Part shown: positions 1-64,000 of the stretch, piece by piece
How positions within the stretch are numbered: position 1 is the stretch's first letter
How the letters are laid out: every line of letters starts with the position of its first letter
NCBI RefSeq assembly: GCF_018389385.1
Contig: NZ_CP062698.1
Span: 2,917,501 to 2,981,500 of the forward strand
Reading direction: 5' to 3'
Origin: Anthocerotibacter panamensis C109
GTDB taxonomy: Bacteria > Cyanobacteriota > Cyanobacteriia > Gloeobacterales > Anthocerotibacteraceae
DNA length: 64,000 bases
Translations under genes and position numbers: made by a program
Notes under the pieces: model-generated
The model's input: only the letters and a program-made list of their open reading frames with translations
Databases searched by the model: none
What the model was told of the DNA's origin: nothing

Positions 1-1848
1 CTCGACCAAGGCATTGGCGATGTAGAGCGAGCAGGTAGATTTACCTTCACTGGGAATGCAGGAAGTGATGAGGATGGTACGCAGTTCTTCCTCGGGCTTA
101 GAGAACAGCAGGCGCGTCGCGATCTGGCGAAAACTCTCTTTGAAGCGGGAGTTCTCATAGGCACCCCGGTAGCGACCATAGGCGCTCTGGCGCTGGCTAC
201 GGCCCCTTCTGCGCCAACGCTGGACGTTTTGAACCAAAGTACGGAAGAAATTGGGGCGGGGGGCTTGCTCATCTGAGGAAGGGTCTGCTCCATCTAGGGC
301 AAAGAACCCACGGACCGATGGCGAATAGGGCACATAGCCCAGGAAGGGGATACCCAAAATACGAGCAAAGTCCTCTTTGCGCCGCAGGCGGTTGTTGGTC
401 AGCTCCAAATAGTAAGCGAGCAAGAAGCCCAGCACTAAGCCTCCAGCCAGCCCAAAGAGTCCGCTGTTGGTCGGCTTGGGGGCGATGGGATAGCCCGGTA
501 ACTCCGATGGCTCCAGGACACTCCAGGGGGTGACCTGCTGCACCGCAGCGAGGCGGAAGTTGTCTACTTTTTGGACGAGGTCATTGAGGCTACGCAGGCT
601 GTTCTCGACTTGATTGGTGAGGTTGGTCTGTTCTACGACCTTGGCCGTCAAGCCATCCAGCCTTCCTCGTACCGAGCCCTTGGCCTGTTGTAGCGCCCGA
701 ATAGAAGCTTCCGTGGAGGCAATCTGCGTCTGAACTTGGACCAGTTGGGTGGTGAGCGTATCCCGAATTGGGTTAGCCAGGGTCAATTGAGGTGACTCCA
801 CACTCCCCTCTGCGACCGTCTCGCCTGACTCTGCGCCCAGAACCGTACTATCCACTAGGGGCTTGGCATCGCTCGTACCCTGGGGGGGCTTGGCTCTGCG
901 AAACAGAGAATCCGAGAGGAGCATGGCAGTCTGTTTGGCAATCAAGGCTTCGATCGTAGCGATTTCCTTCCTGACCCCCTGTAAGGGTGGATAGCTCTCT
1001 TTGTAGGAAATCTGGTACTGAGCGAGCTGTCTGTATTTTTCTTGGAGGGTCGAGAGCAATTTCTGATAATAGGGGTCCTGGCTGAGTGCGGAACTGGCTA
1101 GGGCTTGGTCTTCACTCACCCCGCCCATGCGCTGATAGATCCTCTGGCGGGTTCCGAGTAGCCCCTTGAGGGCTAGATCCTGAGCCTGGAGGTCTCGGTC
1201 AATCTGCAACGTATTGGTAGACAGAGAACCCTGGAGCTGCGAGGGAGCAATCTCGCCGTTGCGGGTCAGAAAATCTTGATATTTTTGTTGGGCGACCTGG
1301 AGAGATTTGCGGGCCTGAGGGAGGGTAGCCTCCAGGTATTCGATGGCCTGACGGGCGGCAGCGCGGCGCGATTCGAGGTCATTTTGGATATAGGCTTTGC
1401 CCAGGGCATTTAAGAAAATCTGCACCCGCTCTGGGGAGGAATCACGGTAGACCACCGTCAAAATGGGGTTGATCTTATCCGTGACCGCCGTGATCGAGTA
1501 CTGGAAAGCCCTCGGGTCCTCCCCAGAGAAGAGTGGTTGCGACTCCAGGGCTTTTTGGATCACCGCCCGACTTTTGATGATCTCCTCTCCGGTCAGCGCT
1601 GGGTCAAGAGCACTGGAGATCCCGTTAGCTACGCCTCCTCGCGTGGAGTCGGCTACGGCTACGTTGACATCTTTGATAAGCCGGATCTGGGATTCGTAGA
1701 CGGGGGTCTGAGAGACTGAAAGCAGATACATCAAGGACCCGCAGAGCAGTCCTGTCAGGAGGATGATCCACCAGCGGTTTTTGAAGATGCCGAGATAAAA
1801 GCTGAGGTCCTGGCTGGCCTCTGAATTCTGTGCTTGCAACTCACTCAT
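1..1848 (-). CDS. Wzc-type polysaccharide co-polymerase / BY-family tyrosine autokinase (partial)
   Basis: Inner-membrane protein expected to control chain length and export of exopolysaccharide, with a cytoplasmic tyrosine kinase domain. The reading frame is open from the ATG at 1848 to the left edge (616 codons), so the C-terminus lies outside the window. Visible parts: membrane segment at about residues 26-43 (RWWIILLTGLLCGSLMYLL), a long periplasmic coiled-coil region, a second membrane segment near 458-478, and a P-loop SCIPSEGKST with Lys603, which is the BY-kinase Walker A form. The Walker B motifs and the Tyr-rich tail cannot be seen. The gene lies 13 bp downstream of the OPX gene, its usual partner, and is the last visible gene of the minus-strand cluster. 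Confidence 0.93.
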   Translation of the reverse strand, partial: MSELQAQNSEASQDLSFYLGIFKNRWWIILLTGLLCGSLMYLLSVSQTPVYESQIRLIKDVNVAVADSTRGGVANGISSALDPALTGEEIIKSRAVIQKALESQPLFSGEDPRAFQYSITAVTDKINPILTVVYRDSSPERVQIFLNALGKAYIQNDLESRRAAARQAIEYLEATLPQARKSLQVAQQKYQDFLTRNGEIAPSQLQGSLSTNTLQIDRDLQAQDLALKGLLGTRQRIYQRMGGVSEDQALASSALSQDPYYQKLLSTLQEKYRQLAQYQISYKESYPPLQGVRKEIATIEALIAKQTAMLLSDSLFRRAKPPQGTSDAKPLVDSTVLGAESGETVAEGSVESPQLTLANPIRDTLTTQLVQVQTQIASTEASIRALQQAKGSVRGRLDGLTAKVVEQTNLTNQVENSLRSLNDLVQKVDNFRLAAVQQVTPWSVLEPSELPGYPIAPKPTNSGLFGLAGGLVLGFLLAYYLELTNNRLRRKEDFARILGIPFLGYVPYSPSVRGFFALDGADPSSDEQAPRPNFFRTLVQNVQRWRRRGRSQRQSAYGRYRGAYENSRFKESFRQIATRLLFSKPEEELRTILITSCIPSEGKSTCSLYIANALVE

Positions 1849-1861
1849 CGGGGGTACGTTC

Positions 1862-2857
1862 CTATAACTGCCTAAAGAGTATCAAAGTAAACAAGAGGTC
1901 GCGCAAGGGCGATACGGCGGTCGTTAAGCCCCGGTAGATGGAGTCAAAAAATCCTTCGGGACGCTTGGTGACCAGTAAAACGTCTCCAGAGCGCAGGTTA
2001 TCGCTGGCGCCAAAGCCCCCCGTACCCAAATCGATGGCGGTACGCGTTACCTTACCTTCTTTGCTGCGCCGCGCCAGGAGTACGTCGTATTCCTTCTGAA
2101 CCGCAGCGCTCAGGCCCGCTTGGGTGAGCGCAATGGGGACGAAGGAGGCGCTGGTGTCTAAGGCCACGTAAGCGTTGATGTCACCCAGGATACGGACTCT
2201 GATTTTGCCTGAGCCCAGCGAGGAACTGGTCAGCAGTTGGGCATCTAGGTCACTGCCGGGGGGCGCCTTGGGAATGACAATGCGGTCCCCGTCAGCCAGT
2301 AGAATATCCCGTTGCTGGCTGGACTGATCCGCAATCAGATCGAAGAGATTGAGTTTGCGGGTGCCGGTAACTTCTTGGGTGAGCAAGACACTGCGGACAT
2401 CGGCCTCTTCAGTCACGCCGGCGGCGGCCTGGAGGAGGGTGGTCATGGTTGCCCCTGGTTTGAGTTCGTAGGGGCCGGGACGGTTGACTTCTCCAGTCAG
2501 GACCACATGCACCGGCCTGAGAGAAGACAGATTCACCGAGACGGTGGCGTTTTTGAAGTAGGTGCTGTAGCGTTCGTTGAGTAGTGCGGTCACTTCAGAG
2601 ACTTCCAAACCCTCTACGGGCAACGTGCCCACAAGGGGCAACGAGAGGGTACCGTCAGGGAGAATCGCATAATCCCCAGCAATTTTGAGGGAGTCATCGT
2701 AGACGGGGGCATAGAAGATCCCGATGCGCAGTCCGTCTCCGGGGCCAACTCGGTAGGTAGACCGGGCCACGCCCAAGTCAAAACTTTGCTGCGCCAAGAG
2801 GGGCACTCCTCCAAATAGCTGGAGCAGCAAGATCACAACAAACCATGTATTTTTCAT
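1862..2857 (-). CDS. polysaccharide export outer-membrane protein (OPX/Wza family)
   Basis: Predicted periplasmic/outer-membrane component of the secretion channel. I chose the ATG at 2857 (331 aa) because it begins directly with a signal peptide (MKNTWFVVILLLQLFGG, cleavage near residue 22). A longer frame reaching 3043 would place 62 unrelated residues before it. A Poly_export domain (YRVGPGDGLRIGIF) is followed by SLBB-type repeats (VVLTGEVNRPGPYELK, then a second near ILGDINAYVALD). The C-terminus ends in a hydrophobic helix, as in Wza relatives. There is no lipobox Cys in the signal peptide. A paralogue lies at 40728-41777. It would pair with the downstream Wzc-type kinase. Confidence 0.93.
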   Translation of the reverse strand: MKNTWFVVILLLQLFGGVPLLAQQSFDLGVARSTYRVGPGDGLRIGIFYAPVYDDSLKIAGDYAILPDGTLSLPLVGTLPVEGLEVSEVTALLNERYSTYFKNATVSVNLSSLRPVHVVLTGEVNRPGPYELKPGATMTTLLQAAAGVTEEADVRSVLLTQEVTGTRKLNLFDLIADQSSQQRDILLADGDRIVIPKAPPGSDLDAQLLTSSSLGSGKIRVRILGDINAYVALDTSASFVPIALTQAGLSAAVQKEYDVLLARRSKEGKVTRTAIDLGTGGFGASDNLRSGDVLLVTKRPEGFFDSIYRGLTTAVSPLRDLLFTLILFRQL

Positions 2858-3146
2858 AAGCAAGTATTGGGGGTACGGGCAAAGAGCTTGGCGCAACTTG
2901 AACACAGGTCGGGACAACAACCAGGGAAGAGCAGATAAACCAGTCCCTAATCGGCAGGCAGTAACCCGCTCGGACCCGCTCGAGGAAGTCTTGATCCACC
3001 AGTGCTGGCTATGTGTATGGCTTAGATTTTGAACAGCATACACGTGTAGTCAACCTCCACAACAGTACCTAGGGGAGCCAAGATCTGGATTGATAGTAAC
3101 GCAGGTTGGTTAAAAAAACCACTAAGGCTGGAACCGCTGACCGGCC

Positions 3147-4379
3147 TCAATTTCCGGGAAACCAAGTTTTTTCACCCCAGTGATAGGCCAAGGAAAAAAG
3201 ATAGGTAAGCCATACAGTCAAGATCCCAAAGCCCAGAGCCCCGAAAAACGTTGTGTATCGCCCCAGAAGGTAGCCCAGCCCCAGCGCGACTGGATAGGCA
3301 AAAGGTTGATGGATCAGGTACAGATGATAGGAATCTACCGTACTCAGGTGGCGGAACAGCGCCAAACGTTGCAGCAGATGCGCCAGTCGGAAGCCCAGAA
3401 TGGTCAATCCAGGGGTGAAAACCAGACTGCTCAAGGGGTAGGTGGGGGTGAACCAGTTCAACAGGTTGCCCAAGAGGACCAAGAGTAGGGCTACCAGTAG
3501 TGCCCAGGGCGTCAAGAGGGCTTGCGTCCACTGCTGTTGTGCAGCCCGGAACTTTTGTCCCAGAACCATACCTAGAGCGAAGAGGCACGGCTCTATCAGC
3601 AGGATGTCGTACCAAGCATTCTCGATGAGCCACCCTGCCTGGAGTAGCTGGTAAGCAATCATACTCACCAAGAATGTAGCTCCCAGGAGTACGGCGGCTC
3701 CCTTGTGCTTGAGGACCCAAAACATCCAGGGGAAGGCCAGATAGGCTCCCACAATCGCGGGCACAAACCACCAAGCGGGAGCAAAAAAACTGGCCCTGCC
3801 CTGCTGTGCCCAGGGATTAATTAAGAGGCTATGACTCACCAGCAGATTGACCGAGTCCGTGCTGACGAGCGCCTGTACCTGCGCCTGAATGCGGTCAAAA
3901 GGGGGGACTTCAAACTGGCTAAGCCCATAACGCAGGCTGAGAAAAGGAATCAAGAAAGCACCGGCTACCCAGTAAAAGGGCAACAGAACCCGCTTGAGGC
4001 GGCGCTGATACCACTTAAGCCAATAGCCCGACTCCTGCGGCCAGTTACCCAGACTCAAGCTGAGGGAGAAGCCACTAATAAGAATAAAGACTTCGACGGC
4101 CTCCCAACCAAAGCCACCCAGTAGACCCACCGTATTTGTCAAGAGCGCCGCCAGACCGCTGTGGCTGTCCAGCAGGAGATAGCGGGCGGTGTCCCAGGCC
4201 GTATTGCTATTGCGGTAGGCCCAGACCAGACTGCGAAAACCGGGCGGTGCCCCACTATTCGAGAACAGTCCTGCCTTCAGGCAAGCTCTGAGCCAGTGAA
4301 AGAGCACAATTTCCAGCGCACAGAGAAATCTAAGACCATCCAACCACTCTAGCCGCGTCTGAGAACGAGCCCCTTTCAC
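3147..4379 (-). CDS. acyltransferase 3 family membrane protein (OafA/exopolysaccharide acyltransferase type)
   Basis: 410-aa integral membrane protein likely to add O-acyl groups to sugars on the lipid-linked precursor. The N-terminus RLEWLDGLRFLCALEIVLFH carries the acyltransferase-3 signature, including the conserved His in the first membrane helix. About nine or ten hydrophobic helices follow. The GTG start at 4379 overlaps the stop of the preceding glycosyltransferase (GTGA), which indicates translational coupling. The acyl donor and target sugar cannot be told from sequence. Confidence 0.9.
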   Translation of the reverse strand: MKGARSQTRLEWLDGLRFLCALEIVLFHWLRACLKAGLFSNSGAPPGFRSLVWAYRNSNTAWDTARYLLLDSHSGLAALLTNTVGLLGGFGWEAVEVFILISGFSLSLSLGNWPQESGYWLKWYQRRLKRVLLPFYWVAGAFLIPFLSLRYGLSQFEVPPFDRIQAQVQALVSTDSVNLLVSHSLLINPWAQQGRASFFAPAWWFVPAIVGAYLAFPWMFWVLKHKGAAVLLGATFLVSMIAYQLLQAGWLIENAWYDILLIEPCLFALGMVLGQKFRAAQQQWTQALLTPWALLVALLLVLLGNLLNWFTPTYPLSSLVFTPGLTILGFRLAHLLQRLALFRHLSTVDSYHLYLIHQPFAYPVALGLGYLLGRYTTFFGALGFGILTVWLTYLFSLAYHWGEKTWFPGN

Positions 4380-5542
4380 TTGAGCAGCTCAAGCAACGGG
4401 TTGTTGCTCCGTCCATGCCGATGCTGGTCGAGTTTAGCTTCAATAAAATTGGTCATCTTCTGGATGAAGCGCTCCTCAGAGAATTGCATCGTGTGTAGCG
4501 CAATCTTCTCTGAATGCCAGGACCCTTGCTCCAGGCGAAAAAGGGCTGTGTTAAGCGCTTCTGCGGTCGCTTCACCAAAAAAGACCCCGGTCACGCCTTC
4601 AATCACGGTCTCTAGGGCTCCGCCTCGGGCATAAGCGACTACCGGGCGTCCGCAGGCCATGGCTTCCACCGGGGCGATCCCAAAATCTTCTTCTCCCGGA
4701 AAAATAAAGCCCCGGCAGCGCTGAAGATGACTGGTGACCACTTCATCGCTCTGGCGGCCCAGAAACTTGATGTTGGACTTTGCCCTTTGCTCAAGACGCG
4801 TGCGCTCAGGTCCGTCTCCAATAATGATTAGGGGGCGGCCATTGCGGTTGAACGCTTGGATGGCAAGGTCATGGCGCTTATAGCCAACCAGACGGCCCAC
4901 CATCAAGTAAAAGTCTTCCCAGGTATCGTTCGGGGTGAAGCGGTGGACCTCGACGGGAGGATAGATCACCGTCGCCTCGCGTCGGTAGTACTTCTGAATT
5001 CGGCGGCGGACATGCTGAGAGTTGGCGATGAATTCGTCCACCCGGTTGGAGCTAACTTGATCCCACAGGCGCAAATAGTTCATCATCCAGGGGATCAACG
5101 ACTTTTGCCAGGGTTGGAGTTCCTCCAAATCGAGATAGCGGTGGTAAAAGTCCCAGGCATAGCGGATGGGGCTGTGACAATAGCAGATATGTAGGGTGTC
5201 AGGTCCAGTGAGGAGCCCTTTGATCACGGAATGGCTGCCTGAGATGACGAGATCGTAGTCATCAAAGTTCAGGTGTTCGACCGCAGTGGGCATCAAGGGC
5301 AGGTAAAGCTGGTAGCGCGTTTTGGCTCCAGGCAGGTTTTGAATAAACGAAGTGCGGATATCCCAGTCCCGAAAATAGCTGGGCATCTTATCCGGGTTAT
5401 AGACAGTTGTGTAGACCGGAGCAGCGGGGAAATGGCGTTTAAGGGCAGAGAGGAACTTTTCTGCGCCGCCGCCGCCGCCTGCTGTCGCCAACTGGTCGTG
5501 GGCAATAGCCACGCGTAGAGCACCCAATTCGAGGGGAATCAC
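4376..5542 (-). CDS. GT4-family glycosyltransferase
   Basis: 388-aa cytoplasmic GT-B glycosyltransferase. The N-terminal Rossmann half starts RVAIAHDQLATAGGGGGAEK, and the ICYCHSPIRYAWDFYHRY stretch is typical of one GT4 subgroup. The C-terminal half has the EX7E motif (EDFGIAPVE) followed by AMACGRPVVA. The GTG start overlaps the upstream stop by four bases (GTGA). It closely resembles the protein at 47145-48338 in the plus-strand cluster. Both are followed or preceded by a GGAE-type GT, so this GT pair is shared by the two clusters. Donor and acceptor sugars are unknown. Confidence 0.94.
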   Translation of the reverse strand: MIPLELGALRVAIAHDQLATAGGGGGAEKFLSALKRHFPAAPVYTTVYNPDKMPSYFRDWDIRTSFIQNLPGAKTRYQLYLPLMPTAVEHLNFDDYDLVISGSHSVIKGLLTGPDTLHICYCHSPIRYAWDFYHRYLDLEELQPWQKSLIPWMMNYLRLWDQVSSNRVDEFIANSQHVRRRIQKYYRREATVIYPPVEVHRFTPNDTWEDFYLMVGRLVGYKRHDLAIQAFNRNGRPLIIIGDGPERTRLEQRAKSNIKFLGRQSDEVVTSHLQRCRGFIFPGEEDFGIAPVEAMACGRPVVAYARGGALETVIEGVTGVFFGEATAEALNTALFRLEQGSWHSEKIALHTMQFSEERFIQKMTNFIEAKLDQHRHGRSNNPLLELLK

Positions 5543-6708
5543 TGGAGGGCTCCGTAAAGTGAAGTGAATTGTCCGGCCATGGTCTGGAGTGTAAAATACT
5601 TCTCAACCCGCTGACGACCAGATCTTCCTGCTTTTTGGGTGAAATCAGGGTTTTGTTTGAAGCGGCAAAGGGCTTTTGCTAAAGCATCAGCATCTGCGAC
5701 CGGCACCAAAAGTCCTGTTTCCCCAGCGCAGACAATCTCTGGAACTCCCCCCCCTTGAGTTGCAACAATAGGTTTCCCAAAAGCCATAGCTTCAATCAAA
5801 ACCCGGCCAAAGGGTTCGTGTTCTGAAGGCAAGGCCAACAGATCAAAGGCTTGCATAAAATCTGCCACATCGGTCTGCGCCCCTGTGAAGGTGACCCGGT
5901 CCGCCACGCCCAACCGACGAGCTTGCTCCTCTAAGCGCTGCTGCTCCCCCCGAAACTGGAGGATCTCGCCGCCTACGCATAAATAGTAAAGCTCCGGGTG
6001 TCCACCCCGGAGGGCTTGGGCAGCAGCCAGCAGGTGGCGGTGACCCTTCCAAGGAATCAGATGACCAACCATCCCCACCAGGAAAGCCTCTGGGGGGATC
6101 CCGAAGGCGCGGCGGACCTCCAAACCCGTCACCCGAGCGTGCAGTGCTTGGACATCGACGCCGTTGGGGATCACTTGGGCCTGAACTTGTAGGGCTGGAG
6201 GGAGGTCTTGACGCACCGCCTCGGAGATACAGACGATGCGGGGACGGACCAGACGGGCACATAGCTCCAGGAGGGTGCGGTTATCGCCCCGTTGCGTGAT
6301 GAGGTCTTGCAGGTGCCACACAAGGGGGGTACGGCTCCCGAGGACAGCCAGACTGCCCAAGACATGAGCTTTGAGGGTATTGGTCTGGAGCAGATCAGTC
6401 CGGTGCTGGGCAAAGATACGGCGTAGCTGGGCTTGGACCCGGAGCAATTCCGGGACTTGAGCTAAGGCCGAGCGCAAGGGGGCACGCTGGATCTGTTCGC
6501 GGGCCAAAAAGCGGGCACGCTCGGCCATCGTGAAGAGACTGACGGGGATATCGATGGCTTTGAAGTAGTCTACCAGGGGACCGCCGGGGGTCGTGGCAAG
6601 GCGTGCCCGAATCCGGGTACGGTCCAGCCGGGAGACCAGATCGAACAGATTATGCTCCGCCCCGCCCATTTCGCTGGTGTGGTCAAGGTAGAGAACGCGC
6701 AAAGTCAT
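5539..6708 (-). CDS. GT4-family glycosyltransferase (GGAE type)
   Basis: 389 aa. Starts at an ATG with VLYLDHTSEMGGAEHNLFDL, the GGAE motif near the N-terminus of many retaining GT4 enzymes. The nucleotide-sugar half carries EPFGRVLIEAMAFGKPIVAT (EX7E) and GGGVPEIV. The stop overlaps the next gene's GTG. A paralogue at 48348-49466 sits in the other cluster next to the paralogue of the downstream gene. Expected to add one sugar to the repeat unit on the cytoplasmic face of the membrane. Sugar specificity is not readable. Confidence 0.94.
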   Translation of the reverse strand: MTLRVLYLDHTSEMGGAEHNLFDLVSRLDRTRIRARLATTPGGPLVDYFKAIDIPVSLFTMAERARFLAREQIQRAPLRSALAQVPELLRVQAQLRRIFAQHRTDLLQTNTLKAHVLGSLAVLGSRTPLVWHLQDLITQRGDNRTLLELCARLVRPRIVCISEAVRQDLPPALQVQAQVIPNGVDVQALHARVTGLEVRRAFGIPPEAFLVGMVGHLIPWKGHRHLLAAAQALRGGHPELYYLCVGGEILQFRGEQQRLEEQARRLGVADRVTFTGAQTDVADFMQAFDLLALPSEHEPFGRVLIEAMAFGKPIVATQGGGVPEIVCAGETGLLVPVADADALAKALCRFKQNPDFTQKAGRSGRQRVEKYFTLQTMAGQFTSLYGALQ

Positions 6709-6850
6709 TACAGTCTGTGGGGGTAAGGGAGCATGTGTTATTCACTGAGAGAAATTGCGCTCAAACTAACGCTTGGCTGATTTTTCGGGCGATTTTACTG
6801 CCGGAAATCCAGCCCGTGTCATCAAACAAATGTCTTAGCTCGTCAGGACT

Positions 6851-7948
6851 TCAGGCTGCGACCATAATTTTTTCATAGACTTGCAGCGTTTTCTCGGCGT
6901 GTTTTTGCCAGGTAAACTGCTTCACCCAACGCAGACCGTTTTCAGACCAGCCTGAGGCGTCCTCAGGATCGGATAGAAGTCGTACAATCGGTTCTACAAA
7001 AGACTCGATAGCGGCGGGGTCAGCGAGGAATCCAGCGCCCTGAACAACCTCCGGCAAGGAAGAGCAGTTGCTTGCGACCACAGGGGTGCCGCAGGCCATG
7101 GCCTCTAGGACCGGGAAACCAAAGCCTTCCAGCCAAGAGGGGAAGACGCAGACATCGGCAAAGTTGTAGAGCGCGACTAGATCATAGAGCGGGACATGCG
7201 CTAGATGGGTCAGGTGCTCCGCCAGCCCGAGGTGCGCTATAAGCCCTTGTTGGGCAGGCGTGAAGACCCCGCCGACTTTGAGCAAACGAACGGGCACATG
7301 CGCCCGGACGTGCGCTGTAATCTGGAGCAGCGCCTCAATATTCTTGCGCTCAAAGCAATCCCCCACATGGATCAAAGTCGGTCCTGACGGGATTTTGTAG
7401 CGGTGGGCAACCTCTGCAATTTCAGTCGGGGACAGGACGCGAAAACTAGCACTGAGGCCAGGAGGGATCACAATGACCGTAGCTCCAGCCGCCAGTCCTG
7501 ATTTCTCTAGCGCCACTTTGGTGAATTCAGAGTCGCAAATCACCCATTGAGCCCGGTCCAACCCGCTGAGAATATGGTCACAACTAAGATGGAATAAAGG
7601 GTTACGGCTTTTTTGACGCCGATATAAAATATTCAGATCGTGGCACGTTACCACGGTCCTGTCCTGGGGTAAGTGGTGCAGCAGATGGGCATAGGAATGG
7701 TCAATAACGTGATGGAGGTCCGCGCTTGTGCGCAAGGGATAGAGAAAATGGCGGTTGAGGAGGAGGTCTGTTTTTGCCACGATATCCCAGGCGGGCAGGA
7801 CACGGCCCAACAGCGGGGTAAGAGACGGTATCAGGCATTCCACCCCAGACCCGAGGGCTTCGCTCAGGGCAGCTTTGAGGTACGTGGCACACACTTCCAT
7901 ACTGCGGCGTTGTTCTTCCAGCAGGTCACCATAGAGTTGTATTTTCAT
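6851..7948 (-). CDS. GT4-family glycosyltransferase (mannosyltransferase-like)
   Basis: 365 aa, ATG start overlapping the upstream polymerase stop (ATGA). The C-terminal half contains EGFGFPVLEAMACGTPVVAS and the SSLPEV motif characteristic of the mannosyl/rhamnosyl-type GT4 subgroup, also found in the protein at 22578-23681. The N-terminal half is less conserved. The central VICDSEFTKVALEKSG is the usual 'serine after Rossmann turn' region. A 142-bp gap before the next gene is the longest in this stretch, so an internal promoter or terminator is possible there, though none is obvious. The mannose assignment is inference by subgroup only. Confidence 0.93.
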   Translation of the reverse strand: MKIQLYGDLLEEQRRSMEVCATYLKAALSEALGSGVECLIPSLTPLLGRVLPAWDIVAKTDLLLNRHFLYPLRTSADLHHVIDHSYAHLLHHLPQDRTVVTCHDLNILYRRQKSRNPLFHLSCDHILSGLDRAQWVICDSEFTKVALEKSGLAAGATVIVIPPGLSASFRVLSPTEIAEVAHRYKIPSGPTLIHVGDCFERKNIEALLQITAHVRAHVPVRLLKVGGVFTPAQQGLIAHLGLAEHLTHLAHVPLYDLVALYNFADVCVFPSWLEGFGFPVLEAMACGTPVVASNCSSLPEVVQGAGFLADPAAIESFVEPIVRLLSDPEDASGWSENGLRWVKQFTWQKHAEKTLQVYEKIMVAA

Positions 7949-9495
7949 GGGTCAGCATCTGACTGCGGCTGATCTTGTAGGCTAGCCGCAGTCCCCAGCA
8001 TCATGCCCGGTAGCAGCCAGAAGAGCAGGTTCTGTGGGAATACAATAAAGCTTCCAAAAGGCCAATAAACTGTCATGAGGGACATCAAGATAAATCCACT
8101 TAGCATATAGGTACGCAATTCTTGATTGTCCACTTTTTTGAGGGCTCGCCAGCCACTTACCAGGAAGGTCAAATGCATAAAAAGCCAGAGCAAGGTGCCC
8201 GGTATACCCAGAGCTAGCAAGCTCAAGTTGAGGTTGTTTTCGGAATTTTCCGGCTGCGGTCTGACGTAGGTGCCTGCTATCTGTGCAGCGAGTGCCGCTC
8301 CTACACCAAGGTTATCCAGCCCTGCACCCAAGGGATAGCGCTGCGCGAGGTCTATAGGAAAGATCGTAACTTGAGCCAGTCTATTTTCTGAATTAAAGGT
8401 TTCTACCAAGTTCTCTGGAGATTTGATGGAATCGTAGCGAAAGCCCAGGGAGGGCGCAACGACAGAAACCAATTGAAAAGCGACAACAAATAAAACCGAT
8501 AAAATTCCAATATTCAGGATTATTCGAACCTTAGAGACATTGGGAGCCAGTAGAACTAGCGTAACAGCCAGGGTCAAAAGACCAATAATAAGGGCACTGC
8601 GCGAGCCCGAAGCATAGATTCCAAGCGCTGCCCCAATCGCAAGAATATATAAGAAAACTCCATAAAAGCTGTTGGGAAGCTTAGCAAGTGTTGTCTCTTG
8701 TTGCTTTCTTCTATTGAGCAGCGCTAATATCATGGGGATCGCTGCCACCCCAACGGCCCCAGAGAAACCCCCATCCGACCCTAAAGCTAAGGGCCGAAAA
8801 GTCTCTTCTCCACTCTCAGTAGTTACGGTCTCTCTGATTTTATAAATTTGCCTGTAATAACCAGGACCCCAACTGGCTACAGCTCTAGGTCCAATGTAAG
8901 ATTGATAAACAGCTACCCCGCCATTGAGAGCAGCAACAATAGCAATCGTGATCAGCAAGGCTCTCCAAACTTTCACCGAGCGCAAAAAGTAGTAGCCGAT
9001 AAAGTACAAGGGGATCATCTCCCAAAACAACCGGGCGTTAATAAAGCTCGCCAAGGGGCTATTGGCAGCGGGATTAAAAAATTGAATAAACAAGTTCAGC
9101 CCAAAAAGTATAAAGATTCCAAGAAGTGGCGGTTTAATACTAGTACGACGCTCCCCACGACCCGCAATCAAACCAAGCAATAAAGCCAAGATCAAGGCGT
9201 ATAGAAGTAAATCACGACCTAGATAAGCAAAAATAGATTCGTTTCTAGAATCGCCTAAATATTTTAAAGGGCCTTCAAAAAGCCCAGCAAAAACAATTGA
9301 AGCCAAGACCGCAAAAGGGGCATTTTTTGAGAAGAAGACATAGCCGACCCCGATAATTACGATAGCAAAACCCAGATAACGCCAGACTGAGAAGGTTTCA
9401 GAGGGTAGGGCCAGGAAGATGAGCAAAAGGGCCAGGATCGCCCCGAGAATGAGCGGCGTGAAACGAAATACGTTGGGTTGGGCGGCTATTTTCAT
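7945..9495 (-). CDS. O-antigen polymerase/ligase-like membrane protein (Wzy/WaaL superfamily)
   Basis: 516 aa with about twelve hydrophobic segments from FRFTPLILGAILALLLIFLA onward. A large periplasmic loop before the last helices carries the conserved Arg/His-poor Wzy region (YPLGAGLDNLGVG). The SGSRSALIIGLL motif is typical of the O-antigen ligase Pfam family. It should polymerise lipid-linked repeat units in the periplasm or ligate the chain. Base composition is more AT-rich than the flanking GTs. A second polymerase at 45761-47155 occupies the equivalent place in the plus-strand cluster. Polymerase and ligase cannot be separated by sequence alone. Confidence 0.88.
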   Translation of the reverse strand: MKIAAQPNVFRFTPLILGAILALLLIFLALPSETFSVWRYLGFAIVIIGVGYVFFSKNAPFAVLASIVFAGLFEGPLKYLGDSRNESIFAYLGRDLLLYALILALLLGLIAGRGERRTSIKPPLLGIFILFGLNLFIQFFNPAANSPLASFINARLFWEMIPLYFIGYYFLRSVKVWRALLITIAIVAALNGGVAVYQSYIGPRAVASWGPGYYRQIYKIRETVTTESGEETFRPLALGSDGGFSGAVGVAAIPMILALLNRRKQQETTLAKLPNSFYGVFLYILAIGAALGIYASGSRSALIIGLLTLAVTLVLLAPNVSKVRIILNIGILSVLFVVAFQLVSVVAPSLGFRYDSIKSPENLVETFNSENRLAQVTIFPIDLAQRYPLGAGLDNLGVGAALAAQIAGTYVRPQPENSENNLNLSLLALGIPGTLLWLFMHLTFLVSGWRALKKVDNQELRTYMLSGFILMSLMTVYWPFGSFIVFPQNLLFWLLPGMMLGTAASLQDQPQSDADP

Positions 9496-9558
9496 GAGGG
9501 AGCAGAATTTTTAGAAGGACATGGCGGGTTTTTATGCCCCAGCGCATGGCACACGCGA

Positions 9559-10689
9559 TTATACCCTGTCATCTGTCAAGGGAGATTGGGATAGAAGCTC
9601 TTCCATAAAAGCAGTAAAGCGAAGCGCCCCTTTGTGGTAATCAAAATAGGTGGTGGCTAAAGGACGTGCTTGACTGCTTTTGAGCTTCACTTCCTCCCAA
9701 CTGAGCCGGTCTAGCCACTGAGCGCACTGCCGATGGTAGGCAGGGCTTGAAGGGTGCGCAGCGGGTAAAGCCCACCCTGCCGGAAGGACATAATCATAGA
9801 ATCCGGGGGTGGGGCTCATCGCAACAGGCAGTCCGCAGGCCAGATATTCAGGGAGTTTGGTGGTCAGGCGGTAATTCCCGAGTCCATCGAGGGTCTGTGT
9901 GATAAAGCCGATGTCCATTGCGTTGAGGGCTCCTGTGACCTGCTCGGGTAACAAGCGTCCGGTGAAGACGACCCGAGGGCGCAGGGCCTCAGGGATACGG
10001 CGCTCCAGGATAGCCTGACCGTCTCCTGAGCCGACAATCAAGACCGAGAGGTCAGTCCGGCGCAGATATTGCAGCATCTCGATCAATTCCAGACCATAGC
10101 AATAGGCCTGACGCGCAGTCCACTTTAGGCTGCCGACGACCCCGCAGACCAAATGCCCCGGCGGTAGACCCCACTGTGCTCTAAGCCGCGCCCGTTGCTC
10201 ATCGGGCAGGGGGCGAAACTGTTGTAGGTCCGCCCCACCTTCGACAGTGATCGCCCGTTTGGCACCCATTTTGAGGGCCATCCCGGTCAAATAGGGGGTC
10301 CAGCCGATGAAGCCTGTGCAGTGCTGGTAGAGAAGCCGTTCATAAAGCTCGAAAAGCGCTCCCCAGAGCGGTCCTTTGGTGGTGTAAAAAAAACCGCCCA
10401 CCGGATCGCCGGTTGAGATAACGTAGCGCTGGCCCCAACTGCGCGCAGCCCGGATCAGGTTAAGCCCGCTTGCGATGCCGGAACTCTCCTGGTAGACGAG
10501 GTCCCAAGGCTGGGATTTGAGTAGGGTCCAGACTTCTTTGCTGGTCTGCCATCGAGACTGGGCGCGGTCTAGGTCAACATGGGTGATCTGCGCCTTGAGC
10601 TGCTGTGTAAGCAGGCGTGCTCTGATGCCATGGAGGTCGCCCTTGCCCGCAGCATTGATGCACAGAATCCTGACCACTGACGGGCTCAC
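9559..10689 (-). CDS. glycosyltransferase, GT-B fold, GT4-like with altered EX7E region
   Basis: 376 aa. GTG start overlaps the upstream stop (GTGA). The N-terminal half (RILCINAAGKGDLHGIRARL) and the central VCGVVGSLKWTARQAYCYGL and FTGRLLPEQV fit a GT-B enzyme. The C-terminal sugar-nucleotide region reads NYRLTTKLPEYLACGLPVAM, so only the second Glu of EX7E is recognisable. This resembles GT4 subgroups that use KLPEYLA-type motifs. The role is presumably one glycosyl transfer in repeat-unit assembly. Confidence 0.88.
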   Translation of the reverse strand: MSPSVVRILCINAAGKGDLHGIRARLLTQQLKAQITHVDLDRAQSRWQTSKEVWTLLKSQPWDLVYQESSGIASGLNLIRAARSWGQRYVISTGDPVGGFFYTTKGPLWGALFELYERLLYQHCTGFIGWTPYLTGMALKMGAKRAITVEGGADLQQFRPLPDEQRARLRAQWGLPPGHLVCGVVGSLKWTARQAYCYGLELIEMLQYLRRTDLSVLIVGSGDGQAILERRIPEALRPRVVFTGRLLPEQVTGALNAMDIGFITQTLDGLGNYRLTTKLPEYLACGLPVAMSPTPGFYDYVLPAGWALPAAHPSSPAYHRQCAQWLDRLSWEEVKLKSSQARPLATTYFDYHKGALRFTAFMEELLSQSPLTDDRV

Positions 10690-11840
10690 AAGCGACGAGC
10701 AGGGATGGGCTGGTGCAGGACTTGTTCGTAAAGAGCTTCATAGTCCTCAGCCATACGCCGCCAACTGTAGTCCTGAGCCAAAAGACGACCTTGCGCCGCA
10801 ATCCGGGCCAGGGTTTCCCGTTCTCGATACCAAAGAAGCAGACCCTGGCGCAGCGTAGCCCAATCGTAGGGGTCTTCCAGGATAAAACCGTCGCGGTCCG
10901 CAGTCATCAGCTCCCCAAACCCCGAAGCCCGCGTAGTCATCACCGCCGTTCCCGAAGCCAAGGCCTCCAGGACAACCAGTGAAAAGGTATCGTAGCGGCT
11001 CGGGTAGACAAAAATATCCGCAGCTCGATAAAGCTGGGGCGTATCGGCGCGAAACCCCAAAAAGTGTACTTGATCGCGGATACCCGCTAGTTGCGCGCGA
11101 TAGGGCTCGACCAAGCCCTTGCCCACCACATAGAGCTGGATCGCTTGCGGAGTGTCAGCCATCGCCTGAAGGAGCGTGCGCAAGCCTTTTCGCGGCTGGG
11201 TGTAATCCCCGATATAGAGAAGCGCCAAGGTGTCAGGGCGGATACCCAATGCCTTGCGGGTCTGCTCGCGGCTGCGGGGATCGGGATAAAACATTTCCAG
11301 GTCCACGCCGTTACAAATCACGTCAACCTGCTGGGGCGCTAGACCCACGATTGCTTCTAGCTCCCGTTTGGTCTTGGGGGAAACGGCGACTACCCGTTGG
11401 GCTATGGGGTAGTACTTCCGTTCGAGGTGAAAATTGATATCGCTGTAGATCTGGTGATAGTGGCCGCGGAGTCCCGGCGAGCGCTCGGTGCGCAGGTACT
11501 GACGAAAAGAGCCGTGGACAAAATGGCAGGTATTGAGGTGGTGGGGGACGTAGGCGATGATGCCATTCAGGTGCACGATATCGTAGGCAGCGTGTTTTTG
11601 CTGGAGGAAGCGGTTGCACTGGTGCGCCCAAATCAGTCCCCGGATCAAGTTGGGCAACTGTACTTGGGCTTTTAGATATTCCCAGGTGAGGTTTGGGGAA
11701 TCGAGTAGTCCGGGGTCTACCCTATCGGCAAGCAAGGTAACTTGATGTCCGCGCTCACTGAGGTGACGAGCGAGTTCATAGTTGACCCGGCCTTGACCGT
11801 CACCTTTGACGACGTTATGGGCGGCCAGTAGAATTTTCAT
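10686..11840 (-). CDS. GT4-family glycosyltransferase (DGQGRVNYE type)
   Basis: 384 aa, ATG start at 11840. The N-terminus contains DGQGRVNYELARHLSERGH, the region where the acceptor binds in GT4 enzymes. The C-terminal half carries DTFSLVVLEALASGTAVMTT, with Asp in place of the first Glu of EX7E. The paralogue at 43257-44420 shares both features (DGQGRVNYEIAQHL and DPFSLVVLEALAS). The substitution is therefore a trait of the subgroup, not decay. It overlaps the downstream GT by four bases. Confidence 0.93.
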   Translation of the reverse strand: MKILLAAHNVVKGDGQGRVNYELARHLSERGHQVTLLADRVDPGLLDSPNLTWEYLKAQVQLPNLIRGLIWAHQCNRFLQQKHAAYDIVHLNGIIAYVPHHLNTCHFVHGSFRQYLRTERSPGLRGHYHQIYSDINFHLERKYYPIAQRVVAVSPKTKRELEAIVGLAPQQVDVICNGVDLEMFYPDPRSREQTRKALGIRPDTLALLYIGDYTQPRKGLRTLLQAMADTPQAIQLYVVGKGLVEPYRAQLAGIRDQVHFLGFRADTPQLYRAADIFVYPSRYDTFSLVVLEALASGTAVMTTRASGFGELMTADRDGFILEDPYDWATLRQGLLLWYRERETLARIAAQGRLLAQDYSWRRMAEDYEALYEQVLHQPIPARRL

Positions 11841-11848
11841 GGGATCAG

Positions 11849-12664
11849 CTATGGATTCTCAAGATCGATCCCCAATTCTTGAAGACGGGCCGTTAGACGG
11901 ATAAGCTGCTGTTGGGCTTGTTCGCGGGCAAAGCGTTCTTGCTCGGCTCGTTGGCGTTCTTGTTCGGCTCGTTGGCGTTCCTGCTCGGCTCGTTGGCGTT
12001 CCTGCTCGGCTCGTTGGCGTTCCTGTTCGGCTTGTTCTGCTCCCCAGTAGAGAAGCTGACTGGCTGGATCCCACCAGCGTAGCCAGAGTCCTGTCCGGTT
12101 CATCCAGGTACCTTGCCAAACTCCCAACCAAAGACCCAGTGGCTCAATCCAAAATCGGCCCTCAGCTCCCGGTTCACAGGCTTCGTAGTGGCGGTCCTGC
12201 CGTTGATAAACCTCTAAATGCCCATTGGCTAGGTCAAAAAGAACATAGACGGGCACTGCTAAAATTTGCTCATAAAAAAACCATTTACCGTAGGGATAGA
12301 CTGGTTTAACCGAGTATTCTCCACCCTCGGTGTCTGACAGAAATTCCATCACCACCGCAGGCACAGATCCTTCTAGGTGCGGAGTATAGCTGCGTTCGAC
12401 TTCTGTGCGGGCAACTGTGATAGCAGGTACATACATCCAGTCGGGAGCTTTGACTACGGTTTTATCGTTGACGCGTGCACACACGCCGTAGTTGGTGGAG
12501 AAGAGCATCGATGCATCGGTGCGTCCCGCTTGGTTCAGGGCGGAAGTCAAAGCCATCGCCAAGAGGGGTTGGTCTAAATTATCCACGGGGTCATCCGGGA
12601 GGGGGAAGTTGGCGGGAAGTTTTTCCCAAGTAATGATGTAGGGGCGGTCTAGAGCCTTAGTCAT
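11849..12664 (-). CDS. Uma2-family (PD-(D/E)XK-like) protein with coiled-coil repeat tail
   Basis: 271 aa from the ATG at 12664. A GTG at 12685 would add seven residues, and the paralogue alignment favours neither strongly. The N-terminal 190 residues match the Uma2 fold, a restriction-endonuclease-like domain abundant in cyanobacteria. Likely core residues lie in KAPDWMYVP, VVMEFLSD and YGKWFFYE. The tail is a run of EQERQRA heptads encoded by 21-bp DNA repeats and should form a coiled coil. The cellular role of Uma2 proteins is unknown. This one lies inside a glycosyltransferase operon without evident metabolic link. Confidence 0.87.
   Translation of the reverse strand: MTKALDRPYIITWEKLPANFPLPDDPVDNLDQPLLAMALTSALNQAGRTDASMLFSTNYGVCARVNDKTVVKAPDWMYVPAITVARTEVERSYTPHLEGSVPAVVMEFLSDTEGGEYSVKPVYPYGKWFFYEQILAVPVYVLFDLANGHLEVYQRQDRHYEACEPGAEGRFWIEPLGLWLGVWQGTWMNRTGLWLRWWDPASQLLYWGAEQAEQERQRAEQERQRAEQERQRAEQERQRAEQERFAREQAQQQLIRLTARLQELGIDLENP
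11942..12035. repeat. 21-bp tandem repeat inside Uma2 gene
   Basis: Four full copies and a partial copy of a 21-bp unit (ctcggctcgttggcgttcct plus one base) start at 11942, 11963, 11984, 12005 and 12026. Variation is one or two bases per copy. Because 21 is a multiple of three, copy-number change would lengthen or shorten the coiled coil by one heptad without shifting the frame. Confidence 0.9.
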
Positions 12665-12688
12665 CGCAAGGTACCCCAAGGACACGCT

Positions 12689-13828
12689 TCAAGATAAGAC
12701 ATTAGTATAAACTTCTTCAATTTGACGCACCATCTGCTGCTTAGAATATTTGTGTTGGACATGGATTTGCCCTTTTTCGCCCATGGTGTGCGCCGCTTGA
12801 GGATCGCTCAGCACATGTAAAAGCGCTTCAGCGAGGGCAGAGGGGTTCTGACGGGGGACCAGTAGCCCAGTTTCGCCCGGAAGTACGGTTGTTTTTGGTC
12901 CCACACAGTCGGTTGCCACAACCGGTTTACCCGCGCCCATTCCCTCAACGACTGCGATGCCAAAGGCTTCTGTATGGGCGGGATGGACGACTAGGGTTGC
13001 AGCAGCTAGGATATCCCACTTAAGTTTTGCCTCTACATAACCCGTCAAGAGTACCCGCTCGGTTAAACCCTGGGCCTGAATTTGCGCGGTTAGTTCTTGG
13101 GGATAGTCGGGCTCCAGACCTGCCAAGGCTCCACCACAGAGCACAAAACGCACCTCGGGATAGCGTTGGAGTACGGTTTTGGCAGCACGCAACAAGTCGA
13201 GATGGCCTTTTTGGCGCTGTAGACGAGAAAACATTACCACTATCGGTGCTGCATTTGGGATGCCCAAGGCGGTCCTTGCCCGCGCGGGGTTTGCGTCCTG
13301 TAAGCTCGCTGCCAGATCGACCCCAGGAAGGATCGTGCTGTGTGCGGTGAGATTGCGGTAGTGGTGGAGATAGCTTTCAGCCACAGCGGGTGTCCCGAAG
13401 ATCGTCCAGGCTGGGACGAGGCGGCGCTGCACATTAAAGAAGAGCCATTCAAAAAGTCCGGTGCCCGCCAGCGGGTCATAAACTTCCCAGACCACAGGGC
13501 AGGGAACAAGTTTCGCGGCTAGCCCTGCATATAAAAAAGTAGAAGAACCGTTGGCATGGATGAGGTCAATCTTTTCACGGCGCAAAATATCCGCTAGCTG
13601 TTTGACGGCGATTAAAATTTTGTGCAGCTCGCGAGTGCGGTGCTCGATCAGTACGGTGGTGGGCAATCCTGCTGCCCGGAAATCTTCTACCAGTGGCCCT
13701 GCACCAAGACACACCGCCCGTGGTTCAAAGCGGTTGGGGGCCAAGTAGCGGGCGATATCGAGCAAAACTTCTTCCGCTCCGCCCTTGTAGCCCACGCGAT
13801 TTAAGAGCAAAATGCGAGCGCGGCCCAT
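12689..13828 (-). CDS. GT4-family glycosyltransferase (GGAE type)
   Basis: 379 aa. The ATG at 13828 overlaps the upstream TAA (TAATG). Starts RILLLNRVGYKGGAEEVLLD, with the GGAE motif. The sugar-nucleotide half has EAFGIAVVEGMGAGKPVVAT (complete EX7E) and GETGLLVP. The middle region VVMFSRLQRQKGHLDLL is the usual GT4 linker strand. It is the third GGAE-type enzyme in the window. It lies just upstream of a Uma2 gene. Substrate unknown. Confidence 0.94.
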   Translation of the reverse strand: MGRARILLLNRVGYKGGAEEVLLDIARYLAPNRFEPRAVCLGAGPLVEDFRAAGLPTTVLIEHRTRELHKILIAVKQLADILRREKIDLIHANGSSTFLYAGLAAKLVPCPVVWEVYDPLAGTGLFEWLFFNVQRRLVPAWTIFGTPAVAESYLHHYRNLTAHSTILPGVDLAASLQDANPARARTALGIPNAAPIVVMFSRLQRQKGHLDLLRAAKTVLQRYPEVRFVLCGGALAGLEPDYPQELTAQIQAQGLTERVLLTGYVEAKLKWDILAAATLVVHPAHTEAFGIAVVEGMGAGKPVVATDCVGPKTTVLPGETGLLVPRQNPSALAEALLHVLSDPQAAHTMGEKGQIHVQHKYSKQQMVRQIEEVYTNVLS

Positions 13829-14973
13829 TAAGACGCTGAATACTTAGCCAGGGTTTTTAGCATCTGTCCGGCAATTGCGGGCCATGTGAAACGTTTTTGG
13901 TAGAGTTCGTACCCTTTTTGGGCCCATTGCGTCCGTAGTTGTTCGTCCTGAGCGCATTGCAGCGCCAGACGCGTCAACCCCGCTTCATCACTGACTGCGA
14001 CCAGACTTTCTGGGAATTCCTGCTGCCAGTAAGCGTCTGTGGCATGACCCACGGTCGAGAGGACCGGTAAACCATGGGCCAACCCCGAAAGCGCCGAGGT
14101 GCGTCGGGCCGAAATACCATCTAAAAAAGGAGCCAGGAAAACTTCGATCACCTGAAGATGATGCGAGGCTTGTCGGGGTTCCAGAAATCCGGTCGTGTGC
14201 AAAAACGGGCGTAGTTGGGGCGGGCAGGCGGCTTTAAGTTCGTCACTCCCCGAGCCAATAAAAAGGAGATGCACTGGTAAACCCGCTTCCCGCAGGTGCC
14301 GGAAGGTCTTGAGGACCAGCCCCTGCATCCGACCATAATGGGCCGAGCCAAAGCTCCCCAAAATAAACCCATCCTCGGGAATGCCCAGCTCCCGGCGCAA
14401 AGCCCGCTTTTGGTCTTCAGAAATAAGCTGTACCGGGATATTGGAACCCACAGGTATGGGCAGAATGGGTTTTTGGGGAGCCCAGGGCTGAATCATCTCG
14501 GCCCAACGCTCAATGGAGGTAAAGACCACCTCCGTCATCCCCAACAGCACCCAGAGCTGTAACCGTTGAAAAGCTCCCATCACCGCGAATTTTAAGTTGT
14601 CAGGGGGCATAAAGAGTTCATGGGCCATCAGGGCAAGTTTCAAACCGGGATGGGCTTGTTTTGCCTGATAGACCGCCGCCACGAGCCAGGGATTAAAGCC
14701 CCGACGGGCATACAGGAACGGGTTGTACTGAAGAATCAGCCAGTCCGGTTTACAGCTACTGACAGCTTGAGGCAGCGTTTTGAGTACGCGCGCCCCAAAT
14801 TCAAAAGCCCGGTTGTCCCATGCACATCCCAGCGGGCAATGAAAGGCTCCGGGACCGGTCAGGAGGGTTGTTTTCACTCCCGCTTCAGCCAAGGGTTGGG
14901 CCAGATAATAGGTGTAGTCGCCGATGCCATTGGGGGCGGGGGGTAGTTCTGGGGTGAGTAGCGCGAGATGCAT
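13828..14973 (-). CDS. glycosyltransferase, GT4-like without canonical EX7E
   Basis: 381 aa, ATG start. The N-terminus HLALLTPELPPAPNGIGDYT is the acceptor-side strand-turn-helix of GT4 enzymes. The C-terminal region reads FLAPFLDGISARRTSALSGL followed by AHGLPVLST, which lacks EX7E. This arrangement (DGIS.RR.S) is found in a separate GT4 subgroup, so loss of function is not implied. TAATG overlap with the downstream GT. Confidence 0.88.
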   Translation of the reverse strand: MHLALLTPELPPAPNGIGDYTYYLAQPLAEAGVKTTLLTGPGAFHCPLGCAWDNRAFEFGARVLKTLPQAVSSCKPDWLILQYNPFLYARRGFNPWLVAAVYQAKQAHPGLKLALMAHELFMPPDNLKFAVMGAFQRLQLWVLLGMTEVVFTSIERWAEMIQPWAPQKPILPIPVGSNIPVQLISEDQKRALRRELGIPEDGFILGSFGSAHYGRMQGLVLKTFRHLREAGLPVHLLFIGSGSDELKAACPPQLRPFLHTTGFLEPRQASHHLQVIEVFLAPFLDGISARRTSALSGLAHGLPVLSTVGHATDAYWQQEFPESLVAVSDEAGLTRLALQCAQDEQLRTQWAQKGYELYQKRFTWPAIAGQMLKTLAKYSAS

Positions 14974-14978
14974 GGAGG

Positions 14979-15464
14979 TCAGGTACTAGAGCTATCTAGA
15001 ACGGGCATTTCAGGGGTTCGGCTTTTAGGCAGGAGGGGGCGAGCAGGGACTCCGACTACCGTTTGGCTGGGGAGAACATCACGAGTCACGACGGCATTTG
15101 CCCCAATCCGCGCGCCATTGCCGATAAACAGGCTTTGGTTTTCTTTGGTGAGCACTACCGCTCCCGCTCCAATTTGGACGTCATCGCCAATGACAATTCG
15201 ATGCTCAGACCCGACCCAAGTGGTTGCGGCAAGGGTCACATGCTGGTGGATGAGGACGCGCCGACCGATTTTCACATTGGGATGAATGACCACCCCGAGG
15301 CCATAGTGTTCTAGGCGGATATCTGATTCGATTTGCGCCTGATAGGGCAGGATCGTGTGAAATAGAAAAAAGTTGGTGGTTTTAAGCAGTTGGGCGAGAG
15401 GCGCTAGGTTGCTACGGTAGGCTTGACAGCTCCACCACCATAGAGCTTCTGGACACAATCTCAT
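14979..15464 (-). CDS. hexapeptide-repeat acetyltransferase (CysE/serine-acetyltransferase-like)
   Basis: 161 aa from the ATG at 15464, which overlaps the upstream stop as ATGA. A longer frame to 15506 would overlap the upstream GT by 46 bp, so the shorter start is preferred. Left-handed beta-helix repeats are visible (GVVIHPNVKIGRRVLIHQHV, RIVIGDDVQIGAGAVVL, LFIGNGARIGANAVVTRDV), ending in the TVVGVPARPL cap. The H of VLIHQHV fits the catalytic His region of the CysE-type fold. In this context it most likely O-acetylates a sugar rather than serine. Confidence 0.88.
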   Translation of the reverse strand: MRLCPEALWWWSCQAYRSNLAPLAQLLKTTNFFLFHTILPYQAQIESDIRLEHYGLGVVIHPNVKIGRRVLIHQHVTLAATTWVGSEHRIVIGDDVQIGAGAVVLTKENQSLFIGNGARIGANAVVTRDVLPSQTVVGVPARPLLPKSRTPEMPVLDSSST

Positions 15465-16609
15465 CGGGGTTCTACTCCACAACGCCTTTGGGGAGTGACG
15501 ACCCATTGGCGGTAAAGGGCTTCCAGTTTACGGATATTGGCTTCCCAGGTCAGGGAACGAGTCCGCTGCCAGCCGCCTTGGGCGATGCGTTGGCGTAGCG
15601 TGTAGTCATCCAGTAACCGTGTGAGGGCGCTGGTCATCGCCGGAGCATCCTCAAAATCGCACAGTAGCGCCTCTTCGCCATCGCGCAGTTCTGCCCCAAA
15701 ACCCGTGCGCGTCGTAACTGCTGCACACCCACAAGCCATCGCTTCGGCTAGAGCAATACCAAAGCCTTCGTATTGCGTGGGGAAGAAGAAGACTTGAGCG
15801 CGGGCTAATCCGTCAGCAAGATCTTTTTCGGGGAGGCGCGGGAAAACTTGAATGCGTGGATGCAGTTCAGCAGGAAATGCTGAGAGCACGACTGCGGGCG
15901 GCGTTCCTGCGCCATAGATGCTGAACTGAAGCTGTGGTCGCTCGCTTAAGAGCCCCGTCATCACCGGAATCAGCGTATCTACGCCTTTGCGCGCTATCCA
16001 GGAGCCCGTGAAGACAATGCGTTCTTCACGCTCCCCACGCCAAGGCACCGCCAGATATTCGGGGTCCAGGCCCGGTTCTACCACTGCTGTCCACTCCTCG
16101 GGATAATAACCCAGGTTCAAGACATGCTTGCGGTCCAGTTCGCAGAGGGCCACAAAAGCATCAGCAGAGGCAAAAGCCAGCGTGGAGAACCAATCGTGGC
16201 TCTTCTCAACCAAGTCGTGATAGAGACGTCCGAGCGGAGCCAGAGGAGCAGGCGTGTAAGACCGTTCCCGAGCCGTCGCCAGCATCTCCAGACCATTGGT
16301 ATGAGCAACCAGGAAGGGCCGTCGGGGGCGTTGTGATAATTGCCAGATCGAGGGGCCAAATTCATCGCCATAAAATTCCATCAGATCCACTGGTTGAGCT
16401 TTGAGCTTGGCGTGGATGAGCGACCAAGCACCCCCAGCGAGGCGGACTTTACTGGCACGGCGTAGTGAGCGCCACCACTCATAGTCTTTGGGCTCACTGA
16501 CCTCGACGGTGTGACCCAAAGAACGCAGCCCCCCAGTGTAGTTTAGGACGGTTTTCCCGGAACCGGAGCGCGGGTCGAGCGGGCTATTGGTGAAGGCTAG
16601 GATGTACAT
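15461..16609 (-). CDS. GT4-family glycosyltransferase
   Basis: 382 aa. The ATG at 16609 shares a base with the preceding TAA (TAATG). The N-terminal half has SGSGKTVLNYTGGLRSLGH, and the FLVAHTNGLEM motif marks the acceptor side. The C-terminal half has EGFGIALAEAMACGCAAVTT (EX7E). It lies between two hexapeptide acetyltransferase genes and is coupled to both. This suggests the sugar it adds, or a neighbouring one, is acetylated; that is inference. Confidence 0.93.
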   Translation of the reverse strand: MYILAFTNSPLDPRSGSGKTVLNYTGGLRSLGHTVEVSEPKDYEWWRSLRRASKVRLAGGAWSLIHAKLKAQPVDLMEFYGDEFGPSIWQLSQRPRRPFLVAHTNGLEMLATARERSYTPAPLAPLGRLYHDLVEKSHDWFSTLAFASADAFVALCELDRKHVLNLGYYPEEWTAVVEPGLDPEYLAVPWRGEREERIVFTGSWIARKGVDTLIPVMTGLLSERPQLQFSIYGAGTPPAVVLSAFPAELHPRIQVFPRLPEKDLADGLARAQVFFFPTQYEGFGIALAEAMACGCAAVTTRTGFGAELRDGEEALLCDFEDAPAMTSALTRLLDDYTLRQRIAQGGWQRTRSLTWEANIRKLEALYRQWVVTPQRRCGVEPR

Positions 16610-17136
16610 TATTGCCAGGAAATATCATATTTGAGCGTGTAGGCCAAGTCGGGGTTGCGCTCCCCAATTTTGCGGGCCGGGACACCGCCCACGATGGCAA
16701 AAGGCGGTACAGATTGGGTCACGACGGCTCCTGCTGCGACCACTGCCCCCTGCCCAATCGTCACCCCATTCAAAATCAAAGCACGCGTGCATAACCAAGC
16801 GTGGTCTTGAATCAAAATCGGCTCCTCAAGACCGGGAAAGTCCGGGCCATTGACATCGTGAGAGCCGGTAATCAGGTGCGTGTGCGGCGAAATATTGACA
16901 TTGTCGCCAATGGTCAGCCCGCCTCGACCATCTAAGTAGCAGTGCTGATTGACCACCGAATTGCGACCAATCGTGACGCCTCGTACACAGTGCACCTCGC
17001 AAGACATCAGAATGGAGCTATCGACGCCCACCTTGAGCCCCAAGCGACGGTAGGCAGCCATCCGCCATTCAAAGACCGGGATATGGCTCACCACATGGTT
17101 ACACAGATAATCGCGCGTCGGCAGTACAGGATGCAT
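16609..17136 (-). CDS. hexapeptide-repeat O-acetyltransferase (WcaF/maltose-acetyltransferase-like)
   Basis: 175 aa, left-handed beta-helix acetyl-CoA-dependent transferase. Repeats begin near residue 50 (GVTIGRNSVVNQHCYLDG, GLTIGDNVNISPHTHLITG). The HLITGSHDV stretch contains the catalytic His typical of MAT/NodL/WcaF enzymes. The C-terminus has GVTIGQGAVVAAGAVVTQSV and GVPARKIGER. The ATG directly follows the stop of the upstream GT (TGAATG). Likely O-acetylation of a polysaccharide unit. Confidence 0.92.
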   Translation of the reverse strand: MHPVLPTRDYLCNHVVSHIPVFEWRMAAYRRLGLKVGVDSSILMSCEVHCVRGVTIGRNSVVNQHCYLDGRGGLTIGDNVNISPHTHLITGSHDVNGPDFPGLEEPILIQDHAWLCTRALILNGVTIGQGAVVAAGAVVTQSVPPFAIVGGVPARKIGERNPDLAYTLKYDISWQ

Positions 17137-18276
17137 TCAGCGTTTAGCCGCGATGGTTTTTTCGTACAGATCCAGCAGCGTATCAAGGTGCGCCGCCAAG
17201 GGGTATTGCTCGTTGGCAAGTCGCCAGCCTTCAGCTCCCAACTTTTGCGCTAGAGACCAGTTTTCAGCCAGTCGGGTCATTGCTTCTGCTAACTGTTGAA
17301 CATCATTAGCGGTGACGAGCAAACCATTCACCCCATCCTGAACCGTTTCACTTATCCCGCCTACACTACTGGCAATGACTGGGCGTCCGTGCGCCATCGC
17401 CTCAAAGGGGACTAGACCCGCGGGTTCATGCCAGAGCGAGGGGAAGACCAAGGCCCGTGCGGCGTGAATCAAAGCATGGATTCGGCTTCCATCTAACCAA
17501 CCATAGAAAGTAACCCGTTCACTAAGTCCTAATTCTTGGGTCAGGAGTTGCATCTCCCTGTCTTTGTAACCCTCTCCGGCAATATCGAGGTGCACAGGAA
17601 TAGAAACTTTCTGAAGCGCCCGCAGTAGCCAGCCCAAGCCTTTCTCGGGCGTAATCCGTCCCAAGAAGAGAAAGCGAGGTACCCCTGTACGTTGTGGGGC
17701 ACTGTACGCGAGTTGAAGCGGAGCAAAGTGAGGAAGGACGTGGAGTTTGTCCGCAGGGTAGCCACTTTGTAGCATTTGCGCTCTGAGAAATTGACTCACC
17801 GTAATGACGGTAACTTGGGGCAATACCTCCATCTCTCGCCATGTCTGCTGGAAATCCGCAGCCAAGCGTTGCGGTCGGACACTTGCGCAGTGGTCAACCA
17901 CATGGCCCCACAGACAACCCCACAGACTGTAGGGCCGATGACAGGGAGTTCCCCAACGCTCCAAGTACTTGCTGCCTCCAGGACAGTAGGGGGCGTGGCC
18001 GTGGACGGTACGGACAACCGGCAGGGCCTCTGGGGGTGCAAGGTCCAGGGCGGTGTGCACATGGAGCAGGTCTAGCCCCAATTCCTGAGCCCGAGAGAAG
18101 AGTTGGCTATCCTCCCCGACGACGATGGGGGGCATGGCGTCAGGGTGTGTACAGGGCCGACGCGAGAGATAGTAGACCATGTGGCCCAATTGTTCCTGGG
18201 CCTGACCGATGCGGCGGATATAGGCGGCGACCCCGCCCTTGTTCCAGACCTCATGCTCAAAGTGGCCGATGATCAT
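17137..18276 (-). CDS. GT4-family glycosyltransferase with Cys-rich loop
   Basis: 379 aa, ATG at 18276. The sugar-nucleotide half has EPAGLVPFEAMAHGRPVIAS (EX7E) and the N-terminal half has NKGGVAAYIRRIGQAQEQLG. A loop after VRTVHGHAPYCPGG contains four cysteines (C98, C112, C121, C130). The same spacing occurs in a known GT4 subgroup and may bind metal or form a structural cluster; no function is established from this sequence. Adjacent without gap to the acetyltransferase gene downstream. Confidence 0.93.
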   Translation of the reverse strand: MIIGHFEHEVWNKGGVAAYIRRIGQAQEQLGHMVYYLSRRPCTHPDAMPPIVVGEDSQLFSRAQELGLDLLHVHTALDLAPPEALPVVRTVHGHAPYCPGGSKYLERWGTPCHRPYSLWGCLWGHVVDHCASVRPQRLAADFQQTWREMEVLPQVTVITVSQFLRAQMLQSGYPADKLHVLPHFAPLQLAYSAPQRTGVPRFLFLGRITPEKGLGWLLRALQKVSIPVHLDIAGEGYKDREMQLLTQELGLSERVTFYGWLDGSRIHALIHAARALVFPSLWHEPAGLVPFEAMAHGRPVIASSVGGISETVQDGVNGLLVTANDVQQLAEAMTRLAENWSLAQKLGAEGWRLANEQYPLAAHLDTLLDLYEKTIAAKR

Positions 18277-18296
18277 CGATTCATGGGCTCAAGAAC

Positions 18297-19139
18297 TCAC
18301 AGGGCTTCTGGGTCAAGGCCCAACTCCCGTAGTCGTTGGGCCAGACGGGCGTTTTTTTGCTCGGCGGCTTGCACTTTTTCTTCTGCTTGTTGCGCTTTTT
18401 CTTGTGCCTGTTGTGCTTTTTCTTGTGCCTGTTGTGCTTTTTCTTGTGCCTGTTGTGCTTTTTCTTGTGCTACTCGCGCCTTCTGCTGGGCTACTTGAGC
18501 CTGTTCCTCGTCGGTGGGGAGCGGCTGTCCGTCTGCGGTGAACCAGCGCAACCAAGTAGCTTCAATGCCGTGGAAGAAGCCCAGCCAGGGTTTTAAATAG
18601 AGATTTAATTCCGTGCTGTAAAGCCTGCCCTCAGCATCCAGAGCTATGCCTTCGTAGACTCCGACGCTCAAGCGGAACCCTTGAAAATCCTCAGGATTAA
18701 AGGGGTCATACCAAAAGTATTCAGGCACCCGAATTTGATTTTGATAAACCGTCATCTTGCGGCCCTTATCGACCTGTACCGTGCTCTCCGAAAGCAACTC
18801 AATCACCACGTCAGGAGCCTTCTCCTCTTCCCAAATGACCCAACTTTTGCGCTCCCTCGCAGGCACATCCAGGACTACAAATACATCCGGTCCTTTAAAG
18901 TCACGGTTACGGACTTGGGCCAGACTGTAGTACAGAAACATATTACCTGCCACAAAAGACGGGCGTTCGCCCAACCACTGCTGCAACGGGTTAATCAAAA
19001 GTTCCATCTGTAGCCGGTGGCGACCGGTTTCCATGGGCTCTCCGTCGTCATAGGGGAGGTCTTCCTGGGTGGGTGGGAGCGTAACCCCGTGCATCTTGAG
19101 TTGTGTTTGGAATTCGGCATCGCTGAGCAATTCAGCCAT
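18297..19139 (-). CDS. Uma2-family protein with QEKAQQA coiled-coil tail
   Basis: 280 aa, ATG at 19139, overlapping the upstream GT stop by 8 bp. The Uma2 domain occupies residues 1-210. KAPDVVIELLSEST and DKGRKMTVYQ carry the Asp, Glu and Lys expected for the PD-(D/E)XK-like core, and VPEYFWYDP is a family hallmark. The tail is a heptad coiled coil (AQEKAQQ repeated) made by identical 21-bp DNA repeats, and ends RLAQRLRELGLDPE, like the other two Uma2 tails. Function in the cell unknown. Confidence 0.88.
   Translation of the reverse strand: MAELLSDAEFQTQLKMHGVTLPPTQEDLPYDDGEPMETGRHRLQMELLINPLQQWLGERPSFVAGNMFLYYSLAQVRNRDFKGPDVFVVLDVPARERKSWVIWEEEKAPDVVIELLSESTVQVDKGRKMTVYQNQIRVPEYFWYDPFNPEDFQGFRLSVGVYEGIALDAEGRLYSTELNLYLKPWLGFFHGIEATWLRWFTADGQPLPTDEEQAQVAQQKARVAQEKAQQAQEKAQQAQEKAQQAQEKAQQAEEKVQAAEQKNARLAQRLRELGLDPEAL
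18380..18470. repeat. 21-bp tandem repeat inside Uma2 gene
   Basis: Units begin at 18380, 18401, 18422, 18443 and 18464. The three starting at 18401, 18422 and 18443 are identical (cttgtgcctgttgtgctttt plus one base). The unit sequence is unrelated to that of the Uma2 gene at 11849 but has the same length and the same heptad consequence. Recent slippage expansion is likely given perfect identity. Confidence 0.92.
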
Positions 19140-20229
19140 GATGGTCCCCGTGTGCTGTTCCTAAGATAGCCGATGGGCTCAGGCTCATATGGCTTACCAA
19201 GGGCGCTTGGCGAATGGCTAGCAGCCGCTCCAAAATCGCTTCCCCATCCCCGGTAGGCACTACATAGCCGTTGATGCCCTCGCGGACGAAATCTTTCATC
19301 CCCGTGTCTGCGCTGACGATGACGGGCACCCCACAGGCCAAGGCCTCCATCGGTGCATAGGCGAAGCCGTCTTCATAGGTGGGATGGACTAGGACATCGG
19401 CCTGTTGCAGGTGGGGCAGGGGATCCCCAGATACTATCCGCAGCCTCCCATCGCAAGCGAGCGAGCCCTGAAGATAGCGGCGCATCCCCCCGCTGGCCCA
19501 ACCGCCGACTAGATGCAGTTCGGTGTCTTTGTCCGCAAACTGAGCAAAGGCTTCGAGCAACAGAGGGATACCCTTCATCACCGTCAGGCTACCTACATAG
19601 ACGACCCGAAAAATACCGTCCTGGGGCCGTTGGGGGGATGGTCGGAAACGGGGATGGACGCGCAGCGGATGGAGGTAGAGTTTCTCACTGGGGAAGCCCT
19701 CGGCTAGGAAGGTTTGCCGGGTGTATTCGCTCGCTACGTGGATTACATCGGCTAGGGCATATTCCTGGAGCGTTTTGTGGCACTGAGCCTCATTGAGCCA
19801 GCTCTTTTCGATCCCAAAGCGCTGGATGGCCTTGCGGTGCTGGTGCCGGACATTGCAGATATGGCTGTTGGCAGCTTGGAGTTCCAGGACTTGTGCCCCC
19901 AGAGCGCGGGCTCTTTGAAAGGAATGCAACGACTGTCCGCCAAATCCCGCGAAGTGCTCCACTGGGATAAGGTGGCAGGCCACTGCCCGGTCAAAAAGAT
20001 CCGCCAGTAGATAATTGGTCCAGCCCGGACTGTAGCGCAGGGGCGTATAGCGCAATAACCGCTCAAAGAGCATTACCTTTAAGGGCTGACCGCTGGGGTC
20101 GTCTGGCTTGATTCCTAGGCTGTAGTAGCGGGTCAGTTGGCTGTCGGTGCGGGCTTGCTCAACTATCTGGGCGAGGTGCTGGCCCAAGCCCCCGCTGCCA
20201 TAGGGGGCGCTACAGGCAATGGCTTTCAT
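19132..20229 (-). CDS. GT4-family glycosyltransferase
   Basis: 365 aa, ATG at 20229 overlapping the upstream stop (ATGA). The N-terminal half begins IACSAPYGSGGLGQHLAQIV with a glycine-rich acceptor loop. The C-terminal half has FRVVYVGSLTVMKGIPLLLE and DGFAYAPMEALACGVPVIVS (D in the first EX7E position). The last 20 residues are low in similarity to other GTs and read through the beginning of the Uma2 gene, so the original C-terminus may have been altered when the Uma2 gene arrived. That is an inference. Confidence 0.9.
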   Translation of the reverse strand: MKAIACSAPYGSGGLGQHLAQIVEQARTDSQLTRYYSLGIKPDDPSGQPLKVMLFERLLRYTPLRYSPGWTNYLLADLFDRAVACHLIPVEHFAGFGGQSLHSFQRARALGAQVLELQAANSHICNVRHQHRKAIQRFGIEKSWLNEAQCHKTLQEYALADVIHVASEYTRQTFLAEGFPSEKLYLHPLRVHPRFRPSPQRPQDGIFRVVYVGSLTVMKGIPLLLEAFAQFADKDTELHLVGGWASGGMRRYLQGSLACDGRLRIVSGDPLPHLQQADVLVHPTYEDGFAYAPMEALACGVPVIVSADTGMKDFVREGINGYVVPTGDGEAILERLLAIRQAPLVSHMSLSPSAILGTAHGDHHG

Positions 20230-21545
20230 CGGCTGATTTGCTGGAGCACATGGGCAAACTCCCCGGCACGTTTGGCATAGCTCAGCTCGCCGAAGAGGGG
20301 GCTACGGTCAAAGGTGAGGGGTGCTCCGGTCTTTTTGGCCTGGGCCAGTTGGGTGAGGACTTGGGCCATAGCGAAGACATCAGTGGGCTCGACCAGCCAA
20401 ACCCCCGGTTTATCTTTTAGATAGTCCCAGTTCTCGCCTCGGGGGACAGCAGCGAGAATCGGGCAGGGGGTCATTAGGTATTCATAGGTCTTGGCCGAAA
20501 TCCGCCCCCCCGCTGAACCATCGAGGCGAGCGGGCAGGGTGAGAAAGAGCAAATCCGCTCCAGCAGCCAGTTGTAGGGCTTGGGTATTGGGGACCGGGCC
20601 GGAGATGGTCACGACGTCCGCGATTTGCTGGGTGTGTAGGAGGCGGTCCACTACCGCTTGGGGATATTGGTTCCCATAGACCCGTAGATGGATCTTGCCG
20701 CGCCAGTCGGGGGTCTCTTGCTCTACCAGTTTGATGGCTTGACCGAGAAAGGCGGGGCTAGAACTGCGGTAGTCCATCGGGAGGACATGGTAGTTCCCCA
20801 ACTCCATCCAGGCGCGGTAGAGTTTGCGCAGCCAGGAGCCCGTTGCTGTCTGGAAGGCGTGCCAGCCGCTCATACCGCCGATGTAGACAATGGAGAAGTC
20901 ATCTGGGGGCGGAGTCTGGGGATGGATGGAGTCAATAGGGTCAGCCCCGTAGCGCACAAGATGAAACTTTTGCTGTTGGGCTTCGGGCTGGCGCGCGCGC
21001 ACAGTGTCGCGGTTGAACTGGGAGACATAGACGATTGCATCGGCCTGACGGACATAAAAGTCTTCGAGCCAATGAGCCAGATAGTAGTGCAGGCGGCTGG
21101 GGAAGACGGGGTGCATGTCGCTACAGGTGGGCGAGTCATCCAGATTGAGGACCAGGGGTAGCCCGGTGAGCCACTTGAGCCCTATTCCGACCAGACCGCT
21201 GGAGTAGGGCATCATGAAGACGACTAAGGCTGTGGGACGCAAGGTGCGCATCAGGCTACGGGCACGCAAGAAGGCTGGGATGGCCCAAAAGATTTGGACG
21301 TCGGGCCAGATGAGCCATTCCAGGAGTTTGTTGAGGCGTAATTGATGGAATAGGTCAATCAGGGCTTTGGGGTACCAGCTTAGGACTGGGTGGACCTGCA
21401 CGCCGGTGAGTTTGCCGTTGGGGACGCAGGTGATGACTTGGATCTGCCAGTCTTCACGTAAATAATTGAGGAGTTTCCCGGTGCGGATAGCCGTAGGCGT
21501 GACCTCGGGCGGAAAACTGGCGCAAATACAGAGTAATCGGGACAT
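20226..21545 (-). CDS. glycosyltransferase, GT4-like (WbuB-type N-terminus)
   Basis: 439 aa, longer than the neighbouring GTs. Starts LLCICASFPPEVTPTAIRTG, as in GT4-like enzymes with an extended N-terminal domain containing a hydrophobic patch (FWAIPAFLRARSLMRTLRPT, VVFMMPYSSG). The C-terminal half has DLLFLTLPARLDGSAGGRIS and AKTYEYLMTPCPILAAVPRG. The EX7E motif is replaced by the K-x-YEYL arrangement known in this subgroup. The interface-associated hydrophobic helices suggest membrane binding next to the lipid-linked acceptor. Confidence 0.88.
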   Translation of the reverse strand: MSRLLCICASFPPEVTPTAIRTGKLLNYLREDWQIQVITCVPNGKLTGVQVHPVLSWYPKALIDLFHQLRLNKLLEWLIWPDVQIFWAIPAFLRARSLMRTLRPTALVVFMMPYSSGLVGIGLKWLTGLPLVLNLDDSPTCSDMHPVFPSRLHYYLAHWLEDFYVRQADAIVYVSQFNRDTVRARQPEAQQQKFHLVRYGADPIDSIHPQTPPPDDFSIVYIGGMSGWHAFQTATGSWLRKLYRAWMELGNYHVLPMDYRSSSPAFLGQAIKLVEQETPDWRGKIHLRVYGNQYPQAVVDRLLHTQQIADVVTISGPVPNTQALQLAAGADLLFLTLPARLDGSAGGRISAKTYEYLMTPCPILAAVPRGENWDYLKDKPGVWLVEPTDVFAMAQVLTQLAQAKKTGAPLTFDRSPLFGELSYAKRAGEFAHVLQQISR

Positions 21546-21547
21546 GT

Positions 21548-22573
21548 TTAGCTGGAGACCTGAGCGGGTGTCTTATCGCGAAAACGACAGTCTCGTAAGG
21601 CTTTCAAGGTTTTTTCACCGAGCAGGGCAAGACCGGCCATGCGCAGCAGGGCGGGGTCGGGGAGTTTACCGGAGACCTGGAGATAGTGCCTGAGGGTCAC
21701 CCAAAATTGGGGCAGGTCAAGGCGGGCATAGTTCCAGAAGCACCAGCCATAGAGGAGTCGGTGGACGCGCAGGTGGAGATGGGCGGGCATCGCGCCTCTG
21801 TGTATCAGGTCGCGCATCAGGGCGATGGATTCATTTTGATTGGTGCGGATCTGGGTGGTGGATTTGGAGGCGTCGTGGAGTCGGTAATAGGCCACGATTT
21901 CGGGTTGGTAGATGAACTGGACGTGGCGCAAGGCCCAGCGCAGCCAGAGTTCGTAGTCTACGATAAAGCGCAGGGTTTCTTGGATCGGTCCATAGTCTTT
22001 CCAGAGGCTTTCCCGAAAAAAGACCGTGGGTTGGCCGATGAAGTTGCGCTCAAAGAGGTCTTCGATGCTGAAGGCGCGGGTGTCGTAAAGATGGGTGGGG
22101 GTGCCGTCGGCGTCGGTGAAGTAGCAGTTGCCATAGAGGACTTCACCGCCTTGAGCGAAGTGTGCGCCGACTTTCGCCAGGATATCGCGGGCGAAGAAGT
22201 CATCGGAGTTAAGCCAGTTATAGATGTAGCCGGTGGCGCGGGCGAAGCCTTTATTGAGGGCATGACCTTGCCCCCGGTCGGCTTCACTCACCCAATAGGT
22301 CAAATATTTTTTGTACTTGCGGATGACCTCGACGCTGTTGTCGGTGCTGCCGCCATCAATGACGATGTATTCCAGGTTGGGGTAGCCCTGGAGGAGCACC
22401 GAACGGATCGTTTCTTCAAGAAATTGGCCCTGGTTATAGCTCGGGGTGACGATGGTAATTTTGGGCCATCGGGTGCCGTCGGGCAGGGTGGCAGGGAGTG
22501 GGGTGCTCTGCTCAGTCCAAGGCCAGCCGGTTTTTTCGGGGGACGGGGCGGGAAGTTCGGCTAACCGGGGCAT
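21548..22573 (-). CDS. GT2-family glycosyltransferase
   Basis: 341 aa from the ATG at 22573. A TTG at 22615 would overlap the upstream gene by 38 bp and is less likely. GT-A fold: ITIVTPSYNQGQFLEETIRS, then IVIDGGSTDNS, a GHALNKGFA stretch and the metal-binding NWLNSDDFF (DXD type). The C-terminal third has WVTLRHYLQVSGKLPDPALL, which may be amphipathic. One of two GT2 enzymes here. The inverting transfer step and its sugar are unknown. Confidence 0.93.
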   Translation of the reverse strand: MPRLAELPAPSPEKTGWPWTEQSTPLPATLPDGTRWPKITIVTPSYNQGQFLEETIRSVLLQGYPNLEYIVIDGGSTDNSVEVIRKYKKYLTYWVSEADRGQGHALNKGFARATGYIYNWLNSDDFFARDILAKVGAHFAQGGEVLYGNCYFTDADGTPTHLYDTRAFSIEDLFERNFIGQPTVFFRESLWKDYGPIQETLRFIVDYELWLRWALRHVQFIYQPEIVAYYRLHDASKSTTQIRTNQNESIALMRDLIHRGAMPAHLHLRVHRLLYGWCFWNYARLDLPQFWVTLRHYLQVSGKLPDPALLRMAGLALLGEKTLKALRDCRFRDKTPAQVSS

Positions 22574-22577
22574 GGAC

Positions 22578-23681
22578 TCAGTCAAGGAGGTTAGCAACGG
22601 AACGATAGACAGCAAGAGTCTGGGCGGTAGTCTTTTCCCAGCTAAATAATTTTGCCCTTTGCTGGCCTAAAAAAATTAATTCTTCACGCTTACTGGGGGT
22701 TTCACTGAGGTGGAGCAGGATATCAGCTAAGTCGGGGACGGAGGTGGGGTCAAAGAGGATTCCGGCATCGCCTATGACTTCGGGCAGGCTGGAGCGGTTG
22801 GAGGCGATGACGGGGGTTCCGCAGGCCATGGCTTCGAGGGGGGGGATACCGAAGCCTTCGTAGAGGGAGGGATAGACTAGGGCAAGACTACAGCGGTACA
22901 GTTTGGCTAGGTGCTGGTCGTCAGCATAGCCGTAGTATTCGATATTTTGGGTTAGTCCAAGGTCATTGATGGTTTGGTGCTCGGTCTGGTCTAGGGGCGG
23001 GCCAACCAGACAGAGGATGATTTCGGGGTGTAGGGAGGTGACTTTGGCGAAGGCGTTAAGCAGGGTATCGAAGTTTTTGTAGCTGCGGTAGCGCCCGCCT
23101 ACATATAAGTAGTAGGGCCGGGAGGGTACGGGTTCGGGGCCGTGAGTGTGGCGCATATCAATCTCAGAGGCCAGATAGGTAACGATTACGCGCTCTTCGG
23201 GTATGGCATAGTGCTCTAGCAGGTCTTTTTTGGTATTTTCGGAGATGCACAGGATGGTCTGAGCGGCGGTGATGGCTCGACGTTTCTCTGCGGCTTGCTG
23301 TCCATTAGGGTCGATTTTGGGGGCAAAAAGCTCGTGAATCATGTCCCAAACGGTCAGGACAATGGGGTATTTACATGCGCTCAAGTCGGAATAGGCAATC
23401 GTTGTATAGTAGGTGGGATGGATGAGTTTAGGCTGTCCCAAAGCTGCGCTGGTCTGGAAATATTGCTTCTGGAACCATTGTGAAATACGGGCGGGACGAA
23501 ATCTTTTGTAGGAAATTTTTTGTAAGTTGGGATGCTCGGGATAGATAACGTCATCGGTCTCATAGGTTGTAAGCAGAGGAGTGTAGTCTTTGGGCAAGCA
23601 ATTGATTAGATTATTGAAGTAGCGGCTGATACCTCCTTTTTTTTGTGTGTTGTAAATTTGACCGTCGTAGAGAATTCGCAT
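22578..23681 (-). CDS. GT4-family glycosyltransferase (mannosyltransferase-like)
   Basis: 367 aa. The ATG at 23681 overlaps the upstream TAA (TAATG). Contains KKGGISRYFNNLINCLPKDY at the acceptor side, then EGFGIPPLEAMACGTPVIAS and SSLPEVIGDAGILFDP, the hallmark of the mannosyl/rhamnosyl GT4 group also seen at 6851-7948. The first part of the gene is AT-rich while the second half is GC-rich, marking the edge of the AT-rich block that continues upstream. Confidence 0.94.
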   Translation of the reverse strand: MRILYDGQIYNTQKKGGISRYFNNLINCLPKDYTPLLTTYETDDVIYPEHPNLQKISYKRFRPARISQWFQKQYFQTSAALGQPKLIHPTYYTTIAYSDLSACKYPIVLTVWDMIHELFAPKIDPNGQQAAEKRRAITAAQTILCISENTKKDLLEHYAIPEERVIVTYLASEIDMRHTHGPEPVPSRPYYLYVGGRYRSYKNFDTLLNAFAKVTSLHPEIILCLVGPPLDQTEHQTINDLGLTQNIEYYGYADDQHLAKLYRCSLALVYPSLYEGFGIPPLEAMACGTPVIASNRSSLPEVIGDAGILFDPTSVPDLADILLHLSETPSKREELIFLGQQRAKLFSWEKTTAQTLAVYRSVANLLD

Positions 23682-24640
23682 TATCTGAATGTCAAACGCC
23701 TTTTCACTCGCAGTCCTAAATGGTAGATTATGCGCTCAATAAAGCCTAGCAGCAATGCTTTATCCACCTTTAAGGCTGTCTGGAAGATTCTCAGATTTCG
23801 CGCCATTGGTATCTTTCCATCACGGGAAAGAAGGATACAAACCCACCGCTTAAGGAGTTCACTACATACTTTATTTAGAGCTTCTGGAGGAACCTCGAAA
23901 TGTTCACAAATGAATTTGACGACTTTGTAGCTCTCTTCAGTCAGTATCCCGCTGAGTTCTGAACGGTTGGTCGTGGTCTTTGTGTGTCTGCGAAAATAGT
24001 TTAAGTGGTCAGCGATATAAGCTATATCCGAAACCTCTAACATTTTTACCCAAAACATCCAATCAGCACACTGACGGAAAGATTCATCTGCATAGCCAAC
24101 TTTCTCGCACACGCTACGCCGAAGCAGTACAGAACTTGCATTCACAATTGTATTTTGTTGAATCAAGTACTTGGAGCACTCGTCTGCACCGGGATTGATG
24201 TAATGGCTGAGCCAGCGTTCCCTTGGGCTCAGCCATTGGGTGAATGAAAATAATTCTTTTCCAACCTCATCAACCAAAAGGGATTGACAATAAGCTATGC
24301 CGACGTTGGGATGATTATCTAGCAAAGGCACGAGTCTTTGGAGGAAGTTATTCTCTGAGTAGTCATCTGCTTCTGCAATCCAAATATATTCCCCTTTTGC
24401 AAGGCGCATTCCTTTATTCCATTGTTTAAATGGAGAGCCGCTATTAGAATTATTGTAGATAGTTCGTATGCGCGTATCATTAGAAAATTTCTGAACGATC
24501 TCTTCACTTCTATCGGTAGAACAATCATCCAGATAAATAATTTCAAAATCTTGATACGTCTGGTTCAAGATACTACTGAAGCGTTCCTCTAGGAAATGAG
24601 CATAGTTATAATTTGGAATGATAATAGAAACTTTAGGCAT
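23681..24640 (-). CDS. GT2-family glycosyltransferase
   Basis: 319 aa, ATG start. VSIIIPNYNYAHFLEERFSS, IIYLDDCSTDRSEEI and IWIAEADDYSENNFL show the GT-A nucleotide-binding site and DXD-type metal motif. A C-terminal VDKALLLGFIERIIYHLGLR is amphipathic. Codon use and composition are AT-rich compared with genes further downstream, consistent with acquisition from another source together with the next four genes upstream. Confidence 0.92.
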   Translation of the reverse strand: MPKVSIIIPNYNYAHFLEERFSSILNQTYQDFEIIYLDDCSTDRSEEIVQKFSNDTRIRTIYNNSNSGSPFKQWNKGMRLAKGEYIWIAEADDYSENNFLQRLVPLLDNHPNVGIAYCQSLLVDEVGKELFSFTQWLSPRERWLSHYINPGADECSKYLIQQNTIVNASSVLLRRSVCEKVGYADESFRQCADWMFWVKMLEVSDIAYIADHLNYFRRHTKTTTNRSELSGILTEESYKVVKFICEHFEVPPEALNKVCSELLKRWVCILLSRDGKIPMARNLRIFQTALKVDKALLLGFIERIIYHLGLRVKRRLTFR

Positions 24641-24673
24641 TTCAAATTCCTTGAGAGTGATAAGACAAGGAAC

Positions 24674-25825
24674 CTATTCTTGCCTTATTTTTATTTGTTG
24701 ACTTGTTTTTATTATAGCTAGCGCTCTTTGAGTGGCTTCTAAATATGCCAAACCCCATTTCTGGCAAGGTTCCAAGTGGCAACCCTCAGCCCATTCATTC
24801 CAGGCGTTAACAAAGATAATATTTTGGTCAGTGGGTTTCTGAGCAGCTTTTACTCCAACCTTACTTAGCCATTGCTCGTATAGCTCAGGTGTCGCGTTAG
24901 CTAGGATTACTGCACCATTCTTCCGTCGCGCTGTGTTATCCCAAAAAGGTGTTACACAAGGGAAGCGTGTGTACGTTGGTTGAGGTTTTTGGAGCATATG
25001 ATTTACGACTTGTTCATAATCGAAAACCAGATTTTTTGAATACGCAATATTTGCCAAACCTAACTTCTGAGCAAGTCGCCAGCGCCGCCCTTGTTGTAAG
25101 GGTATCCCCAAGTTAAATACATCTGGTTGAAACTCGATAGCAGCATCAAAACCAAACTCTGTTGGATCTGTTCGTTCCTCAGTGAAGTTACTTTCTACAC
25201 GACCTATAAAAAGCTCCCCGATACCAAGCTTTTGCGCTTCTTCTCTCCACAAAGATAGGGTGCGTTGGGGATTCGGTAGCTTTGCAGTACGATAGATAAG
25301 AAATAAAGGCTTGCCATTAACCCGAATATATCTTTTGTCAGAAAATGCTTCTGCAAGTTGACAAATATGATTTTTGTCGTCTTCATCGCTGTATTTCTGC
25401 TCTAGGAGTATTTGCCGGTCTTGTCCATCCCAAGCTCGTGTCCAGTTCTCATTAGCCCAGCACAAGCAAAAAGGAAAGTCAGGCTCTCCTGAAGAAAGAA
25501 CTTCAGTAAAGGGACGCTCCAAGACTCGTCTACCGTTAAACCAGTAGTGATAATAGCAAAATCCATAAATTCCATATTTAGATGCCAAATCAGCTTGTGC
25601 TTGACGGGTTTCAGGTAATCGTAAATCGTAAAATCCTAAATCAGCGGGGAGGTGGGGTTGATAGTGCCCAGGGAATAAAGGTTTAGCTTTAGTTACATTA
25701 GTCCATTCTGTAAATCCTTTACCCCACCATGTATCGTTTTCTGGAATGGGATGGTACTGCGGGAGATAGAAAGCAATTAACTGAGCTTGATGGGTATGAG
25801 CAAACTTTACTGGATTTATTACCAT
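24674..25825 (-). CDS. WbsX-like glycan-processing protein (GH99-like domain)
   Basis: 383 aa. The sequence begins LIAFYLPQYHPIPENDTWWG and contains GFTEWTNVTKAKPLFPGHYQ and FCYYHYWFNGRRVLERPF, the signature of the WbsX family found in O-antigen clusters and related to the GH99 (endo-mannanase) barrel. IIFVNAWNEWAEGCHLEPC near the C-terminus is the conserved NxWNEWAEG block. It is often annotated as a glycosyltransferase, but the fold is that of a hydrolase or transglycosidase; activity is unproven. AT-rich. Confidence 0.92.
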   Translation of the reverse strand: MVINPVKFAHTHQAQLIAFYLPQYHPIPENDTWWGKGFTEWTNVTKAKPLFPGHYQPHLPADLGFYDLRLPETRQAQADLASKYGIYGFCYYHYWFNGRRVLERPFTEVLSSGEPDFPFCLCWANENWTRAWDGQDRQILLEQKYSDEDDKNHICQLAEAFSDKRYIRVNGKPLFLIYRTAKLPNPQRTLSLWREEAQKLGIGELFIGRVESNFTEERTDPTEFGFDAAIEFQPDVFNLGIPLQQGRRWRLAQKLGLANIAYSKNLVFDYEQVVNHMLQKPQPTYTRFPCVTPFWDNTARRKNGAVILANATPELYEQWLSKVGVKAAQKPTDQNIIFVNAWNEWAEGCHLEPCQKWGLAYLEATQRALAIIKTSQQIKIRQE

Positions 25826-25827
25826 TT

Positions 25828-27066
25828 CTATAGTTTTTGATTAATAATTTTTATCAATTCGCATTCTAATCGTTCAACGGCAACATCCCATCCCCATCGT
25901 TCAACTGCATATTTCCTAGATTGTTTTCCCATCTCTTGTAAAAGCTCTTCTTGGGTAAGCAACCTTTTTAAAGCATTTCCAAGAATATTGGGATCGTCTT
26001 CACTAACAAGCAGACCATTTATATTGTCGCACACTACTTCTCGAACTCCACCTTCTGCTAGAGCAACAACTGGTGTTCCACAGGCATTTGCTTCTAAGGG
26101 CGCAAAGCCAAAAGGCTCAAGCTGAGGAGCATATACTAGCGCTGTTGCTCCACTAAGCAAAGTGACTAACTCTTCATCACTCAGGCAGACTTTAAAGTCT
26201 ACGGCAACATTTAAAGATTGAGATAAAGAATTCATTTCTTTTAAATATAAATCATCTGAAAAATTACCAACCCAGATTAGTTTTGGCCGTATATCTTTTT
26301 CAATTGTAGCTAATGCATGTATTACTCTGTCTACCCGTTTACCCAAGTAAATGCCTCCCAATCCCATAACATACTTTTCTTTTTTAGATGCTAAGGGATG
26401 AAAGAGTTTGGTATCAACACCCAAATAACATAGTTTGGAGTTTAGACCATACGCTCGCAGTATACTTTCTCTACTAAATAGTGAATTCACTAAAATTGTG
26501 TCATAAGCTTGAGCATTGGATATTTCTTCCCGTACCTGAACTCTTAGACCCTGTATCCTACATAAATCAAACACAAATTTCTTCAGGTACTGTACAGACC
26601 ATTTTTCTTTAGGAGTTGGGATAGCAGTCCAAGGTAGGTTAGGTAGGGCCTCATAGAGCCATCGGTAGGGCTCTTGTAAATAAAGAACTTTTGGAATACT
26701 TATGTACTTAGGGAGCGAAGTTACTCGAAATTCCATGCAAGGATTAGCAAATAAAACATCAAAGTCGCCTTTTTTGATTTCTTGGGCGCACCGTTTACAG
26801 TGTTCATCCATTGCCTCGATACGGTCTATAACGTTAAAATAGCTATTTAAAAGTATGTCGAGCTTGTTTTTTGTAGGTCTAGGGGCATGTGCAAGTGGGA
26901 CTATATGCTCGGAAATTAGTTTGTTTAATGGCAGATAGGTTTGATCTGCAGTAGGAGGACACCAAGATTCAATTTCATGCCCGCGCTCTAATAAACCACG
27001 CACATGGTAATAGAGCGATCTTTTACCTCCACCACTAGGCAAGTTATGCCAGACAGCAATTTTCAT
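25828..27066 (-). CDS. GT4-family glycosyltransferase
   Basis: 412 aa, ATG at 27066. IAVWHNLPSGGGKRSLYYHV at the N-terminus, VLYLQEPYRWLYEAL in the acceptor half, and EPFGFAPLEANACGTPVVAL (EX7E) with NINGLLV in the donor half. Two base pairs separate it from the WbsX gene downstream. The gene is markedly AT-rich, as are its neighbours. Sugar specificity unknown. Confidence 0.93.
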   Translation of the reverse strand: MKIAVWHNLPSGGGKRSLYYHVRGLLERGHEIESWCPPTADQTYLPLNKLISEHIVPLAHAPRPTKNKLDILLNSYFNVIDRIEAMDEHCKRCAQEIKKGDFDVLFANPCMEFRVTSLPKYISIPKVLYLQEPYRWLYEALPNLPWTAIPTPKEKWSVQYLKKFVFDLCRIQGLRVQVREEISNAQAYDTILVNSLFSRESILRAYGLNSKLCYLGVDTKLFHPLASKKEKYVMGLGGIYLGKRVDRVIHALATIEKDIRPKLIWVGNFSDDLYLKEMNSLSQSLNVAVDFKVCLSDEELVTLLSGATALVYAPQLEPFGFAPLEANACGTPVVALAEGGVREVVCDNINGLLVSEDDPNILGNALKRLLTQEELLQEMGKQSRKYAVERWGWDVAVERLECELIKIINQKL

Positions 27067-27075
27067 AAGCTATTA

Positions 27076-27891
27076 TTATAATACGAGTTTACTAAGCTTT
27101 CTAACGAATTTACCTAGGGGTCCCGTGCCATAGTAGTATTTATCTTGGATATAGAGTATTATCCAGTTCATGAACAGCGGGGTTTTATTTTTGTAAAAAA
27201 TATGAACGTTTGACGCTCCGAAGTAAAAGTATACACACCCTAATGAGTTCGCTAATCTAACTAAGGCATTTCGCGAGAAGAGCGCAATATGGCCTGCATC
27301 AGGATAAATATACCACCAATCTTTAAGTGGGGTAGATGTGCAATCATCGCTTACTTCAGTCGTAAACACGAATAAGCCTTTGCTATTCAGAGAAGCAATA
27401 ATATGGCTAATTGAAGTAAAATCCGGCATATGTTCGATTACTTCTATAGCCCAAACTATCGTATAACCTTTATCCATAGTGCTGATTACTCTATAATTGC
27501 CTTCTATTTCTGGTTTTGTATAGTTGTCGTAATAATAAGTTGGGTAAAGTCTACCCATTAAACTTGCCAAATGTCCTTTACCACCTCCAAAATCAAGAGC
27601 TTTTTTTATAGGAATACGCAAAATAGATTGATAACAATCCAAAACCTTATGAATTACGTTTGCCATTCTGGTTGCGCGTTGCTCTGACCCTAGGTCAATG
27701 GTTTCAAAATAATCACTAGTGTAAACCTTGCTGATTTTATCGATTATCTCTAGCTTATTACTGTGCGAGATCTGCTTGTCAAAAATCATTTGACATCGCG
27801 TGCACTTTAAATAGCAGTACTTAGAATAGAAGCGATCTTCTTTTGTTACTAAATGTTCAGTTGATCCGTTACATACTATGCAAAGGTCCAT
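27076..27891 (-). CDS. class I SAM-dependent methyltransferase with N-terminal Cys motif
   Basis: 271 aa from the ATG at 27891 (a TTG lies two codons upstream). Two CxxC pairs near the N-terminus (C4/C7 and C30/C33) look like a zinc ribbon, as found before sugar C-methyltransferase domains. The SAM-binding motif I is ALDFGGGKGHL (Asp100), followed by VWAIEVIEHMPD, the motif-III region of the Methyltransf_23 family. Likely methylates a sugar or NDP-sugar. The 5' end overlaps the remnant of the ABC ATPase gene by 16 bp. AT-rich. Confidence 0.85.
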   Translation of the reverse strand: MDLCIVCNGSTEHLVTKEDRFYSKYCYLKCTRCQMIFDKQISHSNKLEIIDKISKVYTSDYFETIDLGSEQRATRMANVIHKVLDCYQSILRIPIKKALDFGGGKGHLASLMGRLYPTYYYDNYTKPEIEGNYRVISTMDKGYTIVWAIEVIEHMPDFTSISHIIASLNSKGLFVFTTEVSDDCTSTPLKDWWYIYPDAGHIALFSRNALVRLANSLGCVYFYFGASNVHIFYKNKTPLFMNWIILYIQDKYYYGTGPLGKFVRKLSKLVL

Positions 27892-28261
27892 GTGCAACCC
27901 TCTATATTTTGCTTGCTTTCCTTATGTTTAATATATTTTTCACATACAACGGTAAAGTCTTTTCGGCAATCTAGTGAGATATGGCCTCCTTTTAAAAAGA
28001 TGCCACGACTACATAGGGCGTGTATAGCACCCATATTATGGCTAACAAAAAGAATGGTTCTTTCTTCTTGGCCTACCATCCCCACCTTCCCTAGATATTT
28101 CTTTTGGAATTGAGCATCCCTCACTGCTAAAATCTCTTCGTCGAGAGTGACCGCGCCGTATCTGTGATGACATCCCGAAACGTCCGTGAGCCCTGCTGCT
28201 GCTCATGCCCGATCACATACCTCTTACTCAGGTTTTCGACACGGATAACAGTATCAGACAT
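27876..28261 (-). pseudogene. broken ABC-transporter ATPase (Wzt/TagH type), central region deleted
   Basis: An N-terminal piece (SDTVIRVENLSKRYVIGHEQ, ATG at 28261) runs 44 codons to a TAG at 28127-28129. It is followed, in another frame, by a C-terminal piece starting EEILAVRDAQFQKKYLG and including TILFVSHNMGAI, the H-loop region of polysaccharide-export ATPases. Walker A, Q-loop, signature and Walker B regions are all absent. The gene therefore cannot encode a working ATPase. It is the natural partner of the permease at 30324. An almost identical N-terminal piece occurs again at 29195-29323. Confidence 0.85.
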
Positions 28262-28262
28262 T
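28140..28262. repeat. 123-bp direct repeat, copy 1
   Basis: Matches 29202-29324 with a single mismatch (t versus c within 'catacctctta'/'catacccctta'). Both copies encode the first 41 codons of the ABC ATPase and both end at the same base, where 'gtcgag' meets unrelated sequence. The copies flank the sulfotransferase gene. Confidence 0.95.
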
Positions 28263-28360
28263 AAGTCTCCGATTTGATTCCTAGGGTGCGTCTCTCCGAC
28301 AAAAACTCTGTCACCAAAGTCAGTATGCCACACTCAAAATAGGGTATGTAAATCATCAAG

Positions 28361-29098
28361 TTAATTTTCAAAATGTTCTCTAAGTATTTTATAGAGTTTG
28401 ACATCTAGGAAGTTGACCTCCGCAATCATATTCTTTGTCTCTCCAGAAATTTCTTTAAGTGTGAGGCGTTTGTTCGTTTTATTGATTAGGTGATTTTCAA
28501 ATTGCTTCCAGAGTCCAGCAGTCTCTTCTAATTTGCGAGACACCTCCAGTAGGTCATCCTGAAAACCAATAATCTTATATCTTTGTAAAATAACCTGGAT
28601 AGCTTTCTGGATAGCGGCTTCTGGCTCTCTTTCAGCTTCTTCAATAGAAAGGCCAGTAAAATGCGTAGTATACCAATTTCGCAACTCAGGACTCAGGTTG
28701 GACACAGCATAATCTTGTAGCTCCATATTACTTTTCATTACGGCTTCGTGCAGATAATGAGATTTACTTCGCCTCACATAAAAATAATGCGAGACGATTC
28801 GATCAATGGGATCACGAAAAACTGTCAAGGTTACGGTTTCAGGATGAACATAGTTCAGCAACTCGTGGTTAAGATGGCCTATCACCAAGTGGTATTTATA
28901 TCTCTTATCTTTGTCAAATGATATAAATTGTTGATAAGAGTTGTTGGATGTATTCAATCTATAAGTAAGCCGTTGAGGATAATGAGAGGTCAAAAACTGA
29001 TTAATCGTCGACCCGGCGCATTTAGGCAGGTGATCAAAGAGAACTCGTTTGGGCTGATGTCTCCGGTAGCCGAGCTCTGCCATTAGGTTTTTCAACAT
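28361..29098 (-). CDS. sulfotransferase family 2-like protein
   Basis: 245 aa from the ATG at 29098; a GTG at 29107 would add three residues. The PAPS 5'-phosphosulfate loop is VLFDHLPKCAGSTINQFL and the 3'-phosphate region is TVTVFRDPIDRIVSHYFY; together these identify a Golgi-type/bacterial polysaccharide sulfotransferase. It should transfer sulfate from PAPS to a sugar hydroxyl. AT-rich, and enclosed by a 123-bp direct repeat copied from the ABC ATPase gene, so it appears to have been inserted or transferred into that gene. Confidence 0.9.
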   Translation of the reverse strand: MLKNLMAELGYRRHQPKRVLFDHLPKCAGSTINQFLTSHYPQRLTYRLNTSNNSYQQFISFDKDKRYKYHLVIGHLNHELLNYVHPETVTLTVFRDPIDRIVSHYFYVRRSKSHYLHEAVMKSNMELQDYAVSNLSPELRNWYTTHFTGLSIEEAEREPEAAIQKAIQVILQRYKIIGFQDDLLEVSRKLEETAGLWKQFENHLINKTNKRLTLKEISGETKNMIAEVNFLDVKLYKILREHFEN

Positions 29099-29194
29099 CA
29101 ATTCCACACTCCAGTCAGTTGTTCTTTGAAAAACACAAATTTATGCACGATCACTCTATGTTTTGGGGTGCCTTGATTGCTCTGAGAAAGTATT

Positions 29195-29323
29195 CTAATT
29201 AGTCGAGAGTGACCGCGCCGTATCTGTGATGACATCCCGAAACGTCCGTGAGCCCTGCTGCTGCTCATGCCCGATCACATACCCCTTACTCAGGTTTTCG
29301 ACACGGATAACAGTATCAGACAT
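29195..29323 (-). pseudogene. N-terminal fragment of ABC-transporter ATPase (second copy)
   Basis: ATG at 29323 followed by SDTVIRVENLSKGYVIGHEQ and ending after 42 codons at TAG (29195-29197). It is identical to the first piece of the pseudogene at 27876-28261 apart from one base, and lies in the position expected for the functional ATPase gene, just downstream of the permease and Uma2 genes. Only the beta-strand before the P-loop is encoded. Confidence 0.85.
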
Positions 29324-29324
29324 T
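29202..29324. repeat. 123-bp direct repeat, copy 2
   Basis: Second copy of the repeat at 28140-28262. The start-to-start distance is 1062 bp, and recombination between the copies would delete the sulfotransferase gene cleanly. Confidence 0.95.
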
Positions 29325-29372
29325 CAAGCTCCTCGATCCCTTAGCATCCTTCAAGTATCGCCAAGGAGCCCA

Positions 29373-30254
29373 TTACGACTCCTCTAGACCCAACGCCCGC
29401 AACCGCTGAGCCAGTCGTTCTGCCCGTAGCCGTTCTGCCTCAGCTCGTAGCCGCTCTTGTAAGACTTCATTCTGAAAATTATCAGCTCGTTGCTGCTCTT
29501 GCTCAGCTCGTAGCCGTTCTTGTAAGACTTCATTCTGAAAACTATCAGCCCGTTGCCGCTCTTGCTCAGCTCGTAGCCGCTCTTGCTCCACTTGATACTG
29601 CACTAGGGCTATCCGTTCTAGCCCCCACAACAAAAGATTTCCCGCCTCATCCCACCAACGCAACCACAGCCCCGAACGTTCCGCCTTCGCCCCTTCCCAT
29701 ATACCCAAAAATAAGCCCAAGTCTTCTAGCCAAAAGTGCCCCGCTTCGTTGGGGGTTTGCAGTTCGTACTGCCCTGCTTTCAGCTTGCGCACCTCTAGAA
29801 GCCTTGTGGCAGGATCAAAAATCACATAGGTCGGAACCTGTAGCAGCTTTTCGTAAAAAAACAATTTGCCATAGGGATAACTAGGTCGGATCGAATACTC
29901 CTCATGGTCCGCATCCGACAAAAACTCCATTACCACCAGCGGAGCTTCGCCCTCCGTATGGGGAGTATAGCTCCGCCGCATCTCCACCGTAGGCAATACC
30001 GAAGGGACATAAACCCAATCAGGAGCCTTCACCACCGTCTTGGTATCCACCTTGACACAAAGACCAAAGTTGGAAGCAATAAGACCCGTTGGTGGAATCA
30101 ATCCTGCTAATTCCAAAGCCTCCCGTAGCGCCAAAGCCCAAAAAGGATGGTCTAAGTTTTCCACAGGCTCATCCGGGAGGGGATAATCAGGAGGTAGTTT
30201 TTCCCAAACGATGTCGTATTGACGTTGTGCATAGTGCAGTGTGGCGGCGGTCAT
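29373..30254 (-). CDS. Uma2-family protein with long repeat tail
   Basis: 293 aa, ATG at 30254. The Uma2 core shows KAPDWVYVPSVLPT, VVMEFLSDADHEEYS and YGKLFFYEKLLQVPTYVIFD, and is close to the protein at 11849-12664. The tail holds heptad-like repeats (QERLRAEQEQQRAD, FQNEVL) made of two 63-bp DNA repeats, and ends RLAQRLRALGLEES. It separates the ABC permease from the remains of its ATPase. Function unknown; no link to transport is evident. Confidence 0.88.
   Translation of the reverse strand: MTAATLHYAQRQYDIVWEKLPPDYPLPDEPVENLDHPFWALALREALELAGLIPPTGLIASNFGLCVKVDTKTVVKAPDWVYVPSVLPTVEMRRSYTPHTEGEAPLVVMEFLSDADHEEYSIRPSYPYGKLFFYEKLLQVPTYVIFDPATRLLEVRKLKAGQYELQTPNEAGHFWLEDLGLFLGIWEGAKAERSGLWLRWWDEAGNLLLWGLERIALVQYQVEQERLRAEQERQRADSFQNEVLQERLRAEQEQQRADNFQNEVLQERLRAEAERLRAERLAQRLRALGLEES
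29461..29586. repeat. 63-bp tandem repeat inside Uma2 gene
   Basis: Two copies, 29461-29523 and 29524-29586, differ at a few positions; a half unit precedes the first. 63 bp equals three heptads, so the repeat behaves like the 21-bp repeats of the other two Uma2 genes but with a longer unit. Confidence 0.9.
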
Positions 30255-30323
30255 CGTCCATCAGCTCCCTGAAGCAAATTCAACGTGCCCATAGCCTATC
30301 ACTGCTAGCGTAAGGGTGGAGCC

Positions 30324-31148
30324 TCAAATCACATCCGCAAAAGTCCGCTCCGTCTTACGGAAGTACCAGATTCCGCTTGCCACCAATACCCCAATTACCA
30401 TCAATGAGATCAAAAACGAAGGCCAGTAAAACGCTTCTTGCCCCCGCAGCAGCGCCCAACGGAAGCCATCGATCACCCCAACCATGGGATTGAGCGAATA
30501 GAGCAGACGCCACTGCTCCGGGACGATACTGCTCTTGAAACCCACCGGAGAGATATAGAGGCCAAACTGTACGATAAAAGGCACGATATAGCGGAAGTCG
30601 CGGTATTTGACATTGAGCGCAGCAAGCCATAAACCCGCTCCCATCGCCGCCGCAAACGCCATCAGCGTAAACAGAGGCAGCGTCAAGATCCGCCAATCCG
30701 GCAAAAATTGGTAGACCACCATCAGGAGCGCCAAAATCCCTACTGAGATCAAAAAATCCACCAGACTGACAATCACGGCACTGATCGGGACAATCAGCCG
30801 TGGGAAGTAGACCTTGGCGATCATGTTGGCGTTGTTGACTACACTGTTAGAGCACTCCGAGAGCGCATTAGCAAAAAACTGCCAAGGTAGCATCGCTGCA
30901 AAAACCAAAACCGGATAGGGTACCCCATCCGAAGGCAGCTTGGCGATCTTACTAAAGACCACCGTAAAGACGATCATCGTTAGTACCGGGCGGATCACGC
31001 TCCAGGCGACGCCGATCACAGTCTGCTTGTAGCGCACTAGAATGTCGCGCCATGCCAGGAAATACAACAACTCCTGATAGCGCCACAAATCCCGCCAATA
31101 TTGGCGCTCGGTGCGGCCCGCCTCGATAACCAGCTCCTGATTCGCCAA
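30324..31148 (-). CDS. ABC-2 type polysaccharide export permease (Wzm/TagG/KpsM family)
   Basis: 274 aa. The family N-terminus EAGRTERQYWRDLWRYQELL is intact and six hydrophobic segments follow. RDILVRYKQTVIGVAWSVIR is the typical cytoplasmic and first-membrane region. The start is TTG at 31148, because no ATG or GTG exists in frame before an upstream stop; GGAGCAAGG just before it is a plausible ribosome-binding site. It should form the membrane channel of an ABC exporter for lipid-linked polysaccharide, but its ATPase genes nearby are broken. It would therefore need an ATPase from elsewhere. Confidence 0.94.
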   Translation of the reverse strand: MANQELVIEAGRTERQYWRDLWRYQELLYFLAWRDILVRYKQTVIGVAWSVIRPVLTMIVFTVVFSKIAKLPSDGVPYPVLVFAAMLPWQFFANALSECSNSVVNNANMIAKVYFPRLIVPISAVIVSLVDFLISVGILALLMVVYQFLPDWRILTLPLFTLMAFAAAMGAGLWLAALNVKYRDFRYIVPFIVQFGLYISPVGFKSSIVPEQWRLLYSLNPMVGVIDGFRWALLRGQEAFYWPSFLISLMVIGVLVASGIWYFRKTERTFADVI

Positions 31149-31172
31149 AACCTTGCTCCATGCTTCAGATCA

Positions 31173-31178
31173 TTTATA
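31173..31178 (-). promoter_or_regulatory. possible -10 element for the minus-strand cluster
   Basis: On the minus strand the hexamer reads TATAAA, 25 bp before the TTG start of the permease. No convincing -35 hexamer is seen 16-18 bp upstream. If real it would drive the export cluster with a very short leader. Confidence 0.3.
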
Positions 31179-31559
31179 CTCGGGGATTGCTGATTAGCCA
31201 TAGCGTGGGGCTAAAGATAGATACACTACCTCCCTCATCTTTCCCGCAAGGCCCCTTTGGTCGCGCTTAAACTGGAAAGAGTAGGGAAAATGCTCTAGGG
31301 TATTCCCCGTATTCCACCAAGTTTAGGGCAAAGCTTGGAGAAATAGGGCCGGGAAATATGTAGATTTCAAGAAATTCTCGTCCCACCGCTCTTCAGGCAT
31401 CTGCCTAGAACCTAGCAGCATCCTCCAAAGCCTGAGAAGCACAAAGGTTTAAATCCATTGGACTGCTTACCACCGTACCCATCCCAGCAAGCAAGTTCGC
31501 CCAATTTGCCATTTCAGATCCATGGTGATAGGCGAGACCCACCCCACAGGTCACCGGTT
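31179..31559. other. intergenic region between divergent genes
   Basis: About 380 bp between the minus-strand permease and the plus-strand small-protein gene. It must contain promoters for both directions. I see no tRNA, repeat, strong hairpin or convincing ORF. Short purine-rich runs and a 5-bp inverted match around 31195 are within chance expectation. Confidence 0.6.
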
Positions 31560-31799
31560 ATGAACAGCAGAATTCGGGATGTTTTATGTCGGACCATCGT
31601 TGAATCATGTATCAATGAGTATAGACAAGCCAGACGAGCCCAAATGCCCGCAATTGAGATGCATATGCAGAAAGTGCTCCATGAAAATAATCTGACGATT
31701 AACTCACCTGAAATTACCCTTGAGCTTACCTATCAGGCGTCACAGATGTTTCAAAACTTTATCTTAGAGCGACGCAATCCTGTATCCGGCTCGCCCTGA
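31560..31799 (+). CDS. small protein of unknown function, paralogue 1
   Basis: 79 aa from the ATG at 31560; the frame is open further upstream but the paralogue aligns from this Met. Pattern: MNSRIRDVLCRTIVESCINE, a basic linker, then LHENNLTINSPEITLELTYQ and ASQMFQNFILERR. It is clearly related to the protein encoded at 31994-32215, with matching I..V.C, NNLT/NSLT, E(I)..EL.(Y/F)(Q/R)ASQ.FQN(F/L)ILE positions. No known domain recognised. Predicted mostly helical and soluble. Confidence 0.7.
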   Translation: MNSRIRDVLCRTIVESCINEYRQARRAQMPAIEMHMQKVLHENNLTINSPEITLELTYQASQMFQNFILERRNPVSGSP

Positions 31800-31993
31800 T
31801 ATGAAATAACCCTAGAACCTCTTGGGATAGAAACTTTTTGCTCCCCAAATCCAGAGGAAGGCTCTGGAGGAAGGATTTTTGTGAGCAAGCCGTCCAAAGT
31901 ATAAAAACAGAAACCTAAAAGATCTTCCCAGGGAATTGACCTTAAAAGCGAAGTTTTGTAAGGTGAATCCATCTTGCTGTCCATCAGGTCCTG

Positions 31994-32215
31994 ATGAATC
32001 AGAAAATTAGCGAAGTTATCTGCTGCATGGCTGCCCAGGCTCTCATGGAAGAATACATGCGCAGCGGACGCATCCCCGAGGTCGATACCTCCTTGATGGT
32101 CTTTCTGGACCATAATTCCCTGACGGTAAGTTCGGATGAGATCTTTGTGGAGTTGGTTTTCAGGGCCTCTCAGACCTTTCAAAACTTGATCTTAGAGCAC
32201 CGTAGCCGCCTGTGA
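31994..32215 (+). CDS. small protein of unknown function, paralogue 2
   Basis: 73 aa, ATG start. MNQKISEVICCMAAQALMEE, then FLDHNSLTVSSDEIFVELVF and RASQTFQNLILEHR. It aligns along its whole length with the protein at 31560-31799 at roughly one third identity by eye. The two genes are separated by 194 bp without obvious features and lie just before recG. Conservation of the pattern despite divergence argues that both are translated. Function unknown. Confidence 0.7.
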   Translation: MNQKISEVICCMAAQALMEEYMRSGRIPEVDTSLMVFLDHNSLTVSSDEIFVELVFRASQTFQNLILEHRSRL

Positions 32216-32271
32216 GCAGTGGGGTACAACAGAGGCAGGGGTACTAGCTCTTGCTGTAAAGGGATGAACCC

Positions 32272-34680
32272 GTGGATGATGAGTGGCGTACTCGCATTAC
32301 CCAAGCCCTCCGGGTCGAGGCTGAGAAGGGATTTCCTAATCTTCAGGGGAATCGCTACCGCTTTGCTGAGTTTTTGGCTCTGACCTTCAGTGAACCTGCT
32401 CCTCCCCATCTGCCGGCGCAAGAGCGCAACCTATGGTCGCTGTTGCCCACGTTGTACCGCCGCTATGACTACCTCCCCCCCGAGGAACGAGCGCACCTTG
32501 TCCACCGGACCCGCCATCTGATCGAGCCCGCCCCCGCCCCCAAGACCCCCCCCAAAAAAAACCGATCTATGCCTGTGGGACTCGCCGATCCCCTGACCGC
32601 CCTGGCGGGGATCGGCCCCAAATTTGCCCTCCAATTGGAGCGCCTTGGGCTCAAGACCGTGGGGGACGCGCTGCGCTACTACCCCCGCGACTACGTGGAC
32701 TACAGCCGCCGCACGACAATCAAGCAGATCAAAGAGGGCGAGAGTGTCACCCTGATGGGCAAAGTCCGCCGGGTCAACTGCTTCACCAGCCCGCGCAACA
32801 AAAAGCTCACCATCTTAGACTTAACGGTCGGGGACGGTAGCGGTCAGATGAAGGTCAGCCAGTTTTTTAGGGGTCAGCAATTCGCCCATATCGGCTGGCA
32901 GCAAAAATTGAAACAGGGTTATCCCATCGGGGCGACCGTTGCTCTGAGTGGTCTGGTCAAGACCAGTAAGTACGGACTGACCCTAGACAAGCCCGAGATT
33001 GAAGTCCTCGCCCTAGACGGGGATATCCACTCCAACACGATTGGGCGCATTGTACCTATCTATCCGCTCGCTGAGGGCGTGAGCGTGACGGTGGTCCGCG
33101 AGGCGATCCGCGCTTGCCTACCTGCCGCTCATGCCCTCCAAGACTATTTCCCCCAGTCCTGGCTGACCCGGTTGGATCTGCCCTCTTTGCCGCAGGCTCT
33201 TTTGGATATCCACTTCCCGGAGGACTCAGCCCATGGAGACCGGGCACGCAGACGGATTGTCTTTGAGGAATTTTTCTTTTTGCAGTTAGGGCTGCTGCTG
33301 CGCCGCGAAGAGCGCCGTCGGGTAGAGCGGGGGCAAGCGGTCCCCTTTCAGACCCAAGGGGCGCTGATCGAACAGTTTTATCACATGCTGCCCTTCCAGC
33401 TCACCCGCGCCCAACAGCGGGTGATCGCCGAAGTGCTGGATGATCTTAGCGCCCCAAAGCCGATGAACCGTCTCGTCCAAGGGGATGTGGGTTCCGGGAA
33501 GACCGTTGTGGCGGTGGCTGCGATCCTGGCGGCCCTCCAGTCGGGCTACCAAGCGGCCTTTATGGCCCCGACCGAAGTCCTAGCTGAGCAACACTACCGC
33601 AAACTGGTAGCGTGGTTCGCCCTCATGCACCAGCCCGTCGAGCTACTCACCGGCTCCACCCGCAGTGGCCCGCGCCGCGAGATGCTCCGCCAACTGGCTA
33701 CCGGCGAACTGAGCGTCTTGGTCGGCACCCACGCGCTGATCCAACAGACCGTGCAGTTTTACAACCTCGGGCTGGTGGTCATCGACGAACAACACCGCTT
33801 CGGCGTGGGCCAGCGCGCCCAACTCCAGCACAAGGGCCGCAACCCGGACCTGTTGACCATGACTGCCACCCCAATTCCTCGTACCTTAGCGCTCACCCTC
33901 TACGGCGACTTGGATGTGAGTGAGATCGACGAACTCCCTCCAGGCCGTCAGCCCATCCAGACCACCATCCTCACCCCCCAACAACGCGCCCAGGCGTATC
34001 AATTTTGTGCTCGGGAGATCGCCCAAGGGCGACAGGTCTACGTCGTCTTGCCCCTGGTCGAGGAATCCGAAAAAGTAGACCTGCGCTCGGCGCTGGAGGA
34101 GCACCACCGCCTGCAACACGAAGTTTTTCCCCAGCTCAGGGTCGGCCTGCTCCACGGCAAGATGAAGAGCGCCGAAAAAGACCTCGTCCTCACCCAATTT
34201 CGCCAGCACCAGCTCGATATCTTGGTCAGTACCACGGTCATCGAGGTCGGGGTGGACGTGCCCAATGCCACAGTCATGCTCATTGAACATGCGGAGCGCT
34301 TTGGTCTGGCCCAACTGCATCAGTTGCGCGGTCGGGTCGGTAGGGGAGCAGCCCAGAGCTACTGTCTGTTAATGCACTACACCCAGTCAGAAGCGGCGCA
34401 GCAGCGTCTACAGGTGCTGGTCAACTTCCAGGATGGCTTTGCTATCGCCGAGATGGACCTGCGCCTGCGCGGTCCCGGCGCGGTCTTGGGCACCCGCCAG
34501 TCCGGTCTGCCCGACCTCGCCCTCAGTTCACTGAGCACCGACCAGCAGACCCTCACCCTCGCCCGCCAGGAAGCACAACATCTCCTCCAGCGCGACCCAG
34601 CCCTCAAAGACCATCCTCTCTTACACCAGGAAGTCCAACGCCGACTGGAAAAGCAGTTGGGAGCGCAGGTTCTAAACTAG
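32272..34680 (+). CDS. recG: ATP-dependent DNA helicase RecG
   Basis: 802 aa. RecG remodels stalled replication forks and branch-migrates Holliday junctions. GTG start at 32272; an ATG at 32264 is in another frame. An N-terminal extension of about 100 residues precedes the helix-hairpin-like GIGPKFALQLERLGLKTVGD. The wedge/OB domain follows, with VTLMGKVRRVNCFTSPRNKK. Helicase motifs: QGDVGSGKT (Lys410), VVIDEQHRFGVGQR (DEQH at 505-508), TMTATPIPRTLALTLYGD, VVEVGVDVPNA-type motif V (TVIEVGVDVPNATVM), and QLRGRVGRG. Complete. The N-terminal extension is typical of plant and cyanobacterial RecG. Confidence 0.97.
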   Translation: MDDEWRTRITQALRVEAEKGFPNLQGNRYRFAEFLALTFSEPAPPHLPAQERNLWSLLPTLYRRYDYLPPEERAHLVHRTRHLIEPAPAPKTPPKKNRSMPVGLADPLTALAGIGPKFALQLERLGLKTVGDALRYYPRDYVDYSRRTTIKQIKEGESVTLMGKVRRVNCFTSPRNKKLTILDLTVGDGSGQMKVSQFFRGQQFAHIGWQQKLKQGYPIGATVALSGLVKTSKYGLTLDKPEIEVLALDGDIHSNTIGRIVPIYPLAEGVSVTVVREAIRACLPAAHALQDYFPQSWLTRLDLPSLPQALLDIHFPEDSAHGDRARRRIVFEEFFFLQLGLLLRREERRRVERGQAVPFQTQGALIEQFYHMLPFQLTRAQQRVIAEVLDDLSAPKPMNRLVQGDVGSGKTVVAVAAILAALQSGYQAAFMAPTEVLAEQHYRKLVAWFALMHQPVELLTGSTRSGPRREMLRQLATGELSVLVGTHALIQQTVQFYNLGLVVIDEQHRFGVGQRAQLQHKGRNPDLLTMTATPIPRTLALTLYGDLDVSEIDELPPGRQPIQTTILTPQQRAQAYQFCAREIAQGRQVYVVLPLVEESEKVDLRSALEEHHRLQHEVFPQLRVGLLHGKMKSAEKDLVLTQFRQHQLDILVSTTVIEVGVDVPNATVMLIEHAERFGLAQLHQLRGRVGRGAAQSYCLLMHYTQSEAAQQRLQVLVNFQDGFAIAEMDLRLRGPGAVLGTRQSGLPDLALSSLSTDQQTLTLARQEAQHLLQRDPALKDHPLLHQEVQRRLEKQLGAQVLN

Positions 34681-34735
34681 TTGCATACACGGTCTGGGGG
34701 ATAGGATTTGGCGGCGCGGTGGGTACCTTAGGACC

Positions 34736-36625
34736 ATGCCTCCCCGAACTGATAATCTGGAAACGCGTTTTGTACGCCCTGAGCCCCTTACCCTGGCAAG
34801 TAAACCGCCGACTAGGGAGGAAGCCCTTGGGCTATTAGCGGAACTTGCCGAAGAACTCAATGCCACCCCGACTCTAGAAGGACTCTTGGGTACCCTGGGC
34901 CGTCGGCTACACCCGTTGGTAGCCTTTGACCGCTGTACCCTGGCGGTGCGGGTGGCTACGGACGCCTATACCCTCTACGATATCTTTTCGGGGGGGCTCT
35001 GGACTCAAGGAGAAACCAGCCCACTCCAGAAGGGCTGGCCGGGTTGGACCATCACGACCGCTGAATTTTGCATTATCGACCCTCTGGCGGATGTGCACCC
35101 TCCTTCAGGAGACCATTTCGGGGTGGTGTACGGGGCAAAGGCCCTCATCCTGTTACCCTTGGGGAGCCACGGGGAAGTCTTTGGGAGCTTGAACCTCAGT
35201 ACCTATGAGCCCGGAGCCTATCCTCCAGACCTGCGCAATCTGGTGCACCTCTTGGCGCTCTATCTGGGTGGACACCTGAGTGCGCTTGCCTGCCAACAGC
35301 GCATGGCGCTGACTTTGGAGGACCTCACAGAACTACGCCAGACCCCAGACGAAGCCAGGGTGCACCAACTGAACGAGGTCAATCGTGCCTTGGCGCAACA
35401 GGTGGCCCAGCGCACTGCACAACTCCAACAGACACGCGACTTTGAAGTAGCCCTCCAACACATCACGGACAAAATCCGCGACAGCCTGGACGAGCGCCAG
35501 ATCCTCCAGACTGCCGTGACCGGACTGGCGCAGACCCTCAAGGCCAAAGCCTGCCACGCCGCCCTTTACAGCCCTCAAAAAAACCGCTCTACCGTCTGCT
35601 ACGAAGCTTGCGACCCGGACTTTCCCTCGTTACTTGGTCATGTGGTGCAGCTAGAAGCGAGCGACTCACGGATTGAGGTCAATGCTGTTCGCCTGCTGAG
35701 CCAGCTCCATTGCCATTACGAGCAGATGCTCCTCTGTCCGGTCGAGGCCCCCTCCGGCCTCATAGACGCGGTGACCGGGCATCTCACGGTTGTTAATCAA
35801 GACCCAGAGACGCCCTTCAGCGACCGTGAAGTCCGCTTGGTCCAGCAGGTAGCCGACCAATGCGCCATCGCCTTGCGGCAGAGCCGCCTCTACCAAGCCG
35901 TTCAGCAACAAGGGGCGACGTTGGAGCGTCTGGGCCAACTTAAGGACGATTTCCTCAGCACAGTCTCCCATGAGTTACGCACGCCCGTCTCCAACATGAA
36001 GATGGCGATTCACATGCTCAAGAGCTATCCTGACCCCAGGCAATGCCCACAGTACCTGGACATTCTCGAGCGTGAGTGCAACCGTGAAATCGCCTTGATC
36101 AACGACCTGCTCGATCTCCATAATCTTACAGAGAACACCCGCCCGCTCTACTTGGAAGAAGTGCCCCTGCTGTCCTGGTTGAACCAACTCCTCCAGCCCT
36201 TCTGGGCGCGTACCCACGAGCGTTCCCAGCAGCTTGAACTGAGCATCGCTGAGGGAATGCCTAACCTCTTTACCGAACGCGCCAGCCTCGAACGTGTGCT
36301 GGTTGAACTGTTGAACAATGCCTGCAAATACACCCCCGCTAACGCATGCATCCTCCTCCGGTGTCGGGTGAATCCTGAGGCCCTTCCAGAACCGCAGATC
36401 GAGCTGGAAGTAAGCAACTCCGGCAGCGAAATCCCAGCGGTGGAGTTGCCGTTTATCTTTGAGAAGTTTTATCGGATTCCCAGCCATGATCCCTGGCAGC
36501 AAGGAGGGACCGGCCTGGGGCTCTCTCTGGTCAAAAAGCTGGTCGCCCGCCTCGGAGGGAACATCCAGGCCAGCAGCACCCCAGCGCTCACTTCCTTCAC
36601 CGTGAGCCTGCCCTGGCCGCACTGA
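34736..36625 (+). CDS. GAF-domain sensor histidine kinase
   Basis: 629 aa, ATG start, 55 bp after recG. Layout: an N-terminal GAF-like domain (about 25-200), coiled linker (LNEVNRALAQQVAQRTAQLQ), a second GAF-like domain (about 235-390), HisKA dimerisation domain with DDFLSTVSHELRTPVSNMKM (phospho-acceptor His412), and a HATPase domain with N-box LVELLNNACKYTP, FIFEKFYRIP and GGTGLGLSLVKK. It has no transmembrane segment, so it is cytoplasmic. The GAF ligand is unknown; no Cys in the canonical bilin-binding position was identified. It is a possible kinase for the regulator at 37030, whose receiver lacks the acceptor Asp. Confidence 0.95.
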   Translation: MPPRTDNLETRFVRPEPLTLASKPPTREEALGLLAELAEELNATPTLEGLLGTLGRRLHPLVAFDRCTLAVRVATDAYTLYDIFSGGLWTQGETSPLQKGWPGWTITTAEFCIIDPLADVHPPSGDHFGVVYGAKALILLPLGSHGEVFGSLNLSTYEPGAYPPDLRNLVHLLALYLGGHLSALACQQRMALTLEDLTELRQTPDEARVHQLNEVNRALAQQVAQRTAQLQQTRDFEVALQHITDKIRDSLDERQILQTAVTGLAQTLKAKACHAALYSPQKNRSTVCYEACDPDFPSLLGHVVQLEASDSRIEVNAVRLLSQLHCHYEQMLLCPVEAPSGLIDAVTGHLTVVNQDPETPFSDREVRLVQQVADQCAIALRQSRLYQAVQQQGATLERLGQLKDDFLSTVSHELRTPVSNMKMAIHMLKSYPDPRQCPQYLDILERECNREIALINDLLDLHNLTENTRPLYLEEVPLLSWLNQLLQPFWARTHERSQQLELSIAEGMPNLFTERASLERVLVELLNNACKYTPANACILLRCRVNPEALPEPQIELEVSNSGSEIPAVELPFIFEKFYRIPSHDPWQQGGTGLGLSLVKKLVARLGGNIQASSTPALTSFTVSLPWPH

Positions 36626-36766
36626 ACGATACTGCGAACGATGAGGAAAAACTAAGTTTTATATCAATTACTGCTTATTCTTTAGTGATCCCCACGATAA
36701 TTGGGAGAAAAGCTCATCGAGTGAGCTTCTTTACTCCAGGGTGCATTGCTGAAATTAGGAGGGTTT

Positions 36767-36991
36767 ATGTCTCCCACCCGCGTCGAAATACGGCCCCATG
36801 TGCTCCATCCCGACAACTGCACTGTCAGTATCTACCGAGATAATGTCTTAGTGTACACCCATGTCCAGCGGGCCGAGCAGATAGAGGATATAGTTAAAGA
36901 CTTGCGTCGCAAAGGGTGCGATATCTGCTGGGACAACGCGGCTGGAGCCCCGTACCGCGACTGGCACAAGTCCCACCAGGAGCCTAGCTGA
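36767..36991 (+). CDS. small protein of unknown function
   Basis: 74 aa. The start is set by a strong Shine-Dalgarno, aggaggg, four bases before ATG 36767; an in-frame alternative lies at 36746. Sequence MSPTRVEIRPHVLHPDNCTV ... IYRDNVLVYTHVQRAEQIED ... RRKGCDICWDNAAGAPYRDW. Mixed beta/helix pattern with three Cys; no known domain recognised. It ends 38 bp from the convergent response-regulator gene. Confidence 0.65.
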   Translation: MSPTRVEIRPHVLHPDNCTVSIYRDNVLVYTHVQRAEQIEDIVKDLRRKGCDICWDNAAGAPYRDWHKSHQEPS

Positions 36992-37029
36992 GCTTCTTCC
37001 TCGGGCTTTTTGCCTCAAGGAGTCCGCCT

Positions 37030-37623
37030 TTATCCCAAGCCCACTTTCAGCGCCCAGTGCGTCAGTTCAGTCCGGTTATGCAGCCCTGTTTTCATCAGAA
37101 TAAACCGGATGTGCCCTTCTACAGTCCGGCGAGCAATACCCATTTGCTCGGCGATTACTTTGTTGGATTTTCCTAAGATGAGATGTTTGAGGATTTCCTC
37201 CTCCATCGGCGTGAACCGGGGTAGCGATTGCGTCGATTTTTCGGTGCTCGAATGGTTTACCCGGCGCAAGATAGCTTGGATGTGAGCTACCAACTCCTCA
37301 GGCTCAAAAGGCTTGGTCAGAAAGGCATCCGCTCCTCTGCGCAGGGCCATGACCCGGTTGTTGACCCCCCCGCGCACCGAGACGAGGAGCATAGGGAGTT
37401 GGGCATAGGCGGGCGTTTGGCGCACTGTATCGAGCAGGGTGTAGCCATCTATTCCCGGTAAAACCGCCTCACATAAAATGAGATCGGGTATCTGTTGGGC
37501 CAACTGGCTCAAGGCTGTCGAGCCATCCTGGGCACACACCACCTCAAAGCCATAACCCTCGAGGATATCCCTCAGTAATTCCAAGTAAAGCGGGTCATTG
37601 TCAATTAGTAAGAGTCTGGTCAT
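37030..37623 (-). CDS. NarL/FixJ-type response regulator with Glu in place of the phospho-acceptor Asp
   Basis: 197 aa, ATG start. The receiver domain (1-120) has the acidic pocket (LLIDNDP, Asp8), the conserved Ser of LLVSVRGG and Lys104 of FLTKPFEP. However, the acceptor site reads DLILCEAVLPGIDG, so residue 52 is Glu. The LuxR-type HTH follows (about 133-195; EEEILKHLILGKSNKVIAEQ, ARRTVEGHIRFILMKTGLHN), DNA-binding and complete. Glu at this site often mimics phosphorylation, so the regulator may be constitutively active or controlled otherwise. Divergent from the kinase-like gene at 37932. Confidence 0.93.
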   Translation of the reverse strand: MTRLLLIDNDPLYLELLRDILEGYGFEVVCAQDGSTALSQLAQQIPDLILCEAVLPGIDGYTLLDTVRQTPAYAQLPMLLVSVRGGVNNRVMALRRGADAFLTKPFEPEELVAHIQAILRRVNHSSTEKSTQSLPRFTPMEEEILKHLILGKSNKVIAEQMGIARRTVEGHIRFILMKTGLHNRTELTHWALKVGLG

Positions 37624-37931
37624 GCACCGGGTGTCTATCTTTTCACATCTTACGTGAGTGCTTGAAGCTAGCGGAAGTTGGCCCCTAGCTTCCCCTATTC
37701 AGAATTCCCTTCCTTGGGGTGTAAGAGCGCGTTTAAGCCATTTTTGCTCTATTCTCTACCTGCGGACAGACGTTAAGCAGCCCCTCATAGGCATGAACGT
37801 CCTGTACAACCTGCCTCTGTGCCTCGGGGTAGATGCTAGACAGAGACTCCTCTTGTTAAGAAAACAACCACAGGATCATCCGTAGGATTTTGTGCCGAGT
37901 CGGGCTAAAAGCACCTGTGAGGAGCGTCCGT
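37624..37931. promoter_or_regulatory. divergent promoter region with 8-bp inverted repeat
   Basis: 308 bp between the response regulator and the PAS/kinase-like gene. Contains an 8-bp perfect inverted repeat GAAGCTAG (37664-37671) and CTAGCTTC (37685-37692), separated by 13 bp and about 45 bp upstream of the regulator start. It could be an operator for the regulator itself or a hairpin. A GAGGAG Shine-Dalgarno for the plus-strand gene lies at its end. No ORF or RNA gene recognised. Confidence 0.4.
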
Positions 37932-39047
37932 ATGGGGAACCAATTCTTTGCAGGAGAACGGGGGAACCTTTCTCTCGAAGCGTTACAGCACGCCGTAGAA
38001 GTGCTCGAGACCCACAACAGACAACTGATGGAAGCGATTGAGTTCCAGCACGGATACTATCAAGACCTGCTTGATTTTGCTCCAGATGGCTATCTGGTGA
38101 CCAATACCGCAGGAGTAATTCTGGAGGCGAACCGGGCGGCGGTCCAGCTATTGCGGTCGCCCACGGTCCTGGTTGGGGATTCTTTGGGGAAATTTATGGA
38201 CCCGACGGCGGTCCTCTTGCAAGACCAACTCCAGCGCCTACAGCGGGTCGGTCGCCTCGAATGGCAGGTCCGCCTCTTCCCACAGGGGGCTGTGCCTTTT
38301 GACAGTAGCCTCACAGTAGCTATCATCCAGGACCAAGCGGGCAAAGTGCCCGTCCTGCGCTGGCGGGTGCGCGACATCACTACCGAAAAGCTCCGGGAGG
38401 CCGAATATCAGCGGGTTGTGGCCCAACTAGCCCAGACGCATCCCCTCCAAGACCCAGGCCACCTTTTGCAGACAGTGGCCCAACACCTGCGCGCCCCGGT
38501 CACAAACCTCAAGCTCGCTTTGCATCTGCTGCGCACCGGCTTGCGCCCTCAGCCGCAGGCCCGCTATCTGGAGGTCTTAGAGCACGAAGGAAAACGCCAG
38601 ATCCAGATCCTCGACAGCCTGCTGGAGTTGGCGCAACTGGAGTCAGGAGCCCGCAGCCCTGTCCTGGAGTTTATCGACCTCTCGGAATGGTTGCCCTGTC
38701 TGGCTCGTCCCTTCGCGCAACGGGCTCAGGAGCGCAACCGGTCGTTTGTCTTGGACCTGGCGGAGGGAATTGTGGGCCTGACCACGGACTTTAGTGCTTT
38801 GCACCGTATCTTGGTGGAATTCCTAGGGCACTGTGAACCGACCCGAGAGGGAGCCCTAGCCTTGCAGGTAACGGTTCACGATGCGCTTGTGTTTACGGTC
38901 TGGGGTCAAGATCTGAGCGGACAGGAGCGCAGCTTGAGCCCCCTGACGAGCAGATTGATCGAGAAGCTAGCGCAGATGCTGAGGGCTGTAGTGCGCATCG
39001 AGGGCACCGCCGCAGGCCGGATCTGCACGTTGGAGTTGGGCCGCTAG
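37932..39047 (+). CDS. PAS-domain histidine-kinase-like protein with degenerate catalytic sites
   Basis: 371 aa from ATG 37932, preceded by GAGGAG at good spacing. A PAS domain (about 35-165; FAPDGYLVTNTAGVILEANR) is followed by a HisKA-like domain that aligns closely with the kinase at 34736. Where that protein has TVSHELRTP, this one has TVAQHLRAP, so the phospho-acceptor His is Gln184 and the next Glu is His185. The C-terminal ATPase-like part has LVEFLGHCEPTR instead of the N-box and no G-boxes. Probably not an active kinase; it may dimerise or sense. Its stop overlaps the convergent gene's stop at CTAG. Confidence 0.88.
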   Translation: MGNQFFAGERGNLSLEALQHAVEVLETHNRQLMEAIEFQHGYYQDLLDFAPDGYLVTNTAGVILEANRAAVQLLRSPTVLVGDSLGKFMDPTAVLLQDQLQRLQRVGRLEWQVRLFPQGAVPFDSSLTVAIIQDQAGKVPVLRWRVRDITTEKLREAEYQRVVAQLAQTHPLQDPGHLLQTVAQHLRAPVTNLKLALHLLRTGLRPQPQARYLEVLEHEGKRQIQILDSLLELAQLESGARSPVLEFIDLSEWLPCLARPFAQRAQERNRSFVLDLAEGIVGLTTDFSALHRILVEFLGHCEPTREGALALQVTVHDALVFTVWGQDLSGQERSLSPLTSRLIEKLAQMLRAVVRIEGTAAGRICTLELGR

Positions 39048-39463
39048 GTCGGCGGATCGGTCCGGCCCGTCTGGATCACCGGCCCCCGGCTCATGCGCTG
39101 GGTAAACTCACTGACCGAGGAATTGGGAATATTGGGATCGATAGTCCCGGTGGTGCGCTGCCACTCCTGAGGGGTCGCTGGGGTAGCCGTCAGCTTGCCT
39201 TCGCTGTCCTGGTGCACAGACATCCACATCAGCCCGTGCTCACTGCACAAAAACTCCTCCAACCAAGCGCTACGGTCAATGTAGGCCCCTTGAGTCGCCA
39301 GGAACGCGGCCTTTTTGCGGCCCAGTTGGGTGTGTTGGGTGATTTCAGAGGGGCCGTTATAGAACAAATAGTGTTTTGGACTGCCAATTCGCCAGAGCCG
39401 TAGAGGGCAGTACGGGCAGTAAAAATGCTGAATCCGGCCACGCTTGCTACGCTTACCTGGCAT
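39044..39463 (-). CDS. conserved hypothetical protein with CPYC motif
   Basis: 139 aa, ATG start preceded by GGAGAG. Basic N-terminus (MPGKRSKRGR) followed by HFYCPYCPLRLW, and later EEFLCSEHGLMWM; C..C plus C..H could bind zinc. The C-terminal third is polar and likely disordered. I do not recognise a characterised family. It resembles small proteins found in cyanobacteria only by general memory, so that is not evidence. Confidence 0.75.
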   Translation of the reverse strand: MPGKRSKRGRIQHFYCPYCPLRLWRIGSPKHYLFYNGPSEITQHTQLGRKKAAFLATQGAYIDRSAWLEEFLCSEHGLMWMSVHQDSEGKLTATPATPQEWQRTTGTIDPNIPNSSVSEFTQRMSRGPVIQTGRTDPPT

Positions 39464-39574
39464 GAGGCTCTCCGTAAAATTACGTGAGTGTATTTACTTG
39501 TTATAGCGAATCTAAGCCAAGATTGCGTGAAAAAAAGTAGCAGTTTATACATTAATTCGCCCTTTAATCCGTTA
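39464..39574. other. intergenic, AT-rich upstream region
   Basis: AT-rich sequence between the CPYC-protein start and the structured leader. It probably holds divergent promoters. GCTATAAC on the minus strand near 39505 could serve as an extended -10 for the hypothetical gene. No ORF or RNA gene recognised. Confidence 0.4.
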
Positions 39575-39741
39575 CATTACTCGGGTAATGACACTTAGAG
39601 CTAGGACGAAGGCACCTCCTGTCATTCAGCTCTAGCCCGTAAAGGTCCTACGGTTTTTCCGTAGGGGATTGTTCCAGACGATACCTTTGTGTGCGCTGAA
39701 ACAATCCTGAGTCGGGGGAGCAGTGTAGGTATGCACTACAC
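39575..39741 (+). promoter_or_regulatory. candidate structured 5' leader RNA upstream of the second polysaccharide operon
   Basis: Several perfect stems in 167 nt: CATTAC-TCGG-GTAATG (39575-39590); AATGACA/TGTCATT (39587-39593 with 39620-39626); TAGAGCT/AGCTCTA (39596-39602 with 39628-39634); CCTACGG-TTTTT-CCGTAGG (39647-39665); GGATTGTT/AACAATCC (39666-39673 with 39700-39707); GTGTAG/CTACAC (39723-39741). The second and third pairings cross, as in a pseudoknot, and the first excludes the second, as in a switch. No known riboswitch class is recognised. It ends about 100 nt before the start of the pyrophosphorylase gene. Confidence 0.45.
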
Positions 39742-39841
39742 CGCTTTCGATAGTGGGTTTTAGCGGACTACCATGCCGTCTGCCCAGGGGTCAAATCGCC
39801 TTGGGGGTTGGCCTTACTCTATGCCAGGGAGCGTACACTCC

Positions 39842-40735
39842 ATGAATGCCTATATCCTCGCCGCCGGGAAAGGAAACCGTCTACGTCCCTTGACGGATAC
39901 CTTGCCCAAACCGCTTGTTCCCTTTTTGAATCGGCCCTTACTCTCCTATCTGCTTGACCATGTGCGCCCGCACGTAGGCCATATCCGCCTCAACGTAGCC
40001 CATAACAAGGAACCTCTGATCCGCTATCTAGCCCGACAGGCGGGGGTGAGTTACTTTGACGAAGGCGCGCAGCCGCTGGGGTCGGCGGTCACCCTCAGTC
40101 AGGAGCAGGCGTTTTGTCGCGATAGCACGACCTTGGTGGTCTGTGGTGACCTGCTCTGTAACTGGAATATCGAACAGATGGTGAATTTTCACCATCAGAA
40201 GCAGGCACTGGTCACGATGGTCACCTGTCAGGTACCCGACCCGAGACGCTATGGAGTGGTGGTCACCGACGACGAGCAGCGGGTCATGGCCTTTTATGAG
40301 AAACCAGCGGACCCTCCGGGTTCTTTTATCAACTGCGGGATCTATTTACTTGCACCTGAGGTTTTTGACTATTGGGAGGTGGGGTGGAACGACCTGGGAT
40401 CGGATGTCTTCCCAGGTCTGGTGGCGCGGGGATTGCCGGTCTATGCGTGGCCCTTGAACACGCTGGCCTATTGGAGTGATATCGGGACTCCCCAGAGCTA
40501 TTTGGCTGCGCATCTCGCGCTGGGTGGGGAGAACAACACCATTGCTAGTTCGGCCCAGATTGCCCAGGATGCCCGCTTGCGCCAGACTGTGGTCGGGGCC
40601 GGGGCGGTGGTCCATCCACGTTCGCACCTAGAGCGCTGTGTGGTCTGGCCGGGATCGGTGGTCCGAGCGGGTTTGCGCCTGCGTTCGGCGGTGGTCACCC
40701 AAGACAGCGTCCTGGAGGTTCAGTCCCATGCTTAA
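39842..40735 (+). CDS. NDP-sugar pyrophosphorylase / sugar-1-phosphate nucleotidyltransferase
   Basis: 297 aa from ATG 39842, which directly begins with the catalytic fold; the frame upstream (to 39773) is unrelated sequence. MNAYILAAGKGNRLRPLTDT and LPKPLVPFLNRPL form the nucleotide- and sugar-phosphate-binding signature. CGDLLCNW is the metal-binding Asp region. The C-terminal 60 residues carry beta-helix repeats (IAQDARLRQTVVGAGAVVHP). Makes an NDP-sugar (mannose or glucose type not decidable). First gene of the plus-strand cluster; it overlaps the next gene by 8 bp. Confidence 0.92.
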   Translation: MNAYILAAGKGNRLRPLTDTLPKPLVPFLNRPLLSYLLDHVRPHVGHIRLNVAHNKEPLIRYLARQAGVSYFDEGAQPLGSAVTLSQEQAFCRDSTTLVVCGDLLCNWNIEQMVNFHHQKQALVTMVTCQVPDPRRYGVVVTDDEQRVMAFYEKPADPPGSFINCGIYLLAPEVFDYWEVGWNDLGSDVFPGLVARGLPVYAWPLNTLAYWSDIGTPQSYLAAHLALGGENNTIASSAQIAQDARLRQTVVGAGAVVHPRSHLERCVVWPGSVVRAGLRLRSAVVTQDSVLEVQSHA

Positions 40736-41777
40736 ACGCATTGTGTTACTGACGGCTCTGGCCCTTACGCCTCCGGCGACAGCGGCGGTCTTATTGAGCC
40801 CTGCTGACCGGGTGCACATCGCGGTTGTGGACGCGGAAGAGTTGACGGGCGACTATATCATCCGCAGCGATGGCACTATTTCTTTTAACCAGTTCGGACC
40901 CGTCCCGGCGGCGGGAGGGGATGAATTGGCGCTCCAGGAGCGGTTGCGTCAAGTTTTGCAGCGCTACCTCAAATACCCAGCGGTGGCTGTGCGCCTCCAG
41001 GCGGCAGGGCCTATCAACGTGGTGGTCACAGGCGCGGTCTATCGACCCGGTCCGATAATCCTCAGCGTCGCCACCCTCAATGGCCCGCCGACCCAGGTCG
41101 TCGGGGCTCCTTTGCCCGCCCTGCCACAGGTGGTCGGGGTGGGCCCACAACTGGCCCCTGCGGGGCTGGGGGATGGGCAGGGGGATCTTGCCCCCCTGCG
41201 GACCCTGGCGACTGCGATCAAAGCCGCTGGCGGAATTTTACCCAATGCCGACTTAGAGCGGGTGGCCCTCATGCGGGGGGGGGTGACGCGCACCCTCGAC
41301 CTGCGCTCGGCCCTAGAAGATAGCTCGGGTGCGGATACCACAGCGATAGAGGAGCCGCTGCTGGCTGGGGACCGCATTCATATCCCTAGGGGCAATAAAG
41401 TTTTGCAAGTGGCCCTCCAGCGCTCCCAACTGGCCCCAGAGCAGATCCAGGTCACCGTCAGCGGAGCCAACCTACCCAATGGCGGGCAAGTGCTCTTGCC
41501 GACCGGTTCCAGGCTGGTGGATGGTCTGACTGCGGCTGGAGCGACGGGCGGGAGTTTTTTGGGCAATGGACGCACGGTCACCCTGAGCCGCCTTGACCCG
41601 GCCACTGGACAACCGCTCCAGACCCGTCTTGCGCTGGATGCAGCGGTCCAAGGAGAGAGCCCCTATCTGTTGCAGGGGGACGCGGTCTATGTCTCTGAGG
41701 GGTCTGCGTCCAATTTCCTGGATGTGCTGGGCCGCTTGACGCCTTTTGCCTTTTTTCTGAACCTGTTCAAGCCCTAA
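40728..41777 (+). CDS. polysaccharide export protein (OPX/SLBB family), second copy
   Basis: 349 aa from ATG 40728, giving a signal peptide MLKRIVLLTALALTPPATA; the longer frame from 40638 lies inside the previous gene. Poly_export domain (LLSPADRVHIAVVDAEELTG, IRSDGTISFNQFGPVPAAGG) followed by SLBB repeats (VVVTGAVYRPGPI, then VTVSGANLPNGGQVLLPTGS). Contains a glycine/proline-rich insert around 125-150. Paralogue of the protein at 1862-2857 and paired with the kinase-less Wzz protein downstream. Likely periplasmic/outer-membrane secretion component. Confidence 0.9.
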   Translation: MLKRIVLLTALALTPPATAAVLLSPADRVHIAVVDAEELTGDYIIRSDGTISFNQFGPVPAAGGDELALQERLRQVLQRYLKYPAVAVRLQAAGPINVVVTGAVYRPGPIILSVATLNGPPTQVVGAPLPALPQVVGVGPQLAPAGLGDGQGDLAPLRTLATAIKAAGGILPNADLERVALMRGGVTRTLDLRSALEDSSGADTTAIEEPLLAGDRIHIPRGNKVLQVALQRSQLAPEQIQVTVSGANLPNGGQVLLPTGSRLVDGLTAAGATGGSFLGNGRTVTLSRLDPATGQPLQTRLALDAAVQGESPYLLQGDAVYVSEGSASNFLDVLGRLTPFAFFLNLFKP

Positions 41778-41789
41778 GGGAGTTTTATC

Positions 41790-43193
41790 ATGGTCCCTAT
41801 TACTAAAGGACTCGAAGGGGAGCGCCGAGCCTCCCGCTTGGAGGGGCGCTGGCTGACCTTGCTGGCCCTCAACGGCAGTTTGCTGGCAGCAGCGGCTATC
41901 TATTTACTCTATGCCCCCCGGGTCTGGGAATCTTCCTTCCAGGTCAAGGTTGCAGCCCCCCAAGCCAAGGTCACCACCAATGTCAATGAGCCCGGAGCCG
42001 CCAACATCACCGACAACGCGGCGGCTCCTCCCGGCGGTGACCTGCTCGACCCGGCCCAAGTACAAAAAGAAATCTTGCTCTCCAACTCGGTGCTGCGCGA
42101 GACTGCCAAACGGCTCGATCTGTCCCCCAAAGAGGTAGCGCGGATGCTCCAGGCACGCCCCGGCTATAAGACGGGTATCCTCCAGGTAGAAGTCCGGGCC
42201 AGTAGCGCCGAAGAGGCCCAACACCACGCCCGAGTCCTGCTCACTACCTATCTGGAGCGCACTACCCGCTTGGATCAAGACCAAGTCTCCAGCCAGAAAC
42301 AAGCGCTCAAACTCGCCCTTGACAATTCGGGACAGGAATTGGGTCAAGCCGAGGTCAATCTGGCTCAAGTGCGGACTAAGACCGGGCTCATTGACGACTT
42401 GGAGCACCTGCAAAAGCTCACGAACCTCAAGCTGGAACTCGAACAGCAACGGGTGCTGGCCCTGTCGCAGCTCAAGGCGATGACCGCTCAGACCGAGTCC
42501 CTACAGCGCAATCTGGAAGCGACGCCCGCCGCCGCAGTCCTCGATCTGCGCCTGAGTACCTACACGCCCTACCGCACGGCCCAGACCGACCTCGACCAGG
42601 TGGAGCGCCTGTTGGCCCAAAACCGGGCCAAGTACACAGACACCAATCCCAAAGTCGCCGTCCTACTCGCCCAGCGCAAAGAATTAGCCCAACTGGTCCG
42701 GCAACGGGAACAAGAGGTACTCCAGGGCGGTCCAGCCCTGGCCTACGAAAACACCGGCACCGGGGCTTTCACGGGCTTACTCTCGCAACTGGTCCTCAAT
42801 CAGGCTCAGGCCAAAGGCTACAACGCTCAGATCCGGTCTATTGCCGGGGAGCTTGCGCAACTCGACGCCAAGATCCGCGCCGTGCCCGCCGCCCAGCAAA
42901 AAGTGAGCGAGGCCCGCCGCCGCTACACGATTGCCCAGGGGGTCTTCAACAATATCCTGGCCCAGTACCAGAGCCTCCAGCTCAGTGAGCTGGGCTTTTC
43001 GCCCAAGGTGCAGGTTCTGGACCCGCCCACCTTGCCGGATGAGCCCAGTTCTCCTAAGACCCTAGTGGTCCTGGCGGGGGCGCTCGCGGTCGGGGCTTTC
43101 AGCTCGGTTGCGCTGCTGATGTGGCAGAGCCGCCGCAAGGGAGGTCTAGGGATGGACAACCATCTGCTGGGACGTGCGGGGGCTGAGGTCTAG
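41790..43193 (+). CDS. Wzz/GumC-like chain-length determinant without tyrosine-kinase domain
   Basis: 467 aa, ATG start. Membrane segment near residues 25-42 (LALNGSLLAAAAIYLLYAPR), a periplasmic domain with long coiled coils (about 150-390; LGQAEVNLAQVRTKTGLIDD), and a second membrane segment near 430-450 (LVVLAGALAVGAFSSVALLM). The protein ends 18 residues later, so there is no P-loop kinase domain, in contrast with the protein at the left edge. It should set chain length together with the OPX protein. A separate kinase may act on it, as in Gram-positive systems, but none is adjacent. Confidence 0.9.
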   Translation: MVPITKGLEGERRASRLEGRWLTLLALNGSLLAAAAIYLLYAPRVWESSFQVKVAAPQAKVTTNVNEPGAANITDNAAAPPGGDLLDPAQVQKEILLSNSVLRETAKRLDLSPKEVARMLQARPGYKTGILQVEVRASSAEEAQHHARVLLTTYLERTTRLDQDQVSSQKQALKLALDNSGQELGQAEVNLAQVRTKTGLIDDLEHLQKLTNLKLELEQQRVLALSQLKAMTAQTESLQRNLEATPAAAVLDLRLSTYTPYRTAQTDLDQVERLLAQNRAKYTDTNPKVAVLLAQRKELAQLVRQREQEVLQGGPALAYENTGTGAFTGLLSQLVLNQAQAKGYNAQIRSIAGELAQLDAKIRAVPAAQQKVSEARRRYTIAQGVFNNILAQYQSLQLSELGFSPKVQVLDPPTLPDEPSSPKTLVVLAGALAVGAFSSVALLMWQSRRKGGLGMDNHLLGRAGAEV

Positions 43194-43256
43194 GCTACTC
43201 TTTCGGTCCGGTGCTTGTCTCTGGACGGGGTATGGGCCTGTTTTACGAGGTACCCT

Positions 43257-44420
43257 ATGCGTATTTGTATCATCACGCCCAAACTACTACGGACGGATGG
43301 TCAGGGCCGGGTGAACTATGAGATTGCACAACATCTACTGAAGCAAGGCCATGAGGTGGTTGCAGTCGCGACGGTCATCGAGCCCGAACTCAAAGGGCAC
43401 CTCCTCTGGCGTGAGGTCACCCTGCCCACCTGGGTAAAAGTGGCACTGGGCAAGGATCATTTTTTCTGGTCGCAGGCGGGGCAGGCGATAGCCCACGAGC
43501 GTTTTGACATCGTGCACGTCAATGGCCTGAGCTATGGTCCGACGGATGTAAATGCCTGTCATTTCGTCCATCGGAGTTGGCTGCGGTCGCCCTACCACGC
43601 CTCGCGCCACTTTCGGGGGAGTTACGCCCTTTACCAGAACCTGTACAGCCGTTGGATGGCCCGCTGGGAAAAACAAGCCTACCAGCAGTCCCGCCGGGTG
43701 GTGGCTATCTCCGAGTTTGTGCGTGACTCGTTGATCCACGATGTCGGGGTGGAGCCTTCGAAGATCACCGTCATCCCCAACGGAGTAGACCGCAGGGAGT
43801 TCCGGCCCCTCGAACCGGGTGAGCCCAATCTGGTGCGCACCGAGCTACAGCTTTCGGACGCGGCTTTTCTGGTTTTTTTCACCGGGGACATCACCCTCAA
43901 CCGCAAAAACCTGGATCTGGTCCTCCATGCCCTAGTTCGGGCGGCTCCTGAGGTTCACTTGGCGGTGGTGGGAGCCAGTCAGCGTAGCCCCTACCCGGCT
44001 TTGGCCCAAGCGTTGGGAGTGCGCCAGCGGGTACATTTTTTGGGTCAGCGCAGTGATGTGGCTGCGCTACTTAGAGGGGCTGACTGCTTTGTGCTCCCGG
44101 CGCACTACGACCCTTTCTCCCTGGTTGTCCTTGAGGCACTCGCCAGCGCAGTCCCCGTCATCACCGCTCCGACCGTAGGTTGTGCTCGCTTTATCGACCC
44201 TGGTCGCAATGGGTTGATCCTCAGGCACAGCAACGACTTGGCAGGGTTGGTGCGTGCGCTCGATGGGCTGGTCGCTGACCGGACCCGCGCCCGTGCCTTG
44301 GGCCTTGCAGGGCGGGCTGTGGCCCTGCCCTTGAGTTGGCAGACCATGGCCCAGCGCTATGAACATCTCTATCAATCCTTGGCTGAAACCAGACCGCTGA
44401 GCCGACAGCACAAGCTTTAA
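43257..44420 (+). CDS. GT4-family glycosyltransferase (DGQGRVNYE type)
   Basis: 387 aa from ATG 43257, with GAGG eight bases upstream. Starts ICIITPKLLRTDGQGRVNYE. Paralogue of the protein at 10686-11840, sharing the N-terminal motif, VVAISEFVRDSLIHDVGVEP region and DPFSLVVLEALASAVPVITA (Asp in place of the first Glu of EX7E). It probably performs the same transfer in this cluster. Confidence 0.93.
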   Translation: MRICIITPKLLRTDGQGRVNYEIAQHLLKQGHEVVAVATVIEPELKGHLLWREVTLPTWVKVALGKDHFFWSQAGQAIAHERFDIVHVNGLSYGPTDVNACHFVHRSWLRSPYHASRHFRGSYALYQNLYSRWMARWEKQAYQQSRRVVAISEFVRDSLIHDVGVEPSKITVIPNGVDRREFRPLEPGEPNLVRTELQLSDAAFLVFFTGDITLNRKNLDLVLHALVRAAPEVHLAVVGASQRSPYPALAQALGVRQRVHFLGQRSDVAALLRGADCFVLPAHYDPFSLVVLEALASAVPVITAPTVGCARFIDPGRNGLILRHSNDLAGLVRALDGLVADRTRARALGLAGRAVALPLSWQTMAQRYEHLYQSLAETRPLSRQHKL

Positions 44421-44453
44421 GCACCCCAAACTATCCCCTAGGAAGCCCTTACC

Positions 44454-45752
44454 ATGCCCAAGCCGAAGAATGTCCTGATCCTTCTGTTGGATTCGTTGAA
44501 TTTTGCCAGTGTCGTCGGTAGACAAAAAAGTGCCTCCACCGTGGCTATCGACTGGCTGTGCTCTCAAGGAGCGCTTTTTACGCGCCACCATAGCGTCACC
44601 TCCTTTACTGTTCCGGCGGTGGCCTCCATGCTCACGGGAGTCTATCCCCTACACCACAAGCTGCACTTCCAGGCCGATACGGACTTAGCCCCCGGCATCA
44701 CACCCCTGGGAGCCTTCTTCAAACAAGCGGGCTACCGGACGCTGGCGACAGTGACAGAGGTGCTCAACGACCAAGGTCTGCTCCTGGCTGGATTTGACGA
44801 AATTACACGCCGTCCGAATGCCGAGCAGGGTATCCACACGGGCTGGGGGGTGGAGGTGGCCCGGAGGATCCGTACGCTCAACTTAGAGCAGGAGCCTTGG
44901 CTCTATCTGGTCCATTCTTTTGATTTACATCCGCAACGCCAGTGTGCCCCTCAGTACCGCTCCAAAGCGTGGGGCCGGAATTATTATGACCAGACGCTCT
45001 CCTCCCTGGACGCTCATTTGGCGGGAATTCTGGCACAGGTCAATCTGGAGGAGACCCTCGTGGTGATGCTGGGTGACCACGGGGAGAATACGCTCTTTGA
45101 ACCTTCTAGCTCCGAATCGTTGGCCCACAACGCCTACAGCCTGCGCATCGGCTCCAAGCTCGAACCGTTGCGCGAGTGGTGCTTCCAGTTGGGGCTCAGG
45201 AGTCGCAGTAAGTTTTTGATGCGCAACAATCCCTTGATGCACCACGACTATCACCTCTATAACTTTTTGACCCATGTGCCGATGGTGATTGTGAGCCGGG
45301 GGTTTATCGCACCGGGCTCTACGTGCTCCAAACTCACCGGGCATATCGACCTGCTGCCTACGCTGCTGGATCTGGCTGGGGTGAATCCGGGTCGGGCTCA
45401 CTTTGATGGACGCTCCCTCCTGCCGGTGTTTGCGGGGGACCCGGATTGGGCTGAGCGCCCGGTTTTTCAAGAACTGTATTCGACCTTTATTTGGCGCTCG
45501 CGCCCGATGGAGCAGATCCTCAATCAACCCCTGTTTTTGGGGGTGGTCACCCCGGAATGGCACATGATCTTGTGCCCCACCTATCCCGGTCTGGCCCCGG
45601 AACTGTACAACCTCAACCGCGACCCCGATGAGCGCAAAAATGTAGCCCGTGCCCACCCCGACACCATCCGTAGACTGCGCAAGCAACTCGACGCCATGCT
45701 CTGGGGGGAAGCTAACGCTCGGATCGGAGTAGACAGCGGTTCTTGGTCCTGA
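44454..45752 (+). CDS. sulfatase-like alkaline-phosphatase-superfamily enzyme
   Basis: 432 aa, ATG start. The metal-binding Asp is in NVLILLLDSLNFASV, and a second metal site is VVMLGDHGENTLFEP. The position of the formylglycine Cys/Ser of true sulfatases reads VTSFTVPAVASMLTG, so a Thr is at the nucleophile site and no CxPxR motif is present. This is the pattern of phosphoglycerol/phosphoethanolamine transferases and phosphodiesterases rather than arylsulfatases. No membrane anchor or signal peptide was seen, so it is probably cytoplasmic. Likely modifies the polymer or its precursor with a phospho-group; inference. Confidence 0.8.
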   Translation: MPKPKNVLILLLDSLNFASVVGRQKSASTVAIDWLCSQGALFTRHHSVTSFTVPAVASMLTGVYPLHHKLHFQADTDLAPGITPLGAFFKQAGYRTLATVTEVLNDQGLLLAGFDEITRRPNAEQGIHTGWGVEVARRIRTLNLEQEPWLYLVHSFDLHPQRQCAPQYRSKAWGRNYYDQTLSSLDAHLAGILAQVNLEETLVVMLGDHGENTLFEPSSSESLAHNAYSLRIGSKLEPLREWCFQLGLRSRSKFLMRNNPLMHHDYHLYNFLTHVPMVIVSRGFIAPGSTCSKLTGHIDLLPTLLDLAGVNPGRAHFDGRSLLPVFAGDPDWAERPVFQELYSTFIWRSRPMEQILNQPLFLGVVTPEWHMILCPTYPGLAPELYNLNRDPDERKNVARAHPDTIRRLRKQLDAMLWGEANARIGVDSGSWS

Positions 45753-45760
45753 GGGCACCC

Positions 45761-47155
45761 ATGCAACAAACCGAATCCCAACGCCTCATCTTCCTGGGAG
45801 CCCTCCTCGCGGTCGGTGTCCTCTGGGGGGTGACGGCGAACAATCCCCAAGCTGCCCTACTCCTCTTGGTGGCGGCGGGGGCGCTGAAACTTTTTTCCCT
45901 GGGCGACCGCTATGCTTTTGTCGTCCTGACAGCCTGGGTCATGACTCCGGGGCTGCGACGGATCGTCGATTGGCAACTCGGGTACGGGTCGATCTCTGTA
46001 TTGAGTATTCTGCCCCTGCTGGTGCTCCTGCTGCCGGTGGTCTTGTTAGTAGGGCGCTGGCGACAGGTCCCGGAGCCCTTGCTGCTGCTGGCTGTGGTCT
46101 GGTCCGGGGCTTTTGTCTATGCGCTCGGCATCGGGCTCGCCAACGGTCAAGGGCTGGCGGCACTCTATACGTTCGCTCAATTCTGCTTGCCCCCGGCCTT
46201 TGGGCTGTGGCTGACGACGGTCTGGAAACCAGACTTATACCCCCGGCTGGCCTGGTGGCTGTTGGGGCTTGCGGTTCTGGCTAGCCTCTACGGCTTTTAT
46301 CAGTTTGTAGCCCCCCCGCCTTGGGATACGCAGTGGATGGTCAATTCTCAGATGACGAGTATCGGTAAGCCGGAACCTTTTGAGGTCCGGGTCTTTAGCG
46401 TCCTCAACTCGGATGGGCCGTTTGCGGACTTTTTGGTGTTTACGCTGTTGTTCAACCTGCCACGCTTCAAGCTTGAGCGCCCCTGGTCGCTGGGTATGGG
46501 ACTGCTCTTGCTGCTGGCTTTGTCGCTGACTTTGGTGCGCTCTGCGTGGCTGGGGCTGCTGGGAGGAATTATTCTTTACCTCGTCCTCAGCCCCAACCGC
46601 AGCCGGATGTTGGGGGCTGCGACTGGCTTGGTCACCTTGGGTGCGGTGGGGCTTTTACTGCTGCCTGCCCTGCCGGGGAGTGAGCGCTCTAGCGAGCGGC
46701 TGACCACCCGGTTCCAGACGTTTACCAATCTGGAGCAGGATGTTTCGATACAGGAGCGCCAAGCGCTGATCCTCCCGGCTTTTGAGCGAGCGCTCGGGGA
46801 GCCTACTGGCGAGGGGCTGGGCGTGATTGGCACCGCCACGAAGCTCAGCGCGGAGGCACAGACGACCGACTTTGATAACGGCTACCTGGGTCGGTTTGTC
46901 GAGATGGGATATCCGGGCTTTATCGCCTATCTGGGTGTTTTGGCGGGCAGCTTCTTCTGGGTCTTGCGGGGACGGTGGCAGGCTGGCTCAGCTCTGGAGG
47001 CAGAGCAGTGGGCTATGGTCGCTGCGATGTTGGGAGCACTGCTGCTCTTGGAGTTGGCTGTGGACCACCATGAAGCTTTTATGGGGATCTATTTCTGGAT
47101 GGGGCTCGGGTTGGTCGCTGGGTTCGCCCGACGAGGGACTACGGATGGTCAGTGA
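45761..47155 (+). CDS. O-antigen polymerase/ligase-like membrane protein, second copy
   Basis: 464 aa from ATG 45761, with a GAGGG Shine-Dalgarno; the frame extends 18 bp upstream. About twelve membrane segments (from LIFLGALLAVGVLWGVTANN onward). The large periplasmic region carries GEGLGVIGTATKLSAEAQTT and DNGYLGRFVEMGYPG, the conserved pattern of Wzy_C-type polymerases. It overlaps the next glycosyltransferase by 11 bp. It occupies the same relative place as the polymerase at 7945-9495. Confidence 0.88.
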   Translation: MQQTESQRLIFLGALLAVGVLWGVTANNPQAALLLLVAAGALKLFSLGDRYAFVVLTAWVMTPGLRRIVDWQLGYGSISVLSILPLLVLLLPVVLLVGRWRQVPEPLLLLAVVWSGAFVYALGIGLANGQGLAALYTFAQFCLPPAFGLWLTTVWKPDLYPRLAWWLLGLAVLASLYGFYQFVAPPPWDTQWMVNSQMTSIGKPEPFEVRVFSVLNSDGPFADFLVFTLLFNLPRFKLERPWSLGMGLLLLLALSLTLVRSAWLGLLGGIILYLVLSPNRSRMLGAATGLVTLGAVGLLLLPALPGSERSSERLTTRFQTFTNLEQDVSIQERQALILPAFERALGEPTGEGLGVIGTATKLSAEAQTTDFDNGYLGRFVEMGYPGFIAYLGVLAGSFFWVLRGRWQAGSALEAEQWAMVAAMLGALLLLELAVDHHEAFMGIYFWMGLGLVAGFARRGTTDGQ

Positions 47156-48338
47156 ACGCTTCACTATCAGCTCTGTTCGACTCCTGCCGGGACTCAAGGT
47201 GGCGGTGGTCCATGACTTTTTGGCGGACTACGGCGGGGCGGAGCGGGTCCTTGAAGGGTTTTTGGACCTGTTCCCGCAGGCGGATCTCTTTGTCCTGCAC
47301 CACGACCCACGGGGGATTCCGCCGCACCTCAATGGTCGCGTCAGTGCGGTCACGGACTTGTCCCGGTTGATCCTCAGGCTCAAGGCGGACCATCGGGTTT
47401 TTGCGCCGCTCTTTCCTTTTGCGATCGAGCAGTTTGACTTCAGCCGCTACGACTTGATCCTCTCGAGCAGCTATTTCTGCGCCAAAGCGGTCCTCAAGCC
47501 TTCGACAGCCTGCCATATTTCCTACTGTCATACGCCTTTTCGTCAGGTCTGGGACCGCTATCATGACTACTGCCGCCAATTTCAGAATCCGCTCACCCGC
47601 TCGGTCTTCCGTCTGTTTGCCCATTACTTTCGGGTCTGGGATGTGTGTGCGACGCAGGGCGTGGACGCTTTTTTGGCCTGCTCCCAAAAAGTGGCTACCC
47701 GCATCGAAGCGACCTATCAAAGGCAGGCTCAGGTCCTCTATCCCCCGGTGGACCTCCCACCTGTGAGTAGCGCGCTACCGTCGGTGCTGGTCTCCAAGCA
47801 CTATTTTTTATGTATCTCCCGTCTGCTCAACACCTACAAGCGCATTGACTTGGCGATTCAGGCCATTGCGCAGGTCGAGGGCTATCAATTGGTAATCGTG
47901 GGTACAGGCCCGGATGAGGCGGACCTCAAGCGTCTGGCTGGGGAGCGCACGGTCTTTTGGGGGGCGGTCACAGACTCTGGACTCAAGGCGACGCTCCTCG
48001 CTCATGCCCGCGCCCTGGTCATCCCCGGCGAGGAGGACTTTGGTATTGTCGCCCTCGAAGCTATGGCCTGCGGTACTCCCGTCATCGCCCATCGCAAAAG
48101 TGGCGCAGCGGAAATCCTGCGAGAGGGCTGGACGGGTCTTTTATTCGAGGAGTGCACGGTAGCGGCGGTTACTCAGGCGCTGCAAAAAGTGGTCGCCCAC
48201 CCCGGATTTAATGCCGAGGAGGGCCGTCGGGTCGCTCAACAGTACAGTCGGGCGTGTTTTGAGCAGGCGCTGGATGGCTATATTGCGCGGGTGCTGACCG
48301 ATTTTCGGGAGCGCAAGCGCCGCTCTTTTGCACTGTGA
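47145..48338 (+). CDS. GT4-family glycosyltransferase
   Basis: 397 aa from ATG 47145, the first Met after the reading frame leaves the polymerase gene; a much longer frame (to 46827) is only a shadow. VAVVHDFLADYGGAERVLEG and ISYCHTPFRQVWDRYHDY match the protein at 4376-5542, as does EDFGIVALEAMACGTPVIAH (EX7E). The two proteins are counterparts in the two clusters. Confidence 0.94.
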   Translation: MVSERFTISSVRLLPGLKVAVVHDFLADYGGAERVLEGFLDLFPQADLFVLHHDPRGIPPHLNGRVSAVTDLSRLILRLKADHRVFAPLFPFAIEQFDFSRYDLILSSSYFCAKAVLKPSTACHISYCHTPFRQVWDRYHDYCRQFQNPLTRSVFRLFAHYFRVWDVCATQGVDAFLACSQKVATRIEATYQRQAQVLYPPVDLPPVSSALPSVLVSKHYFLCISRLLNTYKRIDLAIQAIAQVEGYQLVIVGTGPDEADLKRLAGERTVFWGAVTDSGLKATLLAHARALVIPGEEDFGIVALEAMACGTPVIAHRKSGAAEILREGWTGLLFEECTVAAVTQALQKVVAHPGFNAEEGRRVAQQYSRACFEQALDGYIARVLTDFRERKRRSFAL

Positions 48339-48347
48339 GGTCTTGCT

Positions 48348-49466
48348 GTGCGGGTTCTGTTTGTGAATCACACCGCCCAACTCGGCGGGGCTGAACACTG
48401 TCTAATAGACCTGGCGGGGATTTTGGGGGAAGGCTGTCGCGTGGCGCTCCTCAGCGACGGGCCGCTGCGTCACCGTTTGGAGTCTGTAGGGTGTGCCGTG
48501 CAGGTGCTCCGGGGTTCGCAGGGGCTCGACCGGGTACGCAAACAGGCCGGACTCGGGGCTTTAGGAGCAGCTATCCCCGCTGTTCTGACCGATGTCCGGG
48601 CGGTAGCTGGGGCGTCCGCCGCGGCGGACCTCATTTGGGCTAATACCCACAAGGCTTTTGTTGTAAGTGCTTTGGCTGGACGGCTCGCACGCAAACCCGT
48701 CGTTTACCACCTCCACGACATGCTGGACCGGGGGCATTTCAGTTGGGGCAACCGCAAGGGGATGGTGCTGCTCGCCAATACCCTAGCCCACCGCGTCGTC
48801 GCCAACTCCCTAGCCACCGCCCAATCTTTTAAGGCCCTGGGAGGACGCCCCGCGCTGGTGGAAATCCTCTATAACGGATTTGCTTTTGAAGCTATCGTCC
48901 CTTTGTCCCGCCCGAGAGACCAGCGCTTTTTGGTCGGGCTCTTTAGTCGGCTCACCCACTGGAAGGGGCAACATGTCCTGCTCGATGCCCTCGCTCGTCT
49001 CGATGCACGGTTCCATGGCCTGCTGGTCGGGGATGCCCTTTTTGCTGAAGACCATCGCTATCTAGAGCAACTCCGGCAACAGGTCCATGACTTGGGGTTG
49101 ACGCAGCGGGTGCACTTTTTGGGCTATCGGGCCGATGCCCGCGCGCTGATGGCGACTTGTGATGCCCTGGTCCATTGTTCGGTCCTGCCTGAAGCCTTTG
49201 GGCGCGTGGTGGTGGAGGGCATGGCAACCGGACGGCCCGTGGTGGCTGTTGGGGCCGGAGGGGTACCCGAGATTCTCGAAGACGGGCGCACTGGGCTTTT
49301 GGTCCCGCCCAACGACGCGCTTGCGCTTGCGCTTGCGCTTGCCCGCCTCCAAGCTGACCCGCAACAGGCCCAAGCTTTGGGCGAGGCGGGACGACAGTCC
49401 GTCCGACAGCGTTTTGACCTAAGTCAGACCCAGCAAGCTCTTGAGCGTATTTTGGGCACGGCTTAG
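48348..49466 (+). CDS. GT4-family glycosyltransferase (GGAE type)
   Basis: 372 aa, GTG start nine bases after the previous gene. VLFVNHTAQLGGAEHCLIDL and EAFGRVVVEGMATGRPVVAV (EX7E). Counterpart of the protein at 5539-6708. Near the C-terminus, the DNA contains short gcttgc repeats (about 49319-49340) that encode an Ala-Leu run. Glycosyl donor unknown. Confidence 0.93.
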   Translation: MRVLFVNHTAQLGGAEHCLIDLAGILGEGCRVALLSDGPLRHRLESVGCAVQVLRGSQGLDRVRKQAGLGALGAAIPAVLTDVRAVAGASAAADLIWANTHKAFVVSALAGRLARKPVVYHLHDMLDRGHFSWGNRKGMVLLANTLAHRVVANSLATAQSFKALGGRPALVEILYNGFAFEAIVPLSRPRDQRFLVGLFSRLTHWKGQHVLLDALARLDARFHGLLVGDALFAEDHRYLEQLRQQVHDLGLTQRVHFLGYRADARALMATCDALVHCSVLPEAFGRVVVEGMATGRPVVAVGAGGVPEILEDGRTGLLVPPNDALALALALARLQADPQQAQALGEAGRQSVRQRFDLSQTQQALERILGTA

Positions 49467-49509
49467 TATCCTTGATCCCCCGTCTGTGTCCCAAACCACG
49501 AGGCCACCG

Positions 49510-50277
49510 ATGCAACAACGCACCTCTGTCGACCTGGAAGCCTATATGCGTACTTTGATCACGGGTCTGGACTGCGCCTCCGCAGAGCTCATCCAGTATC
49601 AGATCATTTTGGAGCGCAGGCTGACCTTGCCTTTGATCCAGGAACTGATTGTCCTCTACGACCTCACCCAGCGCTATCAACGGGAGTTGAATGCTCGGGC
49701 AGGCAAAGCTATGGCTGCCCTGGGCCAGGAGATCCGCCTGACGCTGACCCACCGGGGGGTCCAACTCTTTTTGAACACTGTGATTCTGGAAAATACCATG
49801 CCCGACCCCACTGTCGATGTCCGCCTGGAGGCCCATGTACGCTCCCTAGAACAAGCCCTAGACCGGGCTTTCACCGAATTAGCCGAGTACCGTGCCCTGA
49901 TGGAGCGGCAGTTGACCCTACCTTTGATCCAAGACCTGATTGCCCTTTACCACCTGTGCTATCACTACCGCATCGAGTTTATCGGCGAGCGCAAAGCCAC
50001 CCGAGCGCTGGAGGTGATGGGGGCGGAAGTCCTCAATGTCCTGGCGCGCAAAGGAGTTGTCCCCCTTGAGGTCCGCCCCGGTCAACTTCTAGACCGCTCT
50101 GCCCAATGCCCGGTCGGGGTCGAGCCCTGTAGCGCTCCTAGCGAAGATTTGCAGATTGTCGCGGTACAACGCCCCGGATTTACCAGTCCCGAGGGGGTCT
50201 TGGCAAAGGCTGAGGTCATTGTCAAGCGCTTCACCACCGCGCCGGAAGCCCTCTTGAGTACCACGGGAGAATCCTGA
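49510..50277 (+). CDS. GrpE-like nucleotide-exchange-factor relative with duplicated helical segment
   Basis: 255 aa from ATG 49510; the frame runs further up into the previous gene. Two internal repeats of about 85 residues (7-95 and 102-190) share LERRLTLPLIQELIVLYDLT versus MERQLTLPLIQDLIALYHLC. The C-terminus resembles the GrpE beta-domain (ARKGVVPLEVRPGQ, LQIVAVQRPGFTSPEGVL, AEVIVKRF), which binds the Hsp70 nucleotide-binding domain. Overlaps the Hsp70 gene as ATGA, so the two are translated together. The assignment rests on pattern and context, not on a strong family match. Confidence 0.7.
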   Translation: MQQRTSVDLEAYMRTLITGLDCASAELIQYQIILERRLTLPLIQELIVLYDLTQRYQRELNARAGKAMAALGQEIRLTLTHRGVQLFLNTVILENTMPDPTVDVRLEAHVRSLEQALDRAFTELAEYRALMERQLTLPLIQDLIALYHLCYHYRIEFIGERKATRALEVMGAEVLNVLARKGVVPLEVRPGQLLDRSAQCPVGVEPCSAPSEDLQIVAVQRPGFTSPEGVLAKAEVIVKRFTTAPEALLSTTGES

Positions 50278-51824
50278 TGACTACCGTCGTCGGCATCGAT
50301 CTCGGCACTACCAACTCCGCCCTTGCCTATGTCAACACCTACGGCAAGCCCGAGGTCATCCCCAACAGCGAGGGCGAGCGCATCACCCCTTCGGTGGTCT
50401 TTTTTGATGGCGATCTAGTCATTGTCGGTCAGACAGCCCTGGAGGCAGCAGTCACCCACCCCCAGGCTGTCGTCGCGGGGATCAAGCGGCAGATGGGCAA
50501 AGGGGAGTTTAGCTACACCGCCCCGTCCGGTCAGGGCTACTCCCCAGAGCAGATTTCGGCCTTTATCCTCAAAAAATTGAAGCAGGACGCCGAGCAGACC
50601 CTCGGTCCCCTCAGCGACTGTGTGATCACGGTGCCTGCCTATTTCGACGATCTGCGCCGCCGCGCCACTATTGCCGCTGGGGAACTTGCTGGCTGGAAGG
50701 TGCTCCATGTCCTCAACGAACCCACGGCGGCGGCGGTCTGCTACGGGCTCACGCAGGCGGGGCTAGACCAGACCCTCCTAGTCTACGACTTGGGGGGCGG
50801 GACCTTTGATGTCACTGTGCTCAAGGTCGTGGGGAGTTCCGTCATTGTCCTTGCCACGGGGGGAAATCCTTTGCTGGGGGGCAGAGATTTTGACCAACTC
50901 TTGGTGGACCACTGCCGGGAAGCCTTTATAGAACAGACCGGCGTGGACCCCAGTGATGACCCGTCCACCCACAATGACTGGCTGCGGCGGGTGGAGCGCG
51001 CCAAGCGTGACCTGAGCCAGCGCCAGCGCACCAGCGTCGCCTTGAGTGGCGGCGGTCACACGACGCGCATCGACCTCACTCGGGCACAATTTGAAGCCAG
51101 CGCGAGCGCTCTTTTAGCCGAGACGCTCGACTTGTGCGAGGAAACCCTCAGCGAATGCCGTCTGGGTTGGCAGGACCTGGACTTGGTCTTGTTGGTGGGC
51201 GGGTCCACACGAATGCCGATGGTCACCCAACTCATCACCGGCTTGACGGGCAAACCACCCCACACCCCGGTCAACCCCGACGAGGCCGTGGCTTTGGGGG
51301 CGGCCCTAACCGCCGTGTCCGAGGCCATCCGCCAACACCCAGAGGCGGTCAAGAGCCTCAACGGGATGACTGAGACCATGGCCTTGCGCCTAGGAGGGCG
51401 GACCCGCATCGAAGATGTCACCTCCCACAGCCTGGGCATCCTCGCCTATGTCGGCCCCCACGCCATCCACGACATCCTGGTACCTAAAAATACCCCCGTT
51501 CCTGTTGAGATCAAGCGCCAGTACAAAACCCAGTACGACAATCAGGTCTCTCTGGAAGTCCCGATCCTGCAAGGAGAAGCGACCGACCCGGCGCTGTGTG
51601 TGCGCTTGGGCGAGCTGCGCATAGAGGGTCTACCCCCACGCCCAGAAGGAGCCCCGGTCCAGGTCACGATGCGCTATACCCGTGACGGCACCGTCGAAGT
51701 CGAAGCCCTCGATATCCAAGCCAACAAACAGGCACGCGCGCGCATTGACCGCAGCAAGCAGGGGCTCGACCCCCGGCAACTCGCCCAGGCTCAGGTCGAA
51801 ATGGCGCACCTTCAAGTCGAGTAA
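50277..51824 (+). CDS. Hsp70-family chaperone lacking most of the C-terminal lid
   Basis: 515 aa, shorter than typical DnaK (about 630). Starts at 50277 within the stop of the previous gene. Nucleotide-binding domain complete: VVGIDLGTTNSALAYV, VITVPAYFDDLRRRAT, LLVYDLGGGTFDVTVLK, LLVGGSTRMPMV. The interdomain linker, usually DVLLLDVTPLSLG, reads RIEDVTSHSLG, so the hydrophobic Leu run needed for allostery in DnaK is missing. The beta substrate domain is present (DNQVSLEVPILQGEATD) but the helical lid is reduced to about 40 residues. Not the housekeeping DnaK. Confidence 0.9.
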   Translation: MTTVVGIDLGTTNSALAYVNTYGKPEVIPNSEGERITPSVVFFDGDLVIVGQTALEAAVTHPQAVVAGIKRQMGKGEFSYTAPSGQGYSPEQISAFILKKLKQDAEQTLGPLSDCVITVPAYFDDLRRRATIAAGELAGWKVLHVLNEPTAAAVCYGLTQAGLDQTLLVYDLGGGTFDVTVLKVVGSSVIVLATGGNPLLGGRDFDQLLVDHCREAFIEQTGVDPSDDPSTHNDWLRRVERAKRDLSQRQRTSVALSGGGHTTRIDLTRAQFEASASALLAETLDLCEETLSECRLGWQDLDLVLLVGGSTRMPMVTQLITGLTGKPPHTPVNPDEAVALGAALTAVSEAIRQHPEAVKSLNGMTETMALRLGGRTRIEDVTSHSLGILAYVGPHAIHDILVPKNTPVPVEIKRQYKTQYDNQVSLEVPILQGEATDPALCVRLGELRIEGLPPRPEGAPVQVTMRYTRDGTVEVEALDIQANKQARARIDRSKQGLDPRQLAQAQVEMAHLQVE

Positions 51825-51830
51825 GCGCCC

Positions 51831-52238
51831 ATGCGCTCCTCCGACCTGTATACCCTGCTGGGCCTATCCCCCAAGGCCACCGCCCAGCAGATCGAGGAGC
51901 GCATCCGCGAGCGGTTGAGCGCGGCACGGCGGATGGTCCTACAACCGGGCCAGCAAGAGCAGGCGGGCCTGCTGATCCAGCAATTGCGCGAGGCGCGGTT
52001 AATACTGCTCGACCCGCTCCAGCGCGCCCGCTATGACACCGCTCGGCTGAGAGCGATGACGCAACTGGCCCCGCCCCCTACACGCCCCGCCCCCAAGCCG
52101 TCTCAGTCCCCCGTTTGGGTCAAGCAAGGCAGAGCGCAGTCAGAACGACTGCGACGGGTCTTGCAGCAGATTGGGCCTTTCGGGTTATTCCTGGCGGGTT
52201 TTTTGCTCGGTTGGATCATCGGGATAAACACCCCGTGA
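51831..52238 (+). CDS. J-domain-like protein without HPD, C-terminal membrane anchor
   Basis: 135 aa, ATG start six bases after the Hsp70 gene. Residues 6-66 follow the J-domain pattern (LYTLLGLSPKATAQQIEERI ... LREARLILLDPLQRARYD), but the loop that should hold His-Pro-Asp reads RLSAARRMVL, so HPD is absent. A Pro-rich linker precedes a hydrophobic helix near 115-132 (FGLFLAGFLLGWIIGI). The product would be a J-like protein bound to the inner membrane. It might recruit the Hsp70 without stimulating its ATPase. Confidence 0.75.
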   Translation: MRSSDLYTLLGLSPKATAQQIEERIRERLSAARRMVLQPGQQEQAGLLIQQLREARLILLDPLQRARYDTARLRAMTQLAPPPTRPAPKPSQSPVWVKQGRAQSERLRRVLQQIGPFGLFLAGFLLGWIIGINTP

Positions 52239-52276
52239 GGGTCATGTCATCCCCATCCTCTATCTAAGGCACCCCC

Positions 52277-53515
52277 ATGACCAAAAAGCGTGAATCGTTT
52301 CTGGTGTTTGGGGCTCCCACCCTGGGAGCCGCTGAAGTCCGCGAAGTCGTACACAGCCTGAAAAGTGGCTGGCTAGGGACCGGCCCTAAAGTAACGCGCT
52401 TTGAGGAGGACTTCAAAGCCTATAAAAAGGCAAACCATGCCATCGCCCTCAATTCCTGCACCGCCGCCCTCCACCTCAGCCTCCTCGCCGCAGGCGTGGG
52501 TCCGGGGGACGAAGTGATCACGACACCCTTGACTTTTTGCGCCACCATCAACGCCATTGTGCACACCGGGGCAACCCCGGTTTTGGCCGATGTTGACCCC
52601 CAGACCATGAACCTCGACCCCGCCCAAGTCGCAGCCAAAATCACCCCCCGGACGCGAGCCCTGGTCCCAGTCCACTTCGCAGGCCGCCCCTGCCCTATGG
52701 AGGAACTCCTCTGCCTAGCCCGCACCCACCATTTGACGGTCATCGAAGACTGCGCCCATGCCCTGGAGACGGAGTATCGAGGCCGTAAGGCCGGGACCTT
52801 GGGGGACTTTGGCTGCTTCAGCTTCTATGCCACCAAAAACATGACGACCGGGGAAGGGGGTATGATCCTGACTCCTGATGCCGAAGCTGCCGCGCGGCTG
52901 CGGCGGCTCGGTCTCCATGGCCTGAGCAAGGACGCCTGGAAACGCTTCGCAGATGAGGGCTACCAGCACTATCAGGTTTTAGAAGCAGGCTTTAAGTACA
53001 ACATGATGGACCTCCAGGCTGCCATCGGTCTGCACCAGCTACAGCGAATCGAGCGGCACTGGGAGCGCCGTCAGCAGCTCTGGCAGCGCTATATGGAGAT
53101 GCTGTCCTCCCTGCCCATCGGTCTTCCAGCCAGCCCAGAACCTGAAACCCGCCACGCCTATCACCTCTTCACTGTCCTCATTGAGGAAGCCAGGACCGGA
53201 GTCAGCCGGGATGCTTTTCTAGCAGCGATGGGCGAACGACGCATCGGGGTCGGGGTGCACTACCTGAGCGTCCCCGAACATGTTTTTTACCAGCAGACTT
53301 TTGGTTGGCGACCAGAAGACTATCCCCAGGCTCAGCGCATCGGCAGGCAGACGGTGAGCCTACCTTTCTCCCCCCGCCTAACTGACCAAGACATAGCTGA
53401 TGTCCTGGAGGCCGTCCGCTATAGTTTGGGCCTCCGCTTCCCCCGCTCGCTCAAAACCCTCCAGCGCGGGGCGGGCGTCAGCACCCGCGCCCGGTTAAAG
53501 ATTTCTCAAGGCTGA
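52277..53515 (+). CDS. DegT/DnrJ/EryC1/StrS-type sugar aminotransferase
   Basis: 412 aa, ATG start. PLP-dependent fold type I: NSCTAALHLSLLAAGVGPGD, VHFAGRPCPME, VIEDCAHALETEYRGRKAGT, and the PLP Lys187 in FSFYATKNMTTGEGGM. Dimer and substrate regions follow (FKYNMMDLQAAIGLHQLQRI). Transfers an amino group to a keto-NDP-sugar for the repeat unit. The last 30 residues are basic and Ser/Arg-rich, beyond the usual end. The nucleotide-sugar substrate is unknown; no dehydratase lies nearby. Confidence 0.94.
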   Translation: MTKKRESFLVFGAPTLGAAEVREVVHSLKSGWLGTGPKVTRFEEDFKAYKKANHAIALNSCTAALHLSLLAAGVGPGDEVITTPLTFCATINAIVHTGATPVLADVDPQTMNLDPAQVAAKITPRTRALVPVHFAGRPCPMEELLCLARTHHLTVIEDCAHALETEYRGRKAGTLGDFGCFSFYATKNMTTGEGGMILTPDAEAAARLRRLGLHGLSKDAWKRFADEGYQHYQVLEAGFKYNMMDLQAAIGLHQLQRIERHWERRQQLWQRYMEMLSSLPIGLPASPEPETRHAYHLFTVLIEEARTGVSRDAFLAAMGERRIGVGVHYLSVPEHVFYQQTFGWRPEDYPQAQRIGRQTVSLPFSPRLTDQDIADVLEAVRYSLGLRFPRSLKTLQRGAGVSTRARLKISQG

Positions 53516-53541
53516 AGGCTTCCTCCTGCCCGGTGAACGCT

Positions 53542-54654
53542 ATGCGAATCTTACATATCCTCAATGACCTCCATAACTTGGGCAACGGCATTGTCAACCA
53601 CGTAGTCGATCTCGCCATTGCCCAGCAGGCGAGCGGTCATCGGGTCACTGTCCTCTCCTCAGGAGGGGAACACGGGGCACTCCTGGCTGCCCACGGAGTC
53701 ACCCTCACCACCCTGCTGATGAACCGCACGCTCTGGCTCCAGCCGCTGCACATCGTTCAGGCCCTCCAGACCATCAACCACCAGATCGCACACTTCGATA
53801 TCGTCCACGCCCATATGATGAGCGGGTTACTCCTGGCTTATTCCGGCTGCCTGCGCCAAGGCATTCCCCTGATCGCCAGTATGCACAACTCCTGGCAGCA
53901 CCATGCCCGACTCATGCGCCTTGCGGACCATCTGATCGCCGGGAGTCAAGCAGTAGCCCAACAACTGTTTACCTGGGGCGTGAAGCCAGACCAAGTATCG
54001 GTGGTCGCTAATGGGACAGGTGGAACCTACCGCTATCAGGCGCTCCCCGCTGCGCCCGTCAGCGCCCTACCCGCAGGGCGCAGGGTCTTGACGGTGGCGG
54101 GGCTTTTTGACCGCAAGGGGATTCACATCCTGCTAGAGGCGGTTCCTCTCGTCGCTGCGGTCGTCCCTCAGGTGCGCTTCTGTATCGTTGGGGACGGCCC
54201 GGACCGCGCCCGCTATCAGCAAAAGGTCCAGGAAGCGGGGATTGGGCTGTGGGTCACCTTCTTGGGATTTCGCCCGCGCTTTGACAATCTGCTGCCCTTG
54301 GCGGAACTGCTCGTACACCCCCCGCTTGCCGACCCCGCGCCCTTGGTCATCCCCGAGACGCTGGCGGCAGGAATTCCGATTGTGGGGACATCCGTGGGGG
54401 GTATCCCCGAAGCGCTCGCCTTTGGGCAAGCCGGTCTACTCGTCCCCCCCGGCAATCCTCAAGCGCTCGCCAGCGCCGTACTCCAAGTCCTGACGGACCC
54501 GACTTTAGCTGCGACCCTCCAGCTACGTAGTCAAGAACGAGCCGCCTGCTATACCACCCAAGCCATGGCCGCCCAAACCGTGGCGGTTTACGAGAAGGTG
54601 CTGACCCGTGCTGTCTACGTCCCCCCGGCCCGACCTGCGCCCAAGAGCACTTGA
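53542..54654 (+). CDS. GT4-family glycosyltransferase with altered EX7E
   Basis: 370 aa from ATG 53542. ILHILNDLHNLGNGIVNHVV at the N-terminus; the paralogue at 58514 begins almost identically. In the donor half the EX7E block reads DPAPLVIPE, while the paralogue has EPFGLVLTE. The first Glu is Asp, and the Phe-Gly before the helix is replaced by Ala-Pro. Activity may be reduced or the specificity changed. Remaining motifs (SVGGIPEALAFGQAGLLV) are normal. Confidence 0.9.
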   Translation: MRILHILNDLHNLGNGIVNHVVDLAIAQQASGHRVTVLSSGGEHGALLAAHGVTLTTLLMNRTLWLQPLHIVQALQTINHQIAHFDIVHAHMMSGLLLAYSGCLRQGIPLIASMHNSWQHHARLMRLADHLIAGSQAVAQQLFTWGVKPDQVSVVANGTGGTYRYQALPAAPVSALPAGRRVLTVAGLFDRKGIHILLEAVPLVAAVVPQVRFCIVGDGPDRARYQQKVQEAGIGLWVTFLGFRPRFDNLLPLAELLVHPPLADPAPLVIPETLAAGIPIVGTSVGGIPEALAFGQAGLLVPPGNPQALASAVLQVLTDPTLAATLQLRSQERAACYTTQAMAAQTVAVYEKVLTRAVYVPPARPAPKST

Positions 54655-54683
54655 AGTACTCAAACCATAAAAGGTAAGCTCCC

Positions 54684-55820
54684 ATGCTGCGCCATGCAAC
54701 TGTCAGTTTATTTCTTCCTACCCTGGAGGGCGGCGGGGCCGAGCGGGCCATGCTGCATCTGGCCGAAGGTTTTACAGCGTGTGGCCTCAAGACCGACTTG
54801 ATCCTCGCTCAGGCCAAAGGGAAGTATCTCTCCATGGTGCCCGATGGAATACGGGTGATTGACCTACAGGCCCACGCCCCGGTCTTGCTCCGTAAAACCC
54901 TGGCCCTCCAGCGTTATCTACGGCGCGAGCGACCGGCGGTTTTGCTGACCACCCTCGATATCGTCAACGCAGCAGCCTGGGCACGTCGTATGGCCGGGGT
55001 CCCCACGCGGGTCGTCATGGTCGTACAGACGAATCTCTCCGCCCAATTCCGGGATTACACCGATGGCACCGGCTGGTTGCGGCCCCAACTGGTGAGGTGG
55101 TTTTACCCTTGGGCCGACCAGATCATCACGGCCTCTCAGGGAGTCGCAGAGGACCTAGCACAGATCTCCGGGCTACCCCTAGGCGAGATGCGGGTCATCT
55201 ACAACCCAGTGGTGACCCCCCGCTTTCTACAGATGGTGCAGCAGCCCGTACCGCACCCCTGGTTTGCTGCGGGGCAACCCCCGGTCATTCTGGGGGTGGG
55301 ACGGCTCGTCCGCCAAAAAGATTTCCCGACGCTGATCCGCAGTTTTGCCCAGATCCGACCACAGGTTCCTGCCCGTCTGGTGATCCTAGGCGAAGGGGAG
55401 GAGCGCGCCAACCTGGAGTTTTTGGTCCGCCAACTCGGTCTGACGGACGCGGTGGACCTGCCGGGATTTGTGGAAAACCCCTATGCCTATATGGCCCAGG
55501 CGTCGGTCTTCGCGCTCTCCTCGACCCACGAGGGCTTTGGCAACGTCGTAGCGGAAGCGCTAGGGGCAGGGACGGCGGTCGTCTCCACCGACTGCCCCAG
55601 TGGACCGGCAGAAATCCTAGGTTGGGGCCGCTACGGAACCTTAACGCCCGTCGGGGACGCCAGAGCGTTGGCCCAAGGGATTGTGCGGACCCTACAAAAA
55701 CCCCCAGGATCTGAAGGATTGCGCCAGCGTGCCCGAGCTTTTTCGCTGATGGCAATTGTCGAACAATACTGCGAGGTCCTCGAAAAACTCATGCAACAGC
55801 CCAAAGCAGGTTGGCGATGA
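54684..55820 (+). CDS. GT4-family glycosyltransferase (GGGAER type)
   Basis: 378 aa, ATG start. VSLFLPTLEGGGAERAMLHL at the acceptor side and EGFGNVVAEALGAGTAVVST (EX7E) with DCPSGPAEIL at the donor side, the pattern of GalNAc/GlcNAc-type GT4 enzymes (WbpH/PglJ-like), though specificity is inference. The stop overlaps the glycoside-hydrolase-like gene as ATGA. Confidence 0.94.
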   Translation: MLRHATVSLFLPTLEGGGAERAMLHLAEGFTACGLKTDLILAQAKGKYLSMVPDGIRVIDLQAHAPVLLRKTLALQRYLRRERPAVLLTTLDIVNAAAWARRMAGVPTRVVMVVQTNLSAQFRDYTDGTGWLRPQLVRWFYPWADQIITASQGVAEDLAQISGLPLGEMRVIYNPVVTPRFLQMVQQPVPHPWFAAGQPPVILGVGRLVRQKDFPTLIRSFAQIRPQVPARLVILGEGEERANLEFLVRQLGLTDAVDLPGFVENPYAYMAQASVFALSSTHEGFGNVVAEALGAGTAVVSTDCPSGPAEILGWGRYGTLTPVGDARALAQGIVRTLQKPPGSEGLRQRARAFSLMAIVEQYCEVLEKLMQQPKAGWR

Positions 55821-57085
55821 AGGGGCCTCTTCGCGTAGCCCTGGCGCTTCTGGGGCTCACAGCAGGTCTGCTAGGCAACGGATTACGCGCCCAGCCCGAG
55901 CAAGCCAGGAGTGCCGACAGCTTTGTGGATTCCGTCGGTGTGGCGGTGCACCTCCGGTTTTTGGATACTGCCTACGGCAACTACTACGGTCTCATCAAGC
56001 CCAAGCTACAAGAGTTGGGCGTGCGCCATATCCGCGATGGCGGAGACGACGCGCAGTTCTTCCAAAAGCTCAATGACCTGGCAGGTGTGGGCATCCGCTC
56101 CTTGTTGGTGATGGACCCACGCGACGGCATTGACCCGGCGCGGGCGGTGGCGATTGCCAAGACCGTAGCTCCTTCCATAGAAGCGGTCGAGCAGCCCAAC
56201 GAATATGACTTTTCCGGTGACCCCAACTGGGCAGCTACGCTCAAAAACTACGATGCCAGCCTCTGGACAGCATTCAAGTCAGACCCAGCGGTAGCCAGCC
56301 TACCGATGATTGGTACAGCCTTCGTCAGTTTTGATGCCACCAACACTGTCGGCGACCTCAGCCCCTATGTTGACTCCTCGAATATGCACCCGCTGCGTTA
56401 TTTCCCTCCCGATAACGACCAAAACAATGCCGCCCCCAACAATATCGCCGTCGAGGCTGCTTTTCGGGCTAAACCCTTCGGCAACAAGCCGATGTGGGCT
56501 TCGGAGACGAGCTACGACGCGGGCTGTCCCGGCTTGGGCAATGGCATCACCGAAGCCGCTCAAGGCAAGTACGTCCCGCGCTTCTTGTTGCAGTGGTTTA
56601 ACACCGGGCTGGTGCGTACTTATATTTATGAATTGATGGACGAGAAGCCGGACAACTGCACCAACGCCGAGCTGCACTTTGGGATCTTGCGCAACGATGG
56701 TTCCCCCAAGCCCGCCTTCACCGCCGTCAAAAACTTGCTTGCGCTCCTGCGCGATCCCGGCGTGCCCTTCAATCCCGGATCGCTGGACTACACCCTGTCG
56801 GGCAACACTACCAACTTGCGCCATACCCTGCTCCAAAAGCGAGACAGGAGCTTTTACTTAATCCTGTGGCAGGCAGCCAAAAGCTCATATTGGCCGGGGG
56901 AAGCCCGCTCGGGACAGGATATCTACGTCGCGCCCACCCAAGTCACCCTCACCCTCAACACCAAGATCACTCAGGCGACCACCTACCTGCCCAACACCTC
57001 CACCAATCCCACGGGGCAATACACCAAGCCGACGCAGATCAACCTGAGTGTGCCGGACTACCCACTGGTTCTAGCCCTTTTTTGA
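55817..57085 (+). CDS. secreted glycoside-hydrolase-like protein (clan GH-A type barrel)
   Basis: 422 aa from ATG 55817. The signal peptide covers about residues 1-24 (LRVALALLGLTAGLLGNGLR). A barrel-type catalytic domain follows. EQPNEYD has the Asn-Glu pair (N128, E129) of clan GH-A acid/base residues, and MWASETSYD (E230) matches a nucleophile-type Glu. The C-terminal beta-domain ends near 422. It is nearly identical in its first 120 mature residues to the protein at 59611-61692 but lacks the CARDB tail. May trim or transfer the secreted polymer outside the inner membrane. Confidence 0.85.
   Translation: MKGPLRVALALLGLTAGLLGNGLRAQPEQARSADSFVDSVGVAVHLRFLDTAYGNYYGLIKPKLQELGVRHIRDGGDDAQFFQKLNDLAGVGIRSLLVMDPRDGIDPARAVAIAKTVAPSIEAVEQPNEYDFSGDPNWAATLKNYDASLWTAFKSDPAVASLPMIGTAFVSFDATNTVGDLSPYVDSSNMHPLRYFPPDNDQNNAAPNNIAVEAAFRAKPFGNKPMWASETSYDAGCPGLGNGITEAAQGKYVPRFLLQWFNTGLVRTYIYELMDEKPDNCTNAELHFGILRNDGSPKPAFTAVKNLLALLRDPGVPFNPGSLDYTLSGNTTNLRHTLLQKRDRSFYLILWQAAKSSYWPGEARSGQDIYVAPTQVTLTLNTKITQATTYLPNTSTNPTGQYTKPTQINLSVPDYPLVLALF
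55972..56202. repeat. 231-bp perfect inverted repeat, left arm
   Basis: Base-for-base identical, in reverse complement, to 61256-61486. Both arms lie in the catalytic part of the glycoside-hydrolase-like genes. The segment between the arms is about 5.05 kb and contains the flippase and a glycosyltransferase. Confidence 0.95.
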
Positions 57086-57118
57086 TCACCCTGAATGGAT
57101 GCGTCGGGAGGACCCTGG

Positions 57119-58471
57119 ATGAGCGCTAACCGTTTCCGGTGGTCGCACTATGTGGGCACGAGTACCCGCTGGCTGCTTGGGGGGAAGAGTGGTCCGGCAG
57201 CCACCGCACAGACTGTACTCACAAAAGTCCTCGTCTTGGGGCTCAATGTGGCGACCGGCGTCATTACCGCCCGAGAGCTTGGCCCGGATGGACGGGGGTC
57301 TCAAGCTGCTATGTTGCTCTGGCCGCAGTTTCTCGCCTTTGCCATGACCTTGGGACTCCCCTCCGCTACTCTCTATAACCTCAGGCGTCACCCCGAGGAC
57401 CGCTCCAGCCTCTTCGCGGCCCTACTTATCCTCGGCATGCTCCTAGGTTGTACGGCGACGGCGACGGGCGTGCTTTTTATCCCCCTATGGTTAGCTAACT
57501 ACCCGCCAGATATCATTCACACCGCGCAGTGGTTTATGGTGGCAGCCCCCGTCAGCCTGCTGGCACTGACGTTTACCTCGGCATTAGAGGCGCTCGATGC
57601 CTTCCACCTCTCCAATCTGGAGCGCTTCCTACAACCGCTATTGACCCTGTGTGGGCTGGTCGGTCTGCTCTTAACGGGGACGCTCACCCCCTTTACCTCC
57701 GCCCTTGCCTACTTGATGCCGATCCTGCCGCTCTTTTTGTGGCGGCTGGTTTATCTCTGGATACGGTTGCGCCCACGCTGGGTAAAACTAAAAACCTCCT
57801 TCCAGCGGCTGGTGAGCTATGGGGTGCGCTCCTACGGCATCGACCTTGCCGGTACGCTGGCGGCTCAGATCGATCAGGTATTGGTAGTAGGTCTGCTCAA
57901 CCCTTACCACATGGGGATGTATGCCGTGGCGCTGAGCCTGTCACGGGTCCTCAATATCTTCCAAGCCGCGATAGCCACCGTCCTCTTCCCCCGACTCGCC
58001 GCCCGTCCGCCCGCTGAAGTGGTGGCGGTCACCGGGCAAGCTGTGCGGGTGAGCACCGCCTTGAGCCTACTGGTAGCCGGGAGTGTTGTGCTGGTCGGGC
58101 CGGTAGTTTTGCATCTGCTGTATGGGCCTGAGTACGCGGAGGCTGTGGCGGTATTTCGCATTTTGGTGGTGGAAGTCGTGCTGGGCGGTGCGGTGCTGGT
58201 CCTGGCTCAGACGTTTATGGCCCTGGGTAAACCCGGTGCTGTCACCATCTGGCAAACGGTCGGGCTGGGGTTGAGTGTGCCCTTGCTGCTGCTACTTATC
58301 CCCGCCTTTGGGCTGGTGGGGGCGGGTCTGGCGCTCTTGTGCTCGACGGGCGCACGGTTGCTTTTGATGCTGCTGAGCTACCCGCTGGTCCTAAAAATCC
58401 CCCCACCCAGCCTGGTGCTTACCCGTGATGACCTCCGGCTACTCACCCGGCTGCTGCCCCATCAGCCCTGA
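57119..58471 (+). CDS. Wzx-type lipid-linked oligosaccharide flippase
   Basis: 450 aa from ATG 57119, chosen for its ideal ribosome-binding site (GGGAGGA, seven bases away). The MATE/MOP superfamily pattern of twelve to fourteen membrane segments is present, starting near KVLVLGLNVATGVITARELG, with GPDGRGSQAAMLLWPQFLAF and the central basic FQRLVSYGVRSYGIDLAGTL. It should translocate repeat units across the inner membrane to the Wzy polymerase. It is the only flippase gene in the window. Confidence 0.92.
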   Translation: MSANRFRWSHYVGTSTRWLLGGKSGPAATAQTVLTKVLVLGLNVATGVITARELGPDGRGSQAAMLLWPQFLAFAMTLGLPSATLYNLRRHPEDRSSLFAALLILGMLLGCTATATGVLFIPLWLANYPPDIIHTAQWFMVAAPVSLLALTFTSALEALDAFHLSNLERFLQPLLTLCGLVGLLLTGTLTPFTSALAYLMPILPLFLWRLVYLWIRLRPRWVKLKTSFQRLVSYGVRSYGIDLAGTLAAQIDQVLVVGLLNPYHMGMYAVALSLSRVLNIFQAAIATVLFPRLAARPPAEVVAVTGQAVRVSTALSLLVAGSVVLVGPVVLHLLYGPEYAEAVAVFRILVVEVVLGGAVLVLAQTFMALGKPGAVTIWQTVGLGLSVPLLLLLIPAFGLVGAGLALLCSTGARLLLMLLSYPLVLKIPPPSLVLTRDDLRLLTRLLPHQP

Positions 58472-58513
58472 GCGTTGAGACGACCCTGCGAGCAAGCCTT
58501 AGAGGACTTCACC

Positions 58514-59614
58514 ATGCGCATTTTGCATATCCTCAATGACCTGCGCAACCTGGGTAACGGCATTGTCAATCATGTCGTGGACCTCAGCATCGAGGAGCAA
58601 GCCCTAGGCCATCAGGTCACCATTCTCTCCTCAGGCGGGGAGTACGAGGCGCTTCTGGCTCAGCAAGGAGCTACCCTCAGCCCCTTGGTGATGAACCGCA
58701 GCCTATGGTTAAATCCAGGGCGGGTGCGCCGAGCCCTCCAACAGGTCAGCCGCCAGATCCGGGATTTTGATCTGGTTCACTGTCATATGGTGAGTGGCCT
58801 TTTGCTTGCCTATCCCGCCTGTCGGTGGCATGGCATTCCTTTAATAGCGACGGTCCACAATTCTTGGCAGACCCATGCCCGCTTGATGGGGCTTGCGCAT
58901 CAGATCATCGCTGTCAGTCAGGCAGTAGCGCGGGAGGTCCAGACTTGGGGCGTCGCCTCAGACCGGGTGGCTGTAGTCAAAAATGGCACCGTCGGTACCC
59001 TGCGCTACCGGTCTACCCCCGCCGCCGGGACCCCGGCACGCCCCCCCGGTGTCCGCCGAGTCTTGACCATTGCCGGACTCTTTGAGCGTAAGGGCATTCA
59101 TATCCTCTTGGAGGCTGTGCCTCGGGTCATCGCTCGGATACCGCAGGCGCAGTTTTGTCTGGCGGGGGATGGCCCGGACCGCTTGCGTTTTGAAGCGATG
59201 GTCCGGGACTTGGGTATTGGTCGCTGGGTGTCGTTTTGGGGCTTTCAGCCACGGGTGGACCAACTGCTGCTCACCGTAGACCTGCTGGTCCATCCTGCGC
59301 TGCAAGAGCCTTTCGGATTGGTGCTGACCGAGACGATGGCGGCCGGAGTCCCCATCGTGGCTACGGCGGTAGATGGCATTCCCGAAGTGCTCGCAGGCGG
59401 TAAGGCGGGGCTTTTGGTCCCGCCGCGCGACCCCAAAGCTTTGGCGGAGGGCATCCTCACCCTCTTAGGGAATCCCGCCCTGTGTACAGAATTTTCCCAG
59501 CGCGGACGGGCGGAAGCCCTGCACTATGCCACCGGGCGGATGGCTGCTGAAACCCTGACAGTCTATGAACGAGCCTTAGCCCGCGCCAAGCGCCCGCTCA
59601 AGGTCGCAGGCTAG
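58514..59614 (+). CDS. GT4-family glycosyltransferase
   Basis: 366 aa from ATG 58514. ILHILNDLRNLGNGIVNHVV and LERKGIHILLEAVP as in the paralogue at 53542-54654, but with an intact EX7E (EPFGLVLTETMAAGVPIVAT). The stop codon overlaps the convergent gene's stop at CTAG (59611-59614). No terminator lies between them. Confidence 0.94.
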   Translation: MRILHILNDLRNLGNGIVNHVVDLSIEEQALGHQVTILSSGGEYEALLAQQGATLSPLVMNRSLWLNPGRVRRALQQVSRQIRDFDLVHCHMVSGLLLAYPACRWHGIPLIATVHNSWQTHARLMGLAHQIIAVSQAVAREVQTWGVASDRVAVVKNGTVGTLRYRSTPAAGTPARPPGVRRVLTIAGLFERKGIHILLEAVPRVIARIPQAQFCLAGDGPDRLRFEAMVRDLGIGRWVSFWGFQPRVDQLLLTVDLLVHPALQEPFGLVLTETMAAGVPIVATAVDGIPEVLAGGKAGLLVPPRDPKALAEGILTLLGNPALCTEFSQRGRAEALHYATGRMAAETLTVYERALARAKRPLKVAG

Positions 59615-61692
59615 GGCTTGCTCGTCAGGGTCTGGTTGAGGGTGTTGTTGGTCTCGTTGCTTTCGGGGATGCGGTTGACATCATCGACCCAGGCTTCGAT
59701 ATTGTGGGTGCCCGCTACAGCGCTCCAGGGGAAGTTGGCGGTGAGGGTCACCGAAGCGCCAGGAGCGAGGCTGGCGGTGTTGGTGTCCGAGTAGGTCAAG
59801 AGTGCGCCATTGGCGGTACTGCGGTCCCGAAAAGCGACCCCGATGATTGTCCCGGCAGGAGTGGCAATGGTGCCCTGGTTCTTGACTACTGCCGTGAAGG
59901 TGACTGGGCTACCGGGGGTGAGGCTGGCAGCTTGGTACCCGGTGCTGGTGACCACGAGGTCTGGTTTCCCGGACGGTGGGGGGGTGTTACTGACTGTGAG
60001 GGTCTGGTTGAGGGTGTTGTTGGTCTCGTTGCTTTCGGGGATGCGGTTGACATCATCGACCCAGGCTTCGACATTGTGGGTGCCCAAGGTGGCACTCCAG
60101 GGGAAGTTGGCGGTGAGGGTCACCGAAGCACCAGGAGCGAGGCTGGCGGTGTTGGTGTCCGAGTAGGTCAAGAGTGCGCCATTGGCGGTACTGCGGTCCC
60201 GAAAAGCGACCCCGATGATTGTCCCGGCAGGGGTAGCCGTGGCACCTTGGTTCTTGACTACTGCCGTGAAGGTGACTGGGCTACCGGGGGTGAGGCTGGC
60301 AGCTTGGTACCCGGTGCTGGAGATCAAGAGGTCTGGCTGCCCCCCAGACGCAGGTGGAGGCGGGGCGGAGGAAGGGCTAAGTTTAACCACCAAAGGGTAG
60401 TCCGGCACGTTCAGGTTGATCTGCGTCGGGTTGGTGAATTGCCCGGTGGAATTGGTGGAGGTGTTGGGCAGGTAGGTGGTCGCCTGAGTGATGCGCGTAG
60501 CCAGGTTCAGGGTGACTTGGGTGGGCGCGACGTAGATATCCTGTCCCGAGCGGGCTTCCCCCGGCCAATATGAGCTTTTGGCTGCCTGCCACAGGATTAA
60601 GTAAAAGCTCCCGTCACTTTTCTGGAGCAGGGTATGGCGCAGGTTGGTAGTGTTGCCCGACAGGGTGTAGTCCAGAGAACCCGGTGTGAACTTGGCTCCC
60701 GGTTCTTTTAACAGGGCGAGCAGGTTCTTGACGGCAGTGAAGGCGGGCTTGGGGGAACCATCGTTGTGCAAGATCCCGTAGTGGTACTCCGGTTCCGTGC
60801 AGTTGTCCGGCTTCTCGTCGATAAACTCATAAATATAGGTGCGCACCAGCCCCGTATTGAACCATTGGAGGTAGAAGCGCGGGACGTACTTGCCTTGAGC
60901 GGCTTCGGTGATGCCGGTACCTACGCCGGGGCAACCTGCGTCATAGCCCGTCTCCGAAGCCCACATCGGCTTGTTGCCGAAGGGTTTAGCCCGAAAAGCA
61001 GTCTCGACGGCGATATTGTTGGGGGCGGCATTGTTTTGGTCGTTATCGGGAGGGAAATAACGCAGCGGGTGCATATTCGAGAAGTCAACATAGGGGCTGA
61101 GGTCGCCGACAGTGTTGGTGGCATCAAAAGTGACGAAGGCTGTGCCAATCATCGGTAGGTTGGCTACCGCCGGGTCTGACTTGAACGCTGCTCGCAGGCT
61201 GGCATCGTAGTTTTTGAGGGTGGTGCGCCAGTTGGAGTCGCCGGAGATATCGTACTCGTTGGGCTGCTCGACCGCTTCTATGGAAGGAGCTACGGTCTTG
61301 GCAATCGCCACCGCCCGCGCCGGGTCAATGCCGTCGCGTGGGTCCATCACCAACAAGGAGCGGATGCCCACACCTGCCAGGTCATTGAGCTTTTGGAAGA
61401 ACTGCGCGTCGTCTCCGCCATCGCGGATATGGCGCACGCCCAACTCTTGTAGCTTGGGCTTGATGAGACCGTAGTAGTTGCCGTAGACGGTGTCCGTATA
61501 GCGCAAGTGCACCGCCACACCGACGGAATCCACAAAGCTGTCGGCACTCCTGGCTCGCTCGGGGGCTGCCTGTGCCATCGGATTCATGAGGCCCAGCAGA
61601 CCCATAGCCATCAGCGAAAGCCAAATCTTCGACCCACTGTGACTCCCTCGCTCCGACTTATCTCGGTGGCCCACTCGATGAAAAATCTGCAT
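59611..61692 (-). CDS. secreted glycoside-hydrolase-like protein with two CARDB domains
   Basis: 693 aa, ATG at 61692, signal peptide about residues 20-42 (IWLSLMAMGLLGLMNPMAQA). The catalytic domain is like that at 55817-57085: EQPNEYDISGDSNW and MWASETGYDAGCPG hold the GH-A type Glu residues. After a Pro-rich spacer (SPSSAPPPPASGG), two nearly identical CARDB adhesion-type domains of 124 residues follow (about 445-690; TPGSPVTFTAVVKNQG, EAWVDDVNRIPESNETNNT). The tail could anchor the enzyme to extracellular polymer. Opposite in orientation to the operon it follows. Confidence 0.88.
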   Translation of the reverse strand: MQIFHRVGHRDKSERGSHSGSKIWLSLMAMGLLGLMNPMAQAAPERARSADSFVDSVGVAVHLRYTDTVYGNYYGLIKPKLQELGVRHIRDGGDDAQFFQKLNDLAGVGIRSLLVMDPRDGIDPARAVAIAKTVAPSIEAVEQPNEYDISGDSNWRTTLKNYDASLRAAFKSDPAVANLPMIGTAFVTFDATNTVGDLSPYVDFSNMHPLRYFPPDNDQNNAAPNNIAVETAFRAKPFGNKPMWASETGYDAGCPGVGTGITEAAQGKYVPRFYLQWFNTGLVRTYIYEFIDEKPDNCTEPEYHYGILHNDGSPKPAFTAVKNLLALLKEPGAKFTPGSLDYTLSGNTTNLRHTLLQKSDGSFYLILWQAAKSSYWPGEARSGQDIYVAPTQVTLNLATRITQATTYLPNTSTNSTGQFTNPTQINLNVPDYPLVVKLSPSSAPPPPASGGQPDLLISSTGYQAASLTPGSPVTFTAVVKNQGATATPAGTIIGVAFRDRSTANGALLTYSDTNTASLAPGASVTLTANFPWSATLGTHNVEAWVDDVNRIPESNETNNTLNQTLTVSNTPPPSGKPDLVVTSTGYQAASLTPGSPVTFTAVVKNQGTIATPAGTIIGVAFRDRSTANGALLTYSDTNTASLAPGASVTLTANFPWSAVAGTHNIEAWVDDVNRIPESNETNNTLNQTLTSKP
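59629..60372. repeat. two 372-bp tandem repeats encoding CARDB domains
   Basis: Units 59629-60000 and 60001-60372 are nearly identical at nucleotide level (for example the whole stretch encoding GTIIGVAFRDRSTANGALLT). 372 is a multiple of three, so the number of domains could change by recombination without frame loss. Identity this high suggests a recent duplication or gene conversion. Confidence 0.9.
61256..61486. repeat. 231-bp perfect inverted repeat, right arm
   Basis: Reverse complement of 55972-56202 without mismatch. Outside the arms the two genes fall to lower identity, so the arm borders are sharp. Confidence 0.95.
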
Positions 61693-62107
61693 AAAGTCCC
61701 CTGCTCTAAACGTTTTTCCTTAGGTAGGTTTACATGTTTTTCTTAAGTCCAAATTCGTAGAACTACGGAAATACAGTAAGTAACCATGAAAATAAATCTG
61801 TGGGGCTCAAGGCACGTTCCCATCTGGGTTTTGGGCTTATAGCTTGTCGCCTCTTATCTATCAATAAGAGTAGAGTCTGCTGGTATTACCGTATGTGCTA
61901 CTAAAAAATATCCAGTTTTTTCGGTTTCCTAAAAAACTTTTTTGTGCTAAAGCAAAGACTTGACATATAACGGGAATTGCTGATGCTAAAAGTTTTAAAG
62001 TGTGCTCAGACTGCTTATTTAATTTTTATACTTATTCTTTCTTTGGTATGTCTATTTTATCACTTTACTTATTTCATGGCTTCAGTCTCCTCTCACCAAA
62101 TTTCTAG
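61693..62107. other. AT-rich intergenic region with a 7-bp hairpin
   Basis: 415 bp, strongly AT-rich. Contains the inverted repeat CTCTTAT/ATAAGAG with a six-base loop (61851-61870) and an interrupted palindrome CGTAG-AA-CTACG near 61757. TTGACA at 61960-61965 is followed 17 bp later by ATGCTA, a poor -10, so a promoter for the transposase is uncertain. No terminal inverted repeats of the insertion element could be paired by eye. No ORF recognised. Confidence 0.5.
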
Positions 62108-63163
62108 GTGGATCGATTGTACCAACCCATCCTCGATGCGAATGTTGTGAACGAATACTGCTCTATTTATCAGGATATCTTTAGCGATATCCGTAACTAC
62201 GAACACTTCAAATATCTCCATCTGGGGCTCATCTCAGGGATACCCAAAAAGTCCCTCCCGGCGATTGCTGAAACGGTAGGTTTGGGCAATGGTCAATCGT
62301 TACATCACTTTTTGGTCAACACGCCCCTGAATCTCAAGGACCTCCGCCACCAACGCCTAGTGCTGACACGCCAAATCCTTGACCAAAAGCCGTTTTTTCT
62401 CTGTATTGACGAAACCGGAGACAAGAAAAAAGGCGATACCACGGATTATGTTGCCCTCCAGCATGTCCCTAACCTCAACCGTAATGAGCGCAGTCTGGTG
62501 TCCCTCAATAGTTATGCTCTGTGGGATCAATTAGCTTTTCCATTACTCTTTAATGTATTCAAGCCACGCAGTCGCCTAAAAGCTGCTGATATCTATAAAA
62601 CCAAGCCAGGACTAGCCATTGAGATGATCGAAGAATTACAGGAGCAAGATTTTCCTTTTAAGTTGGTCTTGATCAACAGTCTCTATAGCGAAACAAGTAC
62701 CTTGATCCAAGCTTTTAACGAATTAAATTTAGACTTTATTATCGCGGCTCGACTCGACTATGAAGTATGGTTGCGCCCCGGTCCCCGTGTGACGTTTCGG
62801 CGTTGGCAGAATCTGGATATAACCCAGGAAAATACAGGTGAGATCTATAGCATTCGTGAAATGTTGTTCAGGCGTCGCTCTGATATCCGTTACTACCAGA
62901 TCGCTCCTCGCACGAGAGATCCTGAAGAACAGTCCTCCTGGCATATTATTACCAACCTACAAGGTAATTTCTTGCGGACGGCTGGCAACACTTTTGCTAT
63001 AAAAGAACTCATCGAATTTGCCTTTAAGCGCAAACGAGATGACTTAGGTTGGTCTGACCATCGGCTGACGGATTACCACAGCATCGAGCGCTGGTGGGAG
63101 ATCGTCTATAGCGCGTACTTGATGGTGAACCAACAGACTTTAACGCTGCCACCGACGTCTTAG
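62108..63163 (+). CDS. IS701-family transposase, C-terminally short and with a catalytic Asp replaced
   Basis: 351 aa from a GTG start. The DDE transposase layout is visible: FKYLHLGLISGIPKKSLPAI, GLGNGQSLHHFL, CIDETGDKKKGDTTDYVALQ (first Asp, D101), and HSIERWWEIVYSAYLMV near the C-terminus. The second catalytic Asp of the family, in V.ADSLYGE, reads VLINSLYSE (Asn190). Family members continue roughly 50-70 residues beyond the SAYLMV motif, while this one stops after 12. It is probably inactive. Its AT-rich composition differs from its neighbours. Confidence 0.85.
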   Translation: MDRLYQPILDANVVNEYCSIYQDIFSDIRNYEHFKYLHLGLISGIPKKSLPAIAETVGLGNGQSLHHFLVNTPLNLKDLRHQRLVLTRQILDQKPFFLCIDETGDKKKGDTTDYVALQHVPNLNRNERSLVSLNSYALWDQLAFPLLFNVFKPRSRLKAADIYKTKPGLAIEMIEELQEQDFPFKLVLINSLYSETSTLIQAFNELNLDFIIAARLDYEVWLRPGPRVTFRRWQNLDITQENTGEIYSIREMLFRRRSDIRYYQIAPRTRDPEEQSSWHIITNLQGNFLRTAGNTFAIKELIEFAFKRKRDDLGWSDHRLTDYHSIERWWEIVYSAYLMVNQQTLTLPPTS

Positions 63164-63215
63164 CCTCCCTATTGTGCTTATCACAACACTACTTACCCCT
63201 TGAATTGGTACGACC

Positions 63216-64000
63216 ATGCATAACTCATCTTCCGGCTTTGAGCGCCCTTTCCTCGCTTCTTCCGCTTCAACCAAAGAATTTCTCGGACCCCTCCTACAGC
63301 GTGGGGGCTCGGTCGTCCTGCTGGCTATGCTGGATGGGGGCTCGCTCTATCTGTCCACTGGGCTCGCAGCCCGTCTACTCGGGCGCGAGCGGCTCTGGGA
63401 AGGGCTGCTGGTGCCTCTTCTGCCGGTCGCAGTCACCTTTTTAGTCCTGGTGATGGGTAGTCTGCATCTCTATGACCGTTCGTTATGCCGACGCAGCTAC
63501 CTACAGGTGGCCTTGGGCATCAGCAGTCCCTGGTTAGGAGCGCTCCTGGCGAGTCACTACTACGTAAATCTGGTCGGGGTCGAATGGCTCTTGCTGGTGG
63601 GTTGGGTGCTCGGTCTGCCTTTGGCGCTGTTGGGACGCTGGGTCTATGACACGTACACCTATGATTACCATCGCCGCCAGTGGACTGGGGCGGCGACCCT
63701 CTTGGTCGGGGATCTCCAGGCTGAAACCTTTTTGACACAAGCCTTCCCGGAACTGAGCGCAGCATGGCTATGGGTCGGACGGGTCGGCTCAGACGCGCAG
63801 GCGCTCGGCCCTCTAGAGGACCTACCCCGCCTGGTCCAACAGCATCGCGTGCGGCTGTTGGTGCTCTCCGCCTCCGCCCTCACCCCCCAACTGAGCCGTC
63901 TGGCGCTTTACTGTAGCGATACCCTGGGTGTCAAGCTCCTGGTCATTCCCCCGCCCCTGTCCATCCACAAGCGCCTAGACCCTTTCAGCCGCACCGATGG
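63216..64000 (+). CDS. priming polyprenyl glycosylphosphotransferase, N-terminal part (WbaP/WcaJ/CpsE type)
   Basis: Open from ATG 63216 to the right edge (261 codons), so the catalytic bacterial-sugar-transferase domain is outside the window. Four or five membrane segments lie in the first 140 residues (SVVLLAMLDGGSLYLSTGLA, PLLPVAVTFLVLVMGSLHL, VEWLLLVGWVLGLPLALLGR). A Rossmann-like CoA-binding-type domain follows (TLLVGDLQAETFL, LGPLEDLPRLVQQHRVRLLV). This enzyme class transfers the first sugar-1-phosphate to undecaprenyl phosphate. The call depends on the N-terminal architecture only. Confidence 0.8.
   Translation, partial: MHNSSSGFERPFLASSASTKEFLGPLLQRGGSVVLLAMLDGGSLYLSTGLAARLLGRERLWEGLLVPLLPVAVTFLVLVMGSLHLYDRSLCRRSYLQVALGISSPWLGALLASHYYVNLVGVEWLLLVGWVLGLPLALLGRWVYDTYTYDYHRRQWTGAATLLVGDLQAETFLTQAFPELSAAWLWVGRVGSDAQALGPLEDLPRLVQQHRVRLLVLSASALTPQLSRLALYCSDTLGVKLLVIPPPLSIHKRLDPFSRTD

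Follow-up and report, generated by a model that had tools for sequence, protein, structure and literature searches.

Two genes of Anthocerotibacter panamensis face away from each other, one encoding a response regulator and the other a protein shaped like a histidine kinase, and they raise the question of whether such neighbours could signal to one another without the transfer of phosphate. The genome is a single contig of 4,187,797 bases, and the window analysed here is the 64,000-nucleotide stretch of it at 2917501-2981500 (Table). A preliminary description of this DNA had called both products "phosphorylation-blind", and their sequences lend good support to its claim that neither is fit for ordinary His-Asp phosphotransfer. 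Aspartate-less regulators and pseudo-kinases are both already known; what is unusual is only their juxtaposition and the natural occurrence in the regulator of a double substitution resembling that of a PhoB mutant. According to a 2025 review (PMC12632262), the way in which bacterial pseudo-receivers are switched on and off is mysterious; a pseudo-receiver beside an apparently dead PAS kinase-like protein provides a specific candidate controller.

Table. Features of the regulator and pseudo-kinase locus, in positions of the window
Feature	Position	Strand	Remark
recG	32272-34680	+	
Intact histidine kinase, GAF-GAF-HisKA-HATPase_c, His412	34736-36625	+	Alternative partner
74-aa ORF	36767-36991	+	
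NarL/FixJ-type response regulator, aspartate-less receiver (E52, N9) and LuxR/GerE HTH	37623-37030	-	
GAG codon for regulator Glu52	37468-37470	-	
Divergent intergenic region between regulator and pseudo-kinase	37624-37931		308 bp; 266 bp with TTG start
11-mer CACTCACGTAA	37650-37660	-	Upstream of regulator; other genome copy upstream of ORF 39463-39044
Pseudo-histidine kinase, PAS, DHp and degenerate CA, Q184 in H-box	37932-39047	+	
CAA codon for pseudo-kinase Gln184, H-box TVAQHLRAP	38481-38483	+	
139-aa ORF	39463-39044	-	

Residue numbers of the pseudo-kinase assume that it starts with the ATG at 37932; if the TTG at 37890 is used instead, which is the start given by the ORF finder and is also possible, Gln184 becomes Gln198. 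No synteny with the locus was found in the sister genus. The motif TTACGTGAGTG occurs in two exact copies in the 4.19-Mb genome (37650-37660 and 39480-39490), each lying tens of bases 5' of a minus-strand ORF, and is a weak lead because an exact repeat of this kind should occur about once in 3 kb anyway. Elsewhere in the window, a block of low G+C content at 22578-31148 (0.38-0.50 against about 0.57) encodes glycosyltransferases, a sulfotransferase-like protein and an ABC-type exporter permease, and was perhaps acquired.

The regulator and its altered receiver

The regulator is a protein of 197 residues that matches the Pfam families Response_reg (2.9e-24) and GerE (1e-14, residues 137-191). 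This N-terminal receiver followed by a GerE/LuxR helix-turn-helix defines the NarL/FixJ type, and FixJ, LiaR and NarL are found among its fold matches. Residue 52, reported earlier as Glu at the site of the receiver Asp, is indeed exceptional, being Asp in 43/43 of the closest family members aligned with it, which come from the order and the class. All 43 also carry Asp at residue 9, the second Mg-binding acid, where the regulator has Asn, a change that the preliminary description did not include. With a receiver recognised by PF00072 and the phosphorylation-site Asp absent, the protein is, as read from its alignment, an aspartate-less NarL-type response regulator. Its own genome yields 51 receiver matches, of which no other has Glu at the phosphosite; one low-scoring match among them is also devoid of a clear aspartate.

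The cyanobacterial NarL-type family to which the regulator belongs is left unnamed here, Rre1/Ycf29 being a candidate identity only. The family is present as a single copy in most genomes, and all relatives retrieved in the orthologue search bear the Asp. One of them is an intact paralogue that A. panamensis itself encodes (L068; 1964644-1965246) and that adjoins an ABC1-kinase-like gene, a setting shared by its counterpart in the sister genus (L069). In the family tree the regulator sits on a very long branch, with copies from two genomes of the same order as its nearest, weakly placed neighbours; orthology with a divergent second copy of the sister genus (L070), which likewise involves long branches, is neither supported nor rejected (AU p 0.30). 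A further relative, one of the family in genome G007 (L073), has a normal Asp and is encoded two genes from a kinase with a normal His whose DHp domain is of the same subfamily as that of the pseudo-kinase. Regulators of this family and kinases of this subfamily may therefore, as this neighbourhood hints, be partners.

Of 89 strongly conserved columns, the regulator deviates at 29, which are spread across both of its domains. These departures show no significant excess in active-site columns (5/11 vs 9/41, p 0.14), so that erosion confined to the active site is not upheld and the protein could simply be fast-evolving. Ser82, Lys104 and the KPFEPEELVA segment are retained, and residue 101 is Phe in place of Tyr.

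The receiver aligns without gaps to that of PhoB (37% identity), placing Asn9 at Asp10 and Glu52 at Asp53. Among the fold matches of the regulator is PDB 2jb9, a PhoB structure carrying D10A and D53E and titled as a constitutively active double mutant. By analogy, Glu52 and Asn9, along with Ser82, Phe101 and Lys104, would most likely keep the receiver active-like, and the simplest reading is of a receiver that is active-like without phosphate, from which we infer constitutive activity. A receiver freed from phosphorylation in this manner would leave the output of the regulator to be set by the amount made and by its binding partners. Glu is the commonest replacement in aspartate-less receivers (PMC4395418); a D-to-E exchange alone often requires a second change, and Asn is common at the second acid of pseudo-receivers (PMC4395418, PMC12632262). 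The D-to-E exchange is not always the explanation, as the activity of ChxR survived replacement of its Glu (PMC4395418).

The divergent kinase-like protein

The pseudo-kinase is matched by the Pfam PAS and HisKA (1.1e-10) models and has no Pfam match to HATPase_c, a domain recognised at 1.6e-20 in the intact kinase at 34736. Alignment of the two confirms that Gln184 stands where the intact kinase has His412, and the absence of N- and G-boxes noted beforehand extends to the N-box, G1, F-box and G2 (GGTGLGL), all of which are replaced or deleted. The protein thus combines a HisKA domain devoid of the phosphoacceptor His with an ATP-binding domain that is non-functional as judged from sequence only, and it would be unable to autophosphorylate.

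Its PAS domain is 40-42% identical to those of ordinary kinases of one group, and its DHp domain is 39% identical to that of the intact kinase and 48% identical to that of a distant paralogue at 2825 kb. The protein therefore looks like a chimaera, with a PAS domain near one kinase group and a DHp domain near another. A recent duplication of the intact kinase is not favoured as its origin, because the DHp domain is nearer to the distant paralogue. Searches of 59 related genomes, of the 9 genomes available for the order and of the species contigs in GTDB r220 found no orthologue. The N-terminal module of the pseudo-kinase also occurs in a stand-alone PAS protein (L007:1366-2193; genome about 3068698-3069525), which has a coiled-coil-like end and no kinase core.

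The AF2 model of the pseudo-kinase comprises the PAS domain, a DHp of two helices and a CA domain that is compact and lacks the ATP-lid stretch, with a mean pLDDT of 84 and CA blocks mostly above 85, although such models rest on alignments of working homologues and may conceal decay. In structural comparison the DHp-CA portion best matches DivL (Z 19.6) and RetS (Z 18.8); since a kinase of an active family ties with them (Z 19.2), the fold cannot separate a pseudo-kinase from an active one. With its PAS sensor attached to a DHp-CA core that has the shape of a kinase but is, from its sequence, catalytically dead, the protein would be expected to work by binding alone, its DHp either docking the receiver of the regulator or pairing with the related intact kinase.

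Maintenance of the genes and His loss in the genome

A further possibility is that one or both genes are decaying and have been caught before the first frameshift. In favour of it, they are unique to one species among the genomes searched and have diverged fast. However, their divergence is well beyond what unconstrained frames survive: in simulated unconstrained drift, limited to substitutions and excluding indels, the frame stayed open in 14% (regulator) and 3% (pseudo-kinase) of cases at 0.1 substitutions per site, and in 3% and 0.1%, respectively, at 0.2. The third-position G+C is 0.63 for the regulator and 0.70 for the pseudo-kinase, which is normal beside their neighbours, and the regulator retains the invariant K104, E107, R166 and H171. 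Decay is accordingly held to be highly improbable, and both genes look folded and maintained.

Loss of the phosphoacceptor His is a recurrent feature of this genome, where 3 of the 31 HisKA domains are affected: that of the pseudo-kinase (Gln) and two found beyond the preliminary description, at 1032308 (Leu) and 3766319 (Arg), all three of which align with one DHp subfamily. Published surveys give rates of 0.9% for HisKA domains without His and 2.0% for receivers without Asp (PMC12632262), and an older count gives about 4% of receivers without Asp, or two per genome (PMC4395418). By binomial arithmetic at the published HisKA rate, only about 0.3% of genomes with 31 such domains would have that many His-less ones, and His loss is thus enriched here. 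The Leu case (1031885-1032991; L245:3886-4992) is a receiver-HisKA-HATPase protein with a normal receiver Asp, the H-box TASLELKTP and an HATPase_c domain that still matches. Its syntenic relative in the sister genus, split there into two frames (G001:C34), retains the His, which suggests that such losses are recent in this genome. The Arg case (3765881-3767179, minus strand; L244:1882-3180) combines a GAF domain with a degenerate HisKA (RELKSS), lacks recognisable ATPase boxes, and is by its alignment another pseudo-kinase of the same subfamily. Counts of His-less HisKA domains are 1/33 in the sister genus G001 and 0/17 in genome G002.

Two proteins with altered H-boxes were observed in other genomes. 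An RsbRD_N-HisKA-HATPase protein of G001 (L313:2766-3992) has Gln in its H-box (AQEVRAP) and an intact ATPase match. In G045, a receiver-DHp protein (L037:2368-3090) with Glu in its H-box and no CA domain is encoded next to a complete receiver-kinase gene.

The enrichment bears on the possibility that the two genes are unrelated, their phosphosites having been lost separately during a lineage-wide drift of two-component systems and their adjacency having arisen by chance. In this genome the chance of a His-less kinase beside the regulator is 10% if one adjacent kinase is counted and about 19% if both of the kinases flanking it are. Yet the intact frames, the conserved PAS and HTH domains and the confidently predicted folds speak against drift, and coincidence is considered unlikely.

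Candidate partners and known counterparts

The preliminary description had used the intact kinase only as a yardstick for the missing His. That kinase lies on the other flank of the regulator and belongs to the same DHp subfamily as the pseudo-kinase, making it an equally good partner. Since His loss is common in this genome and the intact kinase is available as well, the mere proximity of the regulator and the pseudo-kinase says little about whether they belong together. Their partnership and any mode of binding, as set out below, are hypothetical.

One alternative is that the true partner of the pseudo-kinase is the intact kinase, the two forming a DHp heterodimer tuned by the PAS domain while the regulator acts independently or is a bystander. 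The two kinases share one DHp subfamily and are encoded on the same strand 1.3 kb apart. There are precedents as well: RetS acts in this way on GacS, and the top fold matches of the pseudo-kinase include the RetS-GacS complex (7n0e); ChrS without a working CA domain heterodimerises with HrrS and alters output (PMC9491836). Against this, the DHp domain of the pseudo-kinase is closer to the paralogue at 2825 kb, and a kinase-kinase pairing is judged unlikely. The reading that is tentatively preferred, its chances falling a little short of even, is that of a diverged, phosphate-free NarL-type regulator and a divergently encoded PAS pseudo-kinase that signals only by binding. A more specific form of it, a phosphate-free two-component pair in which the DHp of the pseudo-kinase holds or releases a permanently active-like regulator and a ligand signal is passed on by binding alone, much as the preliminary description envisaged, is plausible but unlikely. 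No known pair of a His-less kinase and an atypical regulator was found in the open-access literature.

For the pseudo-kinase, the likeness to known systems extends to DivL, RetS and the CA-less ChrS, which are kinase-shaped and whose role is to bind a partner, although it is by the fold of the DHp-CA portion that the protein is likened to them, and to DivL and RetS only. In DivL a Tyr replaces the His, and RetS retains its CA domain, whereas the pseudo-kinase has lost the His together with every ATP box and the lid.

The regulator shares with ChxR (Glu), RitR and other aspartate-less or pseudo-receiver regulators a Glu phosphosite, an altered second acid and a DNA-binding output, but differs from them in that its NarL-type family is otherwise Asp-bearing in all sampled members. 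Most of the bacterial aspartate-less regulators studied are orphans, whereas this one adjoins a His-less kinase-like gene. With its cyanobacterial family it has in common the domain order and about 40-45% full-length identity, and is set apart from it by the two acids that the relatives retain. Another parallel is PhoB D10A/D53E, in which the same two positions are changed. That protein was engineered, with Ala at the first position and an OmpR-type output; the regulator is natural, has Asn there and carries a NarL-type output, and its N9/E52 pair allows a test of whether evolution reached the same pair of activating changes.

Follow-up and report, generated by a model that had tools for sequence, protein, structure and literature searches.

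The HPD motif is regarded as the hallmark of J proteins, and Pam18 is among those that carry it. For cyanobacteria, the literature already describes a canonical Hsp70 system that serves polysaccharide production: the DnaK1/DnaJ3/GrpE set of Nostoc punctiforme is required for hormogonium polysaccharide (PMC9239167), so that the novelty claimed by a sequence-only reading of the present locus for an Hsp70 system of polymer production does not hold. Many prokaryotes also carry Hsp70s beyond DnaK, according to PMC11019930, and HscC of Escherichia coli is inferred in a review not to use GrpE (PMC8215388).

The window, which is the whole 64,000-nt stretch of Anthocerotibacter panamensis C109 DNA that was analysed, encodes a GrpE-like protein, an Hsp70 and a J-like protein in that order, all on the + strand. 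The GrpE-like gene (49510..50277, +; 255 aa) begins with an ATG, its reading frame being open upstream as far as a TTG at 49441, and its product consists of an extra N-terminal helical copy followed by a full GrpE-like unit. A one-base overlap, TGATG, joins it to the gene of the lidless Hsp70 (50277..51824, +; 515 aa), and a 6-base gap leads on to the J-like gene (51831..52238, +; 135 aa); these junctions replace the ATGA coupling first ascribed to the set. Gaps of 43 and 38 bases separate the trio from a glycosyltransferase gene and an aminotransferase gene, respectively. By Pfam, the same-strand neighbours include Poly_export/SLBB, Wzz/GNVR, sulfatase and Polysacc_synt members, together with nucleotidyl transferase, GT4, Wzy_C and DegT genes, and the trio is embedded in a Wza/Wzc/Wzy/Wzx-type polysaccharide (EPS) cluster. 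Gene calls, Pfam and alignments confirm the non-canonical trio in such a cluster, as proposed. The genome encodes three separate full-length DnaK-like proteins besides the window Hsp70.

The central protein is a member of the Hsp70 superfamily, with a Pfam HSP70 score of 408 bits and K70, E171, T199 and D201 present, and it falls short of the NCBIfam DnaK equivalog (402.1 bits vs a cut-off of 648), sharing 41-43% identity with the genome's three full-length DnaK-like proteins. The missing lid and altered linker foreseen for it are both borne out, as 25 residues lie beyond residue 490 and the interdomain linker (51402..51416, +) reads TRIED for the canonical VLLLD, followed by VTSHSLG; VLLLD of E. 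coli DnaK (389-393) aligns with T376-R-I-E-D380, downstream of an insert. The C-terminal tail is no longer than 51 residues in 39/45 family Hsp70s (window included) and at least 125 residues in 73/76 DnaK controls; a long C-terminal extension, in two cases a vWA domain, is carried by 6/45. At the GrpE-signature position of DnaK, a deletion relative to E. coli leaves a shortened loop (51030..51062, +) of 22 residues, a length found in 40/41 family members and the window, against 28 residues in 67/79 controls, among which L054, L055 and L058 were at first counted before being moved to the family for the tail, Arg167 and HPD counts. The window DVTSHSLG fits the family linker (N/D)V(N/T)(S/A)HSLG, and the short loop and HPD-less J neighbour of the family are likewise present.

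Arg167 of E. coli DnaK aligns with His144 (50706..50708, +), and this arginine is replaced in 40/45 family Hsp70s (window included) vs 0/76 controls. The DnaK positions R167, D211, E217, D326, L390 and L391, which we take to be J-binding, are all altered in the window Hsp70 when aligned with E. coli DnaK. In contrast, K70, P143, R151, E171, T199 and D201 are retained in 41/41 family members and the window. As read from these alignments, the canonical contacts are lost mostly as a set and the lid is usually gone, while the ATPase residues are kept. The histidine at position 167 is, as a separate observation, the same change as one reported to suppress DnaJ D35N, in an account citing Suh et al. 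1998 (PMC5519331).

The J-like protein scores 21.8 bits with Pfam DnaJ, under the cut-off of 27.8, and 29-30 bits with a family J HMM. Pfam, the HPD check and a structure model delimit a J-like domain at residues 5-70 (51843..52040, +), and the HPD motif is absent from the protein, as had been noted. The best Foldseek matches of the model, which had J sequences in its input alignment, are mostly J domains, none of them at E <=0.001. What had been called a membrane protein has a predicted membrane segment near the C-terminus (52170..52226, +; Kyte-Doolittle 19-residue window 2.05), at about residues 114-132, where the model places a helix (116-131) with low confidence. Such a segment is predicted in 24/28 J-like proteins, L225 being excluded from this count and included in those for HPD and Arg167. 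HPD is absent from 28/29 J proteins adjoining the 45 family Hsp70s (window included) and from 0/60 in controls; of the HPD-less neighbours, 12 served as seeds for the J HMM and 15 more were found by this model, which also detects HPD proteins in controls. No J protein was found in 16/44 family loci and 16/76 controls. At L225, HPD proteins stand in place of the HPD-less J. Arg167 is kept in 5/45 Hsp70s; since two of these have an HPD-less J-like neighbour, the two losses are not strictly paired.

The GrpE-like protein lies just under the Pfam GrpE cut-off (23.5 vs 25.8 bits, on residues 167-239) and reaches 65.4 bits with a family GrpE HMM, in two domains at 39-86 (10.0 bits) and 113-241 (53.5 bits). 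Its predicted structure, modelled from an alignment that contained canonical GrpEs, has the GrpE fold: the top 12 Foldseek matches are all GrpE (E 4.2e-6 to 3.9e-3, the next being 1.2), which upholds the structural kinship on which the earlier claim depended. The helical part is duplicated, as that claim also held, with residues 7-84 (49528..49761, +) and 104-183 (49819..50058, +) sharing 35 identities over 80 columns in a self-alignment whose score of 154 was reached in 0/2000 shuffles (28.6 +/- 5.0). A single GrpE-type beta domain follows at about residues 184-241 (50059..50232, +), with model strands at 199-241 and the HMM match extending to 241. The repeat suggests that GrpE may be a fused pseudo-dimer here. 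In the AlphaFold2 prediction, copy 1 is a single long helix (22-94) and not a hairpin, with a block pLDDT of 64-81 on a poor input alignment, and the model as it stands does not support a single-chain GrpE dimer, though it does not settle the matter. Of 16 family GrpE-like proteins, the window one was the only one seen with the extra helical copy, and all three cyanobacterial ones lack it. With the GrpE-like protein as query, no orthologues were found in 291 other genomes of the phylum, in genome contigs or in plasmids, because its sequence is too divergent.

The window Hsp70 almost certainly belongs to a non-canonical family. Although a long branch in the tree, it groups with this family at 100/100 support, apart from DnaK and the cyanobacterial short Hsp70s, and the clade including it keeps 100/100 after E. 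coli HscC is added. Family matches occur in 38/246 Planctomycetota genomes and 3/387 other Cyanobacteriia genomes, as well as on a Rhodococcus plasmid and elsewhere. These frequencies are approximate, and a missing match is no firm sign of absence, since the searches scored just 3 to 6 candidates in each genome and two were centred on genomes chosen for having a match. Two of the 38 planctomycete genomes (G861, G888) were excluded, and in the tree the remaining 36 all fall within the family. Actinomycetota gave 3 matches in 296 genomes, two being DnaK and the third the search centre. Of the three phyla sampled, Planctomycetota is the one where the family is most frequent, and members are present in at least four phyla in all (Planctomycetota, Cyanobacteriota, Actinomycetota and Bacillota). 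A search of 386 genomes of the phylum had no member among the matches listed, the best other match being a 625-residue frame at 313 bits. Excluded before counting were L242 and L243, two actinomycete matches grouped with DnaK by the tree and having HPD J neighbours, and L051, L040 and L046, of the short cyanobacterial type.

All three genes stand together in 11/44 other family loci (stretch read, 5.8-18 kb), an HPD-less J-like neighbour in 27 and a GrpE match in 15; each of these 27 HPD-less genes shares the strand of its Hsp70, and 25 lie within 350 bases of it. The trio recurs as neighbours in relatives, in planctomycetes and actinomycetes, as the sequence-only reading required. No entry listed from the open-licence literature names the family (subscription papers being outside its scope), and it may already sit in a catch-all group of the extra Hsp70s noted in PMC11019930.

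The explanation we favour, at a probability of roughly one half, is that the trio forms a non-canonical Hsp70 machine, patchy in its distribution, that acts as a membrane-tethered assembly switch. The J-like protein would tether the Hsp70 to the cytoplasmic membrane and control its nucleotide cycle by contacts that differ from HPD:Arg167, while clients, for want of a lid, would be held loosely, in the beta domain only. Such a hold would suit a machine that uses ATP to switch the assembly or conformation of one membrane complex, not one that refolds proteins. The GrpE-like protein would then reset the Hsp70 through a contact not using the canonical loop. The HPD-independent membrane switch, taken by itself, has a little under an even chance. 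In this genome, the machine would have been placed in an EPS operon, where the co-encoded Wza/Wzc/Wzy/Wzx assembly is the likeliest client because of operon-like spacing only; that it is the client in the window is doubtful. A further version is tentative, with the odds leaning against it: a separate Hsp70 class in which ATP hydrolysis would be governed by a membrane-anchored, HPD-free J protein and GrpE would use another surface; in the window, GrpE would have become a single-chain pseudo-dimer whose one beta wing suits one Hsp70.

Somewhat unlikely, and the likeliest of the alternatives, is a signalling or conflict-response module in which the Hsp70 gates a membrane sensor or effector and which just happens to sit in the EPS cluster. 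The neighbour scan for signalling genes, which covered a handful of chosen loci, found a CHAT protease (Pfam) beside the module in L255 and L256 (L255-L257 were found later and kept apart from the counts), FHA-GAF-SpoIIE and FHA-GAF-HATPase proteins in L214, FHA in L203, a protein kinase in L204, MshEN within the J-like protein of L218 and fusions of the Hsp70 with vWA in L224 and L054; HSP70, GrpE and DnaJ- or TPR-bearing proteins are also described in GAP1-N2 conflict neighbourhoods by Kaur et al. 2020 (PMC7159879). The window trio itself, however, gave no PADLOC match to a known defence system, and its scanned flanks match polysaccharide families, not effectors.

That the trio evolved as a chaperone dedicated to building or regulating the EPS export apparatus is unlikely. 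The spacing of the same-strand run favours it, as does a consensus scan of 48200-53700 for sigma-70-type promoters, which yielded one site, on the minus strand, where 1.2 are expected by chance; the Nostoc set provides a precedent, yet a canonical one (PMC9239167). Against it, EPS genes accompany 2/44 family loci vs 2/76 controls, and they stand beside 0/3 cyanobacterial relatives; a conserved tie to polysaccharide clusters finds no support. Since the relatives live in distant bacteria and rarely near sugar-polymer genes, they point to a real, unstudied machine that is not polysaccharide-specific; what survives of the original interpretation is a real non-canonical set, usually with a membrane-like J segment, and what lacks support is the conserved polysaccharide tie.

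A spare canonical chaperone, in which the Hsp70 acts as a DnaK with the cell's other HPD J proteins and its neighbours are accessory, would accord with the intact ATPase residues and the identity to the genome's DnaK-like proteins, but the alteration of all six presumed J-binding positions makes this distinctly improbable. A functionless, decaying DnaK operon, hinted at by the sub-cut-off Pfam scores of the J-like and GrpE-like proteins, is highly implausible given open frames, intact catalytic residues and identical departures conserved across phyla.

The family offers a natural test of whether the Hsp70 cycle can run on a trigger other than HPD, a value that rests on J-like partners mostly without HPD and on most Hsp70s also lacking the target arginine. 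DnaK annotation of such family proteins would need revision.

Compared with canonical DnaK-DnaJ-GrpE, the trio shares the Hsp70 and GrpE folds, probably the J fold, and the ATPase residues, and differs in having no HPD, His for Arg167, a short GrpE-signature loop, a TRIED linker and no lid. The cyanobacterial DnaK1/DnaJ3/GrpE system is similarly tied to polysaccharide, and also to type IV pili, but is described as DnaK-type (PMC9239167), whereas the window Hsp70 stands outside the DnaK clade. The short cyanobacterial Hsp70 loci L051, L040 and L046 also have a short Hsp70 adjoining GrpE, and L051 a short DnaJ-annotated gene without HPD, but they differ in their canonical-type linker, 28-residue GrpE loop, Gln at 167 and separate clade; kinship with them is rejected by tree, linker and loop. 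HscC resembles the window Hsp70 in being without the 76-101 stretch, which is missing from many other DnaKs too, and without the GrpE signature, and its system with DjlB/DjlC likewise joins a specialised Hsp70 to specialised J partners (PMC8215388; alignment). Unlike the window trio, HscC keeps Arg167 and DjlC keeps HPD in the alignment, and HscC is rejected as the parent family, falling outside the 100/100 clade (one HscC sequence, on a long branch). GAP1-N2 neighbourhoods, mainly of actinobacteria and firmicutes, can be likened by their description to the trio, as they combine an HSP70, GrpE and a DnaJ/TPR protein (PMC7159879). Finally, the pseudo-J protein Pam16 is comparable to the window J-like protein in that its J domain is degenerate and serves an Hsp70 motor at a membrane (PMC13254874); Pam16 pairs with the J protein Pam18, whereas no HPD gene adjoins the window trio.

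Three forward-strand genes, encoding a GrpE-like protein (49510-50277), an Hsp70 (50277-51824) and a J-like protein (51831-52238), are embedded among polysaccharide genes of the same strand, including nucleotidyl transferase, Poly_export/SLBB, Wzz/GNVR, GT4s, sulfatase, Wzy_C, DegT aminotransferase and Polysacc_synt. The window covers G000:C1:2917501-2981500 of a single-contig genome of 4,187,797 bases, and GC content across the trio (59-64% per kilobase) is similar to that of the neighbouring DNA. Two near-alike secreted-looking ORFs (SADSFVDSVGVAVHLR...) lie nearby in opposite orientation, one at 55811-57085 (+), without a Pfam match, and one at 59611-61692 (-), with additional CARDB repeats.

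The sequence-only reading, which saw in the trio a non-canonical Hsp70, GrpE-like and J-like set, was right, and the set is more general than proposed, its family spanning distant bacteria. In a search of 386 genomes from the phylum, the highest-scoring match apart from the window Hsp70 itself reached 313 bits (a 625-residue frame); sampling 388 genomes from the class recovered three more cyanobacteria, scoring 383, 372 and 343 bits. A Rhodococcus plasmid Hsp70 (380 bits) is adjoined by a GrpE and an HPD-less J-TPR-membrane protein. Matches at E <= 1e-97 occur in 38 of 246 Planctomycetota genomes, the top one reaching 431 bits across residues 4-512 (516-residue frame); 36 of the 38 were placed in the tree, all inside the family. 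The window Hsp70, a long branch that joins no starred subset within the family, clusters with it at 100/100, and the trees place DnaK, the short cyanobacterial Hsp70s and E. coli HscC outside the family clade. The patchy spread of the family suggests horizontal transfer.

The same genome also carries a short-type cyanobacterial Hsp70 at about 849.4-850.9 kb of C1 (L044:5487-6904, -), whose N-terminal part is missing and whose C-terminal part lies in a different frame; it seems broken, or reflects a sequencing error. Another cyanobacterial locus (L041, G304:C1:830000-847000) holds a row of several Hsp70-like genes, a trypsin-like protease, a transposase-like ORF (by eye) and two further ORFs, vWA-like by eye, of which the one scanned (15334-16212) had no Pfam match.

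Partner genes were sought with two HMMs, one built from seven GrpE-like neighbours of planctomycete Hsp70s and the other from twelve J-like neighbours; they detect the window GrpE-like protein with 65.4 bits, split over two parts, and the window J-like protein with 29 bits. Among the 44 other family loci, an HPD-less J-like gene is present in 27 (12 of them the HMM seeds), always on the strand of the Hsp70 and in 25 cases within 350 bases of it, while HPD proteins occur in one locus and no J protein was found in 16. GrpE matches occur in 15 loci, and the possibility that the trio genes are never neighbours in relatives fails, all three being together in 11. All three cyanobacterial relatives have a GrpE gene upstream of the Hsp70; in two, a divergent gene follows, with a J-domain-like start by eye only and no support as a J protein from HMM or Pfam. 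As the input alignments of both predicted structures contained canonical relatives, the structure matches serve as consistency checks: in the GrpE-like model (mean pLDDT 80.8) the beta domain of GrpE is present and the 12 top-ranked PDB matches are all GrpE, as the earlier reading required, and the J-like model (83.3) is similar to J domains, such as 6rzy (TM 0.86 by target length), with no PDB match at E 0.001 or better. A simple hydropathy rule finds a membrane-like hydrophobic segment in 24 of 28 J-like proteins.

Departures from the canonical contacts were counted in 45 family Hsp70s, the window included. Arg167 of E. coli DnaK, the contact of the HPD motif, is replaced in 40 (0/76 controls), and HPD is missing from 28 of 29 J proteins at family loci (0/60 controls). 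The losses are not strictly coupled, because two of the five Hsp70s that keep Arg167 (L221, L224, L050, L054 and L055), those of L221 and L050, adjoin HPD-less J-like proteins. The alignment gives Asp, Asp and Ser at this position in the cyanobacterial relatives and H144 in the window Hsp70; DnaK R167H suppresses DnaJ D35N, according to PMC5519331, citing Suh et al. 1998. Relative to E. coli DnaK, the window protein also lacks a counterpart of D211 and carries E217 to I, D326 to E, L390 to R, L391 to I, M404 to Y391 and A429 to Q419, and it retains D393, K70, E171, T199 and D201. Of 41 family members, 40 have a GrpE-signature loop of 22 residues. Most family Hsp70s (39/45) end no more than 51 residues past the position corresponding to residue 490 of the window protein, and six bear long C-terminal extensions, two of them vWA domains, in a planctomycete (L224:5187-7280) and in Metabacillus (L054:6001-8061). 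An Hsp70 cycle that would run independently of HPD is the claim worth testing.

A dedicated polysaccharide role, as the sequence-only reading had it, is weak. A phmmer search with 14 exopolysaccharide (EPS) proteins encoded in the window gave matches in 2 of 44 family loci and in 2 of 76 control loci, but in none of the loci of the three cyanobacterial relatives. Two genes flanking the trio were also looked for in 12 relatives. For the DegT aminotransferase after the trio (52277-53515), one relative offers a match of 70% identity, and the window's own genome encodes a paralogue of 68% identity at G000:C1:3744402-3745541; for the glycosyltransferase, no match exceeds 46%. As the EPS link is not conserved in relatives, the operon placement argues for an EPS role in this genome only.

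Elsewhere, the neighbours in the scanned loci include FHA-GAF-SpoIIE and FHA-GAF-HATPase proteins and a protein kinase. One HPD-less J-like protein (L218:7783-8817) carries an MshEN domain, a domain associated with cyclic-di-GMP, and in two cyanobacteria the module is followed by large proteins that bear a CHAT protease domain (L255:5040-7931 and L256:12011-14842). These contexts point to a possible role in signalling or stress response. The GAP1-N2 neighbourhoods reported by Kaur et al. 2020 (PMC7159879) carry HSP70-GrpE-DnaJ/TPR genes, a gene content comparable to that of the trio. Hsp70s can serve polysaccharide production, as PMC9239167 shows for DnaK1/DnaJ3/GrpE, but that system, as presented there, is canonical, unlike the window trio.

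Follow-up and report, generated by a model that had tools for sequence, protein, structure and literature searches.

Two inverted paralogous genes of an exopolysaccharide cluster, GH1 and GH2, carry a tract of 231 identical base pairs in the 64,000-nt stretch of DNA analyzed here (hereafter the window), and this tract very probably results from recent gene conversion between the two genes, which would recombine homologously on occasion, with inversion of the intervening DNA as an unregulated by-product. Most probably, this is concerted evolution of the ordinary kind, acting on inverted paralogs. As such, it provides a clear small case of concerted evolution by conversion between inverted duplicates in a deep-branching cyanobacterial order, and illustrates that a perfect inverted repeat does not by itself make a switch.

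An inverted gene pair with identical and diverged blocks

The genes of the cluster are arranged as follows:

54684-55820, plus strand: GT-B, glycosyltransferase of family 4, located upstream of GH1 and overlapping it
55811-57085, plus strand: GH1, predicted PslG-like glycoside hydrolase, listed length 424 aa, N-terminus resembling a leader
57095-58471, plus strand: Wzx-type polysaccharide flippase between the arms (Polysacc_synt_3, Polysacc_synt)
58475-59614, plus strand: GT-A', glycosyltransferase of family 4 and paralog of GT-A (53533-54654)
59611-61692, minus strand: GH2, 693 aa, paralog of GH1 in inverted orientation, two C-terminal CARDB domains
61693-62107, no strand: GH2 upstream region, AT-rich, 415 bp, 35% GC

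The likely start of GH1 is the ATG at 55817, which overlaps the stop of GT-B (ATGA); with this start, GT-B, GH1 and the flippase, located 9 bases past GH1, form a tight plus-strand series. GT-A' and GH2 are convergent, tail to tail, their stop codons overlapping in CTAG. Region 61693-62107 is the likely candidate site of a promoter of GH2 itself; no canonical promoter site was found in it, and matches in promoter and terminator scans were no more frequent than in shuffled sequence.

An earlier note had described 55972-56202 as the exact reverse complement of 61256-61486. Direct comparison bore this out, both copies being present in the complete contig, and the length of the match is far beyond chance. 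The description was incomplete in that the repeat lies within much longer inverted arms of 1,175 nt and 90% identity, separated by 3.3 kb and coinciding with the mature hydrolase domain of GH1 and GH2:

55895-57069, plus strand: left arm of the paralogous pair, 90% identity between the arms
60389-61563, minus strand: right paralogous arm, inverted partner of the left arm
55972-56202, plus strand: 231-bp identical, putatively converted tract in GH1, exact match to the GH2 tract
61256-61486, minus strand: 231-bp identical, putatively converted tract in GH2, exact match to the GH1 tract
56847-56949, plus strand: second tract without differences, 103 bp, partner at 60509-60611
56329-56509, plus strand: third, apparently homogenised patch, with 2 mismatches in 181 bp, partner at 60949-61129

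The longest exact tract within the arms is the one of 231 nt, followed by tracts of 103, 79, 53 and 49 nt, and no other inverted repeat of at least 60 nt was found in the 64-kb window. The 231-bp repeat is thus the longest identical stretch of a diverged inverted gene pair, and not a discrete recombination site.

Identity at silent sites and probable gene conversion

In a codon alignment, the 231-bp tract comprises 76 whole codons with no difference between GH1 and GH2, whereas 108 of the 338 codons outside it differ. A run of 76 identical codons was never reached in 20,000 shufflings of all codons, and it was reached in only 2 of 20,000 when shuffling was restricted to codons for the same amino acid, a procedure that removes the protein constraint. 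Identity across the tract extends to silent sites. In other blocks, as many as 14 of 20 codons differ; the 20-codon blocks just past the tract contain 4-5 silent changes, and blocks elsewhere contain up to 9. Silent changes are also lacking in blocks near 56318-56497 and 56858-56917, and such a patchwork of identical and diverged blocks fits repeated conversion, for which it is the expected outcome.

Strong selection on an essential stretch might have held the copies identical with no recombination involved, and the tract does include the conserved motif RHIRDG and, at its end, the NE catalytic motif. This explanation hardly deserves credence, since silent sites are identical in the tract, and outside it the two genes do show silent differences at codons that encode the same residue. 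An artefact of assembly or polishing, in which mis-assigned short reads made diverged paralogs identical over 231 bp, was also considered. Short-read polishing may mis-assign reads between sequences about 90% alike, which makes the error conceivable for arms of this identity. It is nevertheless very improbable, given that differences (112 of 1,179 columns of the arm alignment) are sharply retained on both sides of the tract, and that the genome is a single contig of 4,187,797 bp rated 99.99% complete.

Identity that includes silent sites, confined to a tract inside otherwise diverged paralogs, is what gene conversion leaves, and gene conversion is a usual fate of such duplicate genes. A past crossover, that is, an inversion, could have left the same pattern; from this one sequence we infer conversion rather than crossover, together with its rate and its presumed dependence on RecA. 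In the mechanism proposed, the inverted hydrolase genes would recombine homologously now and then; the 231-bp identity would be the trace of a recent event converting one copy onto the other, and the shorter identical patches those of further conversion events. Crossovers within the 231-bp tract would occasionally cause inversion of some 5 kb, as an unregulated side effect.

A well-documented parallel is provided by tufA and tufB of Salmonella, inverted paralogs of 1,185 nt between which conversion and, in some cases, inversion take place (PMC5485169, PMC8262849). Inversion accompanied almost half of the conversions selected at one site; a second account puts the share at a quarter at most, and at 8% (5/59) for test cassettes (PMC5485169, PMC8262849). 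Both systems consist of inverted paralogs of about 1.2 kb homogenised by recombination (here, as proposed), with inversion as a side product. By contrast, 762 kb of DNA separate the tuf genes, which show 12 nucleotide differences, whereas the hydrolase genes are separated by 3.3 kb, are about 10% diverged and appear homogenised only in patches. Because 8% to nearly half of such events in Salmonella invert, rare inversion as a recombination by-product is, by analogy, plausible here.

Consequences of inversion and the question of a switch

A crossover in the tract would invert 56203-61255, about 5 kb including the flippase and one glycosyltransferase, as the earlier note had proposed from an arm geometry that proved correct. 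Its claim that the C-terminal halves would be swapped, moving the CARDB tail to the other copy, also held: scripted joining of the halves yielded GH1N-GH2C with the CARDB domains (678 aa) and GH2N-GH1C (439 aa), both in frame. The note also had the flippase and the glycosyltransferase flipped out of the operon direction. Both are inside the inverting segment, but its geometry would not put the flippase out of use, as the minus-strand order after inversion would be GH2N-GH1C, flippase and GT-A', preserving the order hydrolase-flippase-glycosyltransferase. Since this order would be kept behind the GH2 upstream region, the flippase would be moved from the long plus-strand series rather than stranded. 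Furthermore, the hydrolase domains being 87% identical, the swap would chiefly exchange the leader, the upstream region and the tail.

These consequences bear on the proposal that the locus is a phase-variation switch, in which reversible homologous inversion of 56203-61255 would change the promoter serving the flippase and GT-A' and move the CARDB tail. Perfect inverted arms and in-frame chimeras in a surface-polysaccharide cluster speak for it, as does the fact that long inverted paralogs invert reversibly elsewhere, for instance at hsdMS of Staphylococcus aureus (PMC6778178). At that locus, inversion goes along with small-colony-variant switching, both orientations were found in cultures, a phenotype ensued and inversion was reported to be recA-independent (PMC6778178). 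The likeness lies in inverted paralogous coding genes acting as recombination arms; however, orientations, phenotype and recA independence are reported for hsdMS, whereas the hydrolase pair is known from one sequence.

Several observations count against the switch. No invertase gene lies nearby: although the genome contains matches to resolvase and integrase families, none of them is in or near the window, and the closest integrase-like match, about 230 kb away, falls below the family cut-off. Short dedicated sites are likewise lacking, the arms being 1,175 nt long and made of coding genes with diverged blocks, and the promoter scan revealed no promoter switch. The limited scope of the exchange, restricted mainly to leader, upstream region and tail, points in the same direction. 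Finally, twelve further loci in which the hydrolase is matched more than once showed no near-identical inverted pair and no long exact inverted tract between copies; an apparent long exact repeat in locus L092 was a masked run of N. The phase-variation switch of the earlier note is thus not supported, and we consider it unlikely, as we do, to the same degree, an active reversible 5-kb inversion that would swap the leader and upstream region and the CARDB tail and re-wire flippase expression. If inversion were common, the locus would offer a testable case of polysaccharide variation.

Next to GH2, an IS701-family transposase gene (62108-63163) is present in single copy, with 46% GC beside a cluster of 61% GC; no role for it in inversion was found.

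The hydrolase family and its relatives

Over 414 aligned residues, GH1 shares 87% identity with the hydrolase portion of GH2. Neither matches any Pfam or NCBIfam hydrolase family, the GH17 match in Pfam being sub-threshold only. A profile built from eight relatives matched PslG, a hydrolase belonging to the Psl exopolysaccharide cluster of Pseudomonas, with E = 4.9e-6 over the part containing the conserved TE residue. Two glutamates, one in an NE and the other in a TE motif (E131 and E232 of GH1), are kept in GH2 and in the aligned relatives. On these grounds, GH1 and GH2 are predicted to be PslG-like hydrolases of clan GH-A. They share with PslG the profile match and the exopolysaccharide-cluster setting, and differ from it in their low identity and in the two extra CARDB domains of GH2. 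As to the barrel fold of that clan, an AlphaFold model computed from the two window sequences reached a pLDDT of 35, too low for the model to be of use.

Scanning genome contigs with GH1 alone returned no relative, and the eight-sequence profile returned 60 loci; of the 390 genomes of the class, 53 contain the family. Among the nine genomes of the order, the GH1/GH2 pair occurs only in this one, the sole representative of its genus among them: the hydrolase is absent from the eight others searched, its closest relatives elsewhere share roughly 50% identity, and no close match to the flippase was found in the order members searched. A tail of CARDB length is absent in the 27 relatives inspected, and the CARDB tail therefore looks like an addition to GH2. 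Its two CARDB domains are direct repeats (59624-59923 and 59996-60295, 372 nt apart, 94% identity) that, as judged from their sequences, are the product of recent tandem duplication or conversion.

At many cyanobacterial loci the hydrolase gene adjoins glycosyltransferase genes related to those of the window, usually on the same strand. Within the window, the paralogous genes GT-A and GT-A' have the same orientation and flank GT-B, GH1 and the flippase, with 75% identity over 195 nt (53542-53736 versus 58514-58708). A Wzy-like protein, several glycosyltransferases and a PslG-like hydrolase recur together in Leptolyngbya-type and other cyanobacteria (loci L045-L104), and some of these clusters (L045, L054, L068) contain the PslG-like hydrolase twice. 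Tandem hydrolase copies are found in Defluviicoccus (locus L091, 8190-13296), where they show 80-88% DNA identity and share a 95-bp exact direct match, so that conversion is possible there too.
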